Assembly (NCBI RefSeq): GCF_018607995.1
Contig: NZ_JABBAL010000015.1
Coordinates: 259,078 to 323,077 of the forward strand
DNA from: Planktotalea sp.
GTDB taxonomy: Bacteria; Pseudomonadota; Alphaproteobacteria; Rhodobacterales; Rhodobacteraceae
Direction: 5' to 3'
DNA length: 64,000 nucleotides
Both the position numbers and the translations under genes were made by a program. The notes under the pieces were generated by a model. It made no database searches. It saw nothing but the letters and a program-made list of their open reading frames with translations, and had not been told where the DNA came from. Positions 1 through 64,000 of this stretch are shown here, one piece after another; the stretch's first letter is position 1, and each line of letters opens with the position of its first letter.

Positions 1-440
1 GCGATGCCAGCGGCGCTTTCGATGATAACTTCGAAAGAGATCGGCTTGCTGCGCCCTTTTGCAGTTTCAATCGCAGTGACCAATGCATCGACCGCATAAA
101 TGTCTGCGGCGCACCCAACCTTTGGGATCATAATCTGGTCAAGGCGATCGCCTGCTTGTTCCAGCAGGTCCACAACATCGCGATACCAATACGGTGTGTC
201 GAGACCGTTGATACGCACAGAAAGGGTTTTGTTGCCCCAATCAATATTACTGATGGCCATGATGGTATTCTTGCGTGCGCTGTCTTTGTCAGACGGAGCG
301 ACGGAATCTTCGAGGTCCAGATTGATGACGTCCGCGGCACTAGCGGCCATCTTCTCAAAGATCGCTGGGCGAGAACCGGGTCCAAAGAGTTGGCAACGAT
401 TGGGACGGGCGACAGGAGTAGGTTGGATACGGAAGCTCAT
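1..440 (-). CDS. mcl1: L-malyl-CoA/beta-methylmalyl-CoA lyase, 3' end outside window (partial)
   Basis: CitE-family aldolase-type lyase of the ethylmalonyl-CoA pathway. In the family it condenses or cleaves beta-methylmalyl-CoA (glyoxylate plus propionyl-CoA) and malyl-CoA (glyoxylate plus acetyl-CoA). I translated the minus strand from the ATG at 440. The first 146 residues are open to the window edge and begin MSFRIQPTPVARPNRCQLFG, closely resembling Rhodobacter Mcl1 as I remember it. The family block LDLEDSVAP is at residues 41-49 and contributes to Mg2+ and substrate binding. It is divergent from the D-amino-acid cluster at 719. The gene continues beyond base 1, so completeness cannot be judged. 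The short ORFs on both strands inside this interval are shadows. A second, shorter CitE paralogue (mcl2) lies at 42163. Confidence 0.9.
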   Translation of the reverse strand, partial: MSFRIQPTPVARPNRCQLFGPGSRPAIFEKMAASAADVINLDLEDSVAPSDKDSARKNTIMAISNIDWGNKTLSVRINGLDTPYWYRDVVDLLEQAGDRLDQIMIPKVGCAADIYAVDALVTAIETAKGRSKPISFEVIIESAAGI

Positions 441-537
441 GGCGATTCTTTCGAGTAATTAAATTACGTTTTTATCTAGCGTTTTGTTATTTCGTTGCAG
501 GGTTAGGCACAAGGTTTTTTCTGCACTTGCATTATCC

Positions 538-551
538 TTGCTGCATCGCAG
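538..551. promoter_or_regulatory. TTGCTGCATCGCAG element upstream of mcl1, shared with mcl2
   Basis: The divergent mcl1/dgcN gap (441-718) contains TTGCTGCATCGCAG about 100 bases upstream of the mcl1 start. Its core CTGC-ATC-GCAG is an inverted repeat. Twelve identical bases (TTGCTGCATCGC) recur at 42071-42082, about 80-90 bases upstream of mcl2. Seen in sequence; a regulatory role is inference. The rest of the gap is AT-rich and probably holds the two divergent promoters, but I cannot assign -35/-10 boxes. The dgcN ribosome binding site TAAGGAGAG lies just before 719. Confidence 0.35.
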
Positions 552-718
552 AAATGGAGATTCTTTTCGCAACGATAAGACTGAGTAAAAATTCATCGAA
601 AATTATGCAGTAATACGCAGGATTCTTCGAAAAAATATAAATTTAGTCAAGTAAACGAGAGAAAATCGCGAACTATACGCTGCAAACAGTCGCAATACTC
701 GATTCTAAGGAGAGCATC

Positions 719-1720
719 ATGATCGAAACACCATATCTTTTGTTTTTGGGCGACGCACCGGACCAGCTTGCAGCGAAAGTCGCGATCGGTATCAGAGACT
801 GGCGTCCTGAAAACTCTGTTGGTCAGTTGAGCCTGCTGGGTTGTGGCGCGGACCTAGGTTTGACCGAAATGACTTTGGCAGATGCGAAAGTAGCAGGTGC
901 CAAAACATTGGTGATCGGCGTGGCCAACCGGGGTGGAATTATCAGCCAAGCTTGGAAAGATGTACTGATTGAAGCGATTGAAATGGGCTACGATCTTGCC
1001 TCTGGCCTGCACAATCTTTTGCGTGATGAGGGCGATCTTGTCGCTGCGGCTCAGGTTGCTGGCACGACCTTGCATGATGTGCGTGTGCCAACAGTTGGTT
1101 ATCCAATCGCGAATGGTATCAAGCGCACGGGCAAGCGTTGTTTGGCTGTCGGCACAGATTGCTCTGCGGGCAAGATGTACACGGCTATGGCGATGGACAA
1201 GCTGATGAACGAGCGCGGTCTCAAGTCTACGTTCCGCGCAACGGGTCAAACGGGTATCTTGATTACTGGTCACGGCGTGCCGCTCGACGCGGTTGTCGCG
1301 GACTTCATGGCGGGCGCGGTCGAGTACCTTACGCCTGATAATGATGAGGATCACTGGGACATGATCGAAGGGCAGGGCAGCTTGTTCCACGTTTCTTACT
1401 CTGGTGTCACAATGGCGTTGGTCCACGGCGGTCAGCCCGATGCCTTGATCCTATGTCATGAACCTACCCGCAGGCACATGCGTGGCCTGCCGACGTTCAA
1501 GCCACCTTCTTTGGAGACGCTACGCGATACGGCGCTACCTTTGGCGCAAGTGGGCAATCCTGCGTGTAAAGTCGTCGGCATTTCGGTGAACACTCAGCAC
1601 ATGTCCGAGGACGAAGCCGTTGCTTATCTGAAGGAAACTGAAGAGCGTATGGGTCTGCCAACAGTTGATCCATATCGTCACGGTGCGGATCGTCTGGTTG
1701 ACGCTTTAGCTGATATCTGA
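719..1720 (+). CDS. dgcN: DgcN family D-glutamate N-acetyltransferase (DUF1611)
   Basis: 333 aa DUF1611-family protein. Members of this family in marine proteobacteria were recently described as DgcN, which N-acetylates D-glutamate in the first step of a D-glutamate degradation route. A P-loop-like motif GTDCSAGK is at residues 145-152, after a Rossmann-like N-terminal half with VIGVANRGG near 66-73. A clear Shine-Dalgarno (AAGGAGA) precedes the ATG at 719. It is first of four same-strand genes (dgcN, dgcA, cysteine hydrolase, D-amino-acid transaminase) with short gaps of 4-60 bases, so an operon is likely. The identification rests on family resemblance and the adjacent dgcA. The long antisense ORF across 854-1426 is a shadow. 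Confidence 0.85.
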   Translation: MIETPYLLFLGDAPDQLAAKVAIGIRDWRPENSVGQLSLLGCGADLGLTEMTLADAKVAGAKTLVIGVANRGGIISQAWKDVLIEAIEMGYDLASGLHNLLRDEGDLVAAAQVAGTTLHDVRVPTVGYPIANGIKRTGKRCLAVGTDCSAGKMYTAMAMDKLMNERGLKSTFRATGQTGILITGHGVPLDAVVADFMAGAVEYLTPDNDEDHWDMIEGQGSLFHVSYSGVTMALVHGGQPDALILCHEPTRRHMRGLPTFKPPSLETLRDTALPLAQVGNPACKVVGISVNTQHMSEDEAVAYLKETEERMGLPTVDPYRHGADRLVDALADI

Positions 1721-1780
1721 TGCCTTTCGCTTGCGCTGGATTGACTGGCGCAAGCACACACGACCCATAGGAAGCTCCCA

Positions 1781-2746
1781 ATGCAAATCGATGTCACGCA
1801 TGACGTGTTCAAACTCGCCCAAGCGTTCACTATCTCGCGTGGATCGCGCACAGAAGCGAAAGTTCTCACCGTTCGCCTGACCGATGGTCATGTGTCAGGC
1901 TGGGGCGAATGCGTACCCTATGCGCGTTACGCTGAGACGCTAGAAAGTGTTGAAGCGCAAATTCGCGCGCTTCCTGAAAATTTCAATCGCGAATCTTTAT
2001 ACGAATTGCTTGAGCCGGGTGCTGCGCGCAACGCTGTTGATTGTGCCCTTTGGGACTTGGAAGCGAAGCAAGCGGGCAAACCTGTTTGGGAACTTGCAGG
2101 TTTGGTCAAGCCGGGGCCAGAGATCACGGCATATACTTTGTCGCTCGACACGCCTGAGAAAATGCGAACCCAAGCGGCTGAGAATGCGAGCCGCCCTTTG
2201 CTCAAGATAAAGCTAGGTACGCCTGATGATATGCCCCGCTTAGAGGCGGTGCGTCGTGGCGCAGCCAAGTCACGCATCATCATTGATGCGAACGAGGGCT
2301 GGACGGCGGATGTTTACGCTGAACTCGCACCGCATTTGGTTGGCCTTGGGGTTGAGTTGGTAGAGCAACCGCTGCCCGCCGGTGCGGATGATATGTTGAG
2401 CGAGATCGCACGTCCTTTGCCTGTTTGCGCTGATGAATCTTGCCATGACCGTAGCAGCTTACCCAAGCTCAAAGGCAAATATGATGTGGCCAACATCAAG
2501 CTTGATAAAACCGGTGGTCTGACCGAAGCGCTTGCTTTGAAAAACGAAGCCCTGGCCCAAGGCTATGGCGTTATGGTCGGGTGCATGGTCGGTTCATCAC
2601 TGGCAATGGCACCGGCGACATTGCTAGCTCAGGGCGCGCTGTTCACTGATCTCGACGGCCCACTTTTGCTTGCCGAAGATCGTGCGACGCCATTGCAATT
2701 TGATGTCGCGGGTGTGCATCCGCCTAAACCAGAGCTTTGGGGATAG
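1781..2746 (+). CDS. dgcA: DgcA, enolase-superfamily N-acetyl-D-glutamate racemase
   Basis: 321 aa member of the enolase superfamily, muconate-lactonising subgroup, often annotated dipeptide epimerase. With an adjacent dgcN it is expected to racemise N-acetyl-D-glutamate to N-acetyl-L-glutamate. Visible catalytic layout: KxK motif (K142, K144 in LKIKLG), metal ligands D169 (DANEGW), E195 (EQPL) and D218 (ADES), and a C-terminal catalytic lysine in NIKLDKTGG (K240 or K243). The N-terminal capping domain spans about residues 1-110 and the TIM barrel the rest. It starts 60 bases after dgcN with TAGGAAG upstream. Length is slightly short but complete for the family. An L-Ala-D/L-Glu epimerase is the main alternative; the dgcN neighbour argues against it. 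Confidence 0.85.
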   Translation: MQIDVTHDVFKLAQAFTISRGSRTEAKVLTVRLTDGHVSGWGECVPYARYAETLESVEAQIRALPENFNRESLYELLEPGAARNAVDCALWDLEAKQAGKPVWELAGLVKPGPEITAYTLSLDTPEKMRTQAAENASRPLLKIKLGTPDDMPRLEAVRRGAAKSRIIIDANEGWTADVYAELAPHLVGLGVELVEQPLPAGADDMLSEIARPLPVCADESCHDRSSLPKLKGKYDVANIKLDKTGGLTEALALKNEALAQGYGVMVGCMVGSSLAMAPATLLAQGALFTDLDGPLLLAEDRATPLQFDVAGVHPPKPELWG

Positions 2747-2750
2747 TCAC

Positions 2751-3374
2751 ATGGCTAACGCAAACACATCCAAGCGCGCATTGATAGAAGGCAAAGCCGC
2801 TCTGATCGTGATCGACATTCAAGCGTCCACATTTATCGACGATAGTGTCGTGCGCTCCATCGATAATATGCCAGGCTATAAAGAGCGTATGTTAGAAGCG
2901 CGCAAAGCAATTGATGGTGCGCGTGCGGCGGATATTCCTGTGGTGTTTATCCAAGAAGTGCATCGCCCTGATTTGATCGACTTTGGCCGCGAACTCGATG
3001 GCGATGAGGATATACATTGCCTTGAGGACAATCCAAAGACCGCGCTTGCGGTGAAGGAAATGGGCATCCTTCCAAAGGACTACATCGTTCAAAAACGCCG
3101 CTACTCCGCTTTCTTTGGTACCGATCTGGAAATCCTGCTCAAAGGTCTGAAGGCAGAGACCTTGATCCTTGTAGGCGGCCTCACAGATGTTTGCGTGCAA
3201 TACACATTCGTGGATGCGCACCAGCAGGACTACTTCACCCGCGTGATCGAGGATTGCGTTGCGGGTTCGAGCCTTGAGGCGCATGACGCCTCGCTCAAAG
3301 CAATGGAATATCTGCAAACTGGCGCCATTCGTAGCCTTGAAGATGTGCTTCAAGTTATGAAACAAAGCGCGTGA
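2751..3374 (+). CDS. isochorismatase-family cysteine hydrolase (possible amidase of the D-Glu route)
   Basis: 207 aa cysteine hydrolase with the alpha/beta isochorismatase-like fold (nicotinamidase, carbamoylsarcosine amidase and related amidases). The triad is D22 (VIDIQ), K115 (VQKRRYSAF) and C148 (GGLTDVCVQYT). The ATG at 2751, four bases after the dgcA stop, is preferred to an upstream in-frame start inside dgcA because homology begins here and the spacing suggests coupling. Substrate is not deducible from sequence. Since the cluster produces N-acetyl-L-glutamate, an amidase removing the acetyl group would complete the path; that is inference. Hydrolysis of a carbamoyl or other amide of a D-amino acid is an alternative. 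Confidence 0.8.
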   Translation: MANANTSKRALIEGKAALIVIDIQASTFIDDSVVRSIDNMPGYKERMLEARKAIDGARAADIPVVFIQEVHRPDLIDFGRELDGDEDIHCLEDNPKTALAVKEMGILPKDYIVQKRRYSAFFGTDLEILLKGLKAETLILVGGLTDVCVQYTFVDAHQQDYFTRVIEDCVAGSSLEAHDASLKAMEYLQTGAIRSLEDVLQVMKQSA

Positions 3375-3399
3375 ACCGATCTAATAAGGACCAAGCTTC

Positions 3400-4263
3400 A
3401 TGACTCGTACTGTATATGTGAATGGCGAATACCTCCCAGAAAACGAAGCCAAGGTGTCGATTTTCGATCGTGGCTTCCTGATGGCTGATGGGGTGTATGA
3501 AGTGACCTCCGTACTGGGCGGCAAATTGATCGATTTTGATGGTCATGCTGTGCGCTTGCAGCGCTCTTTGGACGAGCTGGAAATGAACAACCCGATCTCC
3601 AAAGAGGAGCTGCTTGAAGTGCACCGCGAATTGGTACGCGTGAACGAGATCGATGAAGGGATGATTTATCTTCAGATCACCCGCGGCGCGCCTGATGATC
3701 GCGATTTCGTCTTTCCAGATCCCGAAACCACACCTCAAACTATCGTTTTGTTTACACAGAACAAGCCGGGTCTTGCCAATTCCCCTGCTGCCAAAAAGGG
3801 CATGAAAGTCATTTCCATCGAGGATGCGCGCTGGGGGCGTAGGGATATCAAGACTGTACAGCTGCTTTATCCGAGCATGGGCAAGATGATGGCGAAGAAT
3901 GTGGGTAAGGATGATGCGTGGATGGTTGAGGATGGCTTTGTGACAGAAGGTACCTCCAACAACGCCTACATTGTCAAAGGTAACAAGATTATCACCCGCG
4001 CATTGTCTAACGACATCCTGCACGGCATTACACGCGCCGCTGTTTTGCGTTTCGCACGCGAGGCGCAGATGGAAGTGGAAGAGCGCAACTTTACCATCGA
4101 TGAAGCTAAGGAAGCAGATGAGGCGTTTATCACTTCGGCGTCTACCTTTGTGATGCCCGTTGTCGAAATTGATGGCGTCTCATTGGGGGATGGAGCACCT
4201 GGTTCGGTGACACCGCGGCTGCGCGAGATCTATCTGGAAGAGAGCCTGAAAAAAGCGATCTAG
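3400..4263 (+). CDS. dat: D-amino-acid transaminase (class IV PLP enzyme)
   Basis: 287 aa fold-type IV aminotransferase that in the family moves the amino group between D-amino acids and 2-oxo acids, typically D-alanine plus 2-oxoglutarate to pyruvate plus D-glutamate. The PLP lysine is K151 in RRDIKTVQLL, and the class IV signature VTEGTSNNAYIV begins near residue 181. The N-terminal FDRGFLMADGVYE block (22-34) is typical of D-amino-acid rather than branched-chain enzymes. It follows the cysteine hydrolase by about 25 bases with TAAGGA upstream. As last gene of the cluster it would feed D-glutamate to DgcN. ADC lyase or BCAT activity is possible but less likely in this context. Confidence 0.85.
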   Translation: MTRTVYVNGEYLPENEAKVSIFDRGFLMADGVYEVTSVLGGKLIDFDGHAVRLQRSLDELEMNNPISKEELLEVHRELVRVNEIDEGMIYLQITRGAPDDRDFVFPDPETTPQTIVLFTQNKPGLANSPAAKKGMKVISIEDARWGRRDIKTVQLLYPSMGKMMAKNVGKDDAWMVEDGFVTEGTSNNAYIVKGNKIITRALSNDILHGITRAAVLRFAREAQMEVEERNFTIDEAKEADEAFITSASTFVMPVVEIDGVSLGDGAPGSVTPRLREIYLEESLKKAI

Positions 4264-4353
4264 AACCAATCGTTTTGACATCATTGAAAGCCATTCATTC
4301 TCCTTGCGCAGAGGTTCGCTGATGCCATTTTCTGCGTCTAGAGAAATCAGTAG

Positions 4354-4818
4354 TCTACCGCTTATTTAAGCGAGAAGAGGGCGTGCAAAGCGAAACATGC
4401 GGAGAAAAACGCACGCATTGCGGTCTTGAGCGCAGATGCGAATGCCTCTGTCAGCGCAGCACATGAAGCAGGCGTCGCGTCTGAAGGTGCACTAGATTAT
4501 GATGGTGATGGTATCCTTGAGGGCGAAAATGAAGGCTCGAAACCCGCAACGCTTGACGGTGCGCGCGGTGGCGTGGCGGATGATTTCAAGCAGATCAAAG
4601 GTATCGGGCCGAAGATGGAAAAGATGTGTAACGCGCTTGGCTTTTATCACTTCGATCAGATCGCCGCTTGGACGCCGGATGAAGAGGCATGGGTTAACGC
4701 TAATCTCGAAGGCTTCAAAGGTTGCGTGAGCCGAGACGCATGGATCGAGCAAGCCAAGCTGCTTGCTGCGGGTGGTGAAACGGAGTTCTCTAAGCGTGTA
4801 GAGGGTGGCGACGTTTAA
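4354..4818 (+). pseudogene. remnant resembling the C-terminal extension of NADH dehydrogenase subunit NuoE
   Basis: An open frame from a stop at 4351 to TAA at 4816-4818 has no ATG and no ribosome binding site; the only near-N-terminal start codon is a TTG at 4426. The translation carries DYDGDGILEG, an acidic linker, then a helix-hairpin-helix-like block (FKQIKGIGPKMEKMCNALG, then FYHFDQIAAW) and ETEFSKRVEGGDV at the end. This is the pattern I know from the C-terminal extension of Rhodobacterales NuoE, which normally ends GDVY or GDVYE; here the Tyr position is a stop. The NuoE thioredoxin-like 2Fe-2S domain is absent. I read it as a 5'-truncated duplicate. A functional small HHH protein started at TTG cannot be excluded. 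Confidence 0.55.
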
Positions 4819-4862
4819 TAAAACTTTGTTCTGCGAAAGGCCTCTCGTAGAGCATACGCACT

Positions 4863-5162
4863 CTAGATCGCGTCTTTGTGGGACACCTCAAACGCGGCCT
4901 TTTGTGCATCTGTTGCATCCCTTTGATGCTTCGCACGCCACTCATTGAACGGCATTCCGTAGAACGCTTCGCGCCCTTCGTCTTTGCTCATTTCAATACC
5001 GCGTTCGTTCGCGGCTTCTTGATACCAACGCGACAGACAATTGCGGCAAAAGCCACTTAAGTTCATCATGTCAATGTTTTGCACATCCGTGCGGTCTGCC
5101 AGATGGTCGCGCAAACGGCGAAAGGCGGCGGCTTCAAGTTCGAGCTGGGTTTGTGCGTCCAT
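4863..5162 (-). CDS. DUF1244 family protein
   Basis: 99 aa conserved small protein of the DUF1244 family, widespread in proteobacteria and of unknown function. It has a C39-x2-C42 pair in GFCRNCLSRWYQ, a glutamine/alanine-rich helix at the N-terminus, and GMPFNEWRAKHQ near residue 70. The length is typical of the family. It is convergent with the nuoE-like remnant and followed upstream by the DMT exporter on the same strand, with a gap of about 60 bases. No signal peptide or membrane segment is visible. Confidence 0.8.
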   Translation of the reverse strand: MDAQTQLELEAAAFRRLRDHLADRTDVQNIDMMNLSGFCRNCLSRWYQEAANERGIEMSKDEGREAFYGMPFNEWRAKHQRDATDAQKAAFEVSHKDAI

Positions 5163-5226
5163 CGGGATGGCTCCTGTCTATGCGGCTTTGGAGTAACATG
5201 TGTTTTGGTCGCGCACGGTTCAAGCG

Positions 5227-6126
5227 TTAAACGCCAGTTGTAGGATTTTTCGTAGCCTTGGGTTTGGTGAATGTGACCATCAGGGCTGCAAAAGTAATGG
5301 CGAATACCCCGATCAATCCCATCAGCCCTGGCACAATCGAAAACAAGATCAGATCGAACCCAAGCGCCCAAATCAAACCTGCGAAATCAAAAGGCGCAAG
5401 GGTGCTGACCGGCGCGCGCGCGGTGGCTTCATTAGCGACAATATGGCCGATCCCACCTAGAAATCCGGCCAGCGCGAGCCATGCGAACATAGATGTGCTG
5501 AGCGTTATCCAGCCAAAGAAGATTGTACCAAACCCAACCACTGAGCCGACAAGCGCGAGATAAAATGCTATTGCTGCGCTGCTTTCTGTCTGCGTCATCG
5601 TTTTTGTGTGCACCCGCACGAAGGCCATGATGAATGCAAACACTAAACCCGCCGCAACCCCAATCAGAGCGCCCTCGGACGGGAGGTTGAATGCGTCCCA
5701 CAGTAGAAAGATCACACCAGCAAAGCCTAGAAAAACAGCTGTGAAAATGCGTGGTGTCAGTTGCTCGTTCAGCACCATGGCTGCGAGTGGGAGCACGAGA
5801 ATTGGCGCTAGATACCCAAGCGCTTGCGCGTTTGCTAAGGGCAGGTAGGCAAGCGCTGTGAAGAACATCGCCATTGCGAAGATGCCAAGCAGGCTACGAG
5901 TAGTGTGCAAGCGGGGGTGTTTCGTGCGCAACGCACTGGGGAATTCGTGCCGCCACACCATGTAAAGGCAGATTGGGATCAACGCCAAAAAGGAGCGCCA
6001 GAAGATGAGCTGGCCAAGGGGCACCGTTTCGGCCACAGCGCGCACGGCGGCAGACATTGCGGTCATTAAGAATGTCGCCAAAAGGCGCAGGCCAATCCCC
6101 GCAATGAAATTGGTGCGCGCGCTCAT
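5227..6126 (-). CDS. DMT family (EamA) transporter
   Basis: 299 aa inner-membrane protein with two EamA repeats, about ten hydrophobic helices, spanning roughly residues 10-140 and 150-290. The pattern GIGLRLLATFLMTAMSAAVR at the N-terminus and an RSLLGIFAMAMFF stretch near residue 97 are typical of drug/metabolite exporters related to RhaT/YdcZ-type permeases. Substrate cannot be predicted. The start at 6126 lies six bases from the end of the upstream N-formylglutamate amidohydrolase gene, so the two are probably co-transcribed. Confidence 0.8.
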   Translation of the reverse strand: MSARTNFIAGIGLRLLATFLMTAMSAAVRAVAETVPLGQLIFWRSFLALIPICLYMVWRHEFPSALRTKHPRLHTTRSLLGIFAMAMFFTALAYLPLANAQALGYLAPILVLPLAAMVLNEQLTPRIFTAVFLGFAGVIFLLWDAFNLPSEGALIGVAAGLVFAFIMAFVRVHTKTMTQTESSAAIAFYLALVGSVVGFGTIFFGWITLSTSMFAWLALAGFLGGIGHIVANEATARAPVSTLAPFDFAGLIWALGFDLILFSIVPGLMGLIGVFAITFAALMVTFTKPKATKNPTTGV

Positions 6127-6132
6127 TCTGTC

Positions 6133-6873
6133 TTACAAACCCACATGCGAGAGAGCCTTTTCAAGCAAGGGCGTGAGTCGGCTTGCCCAAGCTTTTTGAT
6201 CCGCTTCGGTTTCGATCAGATCATTGCGCAACTCGATTAGCACGTTCAAATGTCCGTGCTTAAGCGCATGTGTATCGACCGCATCCCCTAGCAGGTGGCC
6301 GTGGTAGGGTTTATTGTCGCCGATTGTGAGGTCTGTCTCTGTGTGCAAAACATCGATCAGAGCGCGCGCGAGGCGATCATCTTCAGCATAAAGAACGCCA
6401 ATCTCCCAGGGTCGCCAAGGCCGACCTTTGAGCTGGGGGGTGAAAGAATGGATAGAGAGCAAAACAGGATTGTCGCGACGTTTCATGAGCGTATCAAGTG
6501 CGCTGCGATAAGGGCGATAACAGGCCACCATACGCTGTTCTAATTCATCAGGGCCGGCATGACGGTTCGCGGGAATAATCGTTCCATCGTAAAGCTTCAT
6601 TAACAATGTTGGGTCATCACTGCCGCGATTGGGGTCAATGACGAGGCGCGAAAAGTTTGAGCAGATAACAGGTCCGTCTAGCAACGCGCCCAACTCTTGC
6701 GCGACCCCCGCCGCACCGATGTCATAGGCGATATGACGGTTCATATCCGCGGCGCTGATGCCAAGATCGCCGCCATTGACGAAGGTGGGCACGGTATTGG
6801 CCGCATGATCGCTGGTGACGGTCCATCTGCTCTTGCGTGTTGTCCCAAATTCAAAGAAGGGCTGATAAGTCAC
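6133..6873 (-). CDS. N-formylglutamate amidohydrolase family protein
   Basis: 246 aa HutG-type metallohydrolase (N-formylglutamate amidohydrolase family). Visible signatures are TSDHAANTVP (H23, likely metal ligand), a conserved NFSRLVIDPNR block near residue 75, and LSIHSFTPQ near residue 145. Related enzymes remove the formyl group in the histidine degradation pathway, but no hut genes are nearby and the family includes uncharacterised members, so the substrate is uncertain. It is divergent from pyk across a gap of about 150 bases that must hold both promoters. Confidence 0.75.
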   Translation of the reverse strand: MTYQPFFEFGTTRKSRWTVTSDHAANTVPTFVNGGDLGISAADMNRHIAYDIGAAGVAQELGALLDGPVICSNFSRLVIDPNRGSDDPTLLMKLYDGTIIPANRHAGPDELEQRMVACYRPYRSALDTLMKRRDNPVLLSIHSFTPQLKGRPWRPWEIGVLYAEDDRLARALIDVLHTETDLTIGDNKPYHGHLLGDAVDTHALKHGHLNVLIELRNDLIETEADQKAWASRLTPLLEKALSHVGL

Positions 6874-7021
6874 AAAACTGCCTCTTTATTTATCGCTCCC
6901 TAGCCAATAGGGCAGTTGCCGAACAATGTGAAATGCGCAATAAGCTCCGCAATATGTTAGCGGTAACAGTATTTAATCTAAAATGACGATTAAAGACGCC
7001 GAACCGGAATGAGGAAAAGAC

Positions 7022-8467
7022 ATGAAACGCGAACGCAGTGTAAAAATCGTAGCAACGCTGGGGCCAGCTTCTGACAATTACGAAATGATCCGTAAGTTGC
7101 ACGAAGCAGGCGCAGATGTCTTTCGCCTAAATATGAGCCACGGCAGCCACGAGAAAATTGCAGAGCTGCACACGGCCATTCGCAAAGTTGAGGAAGACCT
7201 CGGTAGCCCGATTGCAATCCTTGCAGACCTTCAGGGCCCGAAATTGCGGGTAGGTGAGTTTAAGAACGGTTCTGAACAGCTGGATATCGGTGCTGACTTC
7301 CGTCTTGATCTTGACGACACTCCAGGTGATCTCAAGCGTGTGACGCTGCCGCACCCAGAAATTTTCGCAGCGCTTGAAGAAGGTTCTTCTTTGCTGGTGA
7401 ATGACGGCAAGATCCGTTTGAAGGTCAAAGAATGCGGCGCTGACTTCGCGAATTGCGAAGTTGTTATCGGCGGCACGATTTCTAACCGTAAGGGCGTGAA
7501 CGTCCCTGATGTTGTTTTGCCTTTGGCAGCTTTGTCTGAAAAAGACCTCGCAGATTTGGAATTCGTGTGTGAGCTTGGTGTCGATTGGCTTGCTTTGTCC
7601 TTTGTGCAGCGTGCGAAGGACGTTTGGGATGCGCGCGACCTTGTGAAAGGTCGTGCTTCTGTTTTGTCCAAGATCGAAAAGCCATCTGCTGTCACAAGTT
7701 TTGAGGAAATTCTTGATGCCTCTGATGGCATCATGGTTGCGCGTGGCGACTTGGGCGTTGAGCTGCCTGTGCAATGCGTCCCACCCATCCAGAAACGTCT
7801 TGTGCGCAAATGCCGTGCGGCTGCGAAACCTGTGATTGTTGCCACGCAAATGCTGGAAAGCATGATTGAAAGCCCAATGCCAACGCGTGCGGAAGTCTCT
7901 GACGTTGCGACTGCGATCTATGAAGGTGCGGATGCGATCATGCTCAGCGCGGAAAGTGCTGCGGGCGACTACCCAATTGATGCGGTTCAAACAATGAACA
8001 ACGTCGCGCAAGAGGTTGAGAGCGATCCGACCTACACAGAGGTGATCGAATCCTCACGCACCGCGAGCCGGACATCGGTTGCGGATGGTATCGTTGCAGC
8101 GGCGCGCGAAATTGCGGAAACGACTGAGATTAAGGCTATCTGCTGCTTTACCCAAAGTGGTACAACAGCGCTGTTGACAGCGCGCGAACGTCCGCGTGTT
8201 CCAATCATCGCAATGACCTCACAACGTCGAACAGCGCGTCGTCTTGCGCTGACGTGGGGAACGCTTTGTGTGATGACGGATGAGTTCAATCGCTTTAAAA
8301 GCGCCGTTGTTTCGGCTGCGCGCGCAGCGCGGTCCGCCGGTTTGGCAAGTAAAACCGACCAGATCGTCGTGACTGCGGGTGTGCCTTTCAATGTTCCTGG
8401 CACCACCAACATCCTCAGGGTTGCCCCGTGCGACGAGCGTTTAATTTACGCCTCTGATCCAGAGTAG
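7022..8467 (+). CDS. pyk: pyruvate kinase
   Basis: 481 aa, full length. Converts phosphoenolpyruvate and ADP to pyruvate and ATP in the cytoplasm. Seen motifs: KIVATLGPAS at the N-terminus, FRLNMSHGSHE for the nucleotide/Mg2+ site, ILADLQGPKLRVGEF, the active-site lysine block SKIEKP, MVARGDLGVELP, and ATQMLESM. The C-terminal regulatory domain is present (residues about 350-480). The ATG at 7022 is preceded by GAGGAAAAGAC, an adequate Shine-Dalgarno. A small membrane-protein gene follows after 37 bases, probably in the same transcript. Confidence 0.97.
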   Translation: MKRERSVKIVATLGPASDNYEMIRKLHEAGADVFRLNMSHGSHEKIAELHTAIRKVEEDLGSPIAILADLQGPKLRVGEFKNGSEQLDIGADFRLDLDDTPGDLKRVTLPHPEIFAALEEGSSLLVNDGKIRLKVKECGADFANCEVVIGGTISNRKGVNVPDVVLPLAALSEKDLADLEFVCELGVDWLALSFVQRAKDVWDARDLVKGRASVLSKIEKPSAVTSFEEILDASDGIMVARGDLGVELPVQCVPPIQKRLVRKCRAAAKPVIVATQMLESMIESPMPTRAEVSDVATAIYEGADAIMLSAESAAGDYPIDAVQTMNNVAQEVESDPTYTEVIESSRTASRTSVADGIVAAAREIAETTEIKAICCFTQSGTTALLTARERPRVPIIAMTSQRRTARRLALTWGTLCVMTDEFNRFKSAVVSAARAARSAGLASKTDQIVVTAGVPFNVPGTTNILRVAPCDERLIYASDPE

Positions 8468-8504
8468 ACTGCTGCGCAACACTCACTGTTGAGAGGCGCT
8501 TTTC

Positions 8505-8729
8505 ATGAATCCTGACCTGGCACTGGTTCTTGGTATCGTCATTGCGGGGTTTTCTATCCCCGCGATTGTTTCGGCTTTTTCTGACAGTCGAGCACTGCGC
8601 GCAGCCTCCTTGATGGTATTACTTGGTGGCGGATTGATTGCGTGGGCGCTGACCACAAAACAGGGTGGCTACACGCTGGAACAGATCCCGGATGTGTTCA
8701 TGAAAGTGACGCGCGCGCTGTTGGGGTAA
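8505..8729 (+). CDS. small two-helix membrane protein, function unknown
   Basis: 74 aa. It has two hydrophobic segments, about residues 5-24 and 32-50, joined by a short polar loop (SDSRALR), then a short soluble tail. It sits between pyk and rpmI on the same strand with AGAGGCGC before the ATG. The position and size match a conserved Rhodobacterales gene, but I do not recognise a function. The hairpin-like sequence just upstream (8472-8500) has only a short T run, so I do not call it a terminator. Confidence 0.65.
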   Translation: MNPDLALVLGIVIAGFSIPAIVSAFSDSRALRAASLMVLLGGGLIAWALTTKQGGYTLEQIPDVFMKVTRALLG

Positions 8730-8844
8730 ACTTAACGCTTGCGGAATCTTTCGCCCTGTCCTAAACGGCCTTCTCTAATCCGCGCGTCCGGCCTATTTGG
8801 CATGCCGAGTGCGCGCGTTTCTACCGGCCTTAAAGGAGACGGAA

Positions 8845-9045
8845 ATGCCTAAGATGAAGACAAAATCGAGCTGCAAAAAGCGGTTCAAAACAACGGCGAG
8901 CGGCCGTGTTGTGGCAGCGCAAGCTGGCAAACAACACGGTATGATTAAGCGCTCTAACAAATTCCTTCGCAACGCACGTGGCACGACCACGCTTTCGGCT
9001 CCTGATGAGAAAATCATTAAGTCGATGATGCCCTACGCACGTTAA
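8845..9045 (+). CDS. rpmI: 50S ribosomal protein L35
   Basis: 66 aa, complete. Begins [20 protein letters not shown] and ends MMPYAR, the usual L35 pattern of a basic N-terminus with KKRFK and GKQHGM. The ATG at 8845 is preceded by AAGGAGACGGAA; an earlier in-frame start at 8797 is rejected because homology begins at 8845. It forms an operon with rplT 13 bases downstream. infC, often just upstream in other bacteria, is not here. Confidence 0.97.
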
Positions 9046-9058
9046 GGAGATTTGAGAG

Positions 9059-9424
9059 ATGTCACGCGTTAAAGGTGGTACAGTAACCCACGCCCGTCAC
9101 CGTAAAGTCGTCAAAGCAGCTAAAGGCTACTACGGACGTCGTAAAAATACATTCAAAGTCGCAGCACAGGCTGTCGATAAGGCGAACCAGTACGCGACAC
9201 GCGACCGCAAGAACCGGAAGCGTAGCTTCCGTGCATTGTGGATCCAGCGTATCAACGCCGCAGTTCGCAGCCACGACGAAGCACTGACATACAGCCGCTT
9301 TATTAATGGTCTGATGCTTGCAGGTATCGAAGTCGACCGTAAGGTTCTCTCCGATCTCGCAGTAAACGAGCCAGAAGCATTCACAGCGATTGTAGATCAA
9401 GCGAAAGCAGCTTTGGCTGCTTAA
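9059..9424 (+). CDS. rplT: 50S ribosomal protein L20
   Basis: 121 aa, complete. Strongly basic N-terminal half ([20 protein letters not shown], then [13 protein letters not shown]), [16 protein letters not shown] in the middle and the conserved C-terminal region [20 protein letters not shown]20 is an early assembly protein of the large subunit and in several bacteria represses its own operon. The stop at 9424 is followed 27 bases later by a strong terminator. Confidence 0.97.
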
Positions 9425-9451
9425 TTACGGCGCTCATTGCTGAAATTTAGA

Positions 9452-9478
9452 AAGCCGCTCCGCTAAGGGGCGGCTTTT
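9452..9478 (+). terminator. rho-independent terminator after rpmI-rplT
   Basis: Stem AGCCGCTCC / GGGGCGGCT with loop GCTAA, nine pairs including one G-T wobble, followed by TTTTGCGTTT. It ends the rpmI-rplT transcript. Confidence 0.85.
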
Positions 9479-9568
9479 GCGTTTCTGAAATGGAGACAAT
9501 TTATGTATGCGGTTTTGGCGAGGATGAGCCAAATCAAGCCACTTTCCCCATCCCATTCGATGACTTGA

Positions 9569-10681
9569 TCCCTATTTTGTTTACCAACTGTAAACATTGA
9601 AAAGAATCAGAGCGCCACGGCACGCATTAGTGAGCTGCACTACTCCAATGCCTATGCTGCGTCCTCTGGGGTTGCGGAGTTTCTTGAAGTCGCGTTGCGC
9701 CTCGACGAAAATCCTGCGGATTTTAAGGTCTATTTCTACCAAGCCAACGGCACCGTCGGCGTTGAAATCCCTTTGTGTGATCCGGGTGTTCAGACATCCA
9801 TCGATCCGGACAGTAGCGAGCTGATTTACGTAATTTTAGTAGATTTCTTTAGCACTCGGCTGACGGATCCTGATGGTAGTGGCTACAACAACTATGAAGC
9901 CTACGCGCTTGTGAATACCGACACGAGCACCGTGGTGGATTTCTATGACATCGGTGAAGGCACGCAAAACATCACGGCGAACAATGGAATTGCGGTGGGT
10001 GCGACCTCGGAAAACTTGCCCGTCATCGTTGGGCTAAACTCTAAGACCATGACGCTGCAATTGAATCAACCTAACCCGGATAGGCTTGTGTATGAAGCGG
10101 TTGCTCCGGGCGATTCAGGCATCGCTTGCTTTGCAAAAAGAACGTTGATCGACACGCCAAACGGCGTTGTGTCGATTGAATTTCTTAGCGCAGGTGATTT
10201 GGTTAATACAATCGACAATGGCCCTTGCCCTGTGCGTTGAATCGGCGAAACCTATGTCGCAGCAAAGGGCAAGTTTGCGCGTGTGAAATTCCAAAAAGGC
10301 ATCCTTTGTGCGCAGAAAAACAAACTTTTTTCGCCACAGCACCGCGTTCTTGTGCAAGGCTGGCAAAGCGAATTGCTCTTTGGTCAGAGCGAGATTTTGG
10401 TGTCTGCCGTGGTGCTCTTAAATGGCACAAGCGTGACGCGCGCTCCTAGGGCCAAAGTGACTTATGTTCACCTCATGTTTGATCGCCACTAACTTGTGAC
10501 GTGTTCGAACTTCGTCAGTGAAAGCTTCTTTCCAGGTGAAAGCAGCCTGCGAGCGCTCACCGGTATGCAGGTTGAAATCCAAACCATTTTTCCACGGGCC
10601 ATCGCGGCTGCGCATGGAAAAAGCGGTTTTGTGTGGCCAGTTCAACAAGGCCGTATGACCCAATTGTTAAAGGCAGTTTAG
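9569..10681 (+). pseudogene. Hint-domain (Hedgehog/intein) extracellular protein, two in-frame stops
   Basis: One reading frame from 9569 to TAG at 10679-10681 reads as a single Rhodobacterales Hint-domain protein, interrupted by TGA at 10238-10240 and TAA at 10490-10492. The N-terminal part has HYSNAYAASSGVAEFLEVAL, a likely adhesion or beta-sandwich domain. The Hint domain starts at GIACFAKRTLIDTP, with the expected cysteine, and continues after the TGA with SPQHRVLVQGW and TYVHLMFDRH. The TGA sits where relatives have Trp in PVRWIG, and the TAA where they have Gln after FDRH. No ATG is available at the N-terminus. The pattern is that of point-mutation decay, not frameshift. Confidence 0.85.
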
Positions 10682-10685
10682 GGCC

Positions 10686-10937
10686 TTAACCACGCATCAT
10701 TCTGGCATATCCGTTATGCGAATGTTGCCCGCCAATATGATGCGGGTTTGAGATGAACTTTGAAACCACACCTTCTCCGGGTGCTTGTGTATGCGAGTAA
10801 GAACAGCCGTTTGGCGCGATGTACCACTGTCGAGCCTGCAGATAGGTGGGGTTAGGATTGTAAAGCGTTTGTTGCGACTCTGCTGTGACTGCGCCGAATG
10901 TTAAGTATGCAGCGGTGAGGGCTAGAATCGTTTTCAC
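10686..10937 (-). CDS. small secreted protein, function unknown
   Basis: 83 aa. The GTG at 10937 is chosen because CTAAGGAGCC lies eight bases upstream and a clean signal peptide follows (KTILALTAAYLTFGAVTAES, cleavage near TAES). The mature part contains WYIAPNGCSYSHTQAPGEG and NPHHIGGQHSH. A short protein with this CSYS...NPHHIG pattern is common in Rhodobacterales, but I know no function. The longer reading frame back to 11108 has no plausible start. It ends only a few bases from the end of the Hint pseudogene (convergent). Confidence 0.65.
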   Translation of the reverse strand: MKTILALTAAYLTFGAVTAESQQTLYNPNPTYLQARQWYIAPNGCSYSHTQAPGEGVVSKFISNPHHIGGQHSHNGYARMMRG

Positions 10938-11148
10938 CAGCCGGCTCCTTAGAATTTGTAATTCATTTTGATGACTGACCCAGCAGCGGGCCGTAGTGCT
11001 AAGTGCCGAAGAATTCGGGAGGCCCGCGTGGCGCAAAAGTGGCGAAATTGAGCAGAAACCTTGCGATTTTATTAAAGGGGCTGCGGCAACTTGCACGCGC
11101 GCAGGCAAGCGGGTAACTCACAAAGCAACGAAGTGTGCGAGGTCCGTG

Positions 11149-12213
11149 ATGGATGATCTAAGAGATAAATACGTAGGTTTGATCGCGGATGCGTCCGACG
11201 AAAACACGTTGGAAGAGCTGCGCGTGCAGGCGGTTGGCAAGAAGGGCGAGATCAGCTTGCAAATGCGCTCGCTCGGCAAGATGAGCGCTGAAGAGCGTCA
11301 GGTTGCAGGCCCCAAGCTGAATGCGTTGAAGGACGAGATTAACTCAGCGCTGGCCGCAAAGAAAACGGCGCTTGCGGATGCTGCTTTGGATGAGCGTCTT
11401 CGCGGCGAATGGCTTGATGTGACGTTGCCCGCGCGAGAGCGTCCGGCAGGGTCCATCCATCCGATCAGCCAAGTCACGGAAGAGGTCATTGCGATCCTTG
11501 CCGATCTAGGCTTCGCCGTGGCCGAAGGCCCGCAGATCGAGTCTGATTGGTATAACTTCGATGCGCTAAACATTCCCGGCCATCACCCTGCGCGCGCAGA
11601 GATGGACACGTTCTACACGCATCGCGCAGAGGGTGATAACCGCCCACCACACGTCTTGCGCACGCACACCTCTCCTGTGCAAATCCGTCATATGGAAGCC
11701 AATGGCGCGCCGTGCCGAATCATTTGCCCCGGTCGCGTGTACCGCGCCGATTATGATCAAACGCACACGCCGATGTTCAATCAGGTCGAGGGTCTCGCCA
11801 TCGACAAGGACATTTCTATGGCGAACCTGAAGTGGACGTTGGAGGAGTTCTTCTCCGTGTTCTTCGGCACAGAAGTCAAAACCCGCTTCCGCGCCTCGCA
11901 CTTCCCGTTCACGGAACCCTCCGCCGAGGTGGATATCCAGTGCCGCTGGGAAAACGGCTCTGTCAAAGTGGGCGAGGGCGATGATTGGCTCGAAGTTCTC
12001 GGCTCAGGCATGGTGCACCCCAAGGTCTTGCAAGCGGGCGGCATTGATCCGGCTGAATGGCAGGGTTTTGCCTTCGGCATGGGGATCGACCGCATGGCGA
12101 TGCTGAAGTACGGCATCCCCGATCTGCGCGCGTTCTTTGATTCAGACCTGCGTTGGTTGCGCCACTATGGGTTTGCAAGTTTGCAGCAGCCTAACTTGGC
12201 TACGGGGTTGTAA
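11149..12213 (+). CDS. pheS: phenylalanine-tRNA ligase alpha subunit
   Basis: 354 aa, complete. Forms the alpha2beta2 enzyme with PheT and charges tRNA-Phe. The N-terminal coiled coil covers about residues 1-85. Class II motifs are visible: [12 protein letters not shown], motif 2 in [20 protein letters not shown], and motif 3 in [19 protein letters not shown]. The ATG at 11149 ([11 protein letters not shown]) matches the family start; the frame extends to 10996 but that part has no homology. The stop overlaps the next ATG (TAATG), suggesting coupling to the small gene before pheT. Confidence 0.96.
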
Positions 12214-12530
12214 TGGCTGCAATCCCCCAAGCCTTCAGCGACTTCATCGAAGAGATGCGCGTGGAGGCACCAAGCCTTGAGATCACGCAGATGTTCGGAA
12301 AGCCCTGCGCGAAACTTGGTGGGGGAAAGCCCGTGTTGTCATTTTTTCAAGACAGCATGGTCTTCAAACTGAGCGCGACGCGCGTTCAAGAAATTTATGC
12401 GTCCCATCCTGAGGCCGTGCCGTTTGACCCATCGGGCAAGGGCAGGCCGTTCAAGGATTGGGTGCAAGTGCCCGAGGGCATTGATATGGATTGGCAGGCT
12501 TTGGCGCGTGAAGCGCTGGGCCTTAGGTAA
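12213..12530 (+). CDS. small TfoX-like domain protein between pheS and pheT
   Basis: 105 aa. Its start overlaps the pheS stop by one base. The sequence ITQMFGKPCAKLGGGKPVLSF near residue 24 and a predicted alpha/beta layout recall the TfoX N-terminal or YjbR-like fold, but the match is weak and I do not assign a function. No catalytic residues or membrane segments stand out. Its placement inside the phe operon, 15 bases before pheT, implies co-expression. Confidence 0.7.
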   Translation: MAAIPQAFSDFIEEMRVEAPSLEITQMFGKPCAKLGGGKPVLSFFQDSMVFKLSATRVQEIYASHPEAVPFDPSGKGRPFKDWVQVPEGIDMDWQALAREALGLR

Positions 12531-12545
12531 ACAGGAAACGACGCG

Positions 12546-14942
12546 ATGAAATTCACACTGTCCTGGCTGAAAAAGCACCTCGAGACCGAGGCGACTTTGG
12601 ATGAAATTCTCTACGCTTTGACCGATCTGGGTCTGGAAGTGGAAGAGGTGAGCAACCCTGTGGATAAGCTCAAGAGCTTTACGCTGGCCAAGGTGCAATC
12701 TGCCGCGCAACACCCCGATGCGGATCGTTTGCGCGTGTGCCAAGTGGAGACCAACGAGGGTTTGCAGCAGATCGTGTGCGGTGCACCTAACGCACGCGAA
12801 GGGATCACCGTGGTTCTGTGCAAGCCGGGCGATTATGTGCCGGGCATTGATGTGACCTTGTCCGTTGGCAATATTCGCGGTGTTGAAAGCCATGGTATGA
12901 TGGCGTCCGAGCGTGAGTTGGAACTGTCTGAAGAGCATGACGGCATTATCGAACTGCCTTCTGGTGAGGTCGGTCAGACCTTTGTTGATTGGCTGGCGGA
13001 AAATGATCCGAGCAAAGTCGATCCGATGATCGAAATCGCGATTACGCCGAACCGCCCTGATGCTTTGGGCGTGCGCGGCATCGCGCGCGACTTGGCGGCG
13101 CGTGGGCTTGGTGTGATGAAGTCTTGCGATGTTGAAGTTGTGCCTGCGACGGTCTCTTCCGACCTGTCAGTCGTCATCGAAGAGGATACATTGGATGGCT
13201 GCCCTGTGTTCTGCGGTCGCGTGATCCAAGATGTGAAAAACGGTCCATCCCCTGCGTGGATGCAAGACGCTTTGCGCGCGATTGGGCTGCGTCCGATCAG
13301 TTTCCTCGTCGATGTGACCAACTATTTCACATACGATCAAAACCGTCCGTTGCACGTCTTCGACATGGATAAGGTCAAAGGCAACCTGCGTGTGCATCGG
13401 GCAAAGGGTGGCGAAACAATTGTGGCTTTGGACGACAAAGAGTACACGCTGCAAGCGGGTCAGATGGCGATTTCTGATGACAACGGTGTAGAAAGCATCG
13501 CGGGTGTCATGGGGGGGCTTGAGAGCGGCTGCACAGACGAGACTGTTAACGTCTTCGTTGAGAGCGCTTATTGGGACCCGATCCAGATTGCCTACACGGG
13601 TCGGGCTTTGAAGATCAATTCCGACGCGCGATACCGCTTTGAGCGCGGTGTAGATCCGGCGTTCACACCTGTTGGTTTGGAACATGCGGTGCGGATGATC
13701 GTCGATCATGCGGGCGGTGAAGCGTCGCAGCTAATCCAAGCGGGCGATGCGCCAGATGTGTCGCGCAGCTATAGGCTGGATACGGATCGTTGTTCGTCGC
13801 TCGTGGGTATGGAGATTGCGGCAGATCGTCAGCGTGAAATCCTCACGTCACTCGGTTTCATCATGGATGGCGATATGGCGGCAGTTCCAAGCTGGCGTCC
13901 TGACGTGCAAGGTGAAGCGGATCTGGTCGAGGAAGTTGCGCGCATTGAATCGCTGACAGGACTTGTGGGCAAACCTTTGCCGCGCCCGCACGATGGCGTG
14001 ACCCGAGCGATCTTGTCGCCTGCGCAATTGCGTGAACGCTCTGCACGTCGCACGGCGGCGGCGCTTGGGTATAATGAATGCGTGACGTATAGCTTTATCG
14101 ATCAACCCTCTGCCGCTCTGTTCGGTGGTGGCTCTGATGCGACGATGCTGGCCAATCCGATCAGTTCCGAGATGAGCCACATGCGCCCGCAGCTTTTGCC
14201 GGGCCTCTTGCAAGCGGCCGCGCGCAATCAGGCACGTGGCTTGATGGATCAGGCATTGTTCGAAGTGGGTACTGCGTTTCACGGCGGTGAACCGGGTGAG
14301 CAGCATGTCCAGATCTCTTGTTTGATTGTTGGGCGCACGGGTCCAAAAGATGTGCTTGGTGCGTCGCGCGCTGTGGATGTGTTTGATGCGAAAGCGGACG
14401 CTGAGGCAATCTTGGCGGCGATTGGTGCGCCCGCGAAAGTGCAGATATTGCGCGGTGCAGAAGAATGGTGGCATCCAGGGCGTCATGGCAAGATTTGCCT
14501 TGGACCAAAGAAAGTCATGGGTGTGTTTGGCGAAATCCATCCCAAGGTTCTGGCCGCAATGGATGTCAAAGGGCCTGCGATGGGCTTTACGATTTGGCCC
14601 TCCGAGGTGCCTTTGCCGAAGAAGAAGTCATCGACCCGCGCGCCATTGGTTTTGCGCGATTTGCAAGCGGTTGAGCGTGACTTTGCCTTTGTTGTGGATG
14701 CTGATGTTGAAGCATTAACGCTGGTGAATGCGGCGGCTGGTGCGGACAAGACGTTGATCGAAGATGTGTGTGTGTTTGATGAATTCATCGGTGGATCATT
14801 GGGCGAGGGCAAGAAGTCCATCGCCGTCACTGTGCGACTGCAACCTGTTGAGGCGACCTTGAAAGAGGCGGAAATCGAAGCAGTTGGTGTCAAGATCATC
14901 GAGAAAGTCAGTAAAGCCACAGGTGGTGTTTTGCGCGGGTAG
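12546..14942 (+). CDS. pheT: phenylalanine-tRNA ligase beta subunit
   Basis: 798 aa, full length. Domains in order: B1 (1-40), EMAP-like tRNA-binding domain (about 40-150, with VCGAPNAREG), B3/B4 editing region (about 200-390, with NRPLHVFDMDKV), B5 (about 400-470), catalytic-like core, and a C-terminal anticodon-binding ferredoxin fold (about 700-798, AVERDFAFVVD). It starts MKFTLSWLKKHLE as is typical. It is preceded by AGGAAACGACGCG. A short repeat-like motif and ytoQ follow. Confidence 0.96.
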   Translation: MKFTLSWLKKHLETEATLDEILYALTDLGLEVEEVSNPVDKLKSFTLAKVQSAAQHPDADRLRVCQVETNEGLQQIVCGAPNAREGITVVLCKPGDYVPGIDVTLSVGNIRGVESHGMMASERELELSEEHDGIIELPSGEVGQTFVDWLAENDPSKVDPMIEIAITPNRPDALGVRGIARDLAARGLGVMKSCDVEVVPATVSSDLSVVIEEDTLDGCPVFCGRVIQDVKNGPSPAWMQDALRAIGLRPISFLVDVTNYFTYDQNRPLHVFDMDKVKGNLRVHRAKGGETIVALDDKEYTLQAGQMAISDDNGVESIAGVMGGLESGCTDETVNVFVESAYWDPIQIAYTGRALKINSDARYRFERGVDPAFTPVGLEHAVRMIVDHAGGEASQLIQAGDAPDVSRSYRLDTDRCSSLVGMEIAADRQREILTSLGFIMDGDMAAVPSWRPDVQGEADLVEEVARIESLTGLVGKPLPRPHDGVTRAILSPAQLRERSARRTAAALGYNECVTYSFIDQPSAALFGGGSDATMLANPISSEMSHMRPQLLPGLLQAAARNQARGLMDQALFEVGTAFHGGEPGEQHVQISCLIVGRTGPKDVLGASRAVDVFDAKADAEAILAAIGAPAKVQILRGAEEWWHPGRHGKICLGPKKVMGVFGEIHPKVLAAMDVKGPAMGFTIWPSEVPLPKKKSSTRAPLVLRDLQAVERDFAFVVDADVEALTLVNAAAGADKTLIEDVCVFDEFIGGSLGEGKKSIAVTVRLQPVEATLKEAEIEAVGVKIIEKVSKATGGVLRG

Positions 14943-14963
14943 CGATTTTTAAGAGATTTAATG

Positions 14964-14996
14964 CCTCCGGCGGGGATATTTTTAGAAAGAGGAAGA
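14964..14996 (+). repeat. short intergenic motif of the Rhodobacterales GGCGGG-ATATTT type
   Basis: CCTCCGGCGGGGATATTT followed by TTAGAAAGAGGAAGA lies between pheT and ytoQ. It resembles the GTATATTAGGACTGAAGAAG tail of the double-hairpin repeat at 22722. From memory, motifs of this form are frequent between genes in Rhodobacterales. Its AGAGGAAG end also acts as the ytoQ ribosome binding site. Relation to the other two copies is inference. Confidence 0.4.
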
Positions 14997-15000
14997 CGAG

Positions 15001-15447
15001 ATGCTTAAGGTTTATCTATCGGGTGAAATTCACACGGATTGGCGCGAGCAAATTATCGAGGGCGCAAAGGGTCTTGATGTGTCTTTCTCTGCCCCTGTCA
15101 CGGACCACGACGCGAGCGATGATTGCGGCGTTGCGATCCTTGGGGAAGAACCCAACAAGTTTTGGCACGACACTAAAGGTGCACAAATTAACGCGATCCG
15201 TACGCGCAAAGGCATTAGTGACTCAGATGTCGTCGTTGTGCGCTTTGGCGAGAAATATAAGCAGTGGAACGCAGCCTTTGACGCAGGCTATGCGGCTGCG
15301 CTTGGCAAATCTCTGATCATTTTGCATCAGGATGAGCACCAGCATGCGCTGAAAGAAGTCGATGCAGCGGCCTTGGCTGTCTGCAAAGAACCCCAGCAAG
15401 TTGCTGAGATTCTTCGCTATGTTTTGAACGGCACGCTGCCTGCTTAA
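15001..15447 (+). CDS. ytoQ: YtoQ family protein
   Basis: 148 aa, YtoQ family, function not established. It has a nucleoside-2-deoxyribosyltransferase-like look: N-terminal KVYLSGEIHTDWR, a central SDVVVVRFGEKYKQWNAAFD segment and AAALGKSLIILHQDEHQHAL near residue 100. The fold suggests binding of a nucleoside-like ligand, but this is inference. A ribosome binding site GAGGAAG precedes the ATG by a few bases. Its stop overlaps the stop of the convergent GST gene by four bases. Confidence 0.8.
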   Translation: MLKVYLSGEIHTDWREQIIEGAKGLDVSFSAPVTDHDASDDCGVAILGEEPNKFWHDTKGAQINAIRTRKGISDSDVVVVRFGEKYKQWNAAFDAGYAAALGKSLIILHQDEHQHALKEVDAAALAVCKEPQQVAEILRYVLNGTLPA

Positions 15448-16142
15448 GGTCGTGGTGGTGTGGCAAGGCCTTTTTGAACAGCGGGCCGTTCCAAAAACCG
15501 CTCAAGATAAGCATTGGCATTTTTGTAGCTGTCCCACTCAAGCACCTCACGCGCTCCGTAAAAATCAAGTGCGCGCAACCAAGGGGCAATCGCGATATCT
15601 GCAATGGAGTATTCTCCAGCGATCCAGTCCTGACCCTCGAGTTGTTTGTCGACAACGGCCAATAGGCGTTTGGCCTCTCCGACATAGCGATCACGCGGGC
15701 GTGGATCCTCGATCTGAGAGCCTGCAAACTTGTAGAAAAAGCCCAACTGGCCAAACATTGGCCCTAGCCCGCCCATCTGGAACATCAACCACTGTGTGAT
15801 CTTGGCTTTGTCCGTAGCGTTTGATCCGATGAACTTGCCTATTTTTTCTGCGAGATAGAGCAGAATGGCACCGCTCTCAAACAAACCAATGGGTATGCCG
15901 TCTGGCCCATTAGGATCGATGATTGCAGGGATCTTATTATTTGGGTTCAGTGACAAGAACTCTTCGCTTTTCACATCCACATCAGACAATGTCACCAAAT
16001 GCGCCTCATAGGGTAGGCCCATTTCCTCAAGTGCTATCGATGCTTTTACGCCATTGGGCGTTGGAAATGAGTAGAGCTGAATTTTGGAAGGATCTGCCGC
16101 GGGCCATCGTTCGGTGATGGCGAAGTCGGTGAGGGTGCTCAT
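15444..16142 (-). CDS. glutathione S-transferase family protein (YfcG-like)
   Basis: 232 aa. N-terminal thioredoxin-like domain (about 20-100) has QLYSFPTPNGVKASIALEE and NPNNKIPAIIDPNGPDG, then LFESGAILLYLAEK, the ES pair that binds glutathione. The C-terminal helical domain (about 110-230) includes QDWIAGEYSIADIAIAPW. The sequence around the N-terminal Asn-Gly resembles YfcG-type disulfide-bond oxidoreductases rather than detoxifying GSTs. ATG at 16142 with AAGGAGAC upstream. Divergent from mscL. Confidence 0.85.
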   Translation of the reverse strand: MSTLTDFAITERWPAADPSKIQLYSFPTPNGVKASIALEEMGLPYEAHLVTLSDVDVKSEEFLSLNPNNKIPAIIDPNGPDGIPIGLFESGAILLYLAEKIGKFIGSNATDKAKITQWLMFQMGGLGPMFGQLGFFYKFAGSQIEDPRPRDRYVGEAKRLLAVVDKQLEGQDWIAGEYSIADIAIAPWLRALDFYGAREVLEWDSYKNANAYLERFLERPAVQKGLATPPRP

Positions 16143-16286
16143 ATCATGTCTCCTTATCTGATGTGACGAACTAAAGTGCGTTTTCCCATTAAAACAGTGA
16201 AAAATCTGTGCGAAATCAGCATATTTGACCTGCGTAAATATAATATAACCAAGCGCAGGAACAGGGTAACGGAAAATAAAGGGACT

Positions 16287-16688
16287 ATTATAATTAAAGA
16301 ATTCAAAGATTTCATCGCCAAGGGCAACGTCATGGACATGGCTGTTGGTATAATCATCGGCGCGGCGTTCACGGCTATCGTAACATCTCTCGTTGGCGAT
16401 TTGATCAACCCGATCATCAGCCTCTTCATGGTTGGCATCGACTTTGCCAGCCAGTACCCATTGCTGGGTGAGGGTGAGTTCGCATCCATTGCAGCCGCAG
16501 AAGAAGCAGGCGCTGCTGTCTTCGCGTGGGGTCGTTTCATCATGGCGATCATCAACTTCTTCATCATCGCATCCGTTGTGTTCATGCTTGTAAAAGCAGT
16601 GAACAAAACAAAGAAAGCAGAAGAGCCAGCGCCAGAGCCAGCAGGCCCAATTCAGGAAGAGCTGCTTGCAGACATCCTGAAAGCGTGA
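16287..16688 (+). CDS. mscL: large-conductance mechanosensitive channel MscL, non-ATG start
   Basis: About 133 aa. Opens under membrane tension to release solutes on osmotic downshock. Begins [20 protein letters not shown], then the first membrane helix [20 protein letters not shown], a periplasmic loop, a second helix ([19 protein letters not shown]) and a charged C-terminal bundle. The family start maps to KEFK, but no ATG, GTG or TTG occurs there: codons 16287-16295 are ATT ATA ATT, preceded by AAAGGGA. The nearest standard starts are GTGs at 16176 and 16197, which would add about 30-37 unrelated residues and lack a ribosome binding site. I place the start at the first ATT with low certainty; the gene itself is certain. 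Confidence 0.88.
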
Positions 16689-16721
16689 AGAAGTAACCCA
16701 TTTGGTTTTAGATTATGAGGG

Positions 16722-16749
16722 GCGGCCCGAATGTGGGCCGCCTTTTTTC
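16722..16749 (+). terminator. strong rho-independent terminator after mscL
   Basis: Perfect eight-pair stem GGCGGCCC / GGGCCGCC, loop GAATGT, followed by six T. It ends mscL and lies just beyond the 3' end of the convergent ald gene. Confidence 0.92.
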
Positions 16750-16750
16750 G

Positions 16751-17866
16751 TTATTTGATGGCGAGTTGTGGCGAGGTCACATCCATGCCAAGCGCCTTGC
16801 CTACAGCGAAATAGGTCAACTGACCTGCGTGCACGTTGAGGCCTTCTAGAAGATGTGGATCATCTGCGCAGGCTTGCTTCCAGCCCTTATCTGCCAATGC
16901 AAGAAGGAAGGGCATCGTTGCATTGCCAAGCGCAATCGTTGATGTACGTGGGACTGCGCCGGGCATGTTCGCAACGCAGTAATGCATGATGCCATCCACA
17001 TCATAGATCGGATCTTCGTGGGTTGTGGCCTTTGAGGTCTCGAAACATCCGCCCTGGTCAATCGCGACATCCACGATCGCAGCGCCAGACTTCATCGTGC
17101 TGAGTTGATCGCGTGTCACAAGTTTCGGAGCGGCTGCACCGGGGATTAGGACCGCGCCGATGACCATATCGGCCTCTGCAACCAGTTCTGCGGTGTTGCC
17201 CGCACTTGCATAACTGGTCTTGAACGTGCCGCGATAGACATCATCAAGATAGCGCATGCGCGGCAAGGAGCGGTCAAGTACAGTCACATCCGCACCCATG
17301 CCAGCCGCAATCCGTGCGGCATGTGTGCCCACAACGCCGCCACCAATGACAGCGACCCGAGCAGGCCCAACACCGGGAACGCCGCCCATCAAGACACCGC
17401 GACCACCGTTTGCCTTTTGCAATGTCCATGCGCCAACTTGGGGTGCCAAACGGCCCGCAACTTCCGACATCGGCGCAAGCAAAGGTAGGCCACCATTACG
17501 ATCCGTGACGGTTTCATAGGCGATGGCCGTACAGCCGGAGGCCAAAAGATCCTTGGTTTGTTCTGGATCCGGTGCAAGGTGGAGGTAGGTGAACAAAAGC
17601 TGGCCTTCGCGTAGCATTTTGCGCTCACCGGCTTGGGGTTCTTTCACTTTGACGATCATGTCCGCTTTGGCGAAAACGTCGGCGGCGTTACCTGCGATCT
17701 CTGCGCCTGCCGCGAGATAATCCGCATCCGCGAAACCCGCGCCGACGCCTGCGCCAGTCTGGATCAGCACGCTATGACCATGCGTTATCGCTTCGCGCGC
17801 GGCATTTGGCGTCATGCCAACGCGAAATTCCTGTGGTTTTATTTCTGATGGGCACCCAATTTTCAT
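16751..17866 (-). CDS. ald: alanine dehydrogenase
   Basis: 371 aa, complete. NAD-dependent reversible deamination of L-alanine to pyruvate and ammonia. N-terminal MKIGCPSEIKPQEFRVGMTP, catalytic-site LFTYLHLAPD (H near residue 96), the Rossmann motif VIGGGVVGTHAARIA near residues 174-188, and the C-terminal GLNVHAGQLTYFAVGKALG are all present. It is divergent from an Lrp/AsnC gene (18007), the common arrangement in which that regulator controls ald. The 140-base gap would hold the operator. Confidence 0.96.
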   Translation of the reverse strand: MKIGCPSEIKPQEFRVGMTPNAAREAITHGHSVLIQTGAGVGAGFADADYLAAGAEIAGNAADVFAKADMIVKVKEPQAGERKMLREGQLLFTYLHLAPDPEQTKDLLASGCTAIAYETVTDRNGGLPLLAPMSEVAGRLAPQVGAWTLQKANGGRGVLMGGVPGVGPARVAVIGGGVVGTHAARIAAGMGADVTVLDRSLPRMRYLDDVYRGTFKTSYASAGNTAELVAEADMVIGAVLIPGAAAPKLVTRDQLSTMKSGAAIVDVAIDQGGCFETSKATTHEDPIYDVDGIMHYCVANMPGAVPRTSTIALGNATMPFLLALADKGWKQACADDPHLLEGLNVHAGQLTYFAVGKALGMDVTSPQLAIK

Positions 17867-18006
17867 CTCGCATATCCTCCGTTTGCGATTTGTCTTGAAA
17901 TTGGCAAGAAGTTGGCTGCAAGTGTAATGAAATATTGGCTATGGTAGCGCCCTAAATCACAAGATTATTCGAATTTTGGTCGCTTTGACGAAAGGAAATT
18001 TGCGCA
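17867..18006. promoter_or_regulatory. divergent ald / Lrp-family control region
   Basis: 140-base AT-rich gap between two divergent genes. An Lrp/AsnC-type operator is expected here from the arrangement, but I see no clear inverted repeat that I can assign. Confidence 0.4.
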
Positions 18007-18468
18007 GTGAGCCTTGATGCAACCGATAAACGTATTCTGAGTGCTTTGCAAAAGAGCGGGCGTATGTCGAATTCGGCTCTATCAGACGCGGTTAATCTTT
18101 CGCCCTCTGCGTGCCATAGGCGCGTGCAGCGTTTGGAAACAGAGGGCTATATTCGCGATTATGTTGCGTTGCTGGATGCGCGCAAGGTCGGAGTGCCGTC
18201 TACGGTTTTTGTTGAAATAACGCTGCGCGGGCAGGCGGATGATGTGCTTGACGCGTTTGAGAAATCGGTCGCGCGCATTCCTGACGTGCTGGAATGTCAT
18301 TTGATGGCAGGATCTGCCGACTACCTGCTTAAGGTTGTGGCGGAGGACACAGAAGATTTCGCGCGCATTCACCGCCAATATCTCGCAAGACTGCCGGGGG
18401 TCGCACAGATGCAAAGCTCTTTTGCCTTGCGAACGGTGTTCAAGACCACAGCTCTTCCCGTGACTTAG
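18007..18468 (+). CDS. Lrp/AsnC family transcriptional regulator, likely activator of ald
   Basis: 153 aa. N-terminal winged helix-turn-helix at about residues 4-60 (DATDKRILSALQKSGRMSNS, then PSACHRRVQRLETEGYIRDY) and a C-terminal ligand-binding RAM domain (about 70-145, with VLECHLMAGSADYLLKVV). GTG start at 18007 with AAGGAAATT upstream. Its position divergent to ald matches AldR-type regulators that respond to alanine; the assignment is from context. Confidence 0.88.
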   Translation: MSLDATDKRILSALQKSGRMSNSALSDAVNLSPSACHRRVQRLETEGYIRDYVALLDARKVGVPSTVFVEITLRGQADDVLDAFEKSVARIPDVLECHLMAGSADYLLKVVAEDTEDFARIHRQYLARLPGVAQMQSSFALRTVFKTTALPVT

Positions 18469-18536
18469 AATGCGTCAAATTCTTGCCCAAGTTAAGATAT
18501 TTCCGATTCTGAAATGAGTTTGAATAGGACACTGTT

Positions 18537-18845
18537 ATGTTCGTAAGAAGCCTGGATGATGTCGCGTAGACGGAGCCTTTCGTGGACTATGGAAATAGGG
18601 CAAGCCATCGACTATTGACGAGAGCTGATGAGATGGGATCCACGGTGTGCCATACGGTCGTGAACGCAGGCACCGAGTCGTATTTGCAATACAGTAACCA
18701 CTTGGAAGTATACGATTGCATCGTGGGATCTGGCGAAATCGAGGTCGCTGACGGGACCGTATAACCGATCAAAGTAGGTACGATCTATGCGCTCGACAAA
18801 CATGGCCGTCAATTGATGCGCGCCTTTTGGGGCGCGCAGGTTTAG
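18537..18845 (+). pseudogene. ectC: ectoine synthase remnant (ectC) with three in-frame stops
   Basis: Reading from ATG 18537 in one frame gives MFVRSLDDVA, stop (TAG 18567), then SHRLLTRADEMGSTVCHTVV, AGTESYLQYSNHLEVYDCIV, GSGEIE, stop (TAA 18762), PIKVGTIYALDKHGRQLMRA, and stop (TAG 18843). The order of blocks is that of EctC (MIVRNLEDI..., AGTE...YKNHLEAVYCI.GEGEIE, PGT.YALDKH). EctC cyclises N-gamma-acetyl-diaminobutyrate to ectoine. No ectA, ectB or ask is next to it, and the C-terminal quarter is unrecognisable. Clearly non-functional. Confidence 0.88.
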
Positions 18846-18908
18846 CCCGCTAAAGCTGGTGGGTTGAGGCGGTGCCACAAACTCTGCAGTATTTTGAGAC
18901 CAAAGAAG

Positions 18909-19478
18909 TTACTGTGCTGGAAAGCTTTTTGCGATGACCGCTTCCAGGATATCTTTAGCATTGTCCGAAGACCAATCTGCATCCCCGCGTAGGCGTGCAA
19001 TTTCTACGCCTTTTTCATTTAGAATGACCGTAATCGGCAGGCCAAGTACGCCCATGTCTCGTGCAACTTTCTGTTTCGGATCACGGTGTAGCGGCAGGTT
19101 ATCAACGCCGATGTCTTTGAAGAATTTCTTCATCGCAGGGGGGGCGTTGCGACCTGTGGCAAGCGTAAGGACTTCGAATTGATCGCTGCCAAGTTCGCTT
19201 TGCAGCTCTGAGAGCATCGGCATTTCTTTACGGCATGGAGCACACCATGTGGCCCAGAAATTCAACAGCACAACTCTGCCTTCGTGATCCGCGAGCGTGC
19301 CTGTCGTGCCATCGTCTTTCACGTATTCATTGTTGGAGGCTTGTTTCGCCTCGGAATGGAAGTTCAGTTTGCCCATGTCACCGCTGCGCATTGCGGCGAT
19401 TTCGCTCACATCGGCGGTGGCAGCATTTGCACCCATCATCAGAGCGGTATACATCAGCGCAGCAACATTTTTTTTCAT
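18909..19478 (-). CDS. TlpA-family thioredoxin-like protein
   Basis: 189 aa periplasmic or membrane-anchored thiol-disulfide reductase. N-terminal signal segment [20 protein letters not shown], then a thioredoxin fold with the active site [13 protein letters not shown] and the cis-proline region [15 protein letters not shown]. Such proteins keep apocytochrome c or other exported cysteines reduced. ATG at 19478 with GGAGGG upstream; the longer frame to 19658 crosses the argH start and is rejected. Divergent from argH, a common arrangement in Rhodobacterales. Confidence 0.88.
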
Positions 19479-19499
19479 TTTCCCTCCAAGGGTAGGCAC

Positions 19500-20891
19500 A
19501 TGACCAAAACTTCTTCCAATGCGATGTGGGGCGGCCGTTTTGCTGCCGGACCCGATGCGATTATGGAGGCAATTAATGCCTCGATCGGGTTTGACAAACG
19601 TATGGCGCGTCAGGACATCGACGGTTCCCGAGCCCATGCAAGCATGTTGGCGGCCCAAGGTATCATTACAGATACCGACGCGGGAGCCATTCGGGAAGGG
19701 CTGCTCACGGTCTTGTCAGAGATTGAAACGGGATCGTTCGAGTATTCAGCCGCTTTAGAAGACATTCACATGAATGTGGAAGCGCGTTTGAAAGAGATCG
19801 TCGGCGAGCCGGCAGGTCGTTTGCACACGGCGCGTTCGCGCAATGATCAGGTCGCGACAGATTTCAAACTATGGGTACGGGATCAGTTTGATGCAGCCGA
19901 AGGCGCGATTTTGTCTTTGATTGGCGGTTTGTTGGATCAAGCTGAAGCAGGCGCGGATTGGGTTATGCCGGGGTTTACGCACTTGCAAACGGCGCAACCG
20001 GTGACTTGGGGGCATCACATGATGGCCTATGTCGAGATGTTGGGCCGCGACTTGTCGCGTGTGCGAGATGCGCGTGTGCGCATGAATGAAAGCCCGCTTG
20101 GCGCGGCTGCTTTGGCGGGAACGTCATTTCCGATTGATCGGGATGCCACAGCACAGGCGCTTGGGTTTGATCGTCCTTCTGCAAATTCGCTCGATGCGGT
20201 AAGTGATCGTGATTTTGCCTTGGAGTTTTTGAGCACAGCATCAATTTGCGCGGTTCATCTCAGCCGTTTGGCAGAAGAACTCGTGATTTGGTCATCTGCA
20301 CAATTCCGGTTTGTGACTTTGTCAGATCGATTCTCGACGGGGTCTTCCATCATGCCACAGAAGAAAAACCCTGATGCAGCGGAATTGATCCGTGCGAAGA
20401 TTGGACGGATATTTGGTGCCAACACAGCGTTGATGATCGTGATGAAGGGTCTCCCCTTGGCCTATTCCAAGGACATGCAGGAAGACAAAGAGCAGGTGTT
20501 TGACGCGGCGGATAACTGGATGCTCGCGCTGGCGGCAATGGATGGCATGGTACGCGATATGACGGCAAACCGTGAAAGTCTCGCTGCGGCTGCGGGGTCT
20601 GGTTTCTCCACTGCGACGGACTTGGCGGATTGGTGTGTGCGCGCGTTGGACATGCCGTTTCGCGACGCGCATCATGTGACGGGATCTTTGGTAGCCTTGG
20701 CTGAAAAAGAGGGCTGTGACTTGCCTGATTTGAGTTTGGAGCAGCTGCAATCTGTTCACGGCGAGATCACGGAAGACGTGTTTTCTGTACTGACAATTGA
20801 GGCCTCCGTGGCATCGCGCACGTCCTATGGGGGAACCGCGCCCGTGCAAGTGCGTGCCCAAGTGGCGCGTTGGCGGGAGATTTTGGCATGA
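19500..20891 (+). CDS. argH: argininosuccinate lyase
   Basis: 463 aa, complete. Cleaves argininosuccinate to arginine and fumarate, the last step of arginine synthesis. Fumarase/aspartase superfamily signature [12 protein letters not shown], plus [20 protein letters not shown] and [19 protein letters not shown] at 19500 follows CCAAGGGTAGGC; upstream in-frame starts overlap tlpA and lack homology. The stop overlaps the next gene's ATG (ATGA), suggesting coupling to the small lipoprotein gene. Confidence 0.96.
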
Positions 20892-21043
20892 AACGGCTTA
20901 TGTTCGGTTTGACTGTTGTTGCGTTTGTTGCGTCTTGCGGAGCTGATGGGAGGCCCACAAAACCCACAAAACCATTGAAAGAACGACTAGAGGAAAGAGC
21001 CGCCGCCGCACAAGGAAGCGCTGAACAGGAACAAGACAGCTGA
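20888..21043 (+). CDS. small lipoprotein, LptM/YifL-like
   Basis: 51 aa. Lipoprotein signal [16 protein letters not shown] with C17 as lipidation site, then [20 protein letters not shown], a proline/charged tail. A tiny lipoprotein between argH and lysA is conserved in alphaproteobacteria. The E. coli counterpart in a similar place (upstream of dapF) is LptM, which helps mature the LPS translocon LptDE. Assignment is by position, size and the Cys-Gly start; sequence is too short for certainty. ATG overlaps the argH stop. Confidence 0.65.
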
Positions 21044-21062
21044 GTTTGATAAGGAGACCACG

Positions 21063-21380
21063 ATGTCGCCCCTACGTTTGATCTATCTCGCGCTTGCCGT
21101 TTGGGGCGCGATCCATCCTATGTTTTATTTCATTAAGTGGTTTCAGGCCGAGGGCTGGAACATCATGAAAATGGTGGATGCTTGGCATAGCAACACGGCG
21201 AGTTCCGGGCTGGTTTGGGATCTCACAATTGCTGCGGTTGCTTTGACGGTCTGGATCTTGGTGGAGGTGTTTACGCGCCGCAATTGGAGTGCGCTGATCG
21301 CGATCCCTGCAACCTTTTGCATTGGTGTCAGCTGTGGTTTGCCTTTGTATCTGTTTTTGCGCACCCGTCCCGCCAGATGA
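21063..21380 (+). CDS. DUF2834 family membrane protein
   Basis: 105 aa with three hydrophobic helices at about residues 4-25, 50-70 and 75-100 (LIYLALAVWGAIHPMFYFI, DLTIAAVALTVWILVEVF, ALIAIPATFCIGVSCGLPLY). This is the DUF2834 pattern; function unknown. It lies 19 bases after the lipoprotein gene with AAGGAGACC upstream, so is likely part of the argH transcript. Confidence 0.75.
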   Translation: MSPLRLIYLALAVWGAIHPMFYFIKWFQAEGWNIMKMVDAWHSNTASSGLVWDLTIAAVALTVWILVEVFTRRNWSALIAIPATFCIGVSCGLPLYLFLRTRPAR

Positions 21381-21517
21381 TCGCTTGTTTGCGGATTTGG
21401 AAACAGAAACGCTGTATTTGATCTATTTTCCTGACTTTGGCCTTAATCTGTCCAAGTTTGAGTACATTTGAGGGCCATTTTTCTCAGCAACAGGCAATTC
21501 ACGCAGAGGAATATCCC

Positions 21518-22716
21518 ATGAGCAGCATCGACGCGTCGCAGATCCACAGCAACAAAGCGCTTTTGGCGGTACCAGATAAAGCGGCGATGCCCGCGTCCAA
21601 GATGATCGTTGAGGTCGCACGCAAGTTTGGTGTCAGCCCAATCAAGCAATGCGCGAAATGTTCAAATTGGATCGTAAGGCGGGCATTGCGTTTGTTGAGT
21701 ATTACGCAGCACAGCATTACCGCACGTATTTGACTGCGGAAGAAAAGCTTCAGTTTGACGGTGAAAAAGGCAGCTACCAGCTGAACCTGCGCCTTTCGCC
21801 TGCGAAGCTTGGCGATAAGCGCTCATTCATTCGCGACAAGGTGCTCTACACGACGATGCTGAAAGGCATGAACCTGCCCACAACAGAAACCCAAGCGGTT
21901 GCCCATTCCGAGCGCGGCTTCGGTGGGATCAACACCCTGCGCGCACCTTCGGATGTTTCGTGGTTTCTGAAATCTGAAGCGATTTATCCGGTCTTTGCAA
22001 AAACCTTGGAAGGGTCGAAATCTGTAGGCTCAGCCTTACTGACGGGCATCGATGCTGCCAAAGGTTTGATCGAGATGGGCAATGGAAAATCGTTCGACAT
22101 CGACGCCTTCGCACATTAGGTGATCGCAGATTATCCAGAAGGATTTACGTTCCAGAGTGCTGTGCAACAGCACAAAGCCGTCTCGGCTTTGGCAGGGCAA
22201 GCCGTGGGAACCATGCGCGTTGTCACAGTGATTGAAGAAGGCGCGCCGCGTGTTCTATATGCGTTTTGGAAAATCCCATCCCCGAAAGCGATGTCAGATA
22301 ACTCCTGGCAATCCGGTTCTATGCTGGGGGCGGTTGATGCGGAGACTGGCAAAGTCAGTCATGCTGGCGCTGGCCTTGACCGTCAAATTCTTGAGCAACA
22401 TCCGATCTCTGGCAAGAGCTTTGCCGGTTTCCAAGTGCCGCATTGGGACAAGGTGAAAGAAGTCGCGAATCAAGGTCACAGCCTTTTCCCAGAGTTTGGT
22501 GTTTTTGGTTGGGATATCGCGGTTGGCGAAGATGGTCCTGTGATTATCGAATGCAATGCTAACCCGTTCCATGCGCTCTATCAATTGCCTCATGATCGCG
22601 GCATCAATAATGCTGATTTCGCTCCCGTGTTTGATCGTGTTGAGGCGCGCGCGCAGGCGATCTTGAAAGAGCGCACCGAGCAGATGAAGCAGCTTCGCAA
22701 AGAACAACAGGTTTAA
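21518..22716 (+). pseudogene. sugar-transfer-associated ATP-grasp family gene, frameshift plus nonsense
   Basis: ATG 21518 (AGAGGA upstream) opens a protein MSSIDASQIHSNKALLAVPD that runs out of frame near 21640-21650. Homology continues in another frame from MREMFKLDRKAGIAFVEYYA to TAG 22117-22119, then in that same frame from VIADYPEGFTFQSAVQQHKA to 22716. The whole reads as one ATP-grasp protein of the alpha-L-glutamate-ligase-like or sugar-transfer-associated type. ATP-grasp features include RVVTVIEEGAPRVLYAFWK and the metal-binding end GPVIIECNANPFHALYQLP. One base appears lost at the frameshift; the TAG probably replaces a Glu or Gln codon. Confidence 0.8.
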
Positions 22717-22721
22717 GAACT

Positions 22722-22785
22722 GGGGGCGCTGCCCCCGTCTCAGCAAGCTGAGCCTCCCCCGTGGTATATTAGGACTGAAGAAGCG
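22722..22785 (+). repeat. double-hairpin intergenic repeat, copy A
   Basis: GGGGGC-GCT-GCCCCC, then GT, then CTCAGC-AA-GCTGAG, then CTCCCCC and GTGGTATATTAGGACTGAAG. A second copy at 30377 has the same architecture with a compensatory change in the second stem (CTCGGC-AA-GCCGAG). Two stacked hairpins conserved in pairing rather than base identity suggest an RNA-level or REP-like element. Confidence 0.7.
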
Positions 22786-22838
22786 GGGCATGGCGATAGT
22801 GATTGAATGCGCGCGAGTTTGTGATTATTCACGCGCGC

Positions 22839-24104
22839 ATGGATCACTTTCTTTACAGAGATGGCGCTTTGCACGCCGAAGATGTCCCGCTGAGCGAGAT
22901 TGCCGCAAGCGTGGGCACACCGTTTTATGTGTATTCCACCGCGACTTTAGAGCGTCATTTTAAGCTGTTAGACGACGCGCTTGAAGGCACAGAGCACCTT
23001 GTATGCTATGCCATGAAAGCAGCGTCCAATCAGGCAATTCTCAAGACGCTTGCAGCGTTGGGTGCTGGAATGGACGTCGTTTCTGGCGGGGAATATGCGC
23101 GTGCGAAGGCTGCAGGCGTGCCAGGCGAGCGCATCGTATTTTCCGGCATCGGGAAGACGCGCGAAGAAGTGCATCAGGCGCTTACGGGTGGCATTCGCCA
23201 GTTCAATGTGGAGAGCGAACCCGAGATGCAGGTCATTTCGGAAATTGCAACTGCGCTTAATGTTATCGCACCGATTACCATTCGGGTGAACCCTGATGTT
23301 GATGCGAAAACCCATGCGAAGATCGCAACGGGAAAGTCTGAAAACAAGTTCGGTATACCGATTAGCCGTGCGCGCGAGGTCTACGACCTGGCCGCGTCGC
23401 TTCCGGGTCTCAAAGTGATTGGGATCGATGTGCACATCGGCAGCCAATTGATCGATCTTGCGCCGTTTGAAGCCGCTTACAACAAGGTCGCAGAGCTGAC
23501 TGAGCAACTTCGTACCGATGGGCATGAGATCTCTCGCTTGGACCTCGGCGGCGGGCTTGGTATCCCTTATGCGCGCTCGAATGAAGCACCACCGTCGCCG
23601 ACGGATTACGGCGCGTTGATAAAGAAATGTGTCGGGCACTTGGGCTGCGAGATCGAGATTGAGCCGGGTCGTTTGATCGCAGGCAATGCGGGGCTTTTGG
23701 TCAGCCAAGTGATCTATGTGAAATCCGGTGAGGATCGCGAATTTCTTATAATTGACGGGGCGATGAACGATTTAATCCGCCCGGCCATGTATGATGCTCA
23801 CCACGATATTGTACCTGTGGTGGAGTCAGAAGTCGGTGTTTTGCCGATACCTTATGACATCGTTGGGCCTGTCTGTGAGAGCGGTGATACGTTTGCCAAA
23901 GGACGGCATATGCCGCCCCTGAAAGCGGGCGATTTGGTCGCGTTCCGTTCGGCTGGTGCATACGGTGCTGTGATGGCGTCAGAGTATAATACGCGCCCCC
24001 TTATCCCCGAAGTTCTGGTCAAAGGTGATCAATTCGCTGTCATTCGGCCTCGTCCGACCTTTGACGAAATGATAAATCGAGATACCATCCCTGAATGGCT
24101 CTGA
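22839..24104 (+). CDS. lysA: diaminopimelate decarboxylase
   Basis: 421 aa, complete. Decarboxylates meso-diaminopimelate to lysine using PLP. Schiff-base lysine K60 in HLVCYAMKAASNQ; GGGLGIPY and EPGRLIAGNAG phosphate-binding blocks; PVCESGDTF supplies the active-site cysteine. The ATG at 22839 (MDHFLYRDGALHAEDV) is chosen because homology begins there; a TTG 36 bases upstream is possible. It is downstream of argH and the lipoprotein gene as in relatives, though here a dead ATP-grasp gene lies between. Confidence 0.95.
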   Translation: MDHFLYRDGALHAEDVPLSEIAASVGTPFYVYSTATLERHFKLLDDALEGTEHLVCYAMKAASNQAILKTLAALGAGMDVVSGGEYARAKAAGVPGERIVFSGIGKTREEVHQALTGGIRQFNVESEPEMQVISEIATALNVIAPITIRVNPDVDAKTHAKIATGKSENKFGIPISRAREVYDLAASLPGLKVIGIDVHIGSQLIDLAPFEAAYNKVAELTEQLRTDGHEISRLDLGGGLGIPYARSNEAPPSPTDYGALIKKCVGHLGCEIEIEPGRLIAGNAGLLVSQVIYVKSGEDREFLIIDGAMNDLIRPAMYDAHHDIVPVVESEVGVLPIPYDIVGPVCESGDTFAKGRHMPPLKAGDLVAFRSAGAYGAVMASEYNTRPLIPEVLVKGDQFAVIRPRPTFDEMINRDTIPEWL

Positions 24105-24140
24105 CGCGCATCCCCGCGCGTGATGGGCGGGGAGCAACGC

Positions 24141-26726
24141 ATGGGTCCTGAAACATCCCAGTATTCAAAGGTGATCGCGCGTTTGCGTGGCCCGCTTTGG
24201 ATGACTTGGGCGGGGATGACTGCGGAGCGCGCCGCGCGCGCGTTGTGGCCGCTTTGGAGCATTATCATTGCGGTGCTTGCCGTATTGATGTTGGGCTGGC
24301 ACGAGAGTTTTCTAATTGAGGCGGTTTGGGGCATAGCTGTTCTTTCCGCAATTTCTGGACTTTATTTTTTGATCCGTGGCTTCATGCTCTTTCGCCTTCC
24401 AAACCGCATGGAAGCGATGGCACGGCTCGATAGCAGTTTAGCTGGTCGCCCGATCCAAGCACTGATGGACACGCAAGCGATCGGGCCAAGCGATGAGGCC
24501 TCTGCGGTGGTCTGGCGGGTACATCAATCGAGAATGGCGGCGCGGACAGCCGATGCGAAAGCCGTTAAGCCAAAGGTCCGCCTTGCCGCGCGCGACCCTT
24601 TCGCGCTGCGTTATGTTGCGGCTTTGCTGTTTGGGGTTGCTGTGTTGTTCGGCTCGCTCTGGCGTGTGGGCACAGTCACTGAGATTGCGCAGAACAACGG
24701 GGCTGTGATGAGCGGTCCGGTGTGGGAGGGGTGGATTGAACCGCCTGCCTACACAGGCAAACCCAGCCTCTATTTGAACGATCAAGATGGGCAAATAGAT
24801 GTGCCCGAGGGCAGCCGTATTAGTCTACGCTTATATGGTGAAATAGGCGCGTTAACCGTCGCTGAAACCGTTTCGCAAAGGATTGAAGGCACGGGTAGCG
24901 CAGCTGATCCGGGACAAAATTTCATAGCACTTACAAGTGGAACACTGGAAATTGCCGGGCCGAATGGGCGACTTTGGGATATTGCGGTCACGCCTGACAC
25001 GCAGCCGCGCGTTGAAGTTGTGGGCGCGGCGGAGAGGGGGGCGGATGGTGTCATGAGCTTGCCGTTTGTTGCCTCTGACGATTATGAGGTTGTCGGCGGA
25101 TCAGCAGAAATAGCGCTGGATCTGAATGCGGTTTCACGCCGCTATGGGCTGTCGGTTGATCCAGAGGTGCGCGCCAACATCGCGCTTGACTTGCCGCTAC
25201 CTATTTCCGGCGATCGTAGTGACTTTGCTGAAACTTTGATCGGGAATTTCTCTGAACATCCCTTTGCGAACTTGCCTGTGAAACTGTCAATGACGGTGCA
25301 AGATGCCAAGGGGCAAAGCTCTGACGTGAACACCACGCATTTGATTTTGCCGGGCCGTCGCTTTTTCGATCCGATGGCACGGGCTTTGATCGAACAGCGT
25401 CAGTGGCTTTTGTGGTCGAAAGATAACGCGGATCGCACAACACAGATGATACGCGCGATCTCGCATCGACCCGATGATGTGTTCCGCTCTAAGACCACAT
25501 ACTTACGGATGCGCATGATTTTGCGACGCTTGGAGACGCAAATCGCGTTTGATCAGTTTACAAAAGAGGCGCGCGATGAAGCGGTGGTCGCGCTTTGGGA
25601 CCTCGCGACTTTGATCGAAGATGGCGATGTTGAGGACGCATTGGAGCGGATGCACCGCGCGCAAGAGCGCCTATTAGAAGCGATGAAAAACGGAGCGAGC
25701 GACGAAGAAATTACAGAGTTGATGGATGAGTTGCGGCGCGCAAATGAGAACTACATCAACCAGCTACAACGCGAAACTGCGCGCAATAGTGAGACCCAAG
25801 AGCGCCAGCAAGGCATGCGAGATGATGCGATGCAAATGACGCAGGATGATCTGCAAGATATGATGGATCGCATTCAGGAACTGATGGAAGAAGGCCGCAT
25901 GGCCGAGGCAGAGCAAGCCCTGCAAGAGCTGCAAGAGATGATGGAGAACATGCAGGTCGCTGAGGGCCAACAAGGCGAAGGCCAGCAATCTGAGGGTCAA
26001 CAAGCCATGGAAGGTCTTGCGGATGTGTTGCGTGGTCAGCAAGGCTTGTCGGACCAGGCATTCCGCGATCTTCAAGAGCAATACAATCCGGGCGCGCAAG
26101 CGGGCGAAAGTGATGGCAACGAAGGGCGCAACGGCGGTCAGGGCCGTGGTCAGTTGCACGAAGGACAATCTGGCGAAGGTCAGGGGCAGGGCGAGGGTCA
26201 ATCTGGTGAGGCCAGCGATGGACAGCAAGGCGAAGGCCAAGGTTTGGCTGAGCGTCAAGAGAACCTACGCCGCGAAGTCGAGCGTCAGCGTGGTGCTTTG
26301 CCCGGCGCTGGATCCGAGGCAGGTGACGCCGCACGCGAGGCACTGCGCCGTGCAGAAGACGCGATGCGCGGGGCGGGGGAGGCTTTGCAGAGTGATGATT
26401 TACCCGAAGCGATTGATCGACAAGCCGAAGCGATGGATGCCTTGCGTGAAGGCATGCAAAATCTAGGTGAAGCAATGGCTAAAGCGGAAGGGCGCGAGGG
26501 TCAGCAAGGCTCAGCAGACGGGCGCGAAGGCGGTGAGCAACGTGATCCTTTAGGTCGCAATCCCGGCGCGACAGGGCAAGCGGGCACAGATCAAGGCTTG
26601 TTGCAGGGCGAGGATGTGTATCGTCGTGCGCGTGAACTGCTGGACGAAATTCGCAAGCGCAGCGGCGAGAGCGTGCGACCGGAAGTCGAACGCGATTACC
26701 TTCGACGATTACTGGATCGATTCTAA
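24141..26726 (+). CDS. TIGR02302 family (DUF4175) membrane protein
   Basis: 861 aa conserved alphaproteobacterial protein of unknown function. Two hydrophobic helices near the N-terminus (about 35-75) and one near 155-175 anchor a large soluble domain. The second half is helical with a long glutamine/glutamate/methionine-rich coiled stretch, followed by a low-complexity Gly-Gln-Glu tract (about residues 610-700) and a conserved C-terminal end DYLRRLLDRF. ATG at 24141 is supported by GGGGAG six bases upstream; an ATG at 24123 is less well placed. It follows lysA by 36 bases, the usual neighbour. The antisense ORFs over the repetitive tract are shadows. Confidence 0.85.
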   Translation: MGPETSQYSKVIARLRGPLWMTWAGMTAERAARALWPLWSIIIAVLAVLMLGWHESFLIEAVWGIAVLSAISGLYFLIRGFMLFRLPNRMEAMARLDSSLAGRPIQALMDTQAIGPSDEASAVVWRVHQSRMAARTADAKAVKPKVRLAARDPFALRYVAALLFGVAVLFGSLWRVGTVTEIAQNNGAVMSGPVWEGWIEPPAYTGKPSLYLNDQDGQIDVPEGSRISLRLYGEIGALTVAETVSQRIEGTGSAADPGQNFIALTSGTLEIAGPNGRLWDIAVTPDTQPRVEVVGAAERGADGVMSLPFVASDDYEVVGGSAEIALDLNAVSRRYGLSVDPEVRANIALDLPLPISGDRSDFAETLIGNFSEHPFANLPVKLSMTVQDAKGQSSDVNTTHLILPGRRFFDPMARALIEQRQWLLWSKDNADRTTQMIRAISHRPDDVFRSKTTYLRMRMILRRLETQIAFDQFTKEARDEAVVALWDLATLIEDGDVEDALERMHRAQERLLEAMKNGASDEEITELMDELRRANENYINQLQRETARNSETQERQQGMRDDAMQMTQDDLQDMMDRIQELMEEGRMAEAEQALQELQEMMENMQVAEGQQGEGQQSEGQQAMEGLADVLRGQQGLSDQAFRDLQEQYNPGAQAGESDGNEGRNGGQGRGQLHEGQSGEGQGQGEGQSGEASDGQQGEGQGLAERQENLRREVERQRGALPGAGSEAGDAAREALRRAEDAMRGAGEALQSDDLPEAIDRQAEAMDALREGMQNLGEAMAKAEGREGQQGSADGREGGEQRDPLGRNPGATGQAGTDQGLLQGEDVYRRARELLDEIRKRSGESVRPEVERDYLRRLLDRF

Positions 26727-27550
26727 GGTTTGGTTGTTTCCGCAGCCTTTTGATCTAACCACGCAAGGCCGCCGTCAACAGACTCGCCTAACCAAGTGCG
26801 CGCATCCTCAACCAACGTACTATACTGCGCCATATAAGGTTCAGAAGCGGGGACAAATTCTGTAATTTGGGGGCCAAAAATGTAGGCACCAACGGCGGCA
26901 GCGCCAAGCATTATCATCGTAACGAAGCCGCGTCTGAACCTGCGACCTTTGCGCTCAATACGCGTTGTCGTTCCGGGCAAACCTGCATCATCTGCTTCGG
27001 CCAGGCGGCGACGCTCACCAGATGAGCGCAAAGTCGAGTTGATTTCTTCGATATTAGGCAGCAAATCGCGGCGCGATCCGGCAGCTGCGGTCACTGCGGC
27101 GACTGCAACTTCGTCTGGCTCAGGCTCACCACGCATACGCGCCATCCGCTTGCGCGCTTCGCGTGCACGGCACTCGCGTTCGTTTTTTGGTTTTGCTTCC
27201 AGTCCAAGATCAGGTTGTGTTTCCAAAGGCGCGCCCTGCTCTGCGGCGCGAGCTGCGGCTTCGAACTCCGCCTCTTGGCGCAAAATGTCGGAAATCTCAT
27301 GGTCCAGTTCTTGCCACATCATCGTCGGTGCGTCTTGCACAGGTTCGGGAGCAGGTTCAGGTTCTGGCGGTAGTGCGACAGGTTCTACGCTGGCGCGATC
27401 CACCTCATCCGCAAGGCCTGCATCATGATCGGGACGCGCTTGAAACCACGTGTTTGAGCACGCTGAACATTGGACATCGCGTCCTTCAGTCGGGATGACT
27501 TCCGTTGGAACCTCATACTGAGCCCCGCAATTTGGACAAATCAAACGCAT
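26723..27550 (-). CDS. zinc-ribbon (MJ0042-type) membrane protein
   Basis: 275 aa. N-terminal zinc ribbon with C5-x2-C8 and C28-x2-C31 (MRLICPNCGAQYEVP, QCSACSNTWF), a long acidic, proline-rich middle, an Arg-rich segment, one membrane helix near residues 210-230 (GFVTMIMLGAAAVGAYIFGP) and a short C-terminal domain. Function unknown; such proteins usually sit divergent from ftsE in Rhodobacterales, which fits the remnant next door. It overlaps the end of the TIGR02302 gene by four bases (convergent). Confidence 0.8.
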   Translation of the reverse strand: MRLICPNCGAQYEVPTEVIPTEGRDVQCSACSNTWFQARPDHDAGLADEVDRASVEPVALPPEPEPAPEPVQDAPTMMWQELDHEISDILRQEAEFEAAARAAEQGAPLETQPDLGLEAKPKNERECRAREARKRMARMRGEPEPDEVAVAAVTAAAGSRRDLLPNIEEINSTLRSSGERRRLAEADDAGLPGTTTRIERKGRRFRRGFVTMIMLGAAAVGAYIFGPQITEFVPASEPYMAQYSTLVEDARTWLGESVDGGLAWLDQKAAETTKP

Positions 27551-27741
27551 ATCACACCTTGCCTTCTGGCATATTCAGCAGACCAAAAACGGCCTTTCCA
27601 GCGAATACCATATGCCGCGCAGGCAATATGGTAAATCCCATACGCGCGATCGCGCGACGAGTGATTGAAACCGCGCGCGCGCTGAGGCAGAACAAGGCAC
27701 AGGTTTGTCGTCAAACGGCAGCAGGCAGGAAAGGCCAGAGC

Positions 27742-28221
27742 TTGATCGAACTCCATACAGTTGCCCATACCTACAGCGGTGAAGTTCCCGGCGCGGTCTA
27801 CCACGCACGGTGGCGCGCACTTTTGGTGTCTGCGGCCAGCTCACTTCGGATGCTGGGCTGGATTTCAATCATTCTGATCGCACTTGCGAAAGGCGCGATG
27901 ATTTCACTGGCCGCGCTCGCAGCCAACGCGCAAGTGATCGCTGTTATGCGGCTCGTGGGTGCGCGCGACTCCTACATTGCACAAGCGTTCATGCGGCGCT
28001 TTACCCTGCGTGCCTTGACGGGCGCGGCGATAGGCACTGTCCTCGGTATGGTTGCTTTGTTGTTTCTTCCCAGCGCTTCCGAAGAGGGTGGGTTCTTGAC
28101 AGGACTTGGCTTACAAGGCGGGCATTGGTTTCTGCTTTTTTTGATCCCTATTCTTGCGGCTGTCGCCGCGACCCCTCCCACGCGTCTTGCCGCGCGAAAT
28201 ACCCTATGGAGCCTCACATGA
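27742..28221 (+). pseudogene. ftsE-ftsX deletion fusion: start of ftsE joined to the last half of ftsX
   Basis: The TTG at 27742 (AGGAAAGG upstream) starts LIELHTVAHTYSG, the normal first residues of FtsE, but the Walker A motif never follows. The frame passes directly into EVPGAVYHARWRALL and then the FtsX C-terminal half, with membrane segments including WISIILIALAKGAMISLA and a VGARDSYIAQAFMRRFTLRA block. About 650 bases of ftsE and 400 of ftsX are missing. FtsX has also lost about three residues in the usual LAANAALAANA repeat. FtsEX is an ABC-type complex activating septal peptidoglycan hydrolases. The 159-codon frame is open, so a chimera could be made, but it cannot be an FtsEX complex. 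It overlaps plsC by four bases. Confidence 0.8.
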
Positions 28222-28955
28222 ACGAAAAGAAAAACCCTGTGCAATGGCTGCGTTCGCTTTTGTTTGTGGGGCAAATCTATTTAATGATGCTGATAATTGG
28301 TTTGCTGTTTGCACCTTGGGCGTTGTTTTCAAAGCGCGGTGCGCGCACCTGTTGCAAGACCTACAGCCGTTGGGTTTTTTGGACCGCAAGCTGGATGGTG
28401 GGCTTGAAGATCGAAGTGCGTGGCACACCACCGACAGAGCCGGGATTGGTTGCAGCCAAGCACCAGAGCTTTCTAGATATCATGATGATTTTTACCGCTA
28501 TTCCTGCGGGCAAGTTCATCATGAAAAAGCAAATCCTGTGGACGCCAGTGATTGGGCAATATGCGAAGCTGTTGAACTGCATCGCCGTGGATCGCGGCAA
28601 GCGTGGGGCGGCGATTGAAAAGATGGTCGCGGATGTAAAGGCAGGCTTGGTCGAAGCGGGTCAGCTGATTATTTACAGCCAAGGTACACGCGTCGCACCG
28701 GGTGCGCAGAAGCCTTACAAGGTTGGCACGGGCGTTCTTTACGAACAGATGGGACAAACATGTTATCCCGTTGCAACCAATGTTGGAGTGTTTTGGCCGC
28801 GCACAGGGATTTACCGAAAACCGGGTGTGGCCGTTGTTGAATTTCTTGAGCCAATAGATGCGGGCCTTACGCGCGAAGAGTTCATGGCTTTGCTCGAAGA
28901 GCGGGTCGAAACCCGCTCTAACGCGCTGATGCGTGAAGCGGGTTTCGAAGTTTAA
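28218..28955 (+). CDS. plsC: 1-acyl-sn-glycerol-3-phosphate acyltransferase
   Basis: 245 aa, complete. Acylates lysophosphatidate to phosphatidate at the inner membrane. N-terminal helix (about 10-32), catalytic H-x4-D in KHQSFLD, and YSQGTRVAPGAQKPYKVGTG as the acceptor-binding block (QGTR in place of the more common EGTR, which as I recall is usual in this order). ATG at 28218 overlaps the ftsX remnant stop, as plsC does with intact ftsX in relatives. Convergent with lpd, with four bases between stops. Confidence 0.93.
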   Translation: MNEKKNPVQWLRSLLFVGQIYLMMLIIGLLFAPWALFSKRGARTCCKTYSRWVFWTASWMVGLKIEVRGTPPTEPGLVAAKHQSFLDIMMIFTAIPAGKFIMKKQILWTPVIGQYAKLLNCIAVDRGKRGAAIEKMVADVKAGLVEAGQLIIYSQGTRVAPGAQKPYKVGTGVLYEQMGQTCYPVATNVGVFWPRTGIYRKPGVAVVEFLEPIDAGLTREEFMALLEERVETRSNALMREAGFEV

Positions 28956-28959
28956 ACGC

Positions 28960-30348
28960 TCACGCGTGAATTGCGCCATTACCGCAAGCAAGCGCTGCTT
29001 CGCGCACGGCTTCTGAGTAGGTCGGATGCGCGTGACAGGTCATCGCCAAATCCTCTGCCGAGGCTCCAAATTCCATGGCAACACAGACTTCATGGATTAG
29101 ATCACCCGCACTTGGTCCGATGATATGGGCACCCAAAATGCGGTCTGTGTCTTTGTCCGCGAGGATCTTAACAAAGCCGTCGCCCGCAAAGTTCGCTTTG
29201 GCGCGACCGTTGCCGATGAATGAGAACTTGCCAACTTTGTAGTTTTGGCCAGCATCCTTGAGCTCTTGCTCTGTCTTGCCCACATTCGCGACCTCGGGAT
29301 GCGTGTAGATCACACCGGGAATCACGCCGTAGTTCACGTGACCATGCTTGCCTGCGATCTGTTCTGCGGCGGCCATGCCCTCATCCTCCGCTTTGTGCGC
29401 GAGCATTGGACCATCAATTGCATCGCCAATCGCGTAGATCCCCTTGATGTTGGTTTGCCAATCGCTGCCCGTTTTGATCTGGCCACGTTCGGACATTTCC
29501 ACGCCCAAGGCGTCTAGGCCGAGACCATTTGTGAACGGACGGCGCCCTGTTGCGACCAAAACCGTGTCCGCATCAATCATGTGTTCGCTGTCATCTTTGC
29601 GAAGTTTATAGGTGACCTTTGCTTTGCTCTTGGTGGTCTCAACCCCCTGAACCGCCGCGCCAAGCACGAAATTCAAGCCCTGTTTGCCCAAAATCCGTTT
29701 GAAGGTTTTTTGCACTTCTGCGTCCATTCCCGGCGTGATCGCATCGAGAAATTCAACGACCGTCACCTCTGCGCCAAGACGTGCATAGACAGAGCCAAGC
29801 TCTAAGCCGATGACACCCGCACCAATGACAACCATTTTCTTCGGTATTTTGCCAAGCTCAAGCGCGCCTGTTGATGTCACGACCATCTTTTCGTCCACCT
29901 CGATGCCAGGCAGTGATGAAGGTTCTGAACCTGACGCGATGATGATGTTCTTCGCATTATGTGTCTCATCACTAACTTTGACTTTGCCGGCCTGGGGAAT
30001 GCTGCCCCAGCCTTTGAGCCAATCGATTTTGTTCTTTTTGAACAGGAACTCGATACCTTTTGTGTTGCCCTCAATCACTTCATCTTTGTAGGCGAGCATT
30101 TGGGTCCAATCCACCGAAGGACTTTTGCCCTTGAGACCCATTTTAGCGAAATTATGCTGCGCATCATGCAATTGATGGGAGGCGTGAAGCAGCGCCTTAG
30201 ACGGGATGCAGCCCACGTTCAAACATGTGCCACCAAGCGTGTCACGCGCCTCAACACAGGCAGTTTTTAGCCCCAATTGTGCGCAGCGAATTGCGCTGAC
30301 ATAGCCACCCGGGCCGGAGCCGATTACGATAACGTCATAGTCAGACAT
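28960..30348 (-). CDS. lpd: dihydrolipoyl dehydrogenase (E3)
   Basis: 462 aa, complete. FAD enzyme that reoxidises the lipoyl groups of OdhB. FAD motif [19 protein letters not shown], redox disulfide [16 protein letters not shown] motif [22 protein letters not shown] site [20 protein letters not shown], and the catalytic His-Glu block [14 protein letters not shown] at the C-terminus. It is the last gene of the minus-strand suc operon (sucC-sucD-sucA-sucB-small genes-lpd), fixing its role in 2-oxoglutarate dehydrogenase. Confidence 0.95.
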
Positions 30349-30376
30349 GATGTGTCCTTTTTGGGTTTGGTGGGGT

Positions 30377-30432
30377 GGGGGCGTTGCCCCCGTCTCGGCA
30401 AGCCGAGCATCCCCCAGAGTTTATTTGGCAAA
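30377..30432 (+). repeat. double-hairpin intergenic repeat, copy B
   Basis: GGGGGC-GTT-GCCCCC, GT, CTCGGC-AA-GCCGAG, CATCCCCC, then AGAGTTTATTTGGCAAAG. It matches copy A at 22722 in order and spacing; the second stem carries a compensatory A-T to G-C exchange. It lies between MAPEG and lpd inside the suc operon, so would be in the transcript. Confidence 0.7.
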
Positions 30433-30439
30433 GCGAATG

Positions 30440-30829
30440 TTAAAAAAGCGTGGAAAGAAGCATTGCAATGGTTGCAGCCAATCCAACGAACCAGATGAGC
30501 GAGCGCCATGGGGCAAGGCCGAAGACATATGCCAGAATATAGAGAATACGCGCGCCAAGATAGGCGAATGAGCATAGCATCGTGATGTCGCTGGATTGGT
30601 CCGTATAAGTGACGACGACCACGGCGATTGTGAAAAGGATCAGCCCTTCAAAGTGGTTGTTCATTGCCCTTTGAAGTCGGCCTGCGACGCCAGTGAGTTC
30701 GATGGGTTTATCACGTGGACCCGCTGCTTTATAGACGCCAACCTGACTGATTGAAGCGATTGAGTATGCACAAAACTGCAAGATTTGCAGCAATGCCGCG
30801 AGCGTAAGAGTTATTAGTTCGGGTGTCAT
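30440..30829 (-). CDS. MAPEG family membrane protein
   Basis: 129 aa with four hydrophobic helices, of the MAPEG superfamily (membrane proteins of eicosanoid and glutathione metabolism). The family pattern GRLQRAMNNHFEGLILFTIA covers the end of loop 1 and helix 2. The ATG at 30829 (MTPELITLTLAAL) is preferred; a longer frame to 30862 lacks homology. Function in bacteria is unclear. It lies between sucB and lpd on the same strand, as it does in several Rhodobacterales. Confidence 0.82.
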   Translation of the reverse strand: MTPELITLTLAALLQILQFCAYSIASISQVGVYKAAGPRDKPIELTGVAGRLQRAMNNHFEGLILFTIAVVVVTYTDQSSDITMLCSFAYLGARILYILAYVFGLAPWRSLIWFVGLAATIAMLLSTLF

Positions 30830-30881
30830 TACTGTGAATTCCTTGCGTGCGGTTTGGACCAAGCATTGATCTGCGCTGGTG

Positions 30882-31022
30882 TTAGAAGCGTGGCGGCGCG
30901 ATGCTTGAATAAATCACGACCTGATCGAAGCTAATCACATGATTATATGCGAGCCATTCAACAATGAAGAGCCCCCCATTGCGCATACAGGCCATCACAG
31001 CTGTCTTCGCTGCTTTAGTCAT
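30882..31022 (-). pseudogene. glycosyltransferase family 2 N-terminal remnant
   Basis: 46 codons: MTKAAKTAVMACMRNGGLF, then IVEWLAYNHVISFDQVVIYSS, then unrelated IAPPRF and a TAA. The block ACMRNE..FIVEWLAYH...GFD.VVVYSND is the start of a Rhodobacterales glycosyltransferase-2-like family. Here the acidic residue after RN is Gly and everything after the first strand is gone. The ATG at 31022 overlaps the stop of the upstream gene (ATGA), so it was once translationally coupled. Confidence 0.7.
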
Positions 31023-31219
31023 GTAACAGCAGCCTTGCATTTCGGGCAAATAACCACGTTTCGATCTAACGGATCACGGATGAAAGGCGCGATATGATGC
31101 AGACGCCGCGAGGGCGTCTGACCAAGTCTGCTGTGTTGCCCAACTTCGACGACCCAATTCACCTTGGCGCTAAAGCCACAATGCGGGTAGGTCAGCGTTT
31201 TGGGTTCCAAATAGGCCAT
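31019..31219 (-). CDS. small zinc-ribbon-like protein with one degenerate knuckle
   Basis: 66 aa between sucB and the glycosyltransferase remnant. It starts MAYLEPKTLTYPHCGFSAKV and ends VICPKCKAAVT. In relatives as I remember them both knuckles are CPxC; here the first is YPHC, so a metal ligand is missing, while the second (CPKC) is intact. Function unknown. It starts nine bases after the sucB stop. With its coupled downstream partner dead, the gene may also be decaying. Confidence 0.6.
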   Translation of the reverse strand: MAYLEPKTLTYPHCGFSAKVNWVVEVGQHSRLGQTPSRRLHHIAPFIRDPLDRNVVICPKCKAAVT

Positions 31220-31228
31220 CGCGGTAGG

Positions 31229-32716
31229 TTACAGATCCATCAAAAGACGGCGAGGATCTTCGAGCGCTTCTTTGACGCGCACAAGGAAGGTTACCGCGCC
31301 TTTGCCATCCACGATGCGGTGATCATAGGACAGGGCAAGATACATCATCGGGCGGATCACAACTTCACCATTGATGGCCATCGGGCGATCCTGGATTTTG
31401 TGCATGCCAAGAATGCCCGACTGTGGCGGGTTCAAGATCGGTGAAGACATCAGCGATCCGTAGACGCCACCGTTGGAAATTGTGAAGGTGCCGCCCTGCA
31501 TTTCCGCCATCGATAGTTTGCCGTCGCGCGCGCGCGCGCCTTTTTCGGCGATTGCTTTTTCGATGCCAGCAAATGACATTGAATCTGCATCGCGGATCAC
31601 AGGAACGACCAGACCTGTTGGCGTACCCGCCGCAATACCCATGTGGACAAAATTCTTGTAAACAACGTCAGTGCCATCAATCTCAGCGTTTACTTCGGGA
31701 ACTTCGTTCAGCGCATGAACACAGGCCTTCGTGAAGAAAGACATGAAGCCCAATTTGACGCCATGTTTCTTAAGAAACAGGTCTTTGTATTCATTGCGAA
31801 GGGCCATCACCTCGGTCATGTCAACTTCGTTGTAGGTGGTGAGCATGGCTGCCGTGTTTTGGCTTTCCTTCAAGCGCCGCGCGATTGTCTGGCGCAGGCG
31901 TGTCATCTTCACACGCTCCTCACGCGAGGCATCGTCGGCACTGACAGGGGCACGCGGCGCGGGTGCAGGTGCGGCAGCGGGGGCAGGAGCTGCGGAGAGC
32001 GCTTTGGCAACGTCATCCTTCATAATGCGGCCATCGCGGCCAGAGCCTGTGACAGCATCGCGCAAAACGCCCGCTTCGGCCATCGCTTTCTTCGCGGAAG
32101 GCGCGTCTTCCACGTCTTTGCCACCTGCGCTGGTAGTGGGTGCGGTAGCTGCCGCTGGTGCATCACTCACGCTGGCCGCCGCGCCGCCAATGACGGCGAG
32201 CTTGGCTGCAGCATCAACTGTTGTGCCTTCCGCGGCGATAATTTGAGACAAAACGCCAGCAGATGGTGCAGGCACTTCGACGGAGACTTTGTCGGTTTCC
32301 AACTCACAGAGCATTTCGTCCTGCGCGACCGTGTCGCCGACTTTCTTGAACCATGTGCTGACCGTTGCCTCGGTCACGGATTCACCCAAGGTTGGGACCA
32401 TGACATCAACGCTTGCCGCTGGACTGTCTGATCTCGCTGCGGCTTTCGCAGGTTTAGCGGGTGCACTCACGGTACCGGATCCTTCAATGATGGTCGCGAG
32501 CAGAGCATCAACGCCAACAGTTGTGCCTTCTGAGGCAACGATTTCGCCCATAGTACCTGCGGCCGTTGCAGGCACTTCGACTGTAACCTTGTCAGTCTCC
32601 AGCTCACAAAGCATTTCATCAACAGCAACGGCATCTCCTGGCTTCTTGAACCATGTGGCAACGGTGGCCTCTGTGACCGACTCGCCCAATGTTGGAACGC
32701 GAATTTCTGTGCTCAT
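31229..32716 (-). CDS. sucB: 2-oxoglutarate dehydrogenase E2, dihydrolipoyl succinyltransferase
   Basis: 495 aa with two N-terminal lipoyl domains. Each contains [13 protein letters not shown] and the lipoyl lysine in ELETDKV (K43 and K143, exactly 100 residues apart, about 39 of 44 residues identical between copies). An Ala/Pro linker follows, then the E3-binding domain (about 215-250, [20 protein letters not shown]), a second linker and the catalytic domain ending [16 protein letters not shown] (catalytic His and Asp). It transfers the succinyl group to CoA. Three bases separate it from sucA. The long plus-strand ORF over 31643-32431 is a shadow. Confidence 0.95.
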
Positions 32717-32719
32717 GGG

Positions 32720-35680
32720 TTACTTCCCTTTCCGTGTCAGCGCATCGTCGATGAGTGCTGCTTGTTGTGCTTTGTGAATGCTGGCCAGACCCGTTGCTGG
32801 GGAGGCACTTGCCGAACGACCCGCAAAGACAGGGCGCTCATGTTTCGCTTTGATGCGGTTCAGGACCCACTCAAGGTTCGGTTCCATAAAGGTCCAGCCA
32901 CCTTGATTTTTGGGCTCTTCCTGACACCAGACCATTTCCGCGTTCTTGAAGCGACCCAATTCTTTGACCGCAGAGTTCGCAGGGAAAGGATAGAATTGCT
33001 CAAAACGCATGATGTACGTGTCATCAAGACCGCGTGCGTCGCGTTCTTCGAGCAAGTCATAGTATACCTTGCCTGAACACATCACGACGCGCTTGATCTT
33101 GTCATCGGCAACCAGTTTTGTGTTCGAATTGCCGTATTGCGCATCATCCCAGAGGACGCGGTGAAAGCTGGATCCAGTCGTAAACTCTTCCGCTTTGCTG
33201 ACGGCCAATTTGTGACGCAGCAGAGATTTTGGCGTCATCAAAATCAGGGGTTTTCGGAAAGTACGGTGCAACTGGCGGCGCAAAATGTGGAAGTAGTTTG
33301 CCGGCGTCGTGCAGTTCGCGACGATCCAGTTGTCCTGACCACACATTTGCAAGAAACGCTCAAGTCGAGCGGACGAATGCTCTGGTCCTTGGCCCTCGAA
33401 ACCGTGAGGTAGAAGGACAACGAGACCCGACATGCGCAACCATTTGCTTTCACCGGAACTGATGAACTGATCGAACATAATCTGCGCGCCATTGGCGAAA
33501 TCACCAAACTGGGCTTCCCAAAGAGTCAGCGCATTTGGCTCCGCCATTGAGTAACCATACTCAAAACCGAGGACCGCATATTCCGAGAGCATAGAGTCGA
33601 TGACTTCATAATGCGCTTGGCCTTCGCGGATGTGGTTGAGCGGGTAATACCGCTCTTCGGTTTCTTGGTTGATCAAACCCGAGTGGCGCTGCGAAAACGT
33701 GCCACGCGTACTGTCTTGACCCGCGAGGCGCACGCCCATGCCTTCGGTTAGCAATCCGCCAAAGGCCAAAGCCTCGCCCGTGGCCCAATCGAAGCCCTCG
33801 CCACTTTCGAACATTTTCTTTTTTGTATCGAGCAAACGCCCGACTGTTTTATGCAGCGGGAAATTGTCTGGCGTTCTGGTGAGTGCGGTCCCCACTTCGG
33901 CGAGTGTTTCTGGCGCAATCGCGGTTTCACCGCGCTGGTATTCGTCCTTACGGCGATCCAGATGTGACCACTTGCCATCCAGCCAATCAGCCTTGTTGGG
34001 TTTGTAATCCTTGCCGGCTTCAAACTCATTATTCAGATGCGCTTGGAAGGCTGTTTTCATATCTTCGATCTCACCCTCTGGGATGAGACCGTCTTTAACC
34101 AGCCGCTCTGTATAGAGACTGAGCGTGGTCTTATGCGTCTTGATCTTTTTGTACATGACGGGGTTGGTGAACATCGGTTCATCCCCTTCATTGTGACCAA
34201 AGCGGCGGTAGCAAATGATGTCGATGACGACATCTTTGTGGAACTTCTGGCGGAACTCAGTCGCGACTTTCGCTGCGTGAACAACTGCCTCTGGATCATC
34301 GCCGTTGACGTGGAAAATCGGGCTTTCCACAACCAAAGCGTTGTCTGTTGGATAGGGCGAGGAGCGTGAAAAATGCGGAGCCGTGGTGAAACCGATCTGG
34401 TTGTTAACAACGATGTGCATCGTGCCGCCAGTTTTATGGCCGCGCAGACCCGAGAGCGCAAAACACTCCGCAACAACGCCTTGACCCGCGAAGGCCGCAT
34501 CGCCGTGAAGTAGGATCGGCATCACTTTGATGCGCTCCTCATCGTTGAGCTGGTCTTGCTTGGCACGCACTTTCCCAATCACCACAGGGTTAACCGCCTC
34601 GAGGTGTGAGGGGTTCGCAGTCAGCGAAAGGTGCACGTTGTTGCCGTCAAATTCACGATCAGAGCTGGCACCAAGGTGATACTTTACGTCCCCAGAGCCG
34701 TCCACATCCTCAGGCTTGAAGCTGCCGCCTTGAAATTCGTTGAAAATGGCGCGGTAGGGTTTGCTCATCACGTTTGCAAGAACGGATAAGCGCCCACGGT
34801 GCGGCATGCCGATGACGATGTCTTGAACGCCCAAAGCGCCGCCGCGTTTGATGATTTGCTCCATCGCAGGGATCAAGCTTTCGCCGCCATCAAGGCCGAA
34901 ACGTTTGGTGCCCATGTATTTCACATGAAGGAATTTCTCAAAGCCCTCGGCCTCGACCATCTTGTTGAGAATGGCTTTGCGACCCTCGCGTGAGAATTGG
35001 ATTTCTTTGCCCAAGCCTTCAATACGCTCTTTGAGCCAGCTTGCTTCTTCTGGATCAGAAATATGCATGTATTGCAGGGCAAACGTGCCGCAATACGTGC
35101 GTTTCACGATGTCGACGATCTGGCGCATGGAGGCGATCTGCAAGCCCAATACGTTGTCGATAAAGATCGGGCGATCCATATCTGCGTCAGTAAAGCCGTA
35201 AGATCTCGGGTCAAGCTCTGGATGTTTGGATGCTTCGCGCATGCCAAGTGGGTCGAGATCAGCGGCGAGGTGGCCACGAATACGGTAAGCACGAATGAGC
35301 ATGAGCGCACGAATGGAATCGAGTACAGCGCGTTTGATAGCTTCGTCGCTGACTTCGACGCCCGCTGTTGCGGCCTTTGCTTTGATCTTGTCGCCTGCAG
35401 CTTTGGTTTCTGATTGCGCAGGCCATTGCCCATCAAGCGCGGCTGTTAGATCGTCGTTCGGCAGGGGCGGCCAATCGGCGCGCGCCCAAGAGGGGCCGGT
35501 GGCTTCTGCCTTCACGTCCAGATCAGCGTCGCCAAGCTGGGCGAAAAAGCCCTGCCATGCTGCATCGACCGCATTTGGATCATTGGCATATTGCGCATAA
35601 AGCTGTTCGAGATACTCGGCGTTATGGCCTTGCATGAAGCTTGACGCGTGGAATTGATCGTTGGAACTTTGATCTGTCAT
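32720..35680 (-). CDS. sucA: 2-oxoglutarate dehydrogenase E1
   Basis: 986 aa, complete. Thiamine-diphosphate decarboxylase of the 2-oxoglutarate dehydrogenase complex. N-terminal E2-binding segment FMQGHNAEYLEQLYAQYAND; substrate His region IGMPHRGRLSVLANV; ThDP-binding GDAAFAGQGVVAE; and LPHGFEGQGPEHSSARLERF near residue 750. ATG at 35680 (MTDQSSNDQFHASSF) with GGGAGAGCAAGA upstream; the frame extends to 35755 but that part lies in the intergenic repeat. Third gene of the suc operon. Confidence 0.96.
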   Translation of the reverse strand: MTDQSSNDQFHASSFMQGHNAEYLEQLYAQYANDPNAVDAAWQGFFAQLGDADLDVKAEATGPSWARADWPPLPNDDLTAALDGQWPAQSETKAAGDKIKAKAATAGVEVSDEAIKRAVLDSIRALMLIRAYRIRGHLAADLDPLGMREASKHPELDPRSYGFTDADMDRPIFIDNVLGLQIASMRQIVDIVKRTYCGTFALQYMHISDPEEASWLKERIEGLGKEIQFSREGRKAILNKMVEAEGFEKFLHVKYMGTKRFGLDGGESLIPAMEQIIKRGGALGVQDIVIGMPHRGRLSVLANVMSKPYRAIFNEFQGGSFKPEDVDGSGDVKYHLGASSDREFDGNNVHLSLTANPSHLEAVNPVVIGKVRAKQDQLNDEERIKVMPILLHGDAAFAGQGVVAECFALSGLRGHKTGGTMHIVVNNQIGFTTAPHFSRSSPYPTDNALVVESPIFHVNGDDPEAVVHAAKVATEFRQKFHKDVVIDIICYRRFGHNEGDEPMFTNPVMYKKIKTHKTTLSLYTERLVKDGLIPEGEIEDMKTAFQAHLNNEFEAGKDYKPNKADWLDGKWSHLDRRKDEYQRGETAIAPETLAEVGTALTRTPDNFPLHKTVGRLLDTKKKMFESGEGFDWATGEALAFGGLLTEGMGVRLAGQDSTRGTFSQRHSGLINQETEERYYPLNHIREGQAHYEVIDSMLSEYAVLGFEYGYSMAEPNALTLWEAQFGDFANGAQIMFDQFISSGESKWLRMSGLVVLLPHGFEGQGPEHSSARLERFLQMCGQDNWIVANCTTPANYFHILRRQLHRTFRKPLILMTPKSLLRHKLAVSKAEEFTTGSSFHRVLWDDAQYGNSNTKLVADDKIKRVVMCSGKVYYDLLEERDARGLDDTYIMRFEQFYPFPANSAVKELGRFKNAEMVWCQEEPKNQGGWTFMEPNLEWVLNRIKAKHERPVFAGRSASASPATGLASIHKAQQAALIDDALTRKGK

Positions 35681-35726
35681 TCTTGCTCTCCCAAAAGGGG
35701 CCGTGTCCTGAATGCAGCCCTTGGCA

Positions 35727-35775
35727 GGGCCCAAACGTTTGATGGCTTGGGCCAAAGAGGCCCAAGCGTTTGGTG
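35727..35775. repeat. hairpin and imperfect direct repeat between sucD and sucA
   Basis: A nine-pair stem GCTTGGGCC-AAAGA-GGCCCAAGC (35745-35767) has no T run on either strand. It is flanked by two imperfect direct repeats, GGCCCAAACGTTTGATG and GGCCCAAGCGTTTGGTG, each with a CAAACGTTTG-type palindrome. Placed between two genes of one operon, it may be an mRNA processing or stability element or a weak attenuator; that is inference. Confidence 0.5.
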
Positions 35776-35781
35776 CTCGCG

Positions 35782-36663
35782 TTAACCGATCGCTTCAATC
35801 ACAGCTTCGCCCAAGGTCGCGGGGCTGTCTGCCACGACGATTCCAGCGGAGCGCATAGCTTCGATCTTGTCCTCGGCGCCACCTTTGCCACCAGCGACAA
35901 TCGCGCCAGCGTGGCCCATGCGGCGTCCGGGAGGGGCCGTGCGGCCAGCGATGAATCCAGCTGTTGGTTTCCAACGGCCCTTTTTCTTCTCATCCGCAAG
36001 AAACTGCGCTGCTTCTTCTTCAGCAGAGCCGCCGATTTCGCCGATCATGATGATGGACTGTGTTTCTGGATCCGCGAGGAACATTTCCAGCACGTCGATG
36101 TGCTCTGTGCCTTTGATCGGATCGCCACCGATGCCGACAGCAGAGGATTGGCCAAGACCAAGATCCGTCGTTTGCTTAACTGCTTCATACGTTAGCGTGC
36201 CGGAGCGGGAAACAACGCCACAAGAGCCGCGCTTGTGGATGTGACCCGGCATAATGCCGATTTTGCAAGCGTCAGGTGTGATCACGCCCGGGCAGTTAGG
36301 TCCGATAAGACGCGAAGAAGAGCCTTCAAGAGCGCGCTGAACACGCATCATGTCGAGCACTGGAATGCCTTCGGTGATGCACACGATCAATTCCATTTCG
36401 GCGTCGATCGCCTCTAGGATCGAATCCGCCGCGAAGGGAGGAGGTACGTAGATTACCGATGCGTTCGCTTCGGTCACGTGACGTGCTTCGTGCACGGAGT
36501 TGAAGACCGGCAGGTCAAGATGCGTTGTACCGCCCTTGCCGGGTGTCACGCCACCGACCATCTTTGTGCCATATGCAATCGCTTGCTCGGAGTGGAATGT
36601 ACCTTGCGAACCTGTGAGGCCTTGGCAAATTACTTTTGTGTTTTCGTCTACGAGAACAGCCAT
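35782..36663 (-). CDS. sucD: succinate-CoA ligase (ADP-forming) alpha subunit
   Basis: 293 aa, complete. With SucC it makes succinate and ATP from succinyl-CoA. N-terminal CoA-binding Rossmann domain ([20 protein letters not shown]), [10 protein letters not shown], and the phosphohistidine region [18 protein letters not shown] near residues 245-262. The start is four bases after the sucC stop with AAGGATAATCCC upstream. The 100-base gap to sucA carries the hairpin described at 35727. Confidence 0.96.
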
Positions 36664-36667
36664 GGGA

Positions 36668-37864
36668 TTATCCTTTCACCGCTTTGACGATTTTCTGTGC
36701 ACCGTCTTTCAGGTCGTCCGCTGCAATCACGTCAACGTCGGAGTTGTTGATGATTGCTTTGCCTTCTTCCACGTTTGTGCCCTCTAAGCGCACAACAAGT
36801 GGAACTTGCAGACCGACTTCTTTCACCGCAGCGACAACGCCTTCCGCGATGACATCACAGCGCATGATGCCGCCAAAGATGTTCACGAGGATGCCTTTGA
36901 CTTGTGGGTCAGAGGTGATAATTTTGAAAGCTTCTGTCACCTTCTCTTTGGTCGCACCGCCGCCTACGTCGAGGAAGTTTGCAGGCTCTGCGCCATAAAG
37001 TTTGATGATGTCCATCGTCGCCATCGCGAGACCTGCGCCGTTGACCATGCAGCCGATTTCGCCATCAAGTGCGATGTAGTTGAGGTCATACTTGGATGCC
37101 TCCAGCTCTTTGCTGTCTTCTTCTGTCTCATCGCGCAGTGCCATTATGTCGGCGTGGCGATAAAGTGCGTTGCCGTCGAAACCGACCTTCGCGTCGAGAA
37201 CCTTAAGATCGCCGGAGCCTTCCAGAACGATCAACGGGTTGATCTCCAGTTGCTCCATGTCCTTCTCAACGAAGGCTTGGTAAAGTTGACCCATCAGCTT
37301 AACGCACTGTTTTACCTGCGCGCCTTTGAGGCCGAGCTCAAATGCGATGCGGCGACCGTGGAACGCTTGGTAACCTGTCGCGGGATCAACGGAAAAGCTT
37401 ATGATTTTCTCAGGAGTTGCTGCTGCAACTTCTTCGATGTCCATGCCACCCTCTGTGGAGCACACGAAGGAAATCCGTGATGTTTGACGATCCACGAGCA
37501 GAGCGAGATAAAGTTCCGCTTCGATGTCGGAACCATCTTCGATGTAGATGCGGTTCACTTGCTTGCCCGCTGGGCCAGTCTGGTGTGTGACCAATGTACG
37601 GCCAAGCATCTTCTTAGCTTCATCAGCAGCCTCGGAGGCGGAGAAAGCGAGGCGTACGCCACCTTTTTCGCCTGCATCGGTCTCTTTGAATGTGCCTTTG
37701 CCGCGACCACCTGCGTGGATTTGCGCCTTAACAACCCAAAGTGGGCCGTCCATCTCGCCAGCGGCTGTTTTGGCGTCTTCTGCTTTGAGCACAGCGCGGC
37801 CATCTGAAACTGGCGCACCATAGCTCTTGAGCAGTGCCTTGGCTTGGTATTCGTGGATGTTCAT
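36668..37864 (-). CDS. sucC: succinate-CoA ligase (ADP-forming) beta subunit
   Basis: 398 aa, complete. ATP-grasp subunit binding nucleotide and succinate. [20 protein letters not shown] start, [18 protein letters not shown] nucleotide-binding region, [20 protein letters not shown] metal-binding block, and [15 protein letters not shown] near residue 320 for CoA/phosphate contact. First gene of the minus-strand operon sucC-D-A-B-...-lpd. A pair of TGTGATCACA palindromes lies 100-131 bases upstream of its start. Confidence 0.96.
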
Positions 37865-37964
37865 TAGAAACGGTCCCGTCTTGCTTCGATTATTTGTCCC
37901 TATAGTGTGAATATTAAGGGCGGATTAAACGATAAAATGCCGCAGACGGTATAAATCGCACATT

Positions 37965-37995
37965 TGTGATCACACGTATTTTTTCTGTGATCACA
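37965..37995 (-). promoter_or_regulatory. paired TGTGATCACA operators upstream of the sucCDAB operon
   Basis: Two perfect 10-base palindromes TGTGATCACA at 37965-37974 and 37986-37995, centres 21 bp apart (two helical turns). In sucC orientation the pair reads TTTTGTGATCACAG, 11 bases, GTGTGATCACAAA. The same arrangement, spacing and flanks occur upstream of sdhC (45510-45540). It lies about 100 bases before the sucC ATG. Shared control of both TCA operons is inference. Confidence 0.75.
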
Positions 37996-38045
37996 AAATT
38001 ACAAAGTGTGGCAAAATTTCGCCCTCAGATCGACAAAACTGGAAA

Positions 38046-39579
38046 TCAATTCAGGAAAATTGCGAAACCGATTTGATTCCCAGCCGTCATCCTTCGGAAT
38101 ACGCGCCAACTTGCGGTGTAAACCCGCTCGCCTTGCATCGCATACTCACAGGAACCAATGCCATGGATGCTCTCAATAATGTCAATTGGACCGGGGTTTT
38201 TAGCGAATGCGGAAAGGCTAATTCTGTAACTCTCAGGGAAAAGAGGATGAGGAATGAGCTTTTCACCCTCAATCAAGGCGTCAGCATCATCGAGCACATC
38301 TTGCCACGCATTTGCCATGTCTTCGGAAATCCTAATTCCAAAAACCGAGCGCTGATTAGGATTTGGAATCCATTCGCGCTTATTGTCGGTCTCAATGGCC
38401 AGCAAACGCTAGAAAAGGCGGTTCTGTCGGATCATCGATTTCCAATGTGTCATGGCCGCAGTGATGTTTTCGTTTGCAGGTTCTTGGGCCAAGGCGGTCA
38501 AAGCGATATAAATAGGGTCAAGGAAGTTTCCGAATTGGTCCTTAGGCATGACAGGACGTTTGGTCAGTTCCCTCTCAAATGCTTTACGTGCATCGGTCGC
38601 ATCAAAAGTGCGCCTTTCTTCTTTCCGGGCCTCATCCATGTGGGTTTTCGCAAACTGCGTTTGGGTCACATACTTGCGCAGATTACTAATGGCCTCTGCG
38701 ATGTCTTCGTCGGTTCTATCGTCGGCAGTCAGTTTATCTTGGATAGAAAACATTTGTTTTTTCGAGATCGGCATAGCGTTCTTCTGCCCGCACGCGTTTC
38801 TCTTTGGCGGCGCGCAAAGCGTTGTCAGCGTCTCGGAGGTTTTCTGAAAGTTCGGCAAGGTCAGGGCTCTCCTCAGCCTGTGATGTGGGCGTATCAAAGG
38901 CGCTTTTGCGTTTCGTGGCGAGCAAGTCGATGACAGGCGCTGGATCATAGGCCAAGACGAAATTGGCAAAACCCGACAGCAAATGCGTATAGACGGTCAG
39001 CCACGCATGATCCGCGCTGTCAAATCGCACGGTCGTGGGTTTCTCAAAGGCACCGCTTTCTTTCATCTCACGCAGATCGCGACGAGACATGAGCCTTGCC
39101 GCGAGCAATTATAGCGCGCCTTCACCTTCAATACGGATACCATTTTGATCAATGTCGAACCAGATGTCTTGCAAGGTCAGCTCGAATGCGCGCGCATTTT
39201 GGGGCAATTCAGCGTCAAGCGAGGTTTGAGCCGCGCTCATGCCTTGCAAGAAATCCGTCATTAGATCTGTTATAACCTGACCTTTGAACGGTTCTGGGCG
39301 CGGATTTGCAGGGCCTGGCAAAGGCAGGCGAAACAAGGGCAAGCTGCGCAAAGAGGCACCAAGCCCGAAGTTGTAACGCGTTTGAAGCATGCCCTCGATG
39401 GCGCGGAGCGATTGTAGCATGCCAATCTGGAACGGGTTCGGGTTTGCGCTGTCTTGAACGTCTTTGATCTGTTCGCTTAAACTGCGGATCGAAAACGCAG
39501 ATGTTTGCGCGTGCGCAGTTCCAAAACTTGGTGAAAAGGGTGCCAAGACGAAAAGTGCCGCGAAAATTATTGAACGCAT
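38046..39579 (-). pseudogene. conserved exported protein encoded between mdh and sucC, broken by two stops and a frameshift
   Basis: From ATG 39579 a signal peptide (FAALFVLAPFSPSFGTAHAQ) and a domain ending DIDQNGIRIEGEGAL run to TAA 39109-39111. The same frame continues LLAARLMSRRDLREMKESGA to about 38760. Sequence then resumes in another frame (RTDEDIAEAISNLRKYVTQT), reaches TAG 38409-38411, and continues in that frame as LLAIETDNKREWIPNPNQ to MTAGNQIGFAIFLN. I recall one intact gene of this organisation between mdh and sucC in Rhodobacterales, with Trp at the position of the TAG (QNR.FW..ETDN.REWIP). The frameshift lies near an A6 tract (GAAAAAACAAATG). Function unknown. Reading the pieces as separate genes is possible but less convincing. 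Confidence 0.75.
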
Positions 39580-39597
39580 GGAGCGCCCCCCAAATGA

Positions 39598-39627
39598 AAA
39601 TGCGCAGCCTCGAAAGACTGCGCATTT
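39598..39627 (-). terminator. rho-independent terminator after mdh
   Basis: Ten-pair stem AAATGCGCAG / CTGCGCATTT around the loop TCTTTCGAGG, read on the minus strand about 37 bases past the mdh stop. It ends in TTTTC. It separates mdh from the suc operon. Confidence 0.8.
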
Positions 39628-39663
39628 AGTGGACCATCAGGGTTATATGAAGTCAAACGCCGC

Positions 39664-40644
<981 letters not shown>

Positions 40645-40768
40645 TTAAATTTGGCGCATGGCTAGTGTGTTCTGCTGCGCTGCGCAAGTGTGCTGCGCTG
40701 CGGCGTCAAAATTGTGAAGGCTGGCAAGACCCCACTTAGCGCGCTAAGGCTATGCCGAAGCGTATAAA

Positions 40769-41536
40769 ATGAAAGACGTAGCTGTGTTTTGGGACTTTTC
40801 CTTTTTCGCTGTCGCAATCCCTGCGGTTATTTTTGCGGGTATTTCAAAGGGTGGATTTGGGTCAGGTGCGGCTTTTGCAGCGGCATCGATTCTGGCGCTT
40901 GTGCTCACGCCGGGCGAAGCACTTGGGTTGATGTTGCCATTGCTGTTGTTGATCGACTTCGCGACGTTGCGGCCCTATTGGCGCAAGTGGCATTGGCCAT
41001 CCGCACGTTTATTGCTGATCGGAGGTGTGCCAGGCGTCATTATTGGGGCTTTGGTGTACCGCATGACAAATGATGATGTGATCCGGTTTTTGATCGGTGC
41101 CATGTCACTGCTGTTTGTGATTTGGCAAATCGCGCGCACACGGGGGATGTTGAAGATTTCATCGCGACCTTTGCCCGATAGCGTCGGCCTGATCGTGGGT
41201 GTGACATCCGGGTTCACCAGTTTTGTTAGCCACGCAGGTGGCCCACCCTCTGCTATGTATATGCTGTCGTTGAAGCTTAGCAAAACCGAGTATCAAGCGA
41301 ACACAGTTTTTGTGTTCTGGATCATCAATGTGATGAAGGCGATAGCCTACGGTGCTCTTGGAATATTCACACTGGATCTGTTGCTGGTAAACCTTGCGCT
41401 TGCCCCATTTGCGCTTTTGGGCGCGTGGCTGGGTGTGAAAGCGCATAGTTTGGTGCCCGAAAAGCCATTTTACGCGATAACTTACGTGTTGCTTGTTTTA
41501 ACGGGAACCAAGTTGATTTTCGACGCACTCACTTAA
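40769..41536 (+). CDS. TauE/SafE family sulfite/organic anion exporter
   Basis: 255 aa, about eight membrane helices. The TauE/SafE half-repeats are visible: AGISKGGFGSGAAFAAASIL near the N-terminus and GVTSGFTSFVSHAGGPPSAM near residue 150. Family members export sulfite or sulfoacetate-type anions or other C2-C3 acids; the substrate here is unknown. The stop overlaps the stop of the convergent small gene by four bases. A second TauE gene is at 61164. Confidence 0.85.
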   Translation: MKDVAVFWDFSFFAVAIPAVIFAGISKGGFGSGAAFAAASILALVLTPGEALGLMLPLLLLIDFATLRPYWRKWHWPSARLLLIGGVPGVIIGALVYRMTNDDVIRFLIGAMSLLFVIWQIARTRGMLKISSRPLPDSVGLIVGVTSGFTSFVSHAGGPPSAMYMLSLKLSKTEYQANTVFVFWIINVMKAIAYGALGIFTLDLLLVNLALAPFALLGAWLGVKAHSLVPEKPFYAITYVLLVLTGTKLIFDALT

Positions 41537-41850
41537 GCGTCGTTGCCCTTGGTTGGCAGACTTTCTGCGAGCGCTTCGTGATTCTGGCCGGAGGCGACCA
41601 AACACGTGGTTCCATTGGCAAGCGTTACAGTGATTGTCCAAGTGCCTGTTTCTGACGAAGAGAATGTTTCAACCATAGAGTTGTTGGACACGAGACCTAC
41701 CGATTGGCGGGCCTCACCATATTTTTGCGCAAGTCGTTCAACGACAACCTCGCGCGGCGCGCAGTAGCGATTGGTTTGTGCAAAGGCTGTCGAGCCCGCG
41801 CGCGCAATAATTCCAAACCCGAGCGCACCAAATGTCATTTGCATGTTCAT
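41533..41850 (-). CDS. small exported protein, function unknown
   Basis: 105 aa. Starts at ATG 41850 (MNMQMTFGALGFGIIARAG, a weak signal peptide ending near TAFAQ), then CAPREVVVERLAQKYGEARQ and a beta-rich block TGTWTITVTLANGTTCLVAS with a second cysteine. The two cysteines probably form a disulfide in the periplasm. It is a conserved Rhodobacterales family by my recollection; function unknown. The extension to 41877 is less likely. Confidence 0.7.
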   Translation of the reverse strand: MNMQMTFGALGFGIIARAGSTAFAQTNRYCAPREVVVERLAQKYGEARQSVGLVSNNSMVETFSSSETGTWTITVTLANGTTCLVASGQNHEALAESLPTKGNDA

Positions 41851-42162
41851 CGCATCGTCCTTTTGAAAAAGTGGCACTAGGAAGCGCGTTCAGAGTATGT
41901 TGAGAACGGCACCTTTCGGTTCAGTCCGTCGTCCAGCACAGGGACTAAAAACCAGCGTTATACTGGGCAACGTCTCGCAATGATCAACCAAACCAGCATG
42001 CAAGGCGAGGTATGTAAATTCGGTTAAGCCAACGTGGGCTGTGGGGGTGTTGGATCGAATTTAAGTATTTTTGCTGCATCGCGGCATTTTCAACTTGAAT
42101 GAAATGGAAATAAATGTGCATTTGAGCGCAACATTATTACACTCAAGTCTCAGGAAATTTCC
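41851..42162. other. 312-base intergenic region before mcl2
   Basis: No coding potential that I recognise on either strand. It contains the TTGCTGCATCGC element at 42071 and a 10-base palindrome GGAAATTTCC (about 42151-42160) that covers the mcl2 ribosome binding site. The upstream 150 bases show nothing I can name. Confidence 0.5.
42071..42082. promoter_or_regulatory. TTGCTGCATCGC element upstream of mcl2
   Basis: Twelve bases identical to the element at 538-549 upstream of mcl1, here about 80-90 bases before the mcl2 ATG and followed by GGCATTTTC. Both target genes are CitE-family enzymes of the same pathway. A regulatory function is inference. Confidence 0.35.
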
Positions 42163-43020
42163 ATGGATTTACGACAGCGTCCGTTTCGTTCCGTTCTTTA
42201 TATTCCAGCTTCAAAACCGCGCGCGTTGGACAAAGCGCGTAGCCTACAGGTCGATGCGATCATTTTCGATCTTGAAGATGCGGTTGCGTTTGACGAAAAA
42301 GTCGCTGCGCGCGAGACCTTGAAAGAGGCTCTGGACACAGACGGCTACGGCGCGCGCTACAAGATCGTTCGGATCAACGGCATTGACACTGAGTGGGGTT
42401 TAGAGGACGCCAAAGCCGTGACGCATATAAATGCAGATGCAATCTTGCTGCCAAAGGTCGCGGCTCCTGCAGATCTTGATGCTTTGGCTCAGATCACGGG
42501 TGATTTGTCAATCTGGGCGATGATGGAAACACCACGCGGCATGTTGAATGCAAGCGCGATTGCCGCGCATCCTAAACTTGAGGGCATGGTGATGGGCACC
42601 AACGATCTCACGAAAGAGCTGCAATGCCGTTTCCGTGCGGACCGCTTGCCGATGCTGACCTCGCTGCAATTGTGTCTGCTTGCTGCGAAAGCCGAAGGGT
42701 TGGTGATTGTCGATGGAGTGTATAATGCGTTCAAAGACGATGACGGCCTCGCGGTGGAATGTGAGCAGGGGCGCGACATGGGCTTTGACGGCAAAACGTT
42801 GATCCATCCTGCACAGGTCGCTGTGACCAACACCGCCTTCGCGCCAAGTGATGCCGAAATTGATCTCGCCACCCGCCAAATCGCAGCTTTTGAAGCCGCA
42901 AAAGCAGACGGGCAGGGTGTTGCAGTCGTCGACGGACGCATCGTTGAAAACCTACACGTTGCCAGTGCAGGTGAAATTCTGGCAAAAGCAAAGGCAATAG
43001 ACGCGCTAGCAAAGGAATAG
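42163..43020 (+). CDS. mcl2: (3S)-malyl-CoA thioesterase
   Basis: 285 aa CitE-family protein. In Rhodobacter the paralogue Mcl2 hydrolyses (3S)-malyl-CoA to malate and CoA, the final step of the ethylmalonyl-CoA pathway; this gene resembles it. Motifs: RSVLYIPASKPRALDKARSL, IFDLEDAVAFDEK (acidic Mg2+ site), IWAMMETPRGMLNA and GTNDLTKEL. It is distinct from mcl1 at the left edge, which keeps the longer N-terminus. Likely co-transcribed with nnrU, DUF1737 and mch (gaps of 0-6 bases). A plain citrate-lyase-like role is an alternative. Confidence 0.88.
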   Translation: MDLRQRPFRSVLYIPASKPRALDKARSLQVDAIIFDLEDAVAFDEKVAARETLKEALDTDGYGARYKIVRINGIDTEWGLEDAKAVTHINADAILLPKVAAPADLDALAQITGDLSIWAMMETPRGMLNASAIAAHPKLEGMVMGTNDLTKELQCRFRADRLPMLTSLQLCLLAAKAEGLVIVDGVYNAFKDDDGLAVECEQGRDMGFDGKTLIHPAQVAVTNTAFAPSDAEIDLATRQIAAFEAAKADGQGVAVVDGRIVENLHVASAGEILAKAKAIDALAKE

Positions 43021-43026
43021 CCAGCC

Positions 43027-43572
43027 ATGACCCTTTTAATTCTCGGCCTGCTTCTGTGGAGCCTCGCCCACTTTTACAAACGTCTTTTGCCAGCGCATCG
43101 CGCAAAAATGGGTGAAAAGGGCAAGGGAGCGATTGCGATTGTGTTGGTCCTATCCTTGCTGTTGATGATCTTTGGCTATCGCTGGGCTGAATTCATACCT
43201 GTTTGGTCGCCGCCTGCGTTCTTTACCTATATCAACAACCTCCTTATGCTATGCGCGTTTTTCGTCTTCGGGATGAGCGCGACGACAGGTCGTTTGCGCG
43301 GCAAAATGCGTCATCCGCAGCTTACAGCGGTAAAAATTTGGGCGTTGGCGCATTTGTTAGTGAATGGCGATCTCGTCTCGATCATACTGTTTGGTGGCAT
43401 GTTTGCTTGGGCGACCGTTTCGGTGATTTTGATCAATCGCAGCCAAGAGTGGGTGCGTCCGGATCCAGGCGATGCCAAGAAAGACAAACTTTTAGTTATC
43501 ATCACCTTGGTCAGCTTCCTCGTTGTCGCAACTATCCACGTATTGCTGGGCGTGTCGCCCTTTGGAGGCTAA
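43027..43572 (+). CDS. NnrU family membrane protein
   Basis: 181 aa with five hydrophobic helices. Starts LLILGLLLWSLAHFYKRLLP and has GKMRHPQLTAVKIWALAHLL, the NnrU pattern (HP.L...WALAHL). NnrU was named from a nitrite/nitric oxide reductase cluster, but its role is not settled and no denitrification genes are near. It begins six bases after mcl2 and lies in the same transcript as mch. Confidence 0.85.
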   Translation: MTLLILGLLLWSLAHFYKRLLPAHRAKMGEKGKGAIAIVLVLSLLLMIFGYRWAEFIPVWSPPAFFTYINNLLMLCAFFVFGMSATTGRLRGKMRHPQLTAVKIWALAHLLVNGDLVSIILFGGMFAWATVSVILINRSQEWVRPDPGDAKKDKLLVIITLVSFLVVATIHVLLGVSPFGG

Positions 43573-43575
43573 TCC

Positions 43576-43782
43576 ATGAGCAAGATTTACCGCTTCCTCA
43601 GCGAAGATGACACATCAGCTTTTTGCCATAAGGTCAGTGATGCACTGGCTAAGGGCTGGGAGCTTTATGGCTCCCCGACGCAGACCTTTGATCCTGTCAA
43701 AGGGATCATGCGCTGCGGGCAATCGATCACCAAAGACATCGATGCACCCTACACGCCGGACATGAAATTGGGGGCGCAATAA
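43576..43782 (+). CDS. DUF1737 family protein
   Basis: 68 aa small cytoplasmic protein: KIYRFLSEDDTSAFCHKVSD, then GWELYGSPTQTFDP. This is the DUF1737 pattern, function unknown. It is packed between nnrU and mch, with its stop directly abutting the mch ATG, so it is expressed with the ethylmalonyl-CoA genes. Confidence 0.8.
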   Translation: MSKIYRFLSEDDTSAFCHKVSDALAKGWELYGSPTQTFDPVKGIMRCGQSITKDIDAPYTPDMKLGAQ

Positions 43783-44814
43783 ATGCTCAAGACCAACCCA
43801 GGCCGCTTTTTCGAAGATTATTCTATCGGCGATGTAATCTATCATGCCGTGCCACGCACTGTATCTGGGGGTGAGCGCGCGCTCTATCACGCGCTTTATC
43901 CTGCACGCCACGCGCTTTATTCCTCGGATGAATTTGCGCGCCAAAGTGGTTTGCCAGCTTCACCCCTGGATGATTTGGCGGCATTTCACGTGGTCTTTGG
44001 CAAATCGGTGCCCGATATTTCGCTCAACGCGGTTGCGAACCTTGGATATGCGGAGGGGCGCTGGCTAAAGCCTGTGTATGCAGGCGACACGTTGCGTTCT
44101 GTGTCCGAAGTGATCGGTTTAAAGCAAAATTCAAGCGGTAAAACCGGTGTCGTCTATGTTCGGACTTCTGGCATCAATCAGAATGATGAAACTGTGATGC
44201 AATTTGTGCGCTGGGTGATGGTGCGCAAACGCGACGACACTGCGCCTGCGCCGGAAACGGTTGTTCCAGACCTCAAAGACACGCTGGATATTTCCGATCT
44301 GGTGATCCCTGATGGTCTGGATTTTACCGACTATGACACCAAGATGTCGGGCGAACCGCATCGCTGGGGTGACTATAAGATTGGCGAAAAGATTGATCAT
44401 GTTGATGGCGTGACTATCGAAGAAGCCGAGCATATGATGGCGACGCGACTTTGGCAGAACACAGCGAAAGTGCACTTTGACGCCACCCACCGCGATGATG
44501 GGCAACGCCTGATTTACGGTGGTCACGTGATTTCCATGGCGCGTACATTGTCGTTCAACGGCTTGGCGAACGCACAAATGATTGTTGGCTTAAATGGCGG
44601 TGCCCATGCAAACCCGTGCTTTAGCGGTGATACTGTGCGCGCGTGGTCCGAAGTGCTGGACAAAGCTGACACATCCGCTCCTGGCGTTGGTGCACTGCGT
44701 TTGCGTTTGGTGGCCTACAAGGGTGACGCCGTGTTCCAGCTGAAAGGCGAGAACGGTAAACACATGTCGCAAGTTTTGCTGGATCTCGATTATTGGGTGG
44801 TAATGCCGAAATGA
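43783..44814 (+). CDS. mch: mesaconyl-C1-CoA hydratase (beta-methylmalyl-CoA dehydratase)
   Basis: 343 aa double hot-dog (MaoC-like) enzyme of the ethylmalonyl-CoA pathway that hydrates mesaconyl-C1-CoA to beta-methylmalyl-CoA. N-terminal hot dog about residues 5-150 with GRFFEDYSIGDVIYHAVPRT; C-terminal hot dog about 190-335 with QRLIYGGHVISMARTLSFNG. Length is that of Rhodobacter Mch. Its partners mcl1, mcl2, ecm and ccr are all in this window. The stop overlaps the ATG of the dead DUF4344 gene. Confidence 0.93.
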   Translation: MLKTNPGRFFEDYSIGDVIYHAVPRTVSGGERALYHALYPARHALYSSDEFARQSGLPASPLDDLAAFHVVFGKSVPDISLNAVANLGYAEGRWLKPVYAGDTLRSVSEVIGLKQNSSGKTGVVYVRTSGINQNDETVMQFVRWVMVRKRDDTAPAPETVVPDLKDTLDISDLVIPDGLDFTDYDTKMSGEPHRWGDYKIGEKIDHVDGVTIEEAEHMMATRLWQNTAKVHFDATHRDDGQRLIYGGHVISMARTLSFNGLANAQMIVGLNGGAHANPCFSGDTVRAWSEVLDKADTSAPGVGALRLRLVAYKGDAVFQLKGENGKHMSQVLLDLDYWVVMPK

Positions 44815-45524
44815 TCCGTGCGTGTTTAACGGCCTTGACCCTTCTGCCAGCCCCCGCATTTGCGGATTTTACAGAGAACGACCTCTTAGCGATTTGCTAC
44901 GATGAATTGGGCCATGCGGTCATTGATCCGATGCAAGTGCCGATCTTTGGGCAGGAAGAAGACGCAGCGGACTCACTCTCGATCCTGTTGATCGACGCGC
45001 TCTATGACAGTGATGATGCGGAAGTCATTGCCTATGACAGCGCTAGCCTTTTTTGAGCTGAAGCGCAGGATGAGCCGGCTTTTTGGGACACACACGGGCC
45101 TGACGAAAAACGTTATTTCAATACCGTGTACTTGTTTTATGGGGCTGATCCTGATGTGCTCGAAGATTTCGTTAGCGATCTTGAGTTGCCACAAGCGCGT
45201 GCGGATGGTTGCGAAGACTAATTTGCTTTGGCGGCGGATAGCTGGAACGGTGTCCTTGATGGGGTGAGCGAAAGCAACGCTTTGAAAGGCCAGCTGGTCT
45301 TGCAAGCGGGTGCTGAAAACTCAGTAATCTCGCAAGGGATTAAAGCTCTGAACGTTAAGTTCAGTTGGCCGCGCGATATTCCAGTTAAGCTGGAGGACTG
45401 CGGCGAAGCCAACGCATTTTACGATCTGGATGAACAGAGCATAACAATGTGTCGTGAGCTGACGGGCTGGCCGAGCGGAATTGTTAAACAAATTGGTGTG
45501 AACTATTTTTGTGATCACAGCTAA
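44811..45524 (+). pseudogene. DUF4344 putative metallopeptidase, two in-frame stops and damaged zinc motif
   Basis: ATG 44811 opens a signal peptide (CLTALTLLPAPAFADF) and ICYDELGHAVIDPM. The frame is interrupted by TGA 45054-45056 and TAA 45219-45221 but continues unshifted to 45524. The downstream text (EPAFWDTHGPDEKRYFNTVY, then LFYGADPDVLEDFVSDL and ALAADSWNGVL) is DUF4344-like. In that family the zinc motif is HELGH; here it is DELGH, so a metal ligand is lost as well. Present between mch and sdhC as in relatives. The first TGTGATCACA site of the sdh operon overlaps its last codons. Confidence 0.83.
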
Positions 45525-45540
45525 AGTTTGTGTGATCACA
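45510..45540 (+). promoter_or_regulatory. paired TGTGATCACA operators upstream of the sdhCDAB operon
   Basis: Perfect palindromes TGTGATCACA at 45510-45519 and 45531-45540, centres 21 bp apart, in the context TTTTGTGATCACAG, 11 bases, GTGTGATCACAAA. This matches the suc operon pair (37965-37995) in sequence, spacing and orientation relative to the gene. The nearer site ends 117 bases before the sdhC ATG. The compact dyad has no 6-base spacer, unlike a CRP/FNR site. Confidence 0.75.
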
Positions 45541-45656
45541 AAATTTGCATTTTTTGTAAATTGCTCGAAATTACTGCGCGTTGTTTAGATCCTGTTAGGT
45601 GACAGCAGCGAATAATGCGCTAAAACAACGGCAGGGACTCGAAAAAGGATATAGCC

Positions 45657-46040
45657 ATGGCTGATGTGAATAGGGGCAATCGCCCGCTCTCGCCGCATCT
45701 CTCAATATACCGGCCGCAACTGACATCTATGACGTCGATTTTGACGCGGATCACAGGCAACGCAATGCTTGTTACGTCACTGCTCATTGTTTGGTGGTTC
45801 TTGGCCGCCGCCACATCGGAGAGCTATTTCGCGGTCGCAGATGGGTTCCTGACCAGCTGGTTCGGTGATCTTGTGTTGTTCTTGTCGCTCTGGGGCATGT
45901 GGTATCACACGCTTGCGGGCCTGCGTCACTTGATTTGGGACAATGCGATTGGCCTAGAGATCAACACAGCCGAAAAGATGGGCTACGCTGTGATCGGCGG
46001 TTCTATCTTGGTGACGCTTATCACTGTGATCATCATTTAA
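45657..46040 (+). CDS. sdhC: succinate dehydrogenase cytochrome b556 subunit
   Basis: 127 aa with three membrane helices. N-terminal NRPLSPHLSIYRPQLTSMTS is the SdhC signature; MWYHTLAGLRHLIWDNAIG holds the heme-ligand histidine. It anchors the complex and helps bind ubiquinone and heme b. AAAAAGGATATAGCC precedes the ATG. First gene of sdhC-D-A-orf-B. Confidence 0.95.
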   Translation: MADVNRGNRPLSPHLSIYRPQLTSMTSILTRITGNAMLVTSLLIVWWFLAAATSESYFAVADGFLTSWFGDLVLFLSLWGMWYHTLAGLRHLIWDNAIGLEINTAEKMGYAVIGGSILVTLITVIII

Positions 46041-46053
46041 AGGGGCGCGAGAC

Positions 46054-46425
46054 ATGGCATTCTTAACAGACCGCAAGCGCGCATCCGGCATGGGTAGCGC
46101 AAAATCTGGCACACATCATTTCTGGTCGATGAAAGTAAGTTCCGTGGCTTTGCTTTTTCTCGTGCCGATGTTCATCCTCACATTCGGTGGTATCCTCGGA
46201 TCTAACTACGCTGAAGTCATGGCCTACTTCGCACGGCCCTTTCCCGCGATTGTCGCTGCTTTGACGATCCTTGTTGGGTTCAAACATTTCAATGATGGCG
46301 CGCAGGTGCTGATCGAGGATTATGTGCATGGTTTCATGCAGAAAATTCTGATCATTCTCCTAACTTGCCTCAGCTACGGCGCAGCAGCGGTTGGCATTTT
46401 CGCCATCGCTAAACTCGCACTTTAA
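46054..46425 (+). CDS. sdhD: succinate dehydrogenase membrane anchor subunit
   Basis: 123 aa, three membrane helices. [20 protein letters not shown] near the N-terminus and [19 protein letters not shown] in the middle follow the alphaproteobacterial SdhD pattern, including histidines near the heme and quinone site. Starts 13 bases after sdhC. Confidence 0.93.
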
Positions 46426-46442
46426 GTTTCGGAGCATCCCAG

Positions 46443-48248
46443 ATGGCAGCTTATGAATATGAAACCCACGACTATGATGTTGTGGTGGTTGGTGCGGGTG
46501 GCGCAGGTTTGCGCGCGACGCTTGGCATGGCGGAGCAGGGCCTGCGTACAGCTTGTGTGACCAAGGTTTTCCCGACGCGTTCGCACACAGTCGCAGCACA
46601 AGGTGGCATTGCCGCGTCTTTGTCCAACATGGGCCCAGATAACTGGCAGTGGCATATGTATGACACCGTCAAAGGCTCTGATTGGTTGGGTGATACCGAC
46701 GCGATGGAATACCTCGCGCGTGAAGCGCCCAAAGCGGTCTATGAGTTAGAGCACTATGGCGTTCCCTTTTCGCGCACGGAAGAGGGTAAAATTTACCAAC
46801 GTCCTTTCGGCGGTCACACCACTGAATTTGGCGAAGGTCCACCCGTTCAGCGCACATGCGCCGCAGCGGACCGTACAGGTCACGCGATCCTACACACGCT
46901 CTATGGCCAATCCCTGAAAAACAATGCGGAATTCTACATTGAATACTTCGCCATTGATTTGATCATGTCCGAAGACGGCCAATGCCAAGGCGTTGTTTGC
47001 TGGAAGCTTGATGATGGCACGATGCATGTCTTCAATGCAAAGATGGTTGTGCTTGCGACGGGCGGCTATGGCCGCGCGTATTTTTCCGCGACGTCCGCAC
47101 ACACATGTACGGGCGATGGCGGCGGCATGGTCGCACGTCAGGGTCTTGCTTTGCAGGATATGGAGTTTGTTCAGTTCCACCCGACAGGGATTTACGGCTC
47201 CGGCTGTTTGATCACGGAAGGTGCGCGCGGGGAGGGCGGTTATCTCACTAACTCCGAGGGCGAGCGGTTCATGGAGCGCTACGCACCCAACTACAAAGAT
47301 CTCGCGCCGCGTGATTATGTATCGCGCTGTATGACGATGGAAATTCGTGAAGGGCGCGGTGTTGGTGCGGGTGGCGATCACATCCACCTGAACCTGTCAC
47401 ACTTGCCTGCTGATGCTCTGGCGGAACGCCTTCCAGGTATCTCTGAAAGCGCGAAGATTTTCGCAGGCGTGAACGTCAACAAGGAGCCAATTCCGGTTCT
47501 GCCGACGGTTCACTATAATATGGGTGGTATTCCGACGAACTACTTCGGCGAAGTTCTGAACCCGACAGCGAAAGATCCGAACGCCGTTGTTCCGGGCCTT
47601 ATGGCTGTTGGTGAAGCGGGCTGTGCGTCTGTGCACGGCGCGAACCGTCTTGGCTCCAACTCTCTGATCGACCTCGTGGTCTTTGGACGCGCCGCTGCGA
47701 TCCGCGCTGGTAAAGTTGTGGATGCTGAGGCAGCGCCTGCAGCCCTGAACCAAATCTCTGTTGATTTCGCCTTTGATCGCTTTGATGGCCTACGTAACGC
47801 GAGTGGCGCAACGCCAACTGCTGAAGTGCGCCTTGAAATGCAAAAAACCATGCAAGAAGACGCAGCGGTCTTCCGCACCGATAAAACGCTGAAAGAAGGC
47901 GTAGAAAAGATGACGAACGTCGCGTCGAAAGTGGATGATTTGAAAGTGACGGATCGCTCTTTGGTGTGGAATTCTGATCTGATGGAAACGCTTGAGCTGA
48001 CAAACCTGATGCCAAACGCATTGGCGACGATTTTTGGTGCGGAAGCGCGTAAAGAAAGCCGCGGCGCACATGCGCATGAGGATTACGCGACGCGTGATGA
48101 TGAAAACTGGCGCGTGCACACGATCAGCCGTGTCGATGGGAAGGATGTCGAACTGACGCATCGTCCTGTAGTCACCGATCCACTTACGACTGAAGCTGAA
48201 GGCGGCATCAGCCTCAAGAAAATCGCCCCAAAAGAGCGGACTTTCTAA
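46443..48248 (+). CDS. sdhA: succinate dehydrogenase flavoprotein subunit
   Basis: 601 aa, complete. Oxidises succinate to fumarate with covalent FAD. FAD motif [23 protein letters not shown]-linked histidine in [15 protein letters not shown]; active-site regions [20 protein letters not shown] and [14 protein letters not shown]-terminal HRPVVTDPL. Its stop overlaps the next ATG by one base (TAATG). Confidence 0.97.
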
Positions 48249-48565
48249 TGCGGGCTTTGCAAGAAATTTCAATCGCAACCACCCTTGGTGCCTGTGTGCA
48301 AGCAAATGACGCCGCTTACACAGTTGCGCGCAACACGGTGAAAACTGCGGTGAACGGTGTTGTTGCGCAAAAGTTTCCAGGCGTGAATGCAGCCTCGATC
48401 ACAGACTGGGTGATAGACAATGCGTCGCGGGTAGAGATCTTCGAAATCGTCAAAGCTGGTGCGACAGGCGTCACGCCCGCGACTGTCGAAACTGTAACAA
48501 CAATCGCATCGCCCCCTGAAACGGTGCAGTGCATTTCTAAAAACGGCCTTGGCCTGTTTTTGTAA
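48248..48565 (+). CDS. small lipoprotein-like gene between sdhA and sdhB
   Basis: 105 aa. Short N-terminal hydrophobic stretch ending LGAC (C16, possible lipidation site), then VNGVVAQKFPGVNAASITDW and TVETVTTIASPPETVQCISKNGL with a second cysteine. A gene of this type between sdhA and sdhB is common in Rhodobacterales; function unknown. It is translationally coupled to sdhA and ends 13 bases before sdhB. The signal region is weak ([16 protein letters not shown]), so export is uncertain. Confidence 0.72.
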   Translation: MRALQEISIATTLGACVQANDAAYTVARNTVKTAVNGVVAQKFPGVNAASITDWVIDNASRVEIFEIVKAGATGVTPATVETVTTIASPPETVQCISKNGLGLFL

Positions 48566-48577
48566 AGGAGTGAGACG

Positions 48578-49357
48578 ATGGTACAACTGGCCCTCCCCAA
48601 GAATTCCCGCATGACGACTGGCAAAACGTGGCCAAAGCCTGAAGGCGCGAACAACATTCGCAAGCTGCAGATTTATCGCTGGAATCCCGATGATGGCAAA
48701 AACCCGTCAGTGGACACCTATTGGGTCGACATGGACAACTGCGGCCCGATGATTTTGGACGCGCTGATCAAGATCAAGAACGAGATTGATCCGACGCTGA
48801 CATTCCGCCGTTCGTGCCGTGAAGGGATTTGTGGCTCCTGCGCGATGAACATCGATGGGATCAACACACTTGCGTGCATTTATGGCATGGATGAAGTGAA
48901 GGGCGATGTGAAAATATACCCGCTCCCACACATGCCTGTGGTGAAAGATTTGATCCCGGACCTGACGCATTTCTATGCGCAGCACGCGTCGATCATGCCC
49001 TGGCTTGAGACAAAGACAAATCGCCCAGCGAAAGAGTGGAAGCAATCTATCGGGGATCGCAAGAAACTTGACGGTCTCTATGAGTGCGTTATGTGCGCGT
49101 GCTGCTCTACATCTTGCCCGTCCTACTGGTGGAATGGCGATCGCTATCTTGGACCGGCTGCATTGCTGCACGCATATCGCTGGATTATCGACAGCCGCGA
49201 CGAAGCGACGGGTGAGCGTTTGGATGAACTCGAAGATCCATTCAAGCTTTATCGCTGCCACACGATTATGAACTGCGCGAAGACTTGCCCTAAGGGTCTT
49301 AACCCCGCGCTCGCAATCGCAGAGATCAAGAAAATGATGGTCGAGCGCACCGTTTAA
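48578..49357 (+). CDS. sdhB: succinate dehydrogenase iron-sulfur subunit
   Basis: 259 aa, complete. Carries three Fe-S clusters from flavin to quinone. 2Fe-2[20 protein letters not shown]; 4Fe-4[17 protein letters not shown]; 3Fe-4[32 protein letters not shown] before the ATG. Last gene of the sdh operon, followed by a strong hairpin terminator. Confidence 0.97.
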
Positions 49358-49387
49358 GCGCAAGAGTATTTCTAGAAATACCATACT

Positions 49388-49416
49388 AACCCGTTGCGCT
49401 TTGGTGCAGCGGGTTT
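49388..49416 (+). terminator. rho-independent terminator of the sdh operon
   Basis: Twelve-pair stem AACCCGTTGCGC / GTGCAGCGGGTT (two G-T wobbles) with loop TTTG, followed by a short T run (TTCTG). It lies 31 bases past the sdhB stop. Confidence 0.8.
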
Positions 49417-49444
49417 TCTGATGCCTCTAATGAGGGAGCGTAAA

Positions 49445-50290
49445 ATGCCAAACCAACCAAGCGATGCCGAAGATCGACGCAACATTGGGCCTGTCGTATG
49501 CTATCCTGTTGCCGGTTTGCCAAAGCGGGATATGGCGCTTTACAGCGAAGCCCGCGAAGATGCTGTGAAGGTTGATGAGGTACAGGTGCCTGCGCGTGAT
49601 GCGCGCACGTTTCACGCGCCCGTGGGCCATTTCTTTCGCATCTCGTGCCCCGATGGCCCTCAAGTGGGCGATCTAAATCTATGGAATGCAAATGATCTGA
49701 GCGAGCGTTTTTATTCCGGCAAAACGCGGGCGCTGCATGGCACGCATATCACCACCGCTCAGAGCATGTGGAGTTCTCTTCCCACCCTGCGACCTATGGC
49801 AATAATCACGACAGACACGCTTGAGTGGTATGGCATCGATCCCTATGGCGGCTCTGTGCACGATGTGATCGGCACGCGCTGCGATCCCTACACGGGCAAT
49901 CTACTGTCTGGAACGCAATATCACCATTGCTGTCATTCGAACCTGACGCGTGCTTTGGCGGATCACCTTGGCGTTTCCCTGAAAGAAGCAGAACCGCATG
50001 TGCATGATGTGCTCAACGTTTTCATGTGTACTGGGTTTACGCGCGATACTGGTCAGTATTTCATGAAATCCAGCCCTGTGCGGCCAGATGACTATCTGGA
50101 GTTTTTCGCCGAAATCGATTTGCTTGGCGCGCTCAGCGCTTGCCCCGGCGGGGATTGCTCAAGTGTTCATTCTAGCGACGAGGCGCAATGCCATCCACTG
50201 TTGGTCGAAGTGTTCAAGCCAGAAGCCGACGCGCTGATAGGGTGGGCGTCGCCGCAACCAAACGGGTACGACGGCACGCACGGGCGTTAG
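49445..50290 (+). CDS. DUF1989 (urea carboxylase-associated) family protein
   Basis: 281 aa. DUF1989 family, related to the small proteins that accompany urea carboxylase. Blocks seen: [40 protein letters not shown], and a cysteine/histidine-rich stretch [16 protein letters not shown] plus [16 protein letters not shown] that may bind metal. No urea carboxylase gene is near, so the substrate is unknown. ATG 49445 is chosen because GAGGGAG lies six bases upstream; starts at 49394-49424 overlap the sdh terminator. Convergent overlap of four bases with deoD. Confidence 0.8.
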
Positions 50291-50991
50291 GCGAAAGCCG
50301 CTTCCAAAGCGATTTCTAACATTTCGCCAAAGCTGCTTTCGCGGTCTTCAGAGGGCAAAGCGTCACCAGTGATCAAGTGATCCGACACTGTCAGCACTGC
50401 CAAGGCGCGTGCGTCATAGCGGGCTGCAAGCGTGTAAAGTTCTGCCGCTTCCATTTCCACACCTAGGATGCCATGGCGGGTCATCTGCTCATTTAGATCT
50501 GGGCGCTCATCGTAGAAAACATCCGCTGAATAGATGCCGCCAATATGGGTCTTCGTGCCCTTTGCTTCGGCGGCTGTTACAGCTGCGCGCAACAATCCCC
50601 AGTCCGCACACGGCGCGTAGTTTAACTCTTTGAAAAACCCCAACGAAGGCGTGGAGAGCGTCGAAGACGTCATCGCGATAATCACGTCGCGGATTCCGAC
50701 ATAAGGCTGCATCGCTCCGCAAGACCCGATGCGGATCAAGGTCTTTGCACCATAATCTTTCAGCAATTCATTGGCATAGATCGACAGCGATGGCATGCCC
50801 ATACCGCTGCCTTGGATTGTGACGCGGTTGCCTTTCCAAGTGCCTGTAAAACCCAGCATTCCGCGCACTTCGTTTACAAGCTCTGCGTCCTCAAGAAACG
50901 TCTCAGCCGCCCATTTCGCACGGTAGGGATCACCGGGCATAAGGACGGTTTCAGCGATTTGGCCTTTGTCGGCACCGATATGAATGGTCAT
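50287..50991 (-). CDS. deoD: purine-nucleoside phosphorylase, hexameric type
   Basis: 234 aa, complete. Cleaves purine (deoxy)nucleosides to base and (deoxy)ribose-1-phosphate. DeoD pattern: [36 protein letters not shown] for phosphate and ribose, [13 protein letters not shown], and SDHLITGD with the catalytic Asp. ABC permeases of the nucleoside/basic-membrane-protein class at the right end of the window may supply nucleosides, but they are not adjacent. Followed by a GNAT gene with a gap of nine bases. Confidence 0.93.
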
Positions 50992-51000
50992 GGGTGAGTC

Positions 51001-51447
51001 CTAACGTTTGTATTGTAAGAATTCGGTTTTGCTTGCGAGGCGGTCATAAAGTTGGCGCGCTGTTGCGTTGAATTCTTGCGTCATCCAATAGACCGTCGGC
51101 GTCTCGCCTTGATCGGCCACATCGTAAACATGTTCAATCAAAGCGCGCCCAATGCCTTTGCCGCGCACAGATGGATCAGCGTAGAGATCTTGCAGGTAGA
51201 TGACGTCTTCAATCTTCCAGTTGTGCGGATGATAAATCCAATGGACGAGGCCGACAGGTTTGCCATCGCTAAACGCCAAAGCGGCGCTTTGCGCGGTATT
51301 TGCAGGGTCAATTAGACGCTCGAATGTGGTCGCATAGACCTCTTCGGGAACGCTGCTTTCATAAAATTCGAGATACGCATTCCAAAGACGGCGCCAATCG
51401 GCTTCGTCGCTTTTCTTAAGTAGGCGGATGGTGAGAGTGTTTGTCAT
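51001..51447 (-). CDS. GNAT family N-acetyltransferase
   Basis: 148 aa. GNAT fold with motif A YLQDLYADPSVRGKGIGRAL (R/Q-x2-G-x-G/A for acetyl-CoA) near residues 85-105, and YWMTQEFNATARQLYDRLA near the C-terminus. The ATG at 51447 (MTNTLTIRLLKKSDEADW) is preferred to one at 51483, which lies only 1 base from ecm and precedes the homology. Substrate unknown. It lies between ecm and deoD on the same strand. Confidence 0.82.
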   Translation of the reverse strand: MTNTLTIRLLKKSDEADWRRLWNAYLEFYESSVPEEVYATTFERLIDPANTAQSAALAFSDGKPVGLVHWIYHPHNWKIEDVIYLQDLYADPSVRGKGIGRALIEHVYDVADQGETPTVYWMTQEFNATARQLYDRLASKTEFLQYKR

Positions 51448-51483
51448 GCGCTGGACGGTAGAACCGCCCTGTGGCAGGGTCAA

Positions 51484-53463
51484 TCACTCAGCCGCAATCG
51501 CGTTGGGATCAGCAAGCGTGACGATATCTTTCATGATCGCATTCAGTTCGAAATCTTTGGGCGTGTAGACCCGTGCAACACCCATCGCGCGCAAACGCTC
51601 AGCGTCGTCATCTGGGATGATGCCGCCAACGATCACGGGGGTGTCGCCAAGCTCCGCATCGCGCATGCGTTTCATCAGGTCTTCGACTAATGGGATGTGA
51701 CTGCCAGAAAGGATCGATAGCCCGACCACATGTGCTTTGGTCTTAATCGCTGAGGCGACAAGCTCTTCAGGCGTCAAACGAATACCATCGTATTCGATAT
51801 CCATACCGCAATCGCGTGCACGGAACGCAATCTGCTCGGATCCATTGGAGTGCCCATCAAGACCTGGTTTGCCCACAAGGAACTTAAGGCGACGACCAAG
51901 TTTATCGCTGACCACGTTCACAGCCTCACGGATATCGTCGAGCCCTTCTGTCTTATTCGACACGGATGCGGAGACGCCTGTCGGGCCGCGATATTCACCG
52001 TGGACTTTGCGCATTTCGGTGGCCCATTCGCCAGTGGTGACGCCAGCTTTCGCAGCTTGGATGGAGGCAGGCATTACGTTTTCGCCCTTCCTTGATGCCT
52101 CTCGCAAGTTTGAGAGCGCGGTTTGCACAGCTTGGGCATCGCGATTGGCTTTCCAATCGTTTAGACGCGCAATTTGCTCGTCTTCAACCGTGGGATCCAC
52201 GACCATGATGCCGCCATCTTCTGTTTGCAATGGTGATTGCTCACCTTGCTGCCATTTGTTTACGCCCACGACGATGGTTTCATTGCGCTCGATCTTGTTG
52301 AGGCGATCCGCGTTGGAATCCACCAGACGCGACTTCATGTAATCAATCGCATCAATGGCACCACCCATGGAACTAAGGTTCGCAAGCTCCGCACGCGCGC
52401 CAGACTTGAGCTCTTCTACTTTGCGTTCCACGGCAGGGTTTTGGTCAAACAGGTCATCGAATTCCAACAAGTCCGTTTCATAGGCCAGGATTTGTTGCAT
52501 GCGCATCGACCATTGCTGATCCCAAGGACGCGGCAAGCCAAGTGCTTCGTTCCATGCGGGGAGTTGCACGGCGCGGGCGCGGGCATTCTTGGACAAGGTC
52601 ACGGCCAGCATTTCTAAGAGGATCCGGTAGACGTTGTTCTCTGGTTGCTGCTCGGTCAAACCAAGCGAGTTGACCTGAACACCGTATCGAAAGCGGCGCA
52701 TCTTTGGGTCTTGAACGCCATAACGCTCCAGACAAATTTCATCCCATAGATCTACGAAAGCGCGCATCTTGCACATCTCAGTGACAAACCGAATGCCCGC
52801 ATTCACAAAGAAAGAAATACGCCCAACAAGGGTTGGGAAGTCTTCGGCAGGAACGCGCGGGCGGAGTTCATCGAGAACGGCTGTGGCGGTTGCCAAGGCG
52901 AAGGCCAGCTCTTGTTCTGGCGTCGCGCCTGCCTCTTGCAAGTGATAGGAACACACGTTCATCGGGTTCCATTGGGGGATGTTCGTGTAGCAATATTCGG
53001 CCACATCCGCGATCATCTTAAGGCTGGGTTTTGGTGGGCAGATATATGTACCGCGCGACAGGTATTCTTTGATCAGATCGTTCTGCACGGTGCCTTGCAG
53101 CTTGGATACATCCGCGCCTTGCTCTTCTGCAGCGGCCACATAGAGAGCAAGCAACCAAGGGGCGGTCGCGTTGATCGTCATCGATGTGTTCATATCCTCA
53201 AGCGGGATTTGATCGAACAACGTGCGCATATCACCAAGGTGGCAAACGGGCACGCCAACTTTGCCCACTTCACCGCGAGCGAGCACATGATCGCTGTCAT
53301 ATCCTGTTTGCGTTGGAAGATCGAAAGCGACTGATAGACCGGTCTGACCTTTTGCTAAGTTCCCACGGTATAACGCGTTGGAAGCTTTCGCCGTTGAGTG
53401 ACCCGCGTAGGTCCGAATGAGCCAAGGGCGATCTTTTTTAGCAGCAGGTTGTGTATCAGTCAT
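51484..53463 (-). CDS. ecm: ethylmalonyl-CoA mutase
   Basis: 659 aa B12-dependent mutase (MeaA-like) converting (2R)-ethylmalonyl-CoA to (2S)-methylsuccinyl-CoA. N-terminal TIM barrel (about 10-530) with RTYAGHSTAKASNALYRGNL and the substrate block FDLPTQTGYDSDH. C-terminal cobalamin domain (about 535-650) with the DxHxxG motif in GLDGHSNGSEQIAFRARD and GLSILSGSH. Size and the YAGHSTA start fit Ecm rather than methylmalonyl-CoA mutase. The upstream gap is AT-rich; no cobalamin riboswitch is visible there. Confidence 0.94.
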   Translation of the reverse strand: MTDTQPAAKKDRPWLIRTYAGHSTAKASNALYRGNLAKGQTGLSVAFDLPTQTGYDSDHVLARGEVGKVGVPVCHLGDMRTLFDQIPLEDMNTSMTINATAPWLLALYVAAAEEQGADVSKLQGTVQNDLIKEYLSRGTYICPPKPSLKMIADVAEYCYTNIPQWNPMNVCSYHLQEAGATPEQELAFALATATAVLDELRPRVPAEDFPTLVGRISFFVNAGIRFVTEMCKMRAFVDLWDEICLERYGVQDPKMRRFRYGVQVNSLGLTEQQPENNVYRILLEMLAVTLSKNARARAVQLPAWNEALGLPRPWDQQWSMRMQQILAYETDLLEFDDLFDQNPAVERKVEELKSGARAELANLSSMGGAIDAIDYMKSRLVDSNADRLNKIERNETIVVGVNKWQQGEQSPLQTEDGGIMVVDPTVEDEQIARLNDWKANRDAQAVQTALSNLREASRKGENVMPASIQAAKAGVTTGEWATEMRKVHGEYRGPTGVSASVSNKTEGLDDIREAVNVVSDKLGRRLKFLVGKPGLDGHSNGSEQIAFRARDCGMDIEYDGIRLTPEELVASAIKTKAHVVGLSILSGSHIPLVEDLMKRMRDAELGDTPVIVGGIIPDDDAERLRAMGVARVYTPKDFELNAIMKDIVTLADPNAIAAE

Positions 53464-53559
53464 GGCGCGCCCTCTTGAATTACTTGAGTAATTTTATTGC
53501 GTTTGGTAATGTATATGTGGAATTTTACGCAACTGTCAATTCGCCGCGTTGCGGCATTC

Positions 53560-54142
53560 TCAAGAATGCGAGTGCAGCGTAAAGCGCATTTCAGTTGCAC
53601 TTGAAAACCCGAAGAGATGTTTGAGCGGACCAAGCGTCTGTACTTTGCCAGCGATAAAGCCTTCGCGTTCATACAGTGCGCGTGCACGTGGATTGTTATC
53701 AATTACATCGAGACGCACGTCGCTACAGTTTCGCTGGTCAGCTTTGGTCTTGATCGCCTGCAGCAGTGCGCGGCCAAGCCCCATACCACGCGCATTCTGT
53801 GTGACGAAGATGCCATCCATCAACTGGGTTTCGCTTTTAAATTGCGTTCCAGCAATGACAGTAATGCAGTGCTCCATATGGCACCCATTGTACCGAACAC
53901 CGCGTGCTGGTCATCAAAATCACCGCGCCTTTACTCGTTTTAAAACCAACGACGCCCCAAAAGGGTCCCATTGGCATCACGCGCGCAAAGCGCGGCTCAG
54001 CGACGTGTGCTAGAAACTTCAGCGCTTTTGCCTCGGGGCTGAGGCCAATGGATAGTTTTGCACCGAAGTCTTCCCAAAACAGTGCTGCGACGATGGGACG
54101 CTCGGCGTCTGTGAACCCTTGAGTGATGCGAAAGCTCGACAT
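53560..54142 (-). pseudogene. GNAT acetyltransferase, frameshifted
   Basis: The 5' half starts MSSFRITQGFTDAERPIVAA at 54142 and runs through AEPRFARVMPMGPFWGVVGF, then degrades after GFKTSKGA. The 3' half in another frame has LMDGIFVTQNARGMGLGRAL and VRLDVIDNNPRARALYEREG, the GNAT acetyl-CoA and C-terminal motifs. The frames meet between 53837 and 53877, and part of the middle seems deleted compared with relatives. Two separate short genes are unlikely since neither is a full GNAT fold. Confidence 0.75.
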
Positions 54143-54213
54143 TTTCGAGATATCCTATGCGTGCTGATAAGAAACATATTTACCCTCGGGGCCCTTGCTG
54201 CAAGGGTCCGCGG

Positions 54214-55569
54214 ATGATGCAAACTGTTGAACTGCCGATTTGGCTCTTTATTTTGATCCTGTTTTTCGCAGTGGTTACCTTTGCATCCCATTTTTTGTTC
54301 CCGTCTGTGCGTTGGTTCTTTCGCCGCCGGATGGAGCGCGTCGTAAAGCGTGTGAACGAACGTCTAGAACGCCCGATTGAACCATTCAAATTGGCGCGGC
54401 GTTACGATATGATCCAACGCCTGATCTATGATCCTGAGGTAAGCCAAGCGATTGCAGATCACGCAAGGCGCAACAGCGTTCCTGAAAACGTAGCGTTCGA
54501 GCAAGCGCGCAAATATGCCCGCGAGATCGTCCCCTCCTTTAGTGCGACCGCGTATTTTGGCATCGCGATCCGAATTGCACGTGGGATGAGCAATGCGCTT
54601 TATCGTGTGCGCTTGGGCTATCATGATGACGCTGGGCTAAGCGCGCTCGACAAAGATGCAACGGTTGTTTTCGTGATGAACCACCGCTCCAACATGGATT
54701 ATGTTTTGGTCACTTATTTGGCGGCTGAGCGCTCTGCGCTTGCTTACGCAGTTGGGGAATGGGCGCGGGTTTGGCCGCTAAGCCGTTTGATCAAGGCAAT
54801 GGGTGCCTACTTTATCCGCCGCAAATCACGCGGGGACCTCTATCGACGGGTTTTGGCGCGCTATGTGCATCTGGCAACGCAAGCCGGGGTCACCCAAGCG
54901 ATGTTTCCTGAGGGTGGGCTATCCCTGGATGGGAAATTAGCACCGCCTAAACTGGGCTTGCTCAAATATATCACTGATGGTTACGCCGATGGCGACCGCG
55001 ATGTTCTATTCGTTCCCGTCGCTTTGAATTATGACAGGGTACTCGAAGATCGCATTCTGATGGCTGCGGATGCGGCGGGTACGCGTCGGTTTCGTGCGCG
55101 CATTGGTGTCGTGACCGGGTTTTTCGTCAAACAGCTTTGGCTGCGCATAAGCGGACGCTTTCATCGTTTCGGATATGCTGCGGTCAGTTTCGGTCCCGCT
55201 GTTTCGCTTAGCGCTCATGTTCAGACCCACGGTGCGCCGGATGCGGAGCAATTGGCGACAGAACTAATGCAAAGGATCGCGGATATCGTCCCTGTCGTTC
55301 CTGTACCCTTGCTGGCCTCCGTGATGCGCGACCGCGAAAGCGTGAAATGCGATGAATTGCCAGCGCTTTTGGATGTTGAGCTGAGCAAGTTGAATAGCGT
55401 GCATATTCATATGCCGCGTGGTGAGATTAGTTATGCTGTTGAAATTGCGCTCAAGCACCTGAGTGAACGCCGCATTTTACGAACAGAAGGCGATATGATT
55501 GTCGTTGATGAGAAGCAGCGTTTTGCGTTGCGCTATTATGCCAACTCCATTGCGCACTTGAAACGGTAG
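54214..55569 (+). CDS. PlsB-like / 1-acylglycerol-3-phosphate acyltransferase family membrane protein
   Basis: 451 aa. One N-terminal membrane helix (LPIWLFILILFFAVVTFASH), then a glycerolipid acyltransferase domain with H-x4-D in VMNHRSNMDYVLVTYLAAE, GAYFIRRKSRGDLYRRVLAR, FPEGGLSLDGK and FVPVALNYDRVLEDR. These four blocks are arranged as in PlsB-type glycerol-3-phosphate acyltransferases, though the protein is about half the size. The double ATG at 54214/54217 follows AAGGGTCC; the frame to 54157 is less likely. It is directly upstream of ccr, a conserved neighbourhood in Rhodobacterales. Confidence 0.82.
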   Translation: MMQTVELPIWLFILILFFAVVTFASHFLFPSVRWFFRRRMERVVKRVNERLERPIEPFKLARRYDMIQRLIYDPEVSQAIADHARRNSVPENVAFEQARKYAREIVPSFSATAYFGIAIRIARGMSNALYRVRLGYHDDAGLSALDKDATVVFVMNHRSNMDYVLVTYLAAERSALAYAVGEWARVWPLSRLIKAMGAYFIRRKSRGDLYRRVLARYVHLATQAGVTQAMFPEGGLSLDGKLAPPKLGLLKYITDGYADGDRDVLFVPVALNYDRVLEDRILMAADAAGTRRFRARIGVVTGFFVKQLWLRISGRFHRFGYAAVSFGPAVSLSAHVQTHGAPDAEQLATELMQRIADIVPVVPVPLLASVMRDRESVKCDELPALLDVELSKLNSVHIHMPRGEISYAVEIALKHLSERRILRTEGDMIVVDEKQRFALRYYANSIAHLKR

Positions 55570-55715
55570 TTTGCGTCTGCAGCATAAATGCTGCGGTTGC
55601 TGGGTTATAAAATTACTTAAATTGACTTTCTTTAGTTGCATTGTTGCGTGAAAATCTCTAACTCAGTTCGTGATACGGCGATTTTGCGCCGCAGCACTGT
55701 ATTGAGGAGGGCACC

Positions 55716-56999
55716 ATGGCTTTGAACACAGAGACTGGGATTGTGGCGTATGATGCGCCGGAGAAGGACCTGTATGAAATAGGCGAAATGCCCCCGCTCG
55801 GATATGTCCCGAAGAAGATGTATACATGGGCGATCCGCCGCGAACGCCATGGTGAGCCTGATACAGCAATGCAGCAGGAAGTGGTCGATGTTCCCGTACT
55901 TGATAGCCATGAAGTGCTTGTTCTCGTGATGGCCGCGGGCGTGAATTACAATGGTGTTTGGGCCTCTTTGGGTCAGCCGATTTCACCGTTTGATGGTCAT
56001 GGTAAACCCTTCCACATAGCGGGTTCTGATGCATCTGGCATCATTTGGGCCGTCGGTGACAAAGTCAAGCGTTGGAAAGTTGGCGATGAAGTCGTTATCC
56101 ACTGCAACCAAGACGATGGTGATGATGAGCATTGCAATGGCGGCGATCCGATGTATTCGCCAAGTCAGCGTATTTGGGGTTATGAAACGCCTGACGGCTC
56201 GTTCGCGCAGTTCACGAACGTGCAGGCGCAGCAACTAATGCACCGTCCTAAGCATCTGACGTGGGAAGAAGCGGCGTGTTATACGCTCACCCTCGCGACT
56301 GCGTACCGGATGCTATTTGGGCATGAGCCGCATGACTTGAAGCCGGGCCAAAACGTTCTTGTTTGGGGCGCATCTGGTGGTCTTGGATCCTATGCAATCC
56401 AGTTGATTAATACGGCTGGCGCAAATGCGATTGGCGTGATCTCAGATGAATCTAAGCGCGACTTTGTTATGGGCTTGGGTGCCAAAGGCGTGTTGAACCG
56501 CAAGGATTTCAACTGCTGGGGTCAACTGCCAACGGTGAACACGCCCAAATATGCAGATTGGTTCAAAGAAGCGCGCAGATTTGGCAAGGCGATCTGGGAC
56601 ATCACAGGTAAAGGAAACAACGTCGACATGGTGTTCGAACACCCGGGCGAAGCGACCTTCCCTGTCTCCACGTTTGTGGTGAAGAAGGGTGGCATGGTTG
56701 TCATCTGCGCGGGCACATCCGGCTTTAACCTGACGTTTGACGTACGCTATATGTGGATGCATCAGAAGCGTCTTCAGGGCAGCCACTTTGCACATCTCAA
56801 GCAGGCCTCCGCTGCGAACCAGTTGATGCTAGAACGTCGTCTTGATCCATGCATGTCTGAAGTGTTCGAATGGAATGATCTTCCCGAAGCTCACATGAAA
56901 ATGCTGCGCAACGAACACAAACCGGGCAATATGTCGGTTCTCGTGCAAGCGCCAAAGACGGGTCTGCGTACATTTGAGGATGCTCTATCTGCTAAATAG
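55716..56999 (+). CDS. ccrA: crotonyl-CoA carboxylase/reductase
   Basis: 427 aa, complete. NADPH-dependent reductive carboxylation of crotonyl-CoA to ethylmalonyl-CoA, the entry reaction of the ethylmalonyl-CoA pathway. MDR-superfamily enzyme: N-terminal YEIGEMPPLGYVPKKMYTWA, the VNYNGVWASLGQPISPFDGH block, cofactor motif VWGASGGLGSYAIQL and MVFEHPGEATFPVSTFVVKK. AGGAGGGCACC precedes the ATG. The preceding 146-base gap contains the inverted repeat GCAGCAT-AA-ATGCTGC at about 55580, either the end of the upstream transcript or an operator. Confidence 0.96.
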   Translation: MALNTETGIVAYDAPEKDLYEIGEMPPLGYVPKKMYTWAIRRERHGEPDTAMQQEVVDVPVLDSHEVLVLVMAAGVNYNGVWASLGQPISPFDGHGKPFHIAGSDASGIIWAVGDKVKRWKVGDEVVIHCNQDDGDDEHCNGGDPMYSPSQRIWGYETPDGSFAQFTNVQAQQLMHRPKHLTWEEAACYTLTLATAYRMLFGHEPHDLKPGQNVLVWGASGGLGSYAIQLINTAGANAIGVISDESKRDFVMGLGAKGVLNRKDFNCWGQLPTVNTPKYADWFKEARRFGKAIWDITGKGNNVDMVFEHPGEATFPVSTFVVKKGGMVVICAGTSGFNLTFDVRYMWMHQKRLQGSHFAHLKQASAANQLMLERRLDPCMSEVFEWNDLPEAHMKMLRNEHKPGNMSVLVQAPKTGLRTFEDALSAK

Positions 57000-57027
57000 G
57001 CTTTGGCTGTTTACAAATTGGAAACCA

Positions 57028-57064
57028 AAGCGCCCGTGAATCAGGTTTTTGATCGCGGGCGTTT
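57028..57064 (+). terminator. likely terminator after ccr
   Basis: Stem CGCCCG / CGGGCG with an inner ATCA / TGAT pair and a T-rich loop, followed by TTTCACGTTT. It lies about 30 bases past the ccr stop. Confidence 0.6.
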
Positions 57065-57159
57065 CACGTTTCAGTGGTGTTCCAAGCATTCTCAATAGGT
57101 TGCATTTCTCTCCCTCGCTACTTCTGGGGAGTATTTTCCGTGAATACTACTCATTAACC

Positions 57160-57180
57160 GACTCATGTTAAGGTTGAGTC
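57160..57180. promoter_or_regulatory. GACTCA-N9-TGAGTC inverted repeat before luxR
   Basis: Six-base inverted repeat centred about 45 bases before the luxR-type ATG (57215), flanked by two copies of TCATTAAC. It could be an operator for the luxR pseudogene promoter. It does not match a classic lux box. Confidence 0.3.
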
Positions 57181-57214
57181 AACTATTCATTAACATCTAA
57201 TAACGAGAGTCATT

Positions 57215-58086
57215 ATGAACAACACTTGGATACTTGACGTTCTGACGGACTTGAAAACTTTTACATCTATGAACGGCCTTAAAGCCTTGGAGAACGAGCT
57301 TGATTGCACACATCGCGTGGCGTCCGCAGAACTTGATGCATTGAACAAAAGGCCAATCCTGGGCTCAAAAACTGAACACCGCGGACGTTGACCGCAGTCT
57401 GGCCGAGTTGGAACGCGCTTCCGGGCTTCAAGACCCGCAGACGGCTATCGTCAAGCTGTGTGAGGCCTGCAAGATCGACCATATGGTCTATCACCAAGTG
57501 TATAGCCAAGGGGACCAATACGGGTGCGGCACATATTCACCTGCTTGGGTTGAACGATATTTGGAGAAAGAATACCTCCGCATCGATCTGGTAATTTTGG
57601 GGTGCTATCAAAGGTTTCATCCTATTGATTGGAAACGTCTCGATTGGTCATCAAAAGCGGCGTGCGGTTTTCGCGCGGAAGCGATGGAATATTGGGTTGG
57701 CCATCAAGGCTTCTCTATCCCGATGACGGGGCCGAACGGGCAATACGCGTTTTTCATGGCGTCACATCATTGCTCTGATGAGGATTGGCAAACCTTCAAA
57801 AATGAGCACTCCACCAGTTGATCCTGCTCGCGCATTTTTCAACCAGAAAGCTTTGGAGTTTGAACCTGATCGCGTTCCTAAAGCCTCAACAACGCTGTCG
57901 CCACGTCAAACGGACGCGATGACATTTCTCGCTATGGGCTTCAACCGCGCGAAAGCAGCCGACAAGATGGAGATCTCGGAGCACACGTTGCGAGTCTACA
58001 TTGAATCTGCCCACTTCAAATTGGGAGCAATCAATACGACCCACTCGGTCGCGCGCGCGATGAGCCGTGGGCTGATCGTTGTGTAA
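57215..58086 (+). pseudogene. LuxR-family autoinducer-binding regulator, at least three frameshifts
   Basis: ATG 57215 starts MNNTWILDVLTDLKTFTSMN and shifts frame at the A4 tract 57347-57350 (one base too many). The second frame reads SLAELERASGLQDPQTAIVK, the autoinducer-binding domain (YGCGTYSPAWVERYLEKEYL) and DEDWQTFKNEH, ending at TGA 57819. A few residues (LILLAHF) then fit a third frame. The C-terminal HTH domain (TLSPRQTDAMTFLAMGFNRA and ISEHTLRVYIESAHFKLG) is in the remaining frame up to 58086. Each piece follows the order of a single Roseobacter-type LuxR protein. It lies just upstream of a broken luxI. Confidence 0.85.
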
Positions 58087-58170
58087 GCTTTAAGCTACCG
58101 CGCGGCCTGTTCACATACCCTAAAATCATTAGTCGCAAGCGGCCACATCAATTTTGTGTGGAGTGCGGCA

Positions 58171-58844
58171 ATGATCAGATACTTGTATGAAGATGAACTT
58201 AAGACAGCGCCCTTGTTGAAAGAAACCATGTTTCTCGACTGTGTGGATCAATTCAAAACACGGCTTGGTTGGGATGTGATGCTTGAAGACAATGGCTATG
58301 AGCGAGATGAATACGACAGCCACAACCCTCTCTATGTGATCTATCAAAAAGCGGATGGTACGCAGGGTGGCTCGATGCGGTTACTGCCCAGCACGGGGCG
58401 TACAATGGTGAATGAACACTTCTCTGAGATCCTTGGTAGCGGTGATGTGCGCAGTCCATTCATCTGGGAATTCACCCGATTTTGTCTTGCACGCAACACA
58501 GAGCCGCGCACAGCCGCAGCCTTAATGCTGGCTGGGGGCGAGGTCATGGAGAACTTTGGGGTGAAGCATTTTTTGGTGTGTTTGATGTGCGCATCTATTA
58601 CATGATAGGGGCAAGCCTCGAGGTGCTGGGCAGCACAGGTGACGGTCGCGAGAAAATTAGCGTCGGACTGTGGTTTTTCACCGATGAAGCGCGTTTGCTT
58701 GTCGCTCAAAAAGCAGGAATTTCTGCCGCACTTTCAAAGCTCTGGTGCGAGTGGGCCTTCGGATCAGACGCCCCAAAAGTATCAGAATTCGCTCGAGTTA
58801 AACAAACCAGCGCTGGCACTTTGCATGGGGTGCAGATAGTTTGA
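58171..58844 (+). pseudogene. LuxI-family acyl-homoserine-lactone synthase, frameshifted
   Basis: ATG 58171 starts MIRYLYEDELKTAPLLKETM, and the LuxI core follows: GWDVMLEDNGYERDEYDSHN, GSMRLLPSTGRTMVNEHFSE and VRSPFIWEFTRFCLAR, with the conserved Trp, Asp, Glu and Arg residues present. The frame breaks at a T6 run (58569-58574). GVFDVRIYYMIGASLEVLG and ISVGLWFFTDEA continue in another frame to 58844. About three residues also appear missing in the DARMVRIYRMIG region. The C-terminal third is needed for acyl-chain binding, so activity is unlikely. The pair luxR-luxI is tandem, as in other roseobacters. Confidence 0.85.
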
Positions 58845-58849
58845 GCCTC

Positions 58850-60379
58850 ATGTCGCTTCCATCCGTTACCCTCTCTGACGACCAGGCTGCCGCTTTTGAT
58901 GCGGTGACAGATATGCTGCGTTCTGCGGGCATCGATCTAGAGGACTCGCTGCTCATGCCCCCGCAAGGTCCAGAGCAAAGCGTAATGGCTCTGATCGGTA
59001 AGGCGGGTTCTGGGAAAACGTTACTTTTGGCCGAACTTTACAAAGCGCTTGAAGTGGCTGGCGTTGGCATTGTGTCCGGCGAATTTGAGAGCCGCAAAAA
59101 GAAAGACAAGCGCACGCTTGCGATCCTCGCACCCACAAACAAAGCCGCATTTGTTTTGCGGATGCGTGGCGTGCCAGCGACGACCATCCACCGCATTCTC
59201 TACACCCCCGTATATGATCCAGAATATGAAAAAGTTGCCGAATGGCTTGCGGGTAATGGTGAACGTCCCAGCATTGATGGACTTACAGACGAAGCGCTTG
59301 ATCGCGCGATGGAGTTTTACCAGCTCAATAAGTCTGTCCCTGGCGCATTGGCGACAGCAGGTTTGCGCGGATCTGACTTCATCACAGGCTGGAAACGTCG
59401 TGAAGATCCGCTTGATATTGGGTTTGTCGATGAATCCTCAATGCTCGATGAAAAGCAATTCAATGATTTGAAAGAGATTTTTCCGACCTTGGTTTTGTTC
59501 GGCGACCCTGCTCAGCTTGCGCCTGTCAATCAATCGGGTGCGATGGTGTTTGATGGGCTGAGTGGTCCGCGCAAATTGGAGCTTAGCCGAATTCATCGCC
59601 AAGATGCGGACAATCCGATTCTTGATCTTGCTCATGCTTTGGCGGACCCGCAGCTGGATTTTCAGTCGTTTGAAAAGATGGTTGAAGAGGCCGCGCAGAA
59701 AGATGAGCGCGTTGTTTGGGGTCTGCGCGTCGAAGTTGATTTGATGGCGCGCTCCCCTGTTCTCGTCTGGCGCAATGCGACGCGGATCAGGTTGATCAAC
59801 GCGTTCCGCTCCGTGCACGGCGCACCGTCTGACGCGCTTCTTGAGGGGGAACCGTTAATTTGTGATGGTATCGAACTCCCATTGAAGCACCGCAAAAAGC
59901 GTCTCGATCTGGAAGCACGCGGCCTGATTAAAGGGGCGCAGGTCATCTACCTTGGACCCGGTCGCAAGCCTGGATTTTCGCGTTTGCACGTGATGGGCGC
60001 TGAAGACCCGCAAGTCTCGGCAGCATCAATCGTGAAAATCGAAATGCCCGATGAAGAGGAACCGTTCATCCCGTTTGCGGCCCGCATGGGTGCGACCTTC
60101 TTACATGGTGCCGCTGTTACCATTCATAAAGCGCAAGGAAGTCAGTGGGATACGGTGCAAGTGTTTTCGCCGGATCTATTTGTTGCGGCGCACATGGGGC
60201 GGGTCGAAGCCGGCCAACCGCTTTGGAAGCGTCTTGCTTATGTTGCCATCACCCGTGCACAAGAGCGGCTTATCTGGGTGACGCGCAACCGCTTGTCGCG
60301 CCCTTCAGGTCTGTTGCAGGTAGATGATTTGCGCGCCACACCGGCGGCAACACTGACCTTGGAAAGCGAAGAGAGCTGA
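58850..60379 (+). CDS. RecD-like superfamily 1 ATP-dependent DNA helicase
   Basis: 509 aa from ATG 58850 (TTG 58841 is an alternative three codons earlier). Walker A GKAGSGKTLLLAELYK near residue 50, motif Ia LAPTNKAAFVLRMRG, Walker B-type IGFVDESSMLDEKQF, GDPAQLAPVNQSGAM (motif III), then the 2A/2B region with GAAVTIHKAQGSQWDTVQVF (motif V) and YVAITRAQERLIWVT (motif VI). This is the UvrD_C_2/AAA_30 layout of RecD2- and Dda-like helicases without the RecD N-terminal domain. Likely role in repair or replication-associated unwinding. It follows the luxI pseudogene closely. Confidence 0.88.
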   Translation: MSLPSVTLSDDQAAAFDAVTDMLRSAGIDLEDSLLMPPQGPEQSVMALIGKAGSGKTLLLAELYKALEVAGVGIVSGEFESRKKKDKRTLAILAPTNKAAFVLRMRGVPATTIHRILYTPVYDPEYEKVAEWLAGNGERPSIDGLTDEALDRAMEFYQLNKSVPGALATAGLRGSDFITGWKRREDPLDIGFVDESSMLDEKQFNDLKEIFPTLVLFGDPAQLAPVNQSGAMVFDGLSGPRKLELSRIHRQDADNPILDLAHALADPQLDFQSFEKMVEEAAQKDERVVWGLRVEVDLMARSPVLVWRNATRIRLINAFRSVHGAPSDALLEGEPLICDGIELPLKHRKKRLDLEARGLIKGAQVIYLGPGRKPGFSRLHVMGAEDPQVSAASIVKIEMPDEEEPFIPFAARMGATFLHGAAVTIHKAQGSQWDTVQVFSPDLFVAAHMGRVEAGQPLWKRLAYVAITRAQERLIWVTRNRLSRPSGLLQVDDLRATPAATLTLESEES

Positions 60380-60405
60380 AACCCATTCTAACGACGGATG
60401 ATTGG

Positions 60406-61164
60406 TTAGCCGCGGCGCAAACCCGTAAAGATCGCCGAGGCAGCCCAACCCGAGAAAATTGCGATGGCAAGGGACAGCAACCCATAGATCAAAGGTTGTT
60501 GACGCGACAACGTGTAAAGCCAACGTTCCAAGCCTACTTTGCGCACGTCGATTTCCGTCTCATACTCTGAAACAACGACGCCGGATCGGGTCAAATAAAT
60601 GCGCGTGCGATATGCGCCCTCAGTCAGGTTCGCAGGCATCGCAATCGACGTTTTGAACAGGGTGTCCTGCGAAAACTCGACGCTGCCTTCATTCAGCTGA
60701 AACAGGCTGTTGGCCTTGCGCACGCGGATCACCGCATCAGTAAAGCTTTGGGAATCCTGCACAGTCATTGGTGCACCCACAGAGCGGATCGCGCTTGGGA
60801 TCGAGATCTTATAGCGCAGGTCCTCGGTCGAGCCGAGGACCTCGTCGAACGGTGCGCTTGTGGCGACAGCGTAAAAGCTCGGGGCGGCGTCAACGTCCAC
60901 AGATTGCGTATTCACCCAGATCCCAAAACGCTTTTCTTTACGGCGCACGGTAATCGGCTCTGATGGACCTTGGATTGCAACGATCACTTGCAAAGGATCG
61001 CCCTCGGGGATCGCTTCTTCACGTTTCACCGCGCCAAAGATCAGGATTTCCGAGCCATCAAAATTTGCTGTGATCGCGACTTTGTCTTGGGACATGCCAA
61101 GCACAACCTCTTCCGCGGATGCGGGCATGGCGAGGGCAACGAGAATGGCGAGCCAGCGCAACAT
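60406..61164 (-). CDS. TIGR02186 family exported membrane protein
   Basis: 252 aa. Signal peptide LRWLAILVALAMPASA, a beta-rich periplasmic domain with SQDKVAITANFDGSEILIFG near the N-terminus, and a C-terminal membrane helix (PLIYGLLSLAIAIFSGWAAS). This is the TIGR02186 family, found next to a TauE/SafE permease in alphaproteobacteria; function unknown, and it may be a periplasmic partner of the permease. Its ATG (61164) overlaps the TauE stop, so the two are coupled. Confidence 0.85.
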   Translation of the reverse strand: MLRWLAILVALAMPASAEEVVLGMSQDKVAITANFDGSEILIFGAVKREEAIPEGDPLQVIVAIQGPSEPITVRRKEKRFGIWVNTQSVDVDAAPSFYAVATSAPFDEVLGSTEDLRYKISIPSAIRSVGAPMTVQDSQSFTDAVIRVRKANSLFQLNEGSVEFSQDTLFKTSIAMPANLTEGAYRTRIYLTRSGVVVSEYETEIDVRKVGLERWLYTLSRQQPLIYGLLSLAIAIFSGWAASAIFTGLRRG

Positions 61165-62081
61165 CAGTGCCCCCCCGTCGCGCCAAGCGAATATAGTTCT
61201 GATGGCATCACAAGAAGATCGAAGGCGAGCTTGCCGCACACCGTGAGTACCATAATTGCAAGTAGAATGCGCAGCTGTTCAGCCTTAAGCTTGGTGCCGA
61301 TCCGCGTTCCAATCTGCGCACCAAATACGCCGCCGACCAGCAATAGAACCGCAAGGACCATGTCCACCGTGAAGTTGGTTGTGGCGTGCAAGAGCGTTGT
61401 GAAGGCAGTCACGAAGATAATTTGGAAGAGGGATGTGCCGACAACCACTTTGGTTGGCATGCCCAGCAGATAAATCATTGCGGGCACCATGATGAAGCCA
61501 CCACCAACACCCATGATTGCTGCAAGAATGCCCACGCAAACGCCGACGATTAGTGGCGGAATAACTGAAATATAAAGACCCGACGTGCGAAAACGCATCT
61601 TGAACGGCAATGCGTGAATCCAGCCACGCTGCTTGCGCTTGGGCGCACTTCCGGGTTTTTTGGATCTGCGGATCGCGTTCAGGCTTTCGACAAACATGAG
61701 CGCGCCTATGATGCCAAGGAACAGTACGTAGCATAGCTTCACAAGCAGATCGACTTGGCCCATGCTCTTTAGATAGTTGAAGACAAGAACACCTAAAGCT
61801 GCGCCCACAAGGCCGCCTATCAGTAGAACCGTTCCCATCCTGAAATCAACAGATTTTCGCTTCACATGTGCAAGAACACCGGAGAACGAGGAAGCAACAA
61901 TCTGGTTCGCTTCCGTCGCAACCGCGACAGCAGGGGGAATGCCGATAAAGAACAACAGCGGCGTCATCAAAAAGCCGCCACCAACGCCAAACATACCTGA
62001 TAGGATTCCCACAATGCCGCCCAGCCCCAAAAGAAGAAAAGCGTTAACCGAAACTTCGGCGATGGGGAGGTATATTTGCAT
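61164..62081 (-). CDS. TauE/SafE family sulfite/anion exporter, TIGR02186 partner
   Basis: 305 aa from ATG 62081. Two internal repeats with GGIVGILSGMFGVGGGFLMT and GVCVGILAAIMGVGGGFIMV, about eight membrane helices, and a longer cytoplasmic loop (SKKPGSAPKRKQRGW) in the middle. The Gly-Val-Gly-Gly-Gly signatures are typical of this exporter class. Coupled to the TIGR02186 gene by a 3-base stop/start overlap. Substrate not predictable; a second, shorter TauE gene is at 40769. Confidence 0.88.
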   Translation of the reverse strand: MQIYLPIAEVSVNAFLLLGLGGIVGILSGMFGVGGGFLMTPLLFFIGIPPAVAVATEANQIVASSFSGVLAHVKRKSVDFRMGTVLLIGGLVGAALGVLVFNYLKSMGQVDLLVKLCYVLFLGIIGALMFVESLNAIRRSKKPGSAPKRKQRGWIHALPFKMRFRTSGLYISVIPPLIVGVCVGILAAIMGVGGGFIMVPAMIYLLGMPTKVVVGTSLFQIIFVTAFTTLLHATTNFTVDMVLAVLLLVGGVFGAQIGTRIGTKLKAEQLRILLAIMVLTVCGKLAFDLLVMPSELYSLGATGGH

Positions 62082-62174
62082 GGGCTTCCTTAAACCCATG
62101 CGGGCGTCTTATGCAAGTCAGCGCGCCCCCTCTGCGACCACAGGACTGATATGGATCGCAGAACTGGACTTACC

Positions 62175-63143
62175 CTAACGCTCTTTAACATACGGCTCAC
62201 CCCCCGCACGCGGCGGAACGGCTTTACCTACAAAGCCTGCGAGGATGACTACCGTTAGGATGTAGGGAAGCGCATCCATCACCTGTACAGGTACCGTGAA
62301 TGCGCCGAGATCGATATTTTGATAGCGCAGCGCGATGGCTTGTAAGAAACCAAACAACAGGCAAGCACTCAGTGCATACCAAGGTCGCCATTTGGCGAAA
62401 ATGAGCGCAGCTAGCGCGATAAAGCCACGACCAGCGGTCATTTCCTTAACAAACCCAGCTTGCAAACCTGTGGCGAGGTAGGCACCCGCAATACCGCAAA
62501 GAACGCCGCAAATCGCAACAGCGGCAAAGCGCAGGCCAACGACAGAGACACCGGCCGTATCAACCGCGGCAGGGTTCTCGCCGACAGCACGGAGACGCAG
62601 GCCGAACCGTGTTCGGTAGAGCAGCCACCAGGTAGCAGGCACAGCGGCGAAAGCGACATAGACAAGGATGGAATGGCCTGAAATCAGCTCTGAATATATT
62701 GGGCCAAGGATCGGAACGGTGCTGAGCGTTTCTGCGAAAGGCAATTCAATCGGGTTGAAACGACCTCCGCCAATAAGAGAGGGCGTGCGCCCGCCTTGTT
62801 TAAACCAACTCTGTGCGATGAGGACCGTCATGCCAGCCGCAAGGAAATTGATTGCGACCCCGGAAATCAACTGATTGCCACGGAATGTGATGGAGGCGAG
62901 ACCATGCACGCCAGACAGAACGAGCGACGCGGCAATACCCGCAAGAAGCCCGAGCCAAACAGAGCCTGTCATCGCCGCAATCGCAGCAGAAAAGAAAGCT
63001 GCGGCGAGCATTTTGCCCTCAAGCCCGATGTCGAAGATACCCGCACGTTCAGAGTACAAGCCAGCAAGGCATGCCAACAAAAGCGGTGTAGCGAGGCGCA
63101 CAGTGCTGTCGAGCACTTGGATGATTGTAAGAAAGTCCATCAT
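62175..63143 (-). CDS. ABC transporter permease, nucleoside/basic-membrane-protein uptake class (second permease)
   Basis: 322 aa, about nine membrane helices. Signature ATPLLLACLAGLYSERAGIF near residue 20 and GRGFIALAALIFAKWRPWYA near residue 240 follow the inner-membrane permeases of the BMP/nucleoside ABC family (YufQ/NupQ-like). It overlaps the upstream permease gene by four bases, so the two form one unit; ATPase and binding protein genes would lie beyond the right edge. Purine nucleosides are plausible substrates, but the assignment is by family only. Confidence 0.88.
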   Translation of the reverse strand: MMDFLTIIQVLDSTVRLATPLLLACLAGLYSERAGIFDIGLEGKMLAAAFFSAAIAAMTGSVWLGLLAGIAASLVLSGVHGLASITFRGNQLISGVAINFLAAGMTVLIAQSWFKQGGRTPSLIGGGRFNPIELPFAETLSTVPILGPIYSELISGHSILVYVAFAAVPATWWLLYRTRFGLRLRAVGENPAAVDTAGVSVVGLRFAAVAICGVLCGIAGAYLATGLQAGFVKEMTAGRGFIALAALIFAKWRPWYALSACLLFGFLQAIALRYQNIDLGAFTVPVQVMDALPYILTVVILAGFVGKAVPPRAGGEPYVKER

Positions 63144-64000
63144 GCATCTCCCTTACGAAACAACAGGAAGAGTTTTTCAAGCGGCATACGAACCATATTA
63201 TCAAGCGCGCCTGTGAAGAGAATCACCAGCGCTTGGATCACCACGATCAATTCGCGTGGGATGGTCGTCCAAAGCGCCAACTCTGCCCCGCCTTGGTAGA
63301 GGAAGCCGAACAAGATCGCCGCAAGGAATACTCCGAAGGGATGTGAACGCCCCATTAGTGCGACAGCGATACCGATGAAACCTGCGCCTTCTGTCGAGTT
63401 CATGATTAGGCGCTCGCCTTCGCCCATGACATTGTTGATCGCCATCATACCAGCGAGGCCACCTGAAATAAGCATCGCGACAACTGTGATTTTCACAGGG
63501 CTGATGCCTGCGTATTTCGCACCTGATTCTGAGTGTCCGAAAGCGCGGATTTCATAGCCCAAACGCGTGCGCCAGATTAGGAAGTAGACCGCGACACAGG
63601 CGGTGATTGCAACGATCAGCGACACATTCGCTGGGGCTGCTTTGGAGAATGCGATGCCGAAAGGTTCTAGGATATCGTGCAGCGTCGGTAGATGCGTCGT
63701 TTCAGGAAACTTCGCGGTTGCTGGGTCCATTGATCCTTTGGGGCGCATAACGTTGACGAGGAGATAATTGAGCAAAGCCGCGGCGATGAAGTTGAACATA
63801 ATTGTCGTGATCACAATGTGACTGCCGCGTTTCGCTTGTAAATACGCAGGTAGGAACGCCCAAGCAGCGCCAAACACAGCGGATGACAAGGTCGCGAAAA
63901 TCAGGGCCAATGACCAATGTGGCCAAGGCATGTAAAGGCAAACAACAGCCACACCTAGCCCGCCCAGCATCGCTTGACCTTCACCGCCGATGTTAAACAT
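63140..64000 (-). CDS. ABC transporter permease, nucleoside/basic-membrane-protein uptake class (first permease, 5' end outside window)
   Basis: At least 286 residues, open to the window edge. It begins mid-protein at MFNIGGEGQAMLGGLGVAVV, a block that in relatives lies about 80 residues from the N-terminus, so the real start is beyond 64000. Six or more membrane helices are visible, with RAFGHSESGAKYAGISPVKI as the cytoplasmic coupling segment and GEGERLIMNSTEGAGFIGIA near residue 190. It is the YufP/NupP-like partner of the permease at 62175. The MFNIGG methionine at 64000 is not taken as a start. Confidence 0.88.
   Translation of the reverse strand: MFNIGGEGQAMLGGLGVAVVCLYMPWPHWSLALIFATLSSAVFGAAWAFLPAYLQAKRGSHIVITTIMFNFIAAALLNYLLVNVMRPKGSMDPATAKFPETTHLPTLHDILEPFGIAFSKAAPANVSLIVAITACVAVYFLIWRTRLGYEIRAFGHSESGAKYAGISPVKITVVAMLISGGLAGMMAINNVMGEGERLIMNSTEGAGFIGIAVALMGRSHPFGVFLAAILFGFLYQGGAELALWTTIPRELIVVIQALVILFTGALDNMVRMPLEKLFLLFRKGDA

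Follow-up and report, generated by a model that had tools for sequence, protein, structure and literature searches.

Between a zinc-ribbon gene and a plsC-type acyltransferase gene, the 64,000-nucleotide stretch of Planktotalea DNA that we analyzed (the window) carries a short frame that opens as FtsE and closes as FtsX. The locus raises the questions of how this frame arose, whether anything useful is still made from it, and what has become of the proteins with which FtsE and FtsX would act. We think it very probable that the locus is a recently destroyed ftsEX operon, and that the deletion is part of a wider loss, that of an entire septal peptidoglycan-splitting module, in a genome that is shedding genes generally.

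The deletion junction and the search for a second copy

The frame occupies window 27742-28221 on the forward strand. It is initiated at TTG with the 13 codons LIELHTVAHTYSG, passes directly into EVPGAVY... of FtsX, and ends with a TGA that shares bases with the plsC ATG at 28218 (ATGA). The features of the locus are:

26723..27550, minus strand: zinc-ribbon gene (PF13717), the conserved upstream neighbor
27727..27734, plus strand: Shine-Dalgarno-like AGGAAAGG, inherited from ftsE and with the same spacing to the ftsE start in HTCC2083
27742..27780, plus strand: first 13 ftsE codons with TTG start, LIELHTVAHTYSG
27774..27781, plus strand: deletion junction, with a single CAGCGGTG (two copies 1,082 bp apart in HTCC2083)
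27781..28221, plus strand: 3' part of ftsX from about residue 150 of 300, with remnants of TM2-TM4 and the stop codon (PF02687 match; tblastn and alignment)
27799..27800, plus strand: site of a private 6-bp in-frame deletion, relative to five congeners
27913..27914, plus strand: site of a private 9-bp in-frame deletion in the former TM2, relative to five congeners
28218..28955, plus strand: plsC-type acyltransferase gene (PF01553, 53.7 bits), with an ATGA overlap with the remnant stop

A first-pass annotation had proposed that an in-frame deletion fused the first 13 codons of ftsE to the C-terminal half of ftsX, and this is confirmed both by the repeat at the junction and by comparison with HTCC2083 (G004), the nearest relative of the window genome and the reference used here. 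HTCC2083 has two copies of the 8-bp repeat CAGCGGTG, 1,082 bp apart; in the window these 1,082 bp are missing, and a single copy is present at the junction located by BLAST. The HTCC2083 ftsE and ftsX genes overlap by 4 nt in different frames, and they are joined in the window because 1,082 leaves a remainder of 2 on division by 3. Matches of at least 8 bases were found by chance at a fraction of 5e-5 of 20,000 random position pairs in HTCC2083. Among the congeners the repeat pair is specific to HTCC2083: G003 and G005 have no copies in the stretch examined, and the copies in G001 and G002 lie elsewhere. The DNA flanking the junction is 94.2 and 94.6% identical to HTCC2083. Recombination or slippage between the two repeats would have removed the 1,082 bp. 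The ribosome binding site and the 13 FtsE codons would thereby have been placed in front of the 3' half of ftsX, in a single open frame reaching into the plsC start. The TTG start, the ribosome binding site-like AGGAAAGG and the open frame up to the plsC overlap are all present in the window, as annotated.

Contig C34, of which the window is positions 259078-323077, has 12 other clean deletions relative to HTCC2083. Taken together, the 13 have direct repeats of a mean length of 4.5 bp at their ends as compared with 0.69 bp at random positions, a contrast inflated by the use of the best junction placement for each deletion and a single placement for each random pair. Despite this inflation, a general process of deletion seems to have produced the one in ftsEX along with the others; it is a genuine deletion remnant of ordinary mechanism. 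The short direct repeats at these 13 deletion ends are a possible signature of the process by which the genome is shrinking.

Full-length ftsE (225 codons) and ftsX (300 codons) are present at this locus in all five congeners examined (HTCC2083, G001, G002, G003 and G005). They have the same flanks as in the window, and the comparison with sister genomes suggested by the annotation thus finds an intact pair between the zinc-ribbon gene and plsC in every case. At the position of the ftsE start, G005 has V and the other four congeners have L. HTCC2083 FtsE matches PF00005 with 110.5 bits, and its best NCBIfam family is FtsE at 229.5 bits, below the cut-off of 264.85. The upstream zinc-ribbon gene (26723-27550) is open in the window, with a replacement:silent ratio of 26:6 on the window branch compared to 11:8 on the HTCC2083 branch and a dN/dS of 0.67, indicating that it is under relaxed or positive selection.

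The annotation had also offered a second copy of the operon as an explanation of the loss, and this is not supported by searches of the assembly (94.3% complete, 40 contigs, 3.13 Mb), since the HTCC2083 FtsX query finds the remnant alone and the FtsE query finds matches at paralog level. The best-scoring FtsE match in the window genome is 36% identical and the others listed are 24 to 38% identical, as is typical of ABC paralogs in both genomes; in HTCC2083 the same query retrieves its own gene at E 4e-147. PF02687 has seven matches in the window genome, including the remnant. The other six were rejected as FtsX replacements, having frames of 420 to 847 aa and none being found by the FtsX query.

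What the remnant frame retains

Functional FtsEX is lost from this genome. In comparison with the congeners, the window is without the first half of FtsX and 212 of the 225 codons of FtsE, and it has two further small deletions. The missing parts comprise the FtsE ATPase domain, FtsX TM1 (30-48 by hydropathy), and FtsX residues 1 to ~149, which amount to nearly the whole periplasmic domain. As the annotation had noted, no ATPase motifs lie between the fused parts: a Pfam scan of the frame detects no ABC domain, and just the 13 codons remain of FtsE. The FtsX part retains three hydrophobic stretches and is 88% identical in protein sequence to HTCC2083 FtsX, and lacks both TM1 and the EnvC-binding periplasmic domain. 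It exceeds the cut-off for the FtsX permease domain PF02687 (33.1 bits against 25.5), but with private deletions and radical changes. Its score against the NCBIfam FtsX equivalog family is 20.1 bits against a cut-off of 255, and the intact HTCC2083 FtsX is likewise low at 31.5 bits; a profile of 19 intact FtsX relatives matches solved FtsX chains with a best E of 1.5e-15.

Beyond what the annotation had described, the FtsX part has 6- and 9-bp in-frame deletions and many replacements relative to the five congeners. Two residues are lost before TM2 and three within it, and TM2 has gained a lysine, all at positions that are identical in the five congeners. TM4 has two prolines close to its end, at positions occupied by L/I and A/S in the congeners. 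When changes are polarized with four outgroups, the ftsX remnant shows 12 replacement and 12 silent changes on the window branch, compared to 3 and 8 on that of HTCC2083, with 9 sites ambiguous. The remnant dN/dS to HTCC2083 is 0.27, a value equaled or passed by 3.3% of 276 intact genes. The remnant product, without the ATPase and EnvC-binding domains, is most likely non-functional, and the leftover frame looks like a decaying remnant rather than a working chimera. The annotation's suggestion that a small chimeric membrane protein could be produced stands as far as the open frame with its start and ribosome binding site is concerned; the case for a useful product is weak, with TM1 and nearly all of the periplasmic domain gone and TM2 and TM4 damaged.

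Two readings would nonetheless give the frame a present role. One is that it encodes a mini-FtsX or chimeric membrane protein that keeps some FtsE-independent function of FtsX. The open frame with start and ribosome binding site and the above-threshold PF02687 match are consistent with this, as is the report that Caulobacter ftsX, unlike ftsE, could not be deleted (PMC5607218). Against it stand the absent TM1 and almost absent periplasmic domain, the damage to TM2 and TM4 at conserved positions, a replacement rate like that of damaged genes, and the breakage of the EnvC-type and amidase genes described below, and we regard it as very improbable. The other reading is that the frame is kept as a translated leader, such that ribosomes terminating at the TGA reinitiate on the plsC ATG; it is the frame that would matter here and not the amino acids. 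The ATGA overlap is found in the window and in five of five congeners, and the TGA overlaps an ATG or lies at most 3 nt from one in all 15 family ftsX loci examined, the ATG being confirmed as the plsC start in the window and HTCC2083. Amino-acid constraint on the remnant is no better than on damaged genes (dN/dS 0.27 against a median of 0.29). The frames were joined by the large deletion and left undisturbed by the two small ones, whereas of 151 intergenic indels 10 are multiples of three; that both small deletions keep frame hints that the frame was constrained when they arose. These observations would agree with selection for translation into plsC but not for the peptide itself, with chance and an earlier origin of the small deletions as alternatives. 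However, plsC has its own GGAG before the ATG. The small deletions may also be older than the large one and date from a time when the cell still used ftsX; among indels in intact genes, 16 of 42 have a length divisible by three. Moreover, 10 of 44 indels in damaged genes keep frame, making two of two unremarkable (a chance of about 0.05). We hold a translated leader to be possible but rather unlikely.

Lesions in the EnvC-type and amidase genes against the background of decay

The annotation had argued that loss of FtsEX implies a changed division mechanism, and this is supported more widely than could be seen from the window because the EnvC-type gene and the amidase gene are broken too. The EnvC-type gene (C34:31226-32353) lies between genes that we take by eye to be gpmI and ctpA. 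It is open in five of five congeners; in the window genome codon 101 has changed from CAA to TAA, and the reading frame of this EnvC/LdpF-type gene is thereby interrupted. Assignment of the gene as EnvC is likely but weak, because the 376-residue HTCC2083 protein matches the M23 family (PF01551) at 24.7 bits, below the cut-off of 28.7, matches no NCBIfam family, and resembles solved EnvC-like chains at E values of 0.004 to 0.7. Within this range, the partner chains of FtsX-containing solved entries give E values of 0.004 (8i6o) and 0.01 (8tzk), and the EnvC structures weaker ones of 0.58 (8c0j) and 0.68 (4bh5). The replacement:silent ratio of the gene is 31:21 on its own branch compared to 5:21 on the HTCC2083 branch, and 9.4% of intact genes have a dN/dS as high as its value of 0.20.

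The amidase gene amiC is the only Amidase_3 (PF01520) match in each of the window and HTCC2083 genomes. The HTCC2083 gene has 405 codons and its product matches PF01520 at 160.9 bits and AMIN at 20.6 bits against a cut-off of 20.5. In the window genome (C24:333595-334808) it has a TAG at about codon 33 and a 1-bp loss that shifts the frame at the HGG motif, leaving no intact AMIN-Amidase_3 protein; its dN/dS of 0.35 is reached by 2.5% of intact genes. Three separate loci thus carry lesions of different kinds (the ftsEX deletion, the EnvC-type nonsense codon, and the amiC nonsense codon and frameshift), and replacement rates are raised in all three. A further M23 peptidase gene, at C29:294352-295207 (L073), is open in HTCC2083 and broken by frame changes in the window genome.

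The division and wall genes examined near ftsZ are in a different state. We find no lesion in ftsZ, in the genes that by eye and from gene order we presume to be ftsA, ftsQ, ddl, murB, murC, murG and ftsW, or in a PBP1A-like gene beside amiC. Between murB and murC, two short frames (137 and 88 aa) have no counterpart in the window genome. Two M23 genes remain open, one on C22, which by eye we take to be NlpD/DipM-like, and a DUF5930-M23 gene on C24.

These lesions have to be seen against a general decay of genes in the window genome. In a 400-kb part of HTCC2083 that is collinear with C34, 349 genes are predicted, of which 277 are intact in the window genome, 13 have nonsense codons, 9 frameshifts and 4 truncations, 8 are mostly deleted and 38 are absent; in the reverse comparison 288 of 306 window-genome genes are intact in HTCC2083. 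The damage rate is 34 of 311 detectable genes (~11%, the 34 including ftsX and the EnvC-type gene), or 72 of 349 if the absent genes, which may be HTCC2083 gains, are counted. These rates come from a codon-scored gene set; a count of longest frames was rejected as inflated by spurious frames, since of the 231 window-genome frames with 200 aa or more 31 likewise looked non-intact in HTCC2083. The genes with small lesions (n=26) have a median dN/dS of 0.29 compared to 0.08 for intact genes (p 1.7e-13), which argues that the lesions are not merely sequencing noise and that the damage is mostly real decay.

Several such genes lie in the window itself. Both genes of a luxR/luxI-type quorum-sensing pair (57363-58083 and 58156-58793; PF03472 and PF00765), open in HTCC2083, are frameshifted or interrupted. 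Relative to HTCC2083 there are also a damaged GNAT acetyltransferase gene (53563-54142), a DUF4344 metallopeptidase gene with two stops (44793-45503), a mostly deleted glycosyltransferase gene (about 30832-31049), a sugar-transfer ATP-grasp gene with a stop (21437-22713), and a truncated gene lacking a Pfam match (4372-4815).

Probable loss of the septal splitting module here and its possible loss across the family

The module that would have been lost consists of FtsE-FtsX, an EnvC-type activator and the amidase AmiC, and it seems that the whole pathway of daughter-cell separation is disappearing. A relaxed need for the module may have allowed its joint loss; division would now be carried out by the remaining divisome and other hydrolases, with imperfect separation leading to chains. 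Loss of FtsEX in E. coli causes chains and poor growth in low-osmolarity medium (PMC7668044). A salty habitat might soften this cost. In Caulobacter crescentus loss of ftsE likewise leads to chains (PMC5607218, PMC10336132). Co-purification in that organism connects LdpF, AmiC and FtsEX, and AmiC is called essential (PMC10336132); the authors place AmiC in a pathway separate from that of FtsE and LdpF (PMC5607218, PMC10336132). The Caulobacter proteins FtsEX, LdpF (EnvC-like) and AmiC have recognizable counterparts in HTCC2083, namely FtsE, FtsX, a LytM-domain activator and an AMIN-Amidase_3 amidase, and whereas all four are present in Caulobacter all four genes are broken in the window genome.

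Loss of FtsEX from reduced genomes in which division continues is already known. Brucella ovis (PMC2821768) and Baumannia B-GSS (PMC4758232) have no FtsEX, and neither do most of the obligate intracellular bacteria covered by one review (PMC10591338). The window genome differs from these in being larger than 3 Mb and in having a lesion-free ftsZ region and readable remnants of ftsEX, the EnvC-type gene and amiC. Of interest is the apparent loss of a whole module caught part-way, where the FtsEX losses on record are usually seen after the fact; a search of titles and abstract openings found no account of the joint loss, and no paper that connects FtsEX and amidase with Rhodobacteraceae. The three remnants can still be read next to an intact sister genome, which could make it possible to study in what order, and at what cost, a septal hydrolase pathway is dismantled.

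This apparent dismantling has parallels elsewhere in the family. We surveyed FtsX and the amidase in 296 genomes, one per genus and at least 90% complete, and found PF01520 in 272 and FtsX (profile A2) in 272. The window genome scores as present for both through its remnants alone and was excluded from the contingency count. Among the 295 others, both proteins are present in 267, the amidase alone is absent from 4 (G076, G124, G135, G136), FtsX alone is absent from 4 (G081, G130, G144, G157), and both are absent from 20, where about 2 would be expected (Fisher p 2e-23, uncorrected for kinship), with the proviso that some homologs may be hidden by fast evolution because several co-absent lineages have long branches. 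The distribution of the co-absent genomes was examined on an rpoB tree of 27 rows deliberately enriched for absences (15 co-absent, 3 lacking each protein singly, and 6 with both). Four of the 20 co-absent genomes (G216, G242, G266, G298), known by elimination, are outside this tree, and 3 of 30 genomes (G044, G124, G081) were left out as rpoB was not obtained from them; the G072 and G111 sequences are partial, and the joining of G203 with G072 may be a long-branch artifact. The co-absent label requires 8 changes on the tree, at least 4 of them forced by well-supported branches, and it clusters no more than shuffled labels do (135 of 500 as low), indicating that the co-absent genomes are scattered.

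Two rival accounts have to be weighed against this reading. In one, the deletion, nonsense codons and frameshift would be artifacts of a poor or mixed assembly of an intact genome. In its favor, this is a draft genome in 40 contigs, but assembly collapse at ftsEX is unlikely because the shared repeat is just 8 bp, far too short for it, and the remnant carries private mutations. The lesions are of three kinds, lesioned genes are faster at replacement sites, and about 342 kb are collinear with HTCC2083; we give this account hardly any credence. The other account is background decay alone, in which ftsEX, the EnvC-type gene and amiC fell independently and with no functional link. Gene decay is general in the window genome, with widespread damage (34 of 311 detectable genes) that includes the luxI/luxR pair. 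Given the damage to ftsEX, damage to two further named partners would arise by chance with a probability of 0.012 to 0.043 at rates of 0.109 to 0.206, and the joint loss of the three loci is thus only modestly beyond the background rate and suggestive only. The excess of family genomes lacking both FtsX and the amidase, and their scatter over the rpoB tree, speak against independent decay, which we judge unlikely. Dismantling of the septal splitting module is the reading that we prefer for the window genome. We extend it to the family more tentatively, at a little under an even chance: the FtsX-amidase pair, probably with its EnvC-type activator, may be repeatedly discarded as a unit while the FtsZ divisome stays, with separation then carried out by other hydrolases and the window genome in mid-switch. 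The repeated joint absence bears on the question, in alphaproteobacteria, of whether FtsEX acts mainly via the amidase. If loss as a unit is correct, FtsEX and AmiC would act together here in a single pathway, contrary to the proposal from Caulobacter genetics that their pathways are separate.

The rpoB loci themselves (L161, L169-L175) have long branches in several of the genera without FtsX and the amidase and not in others, which might reflect relaxed selection.
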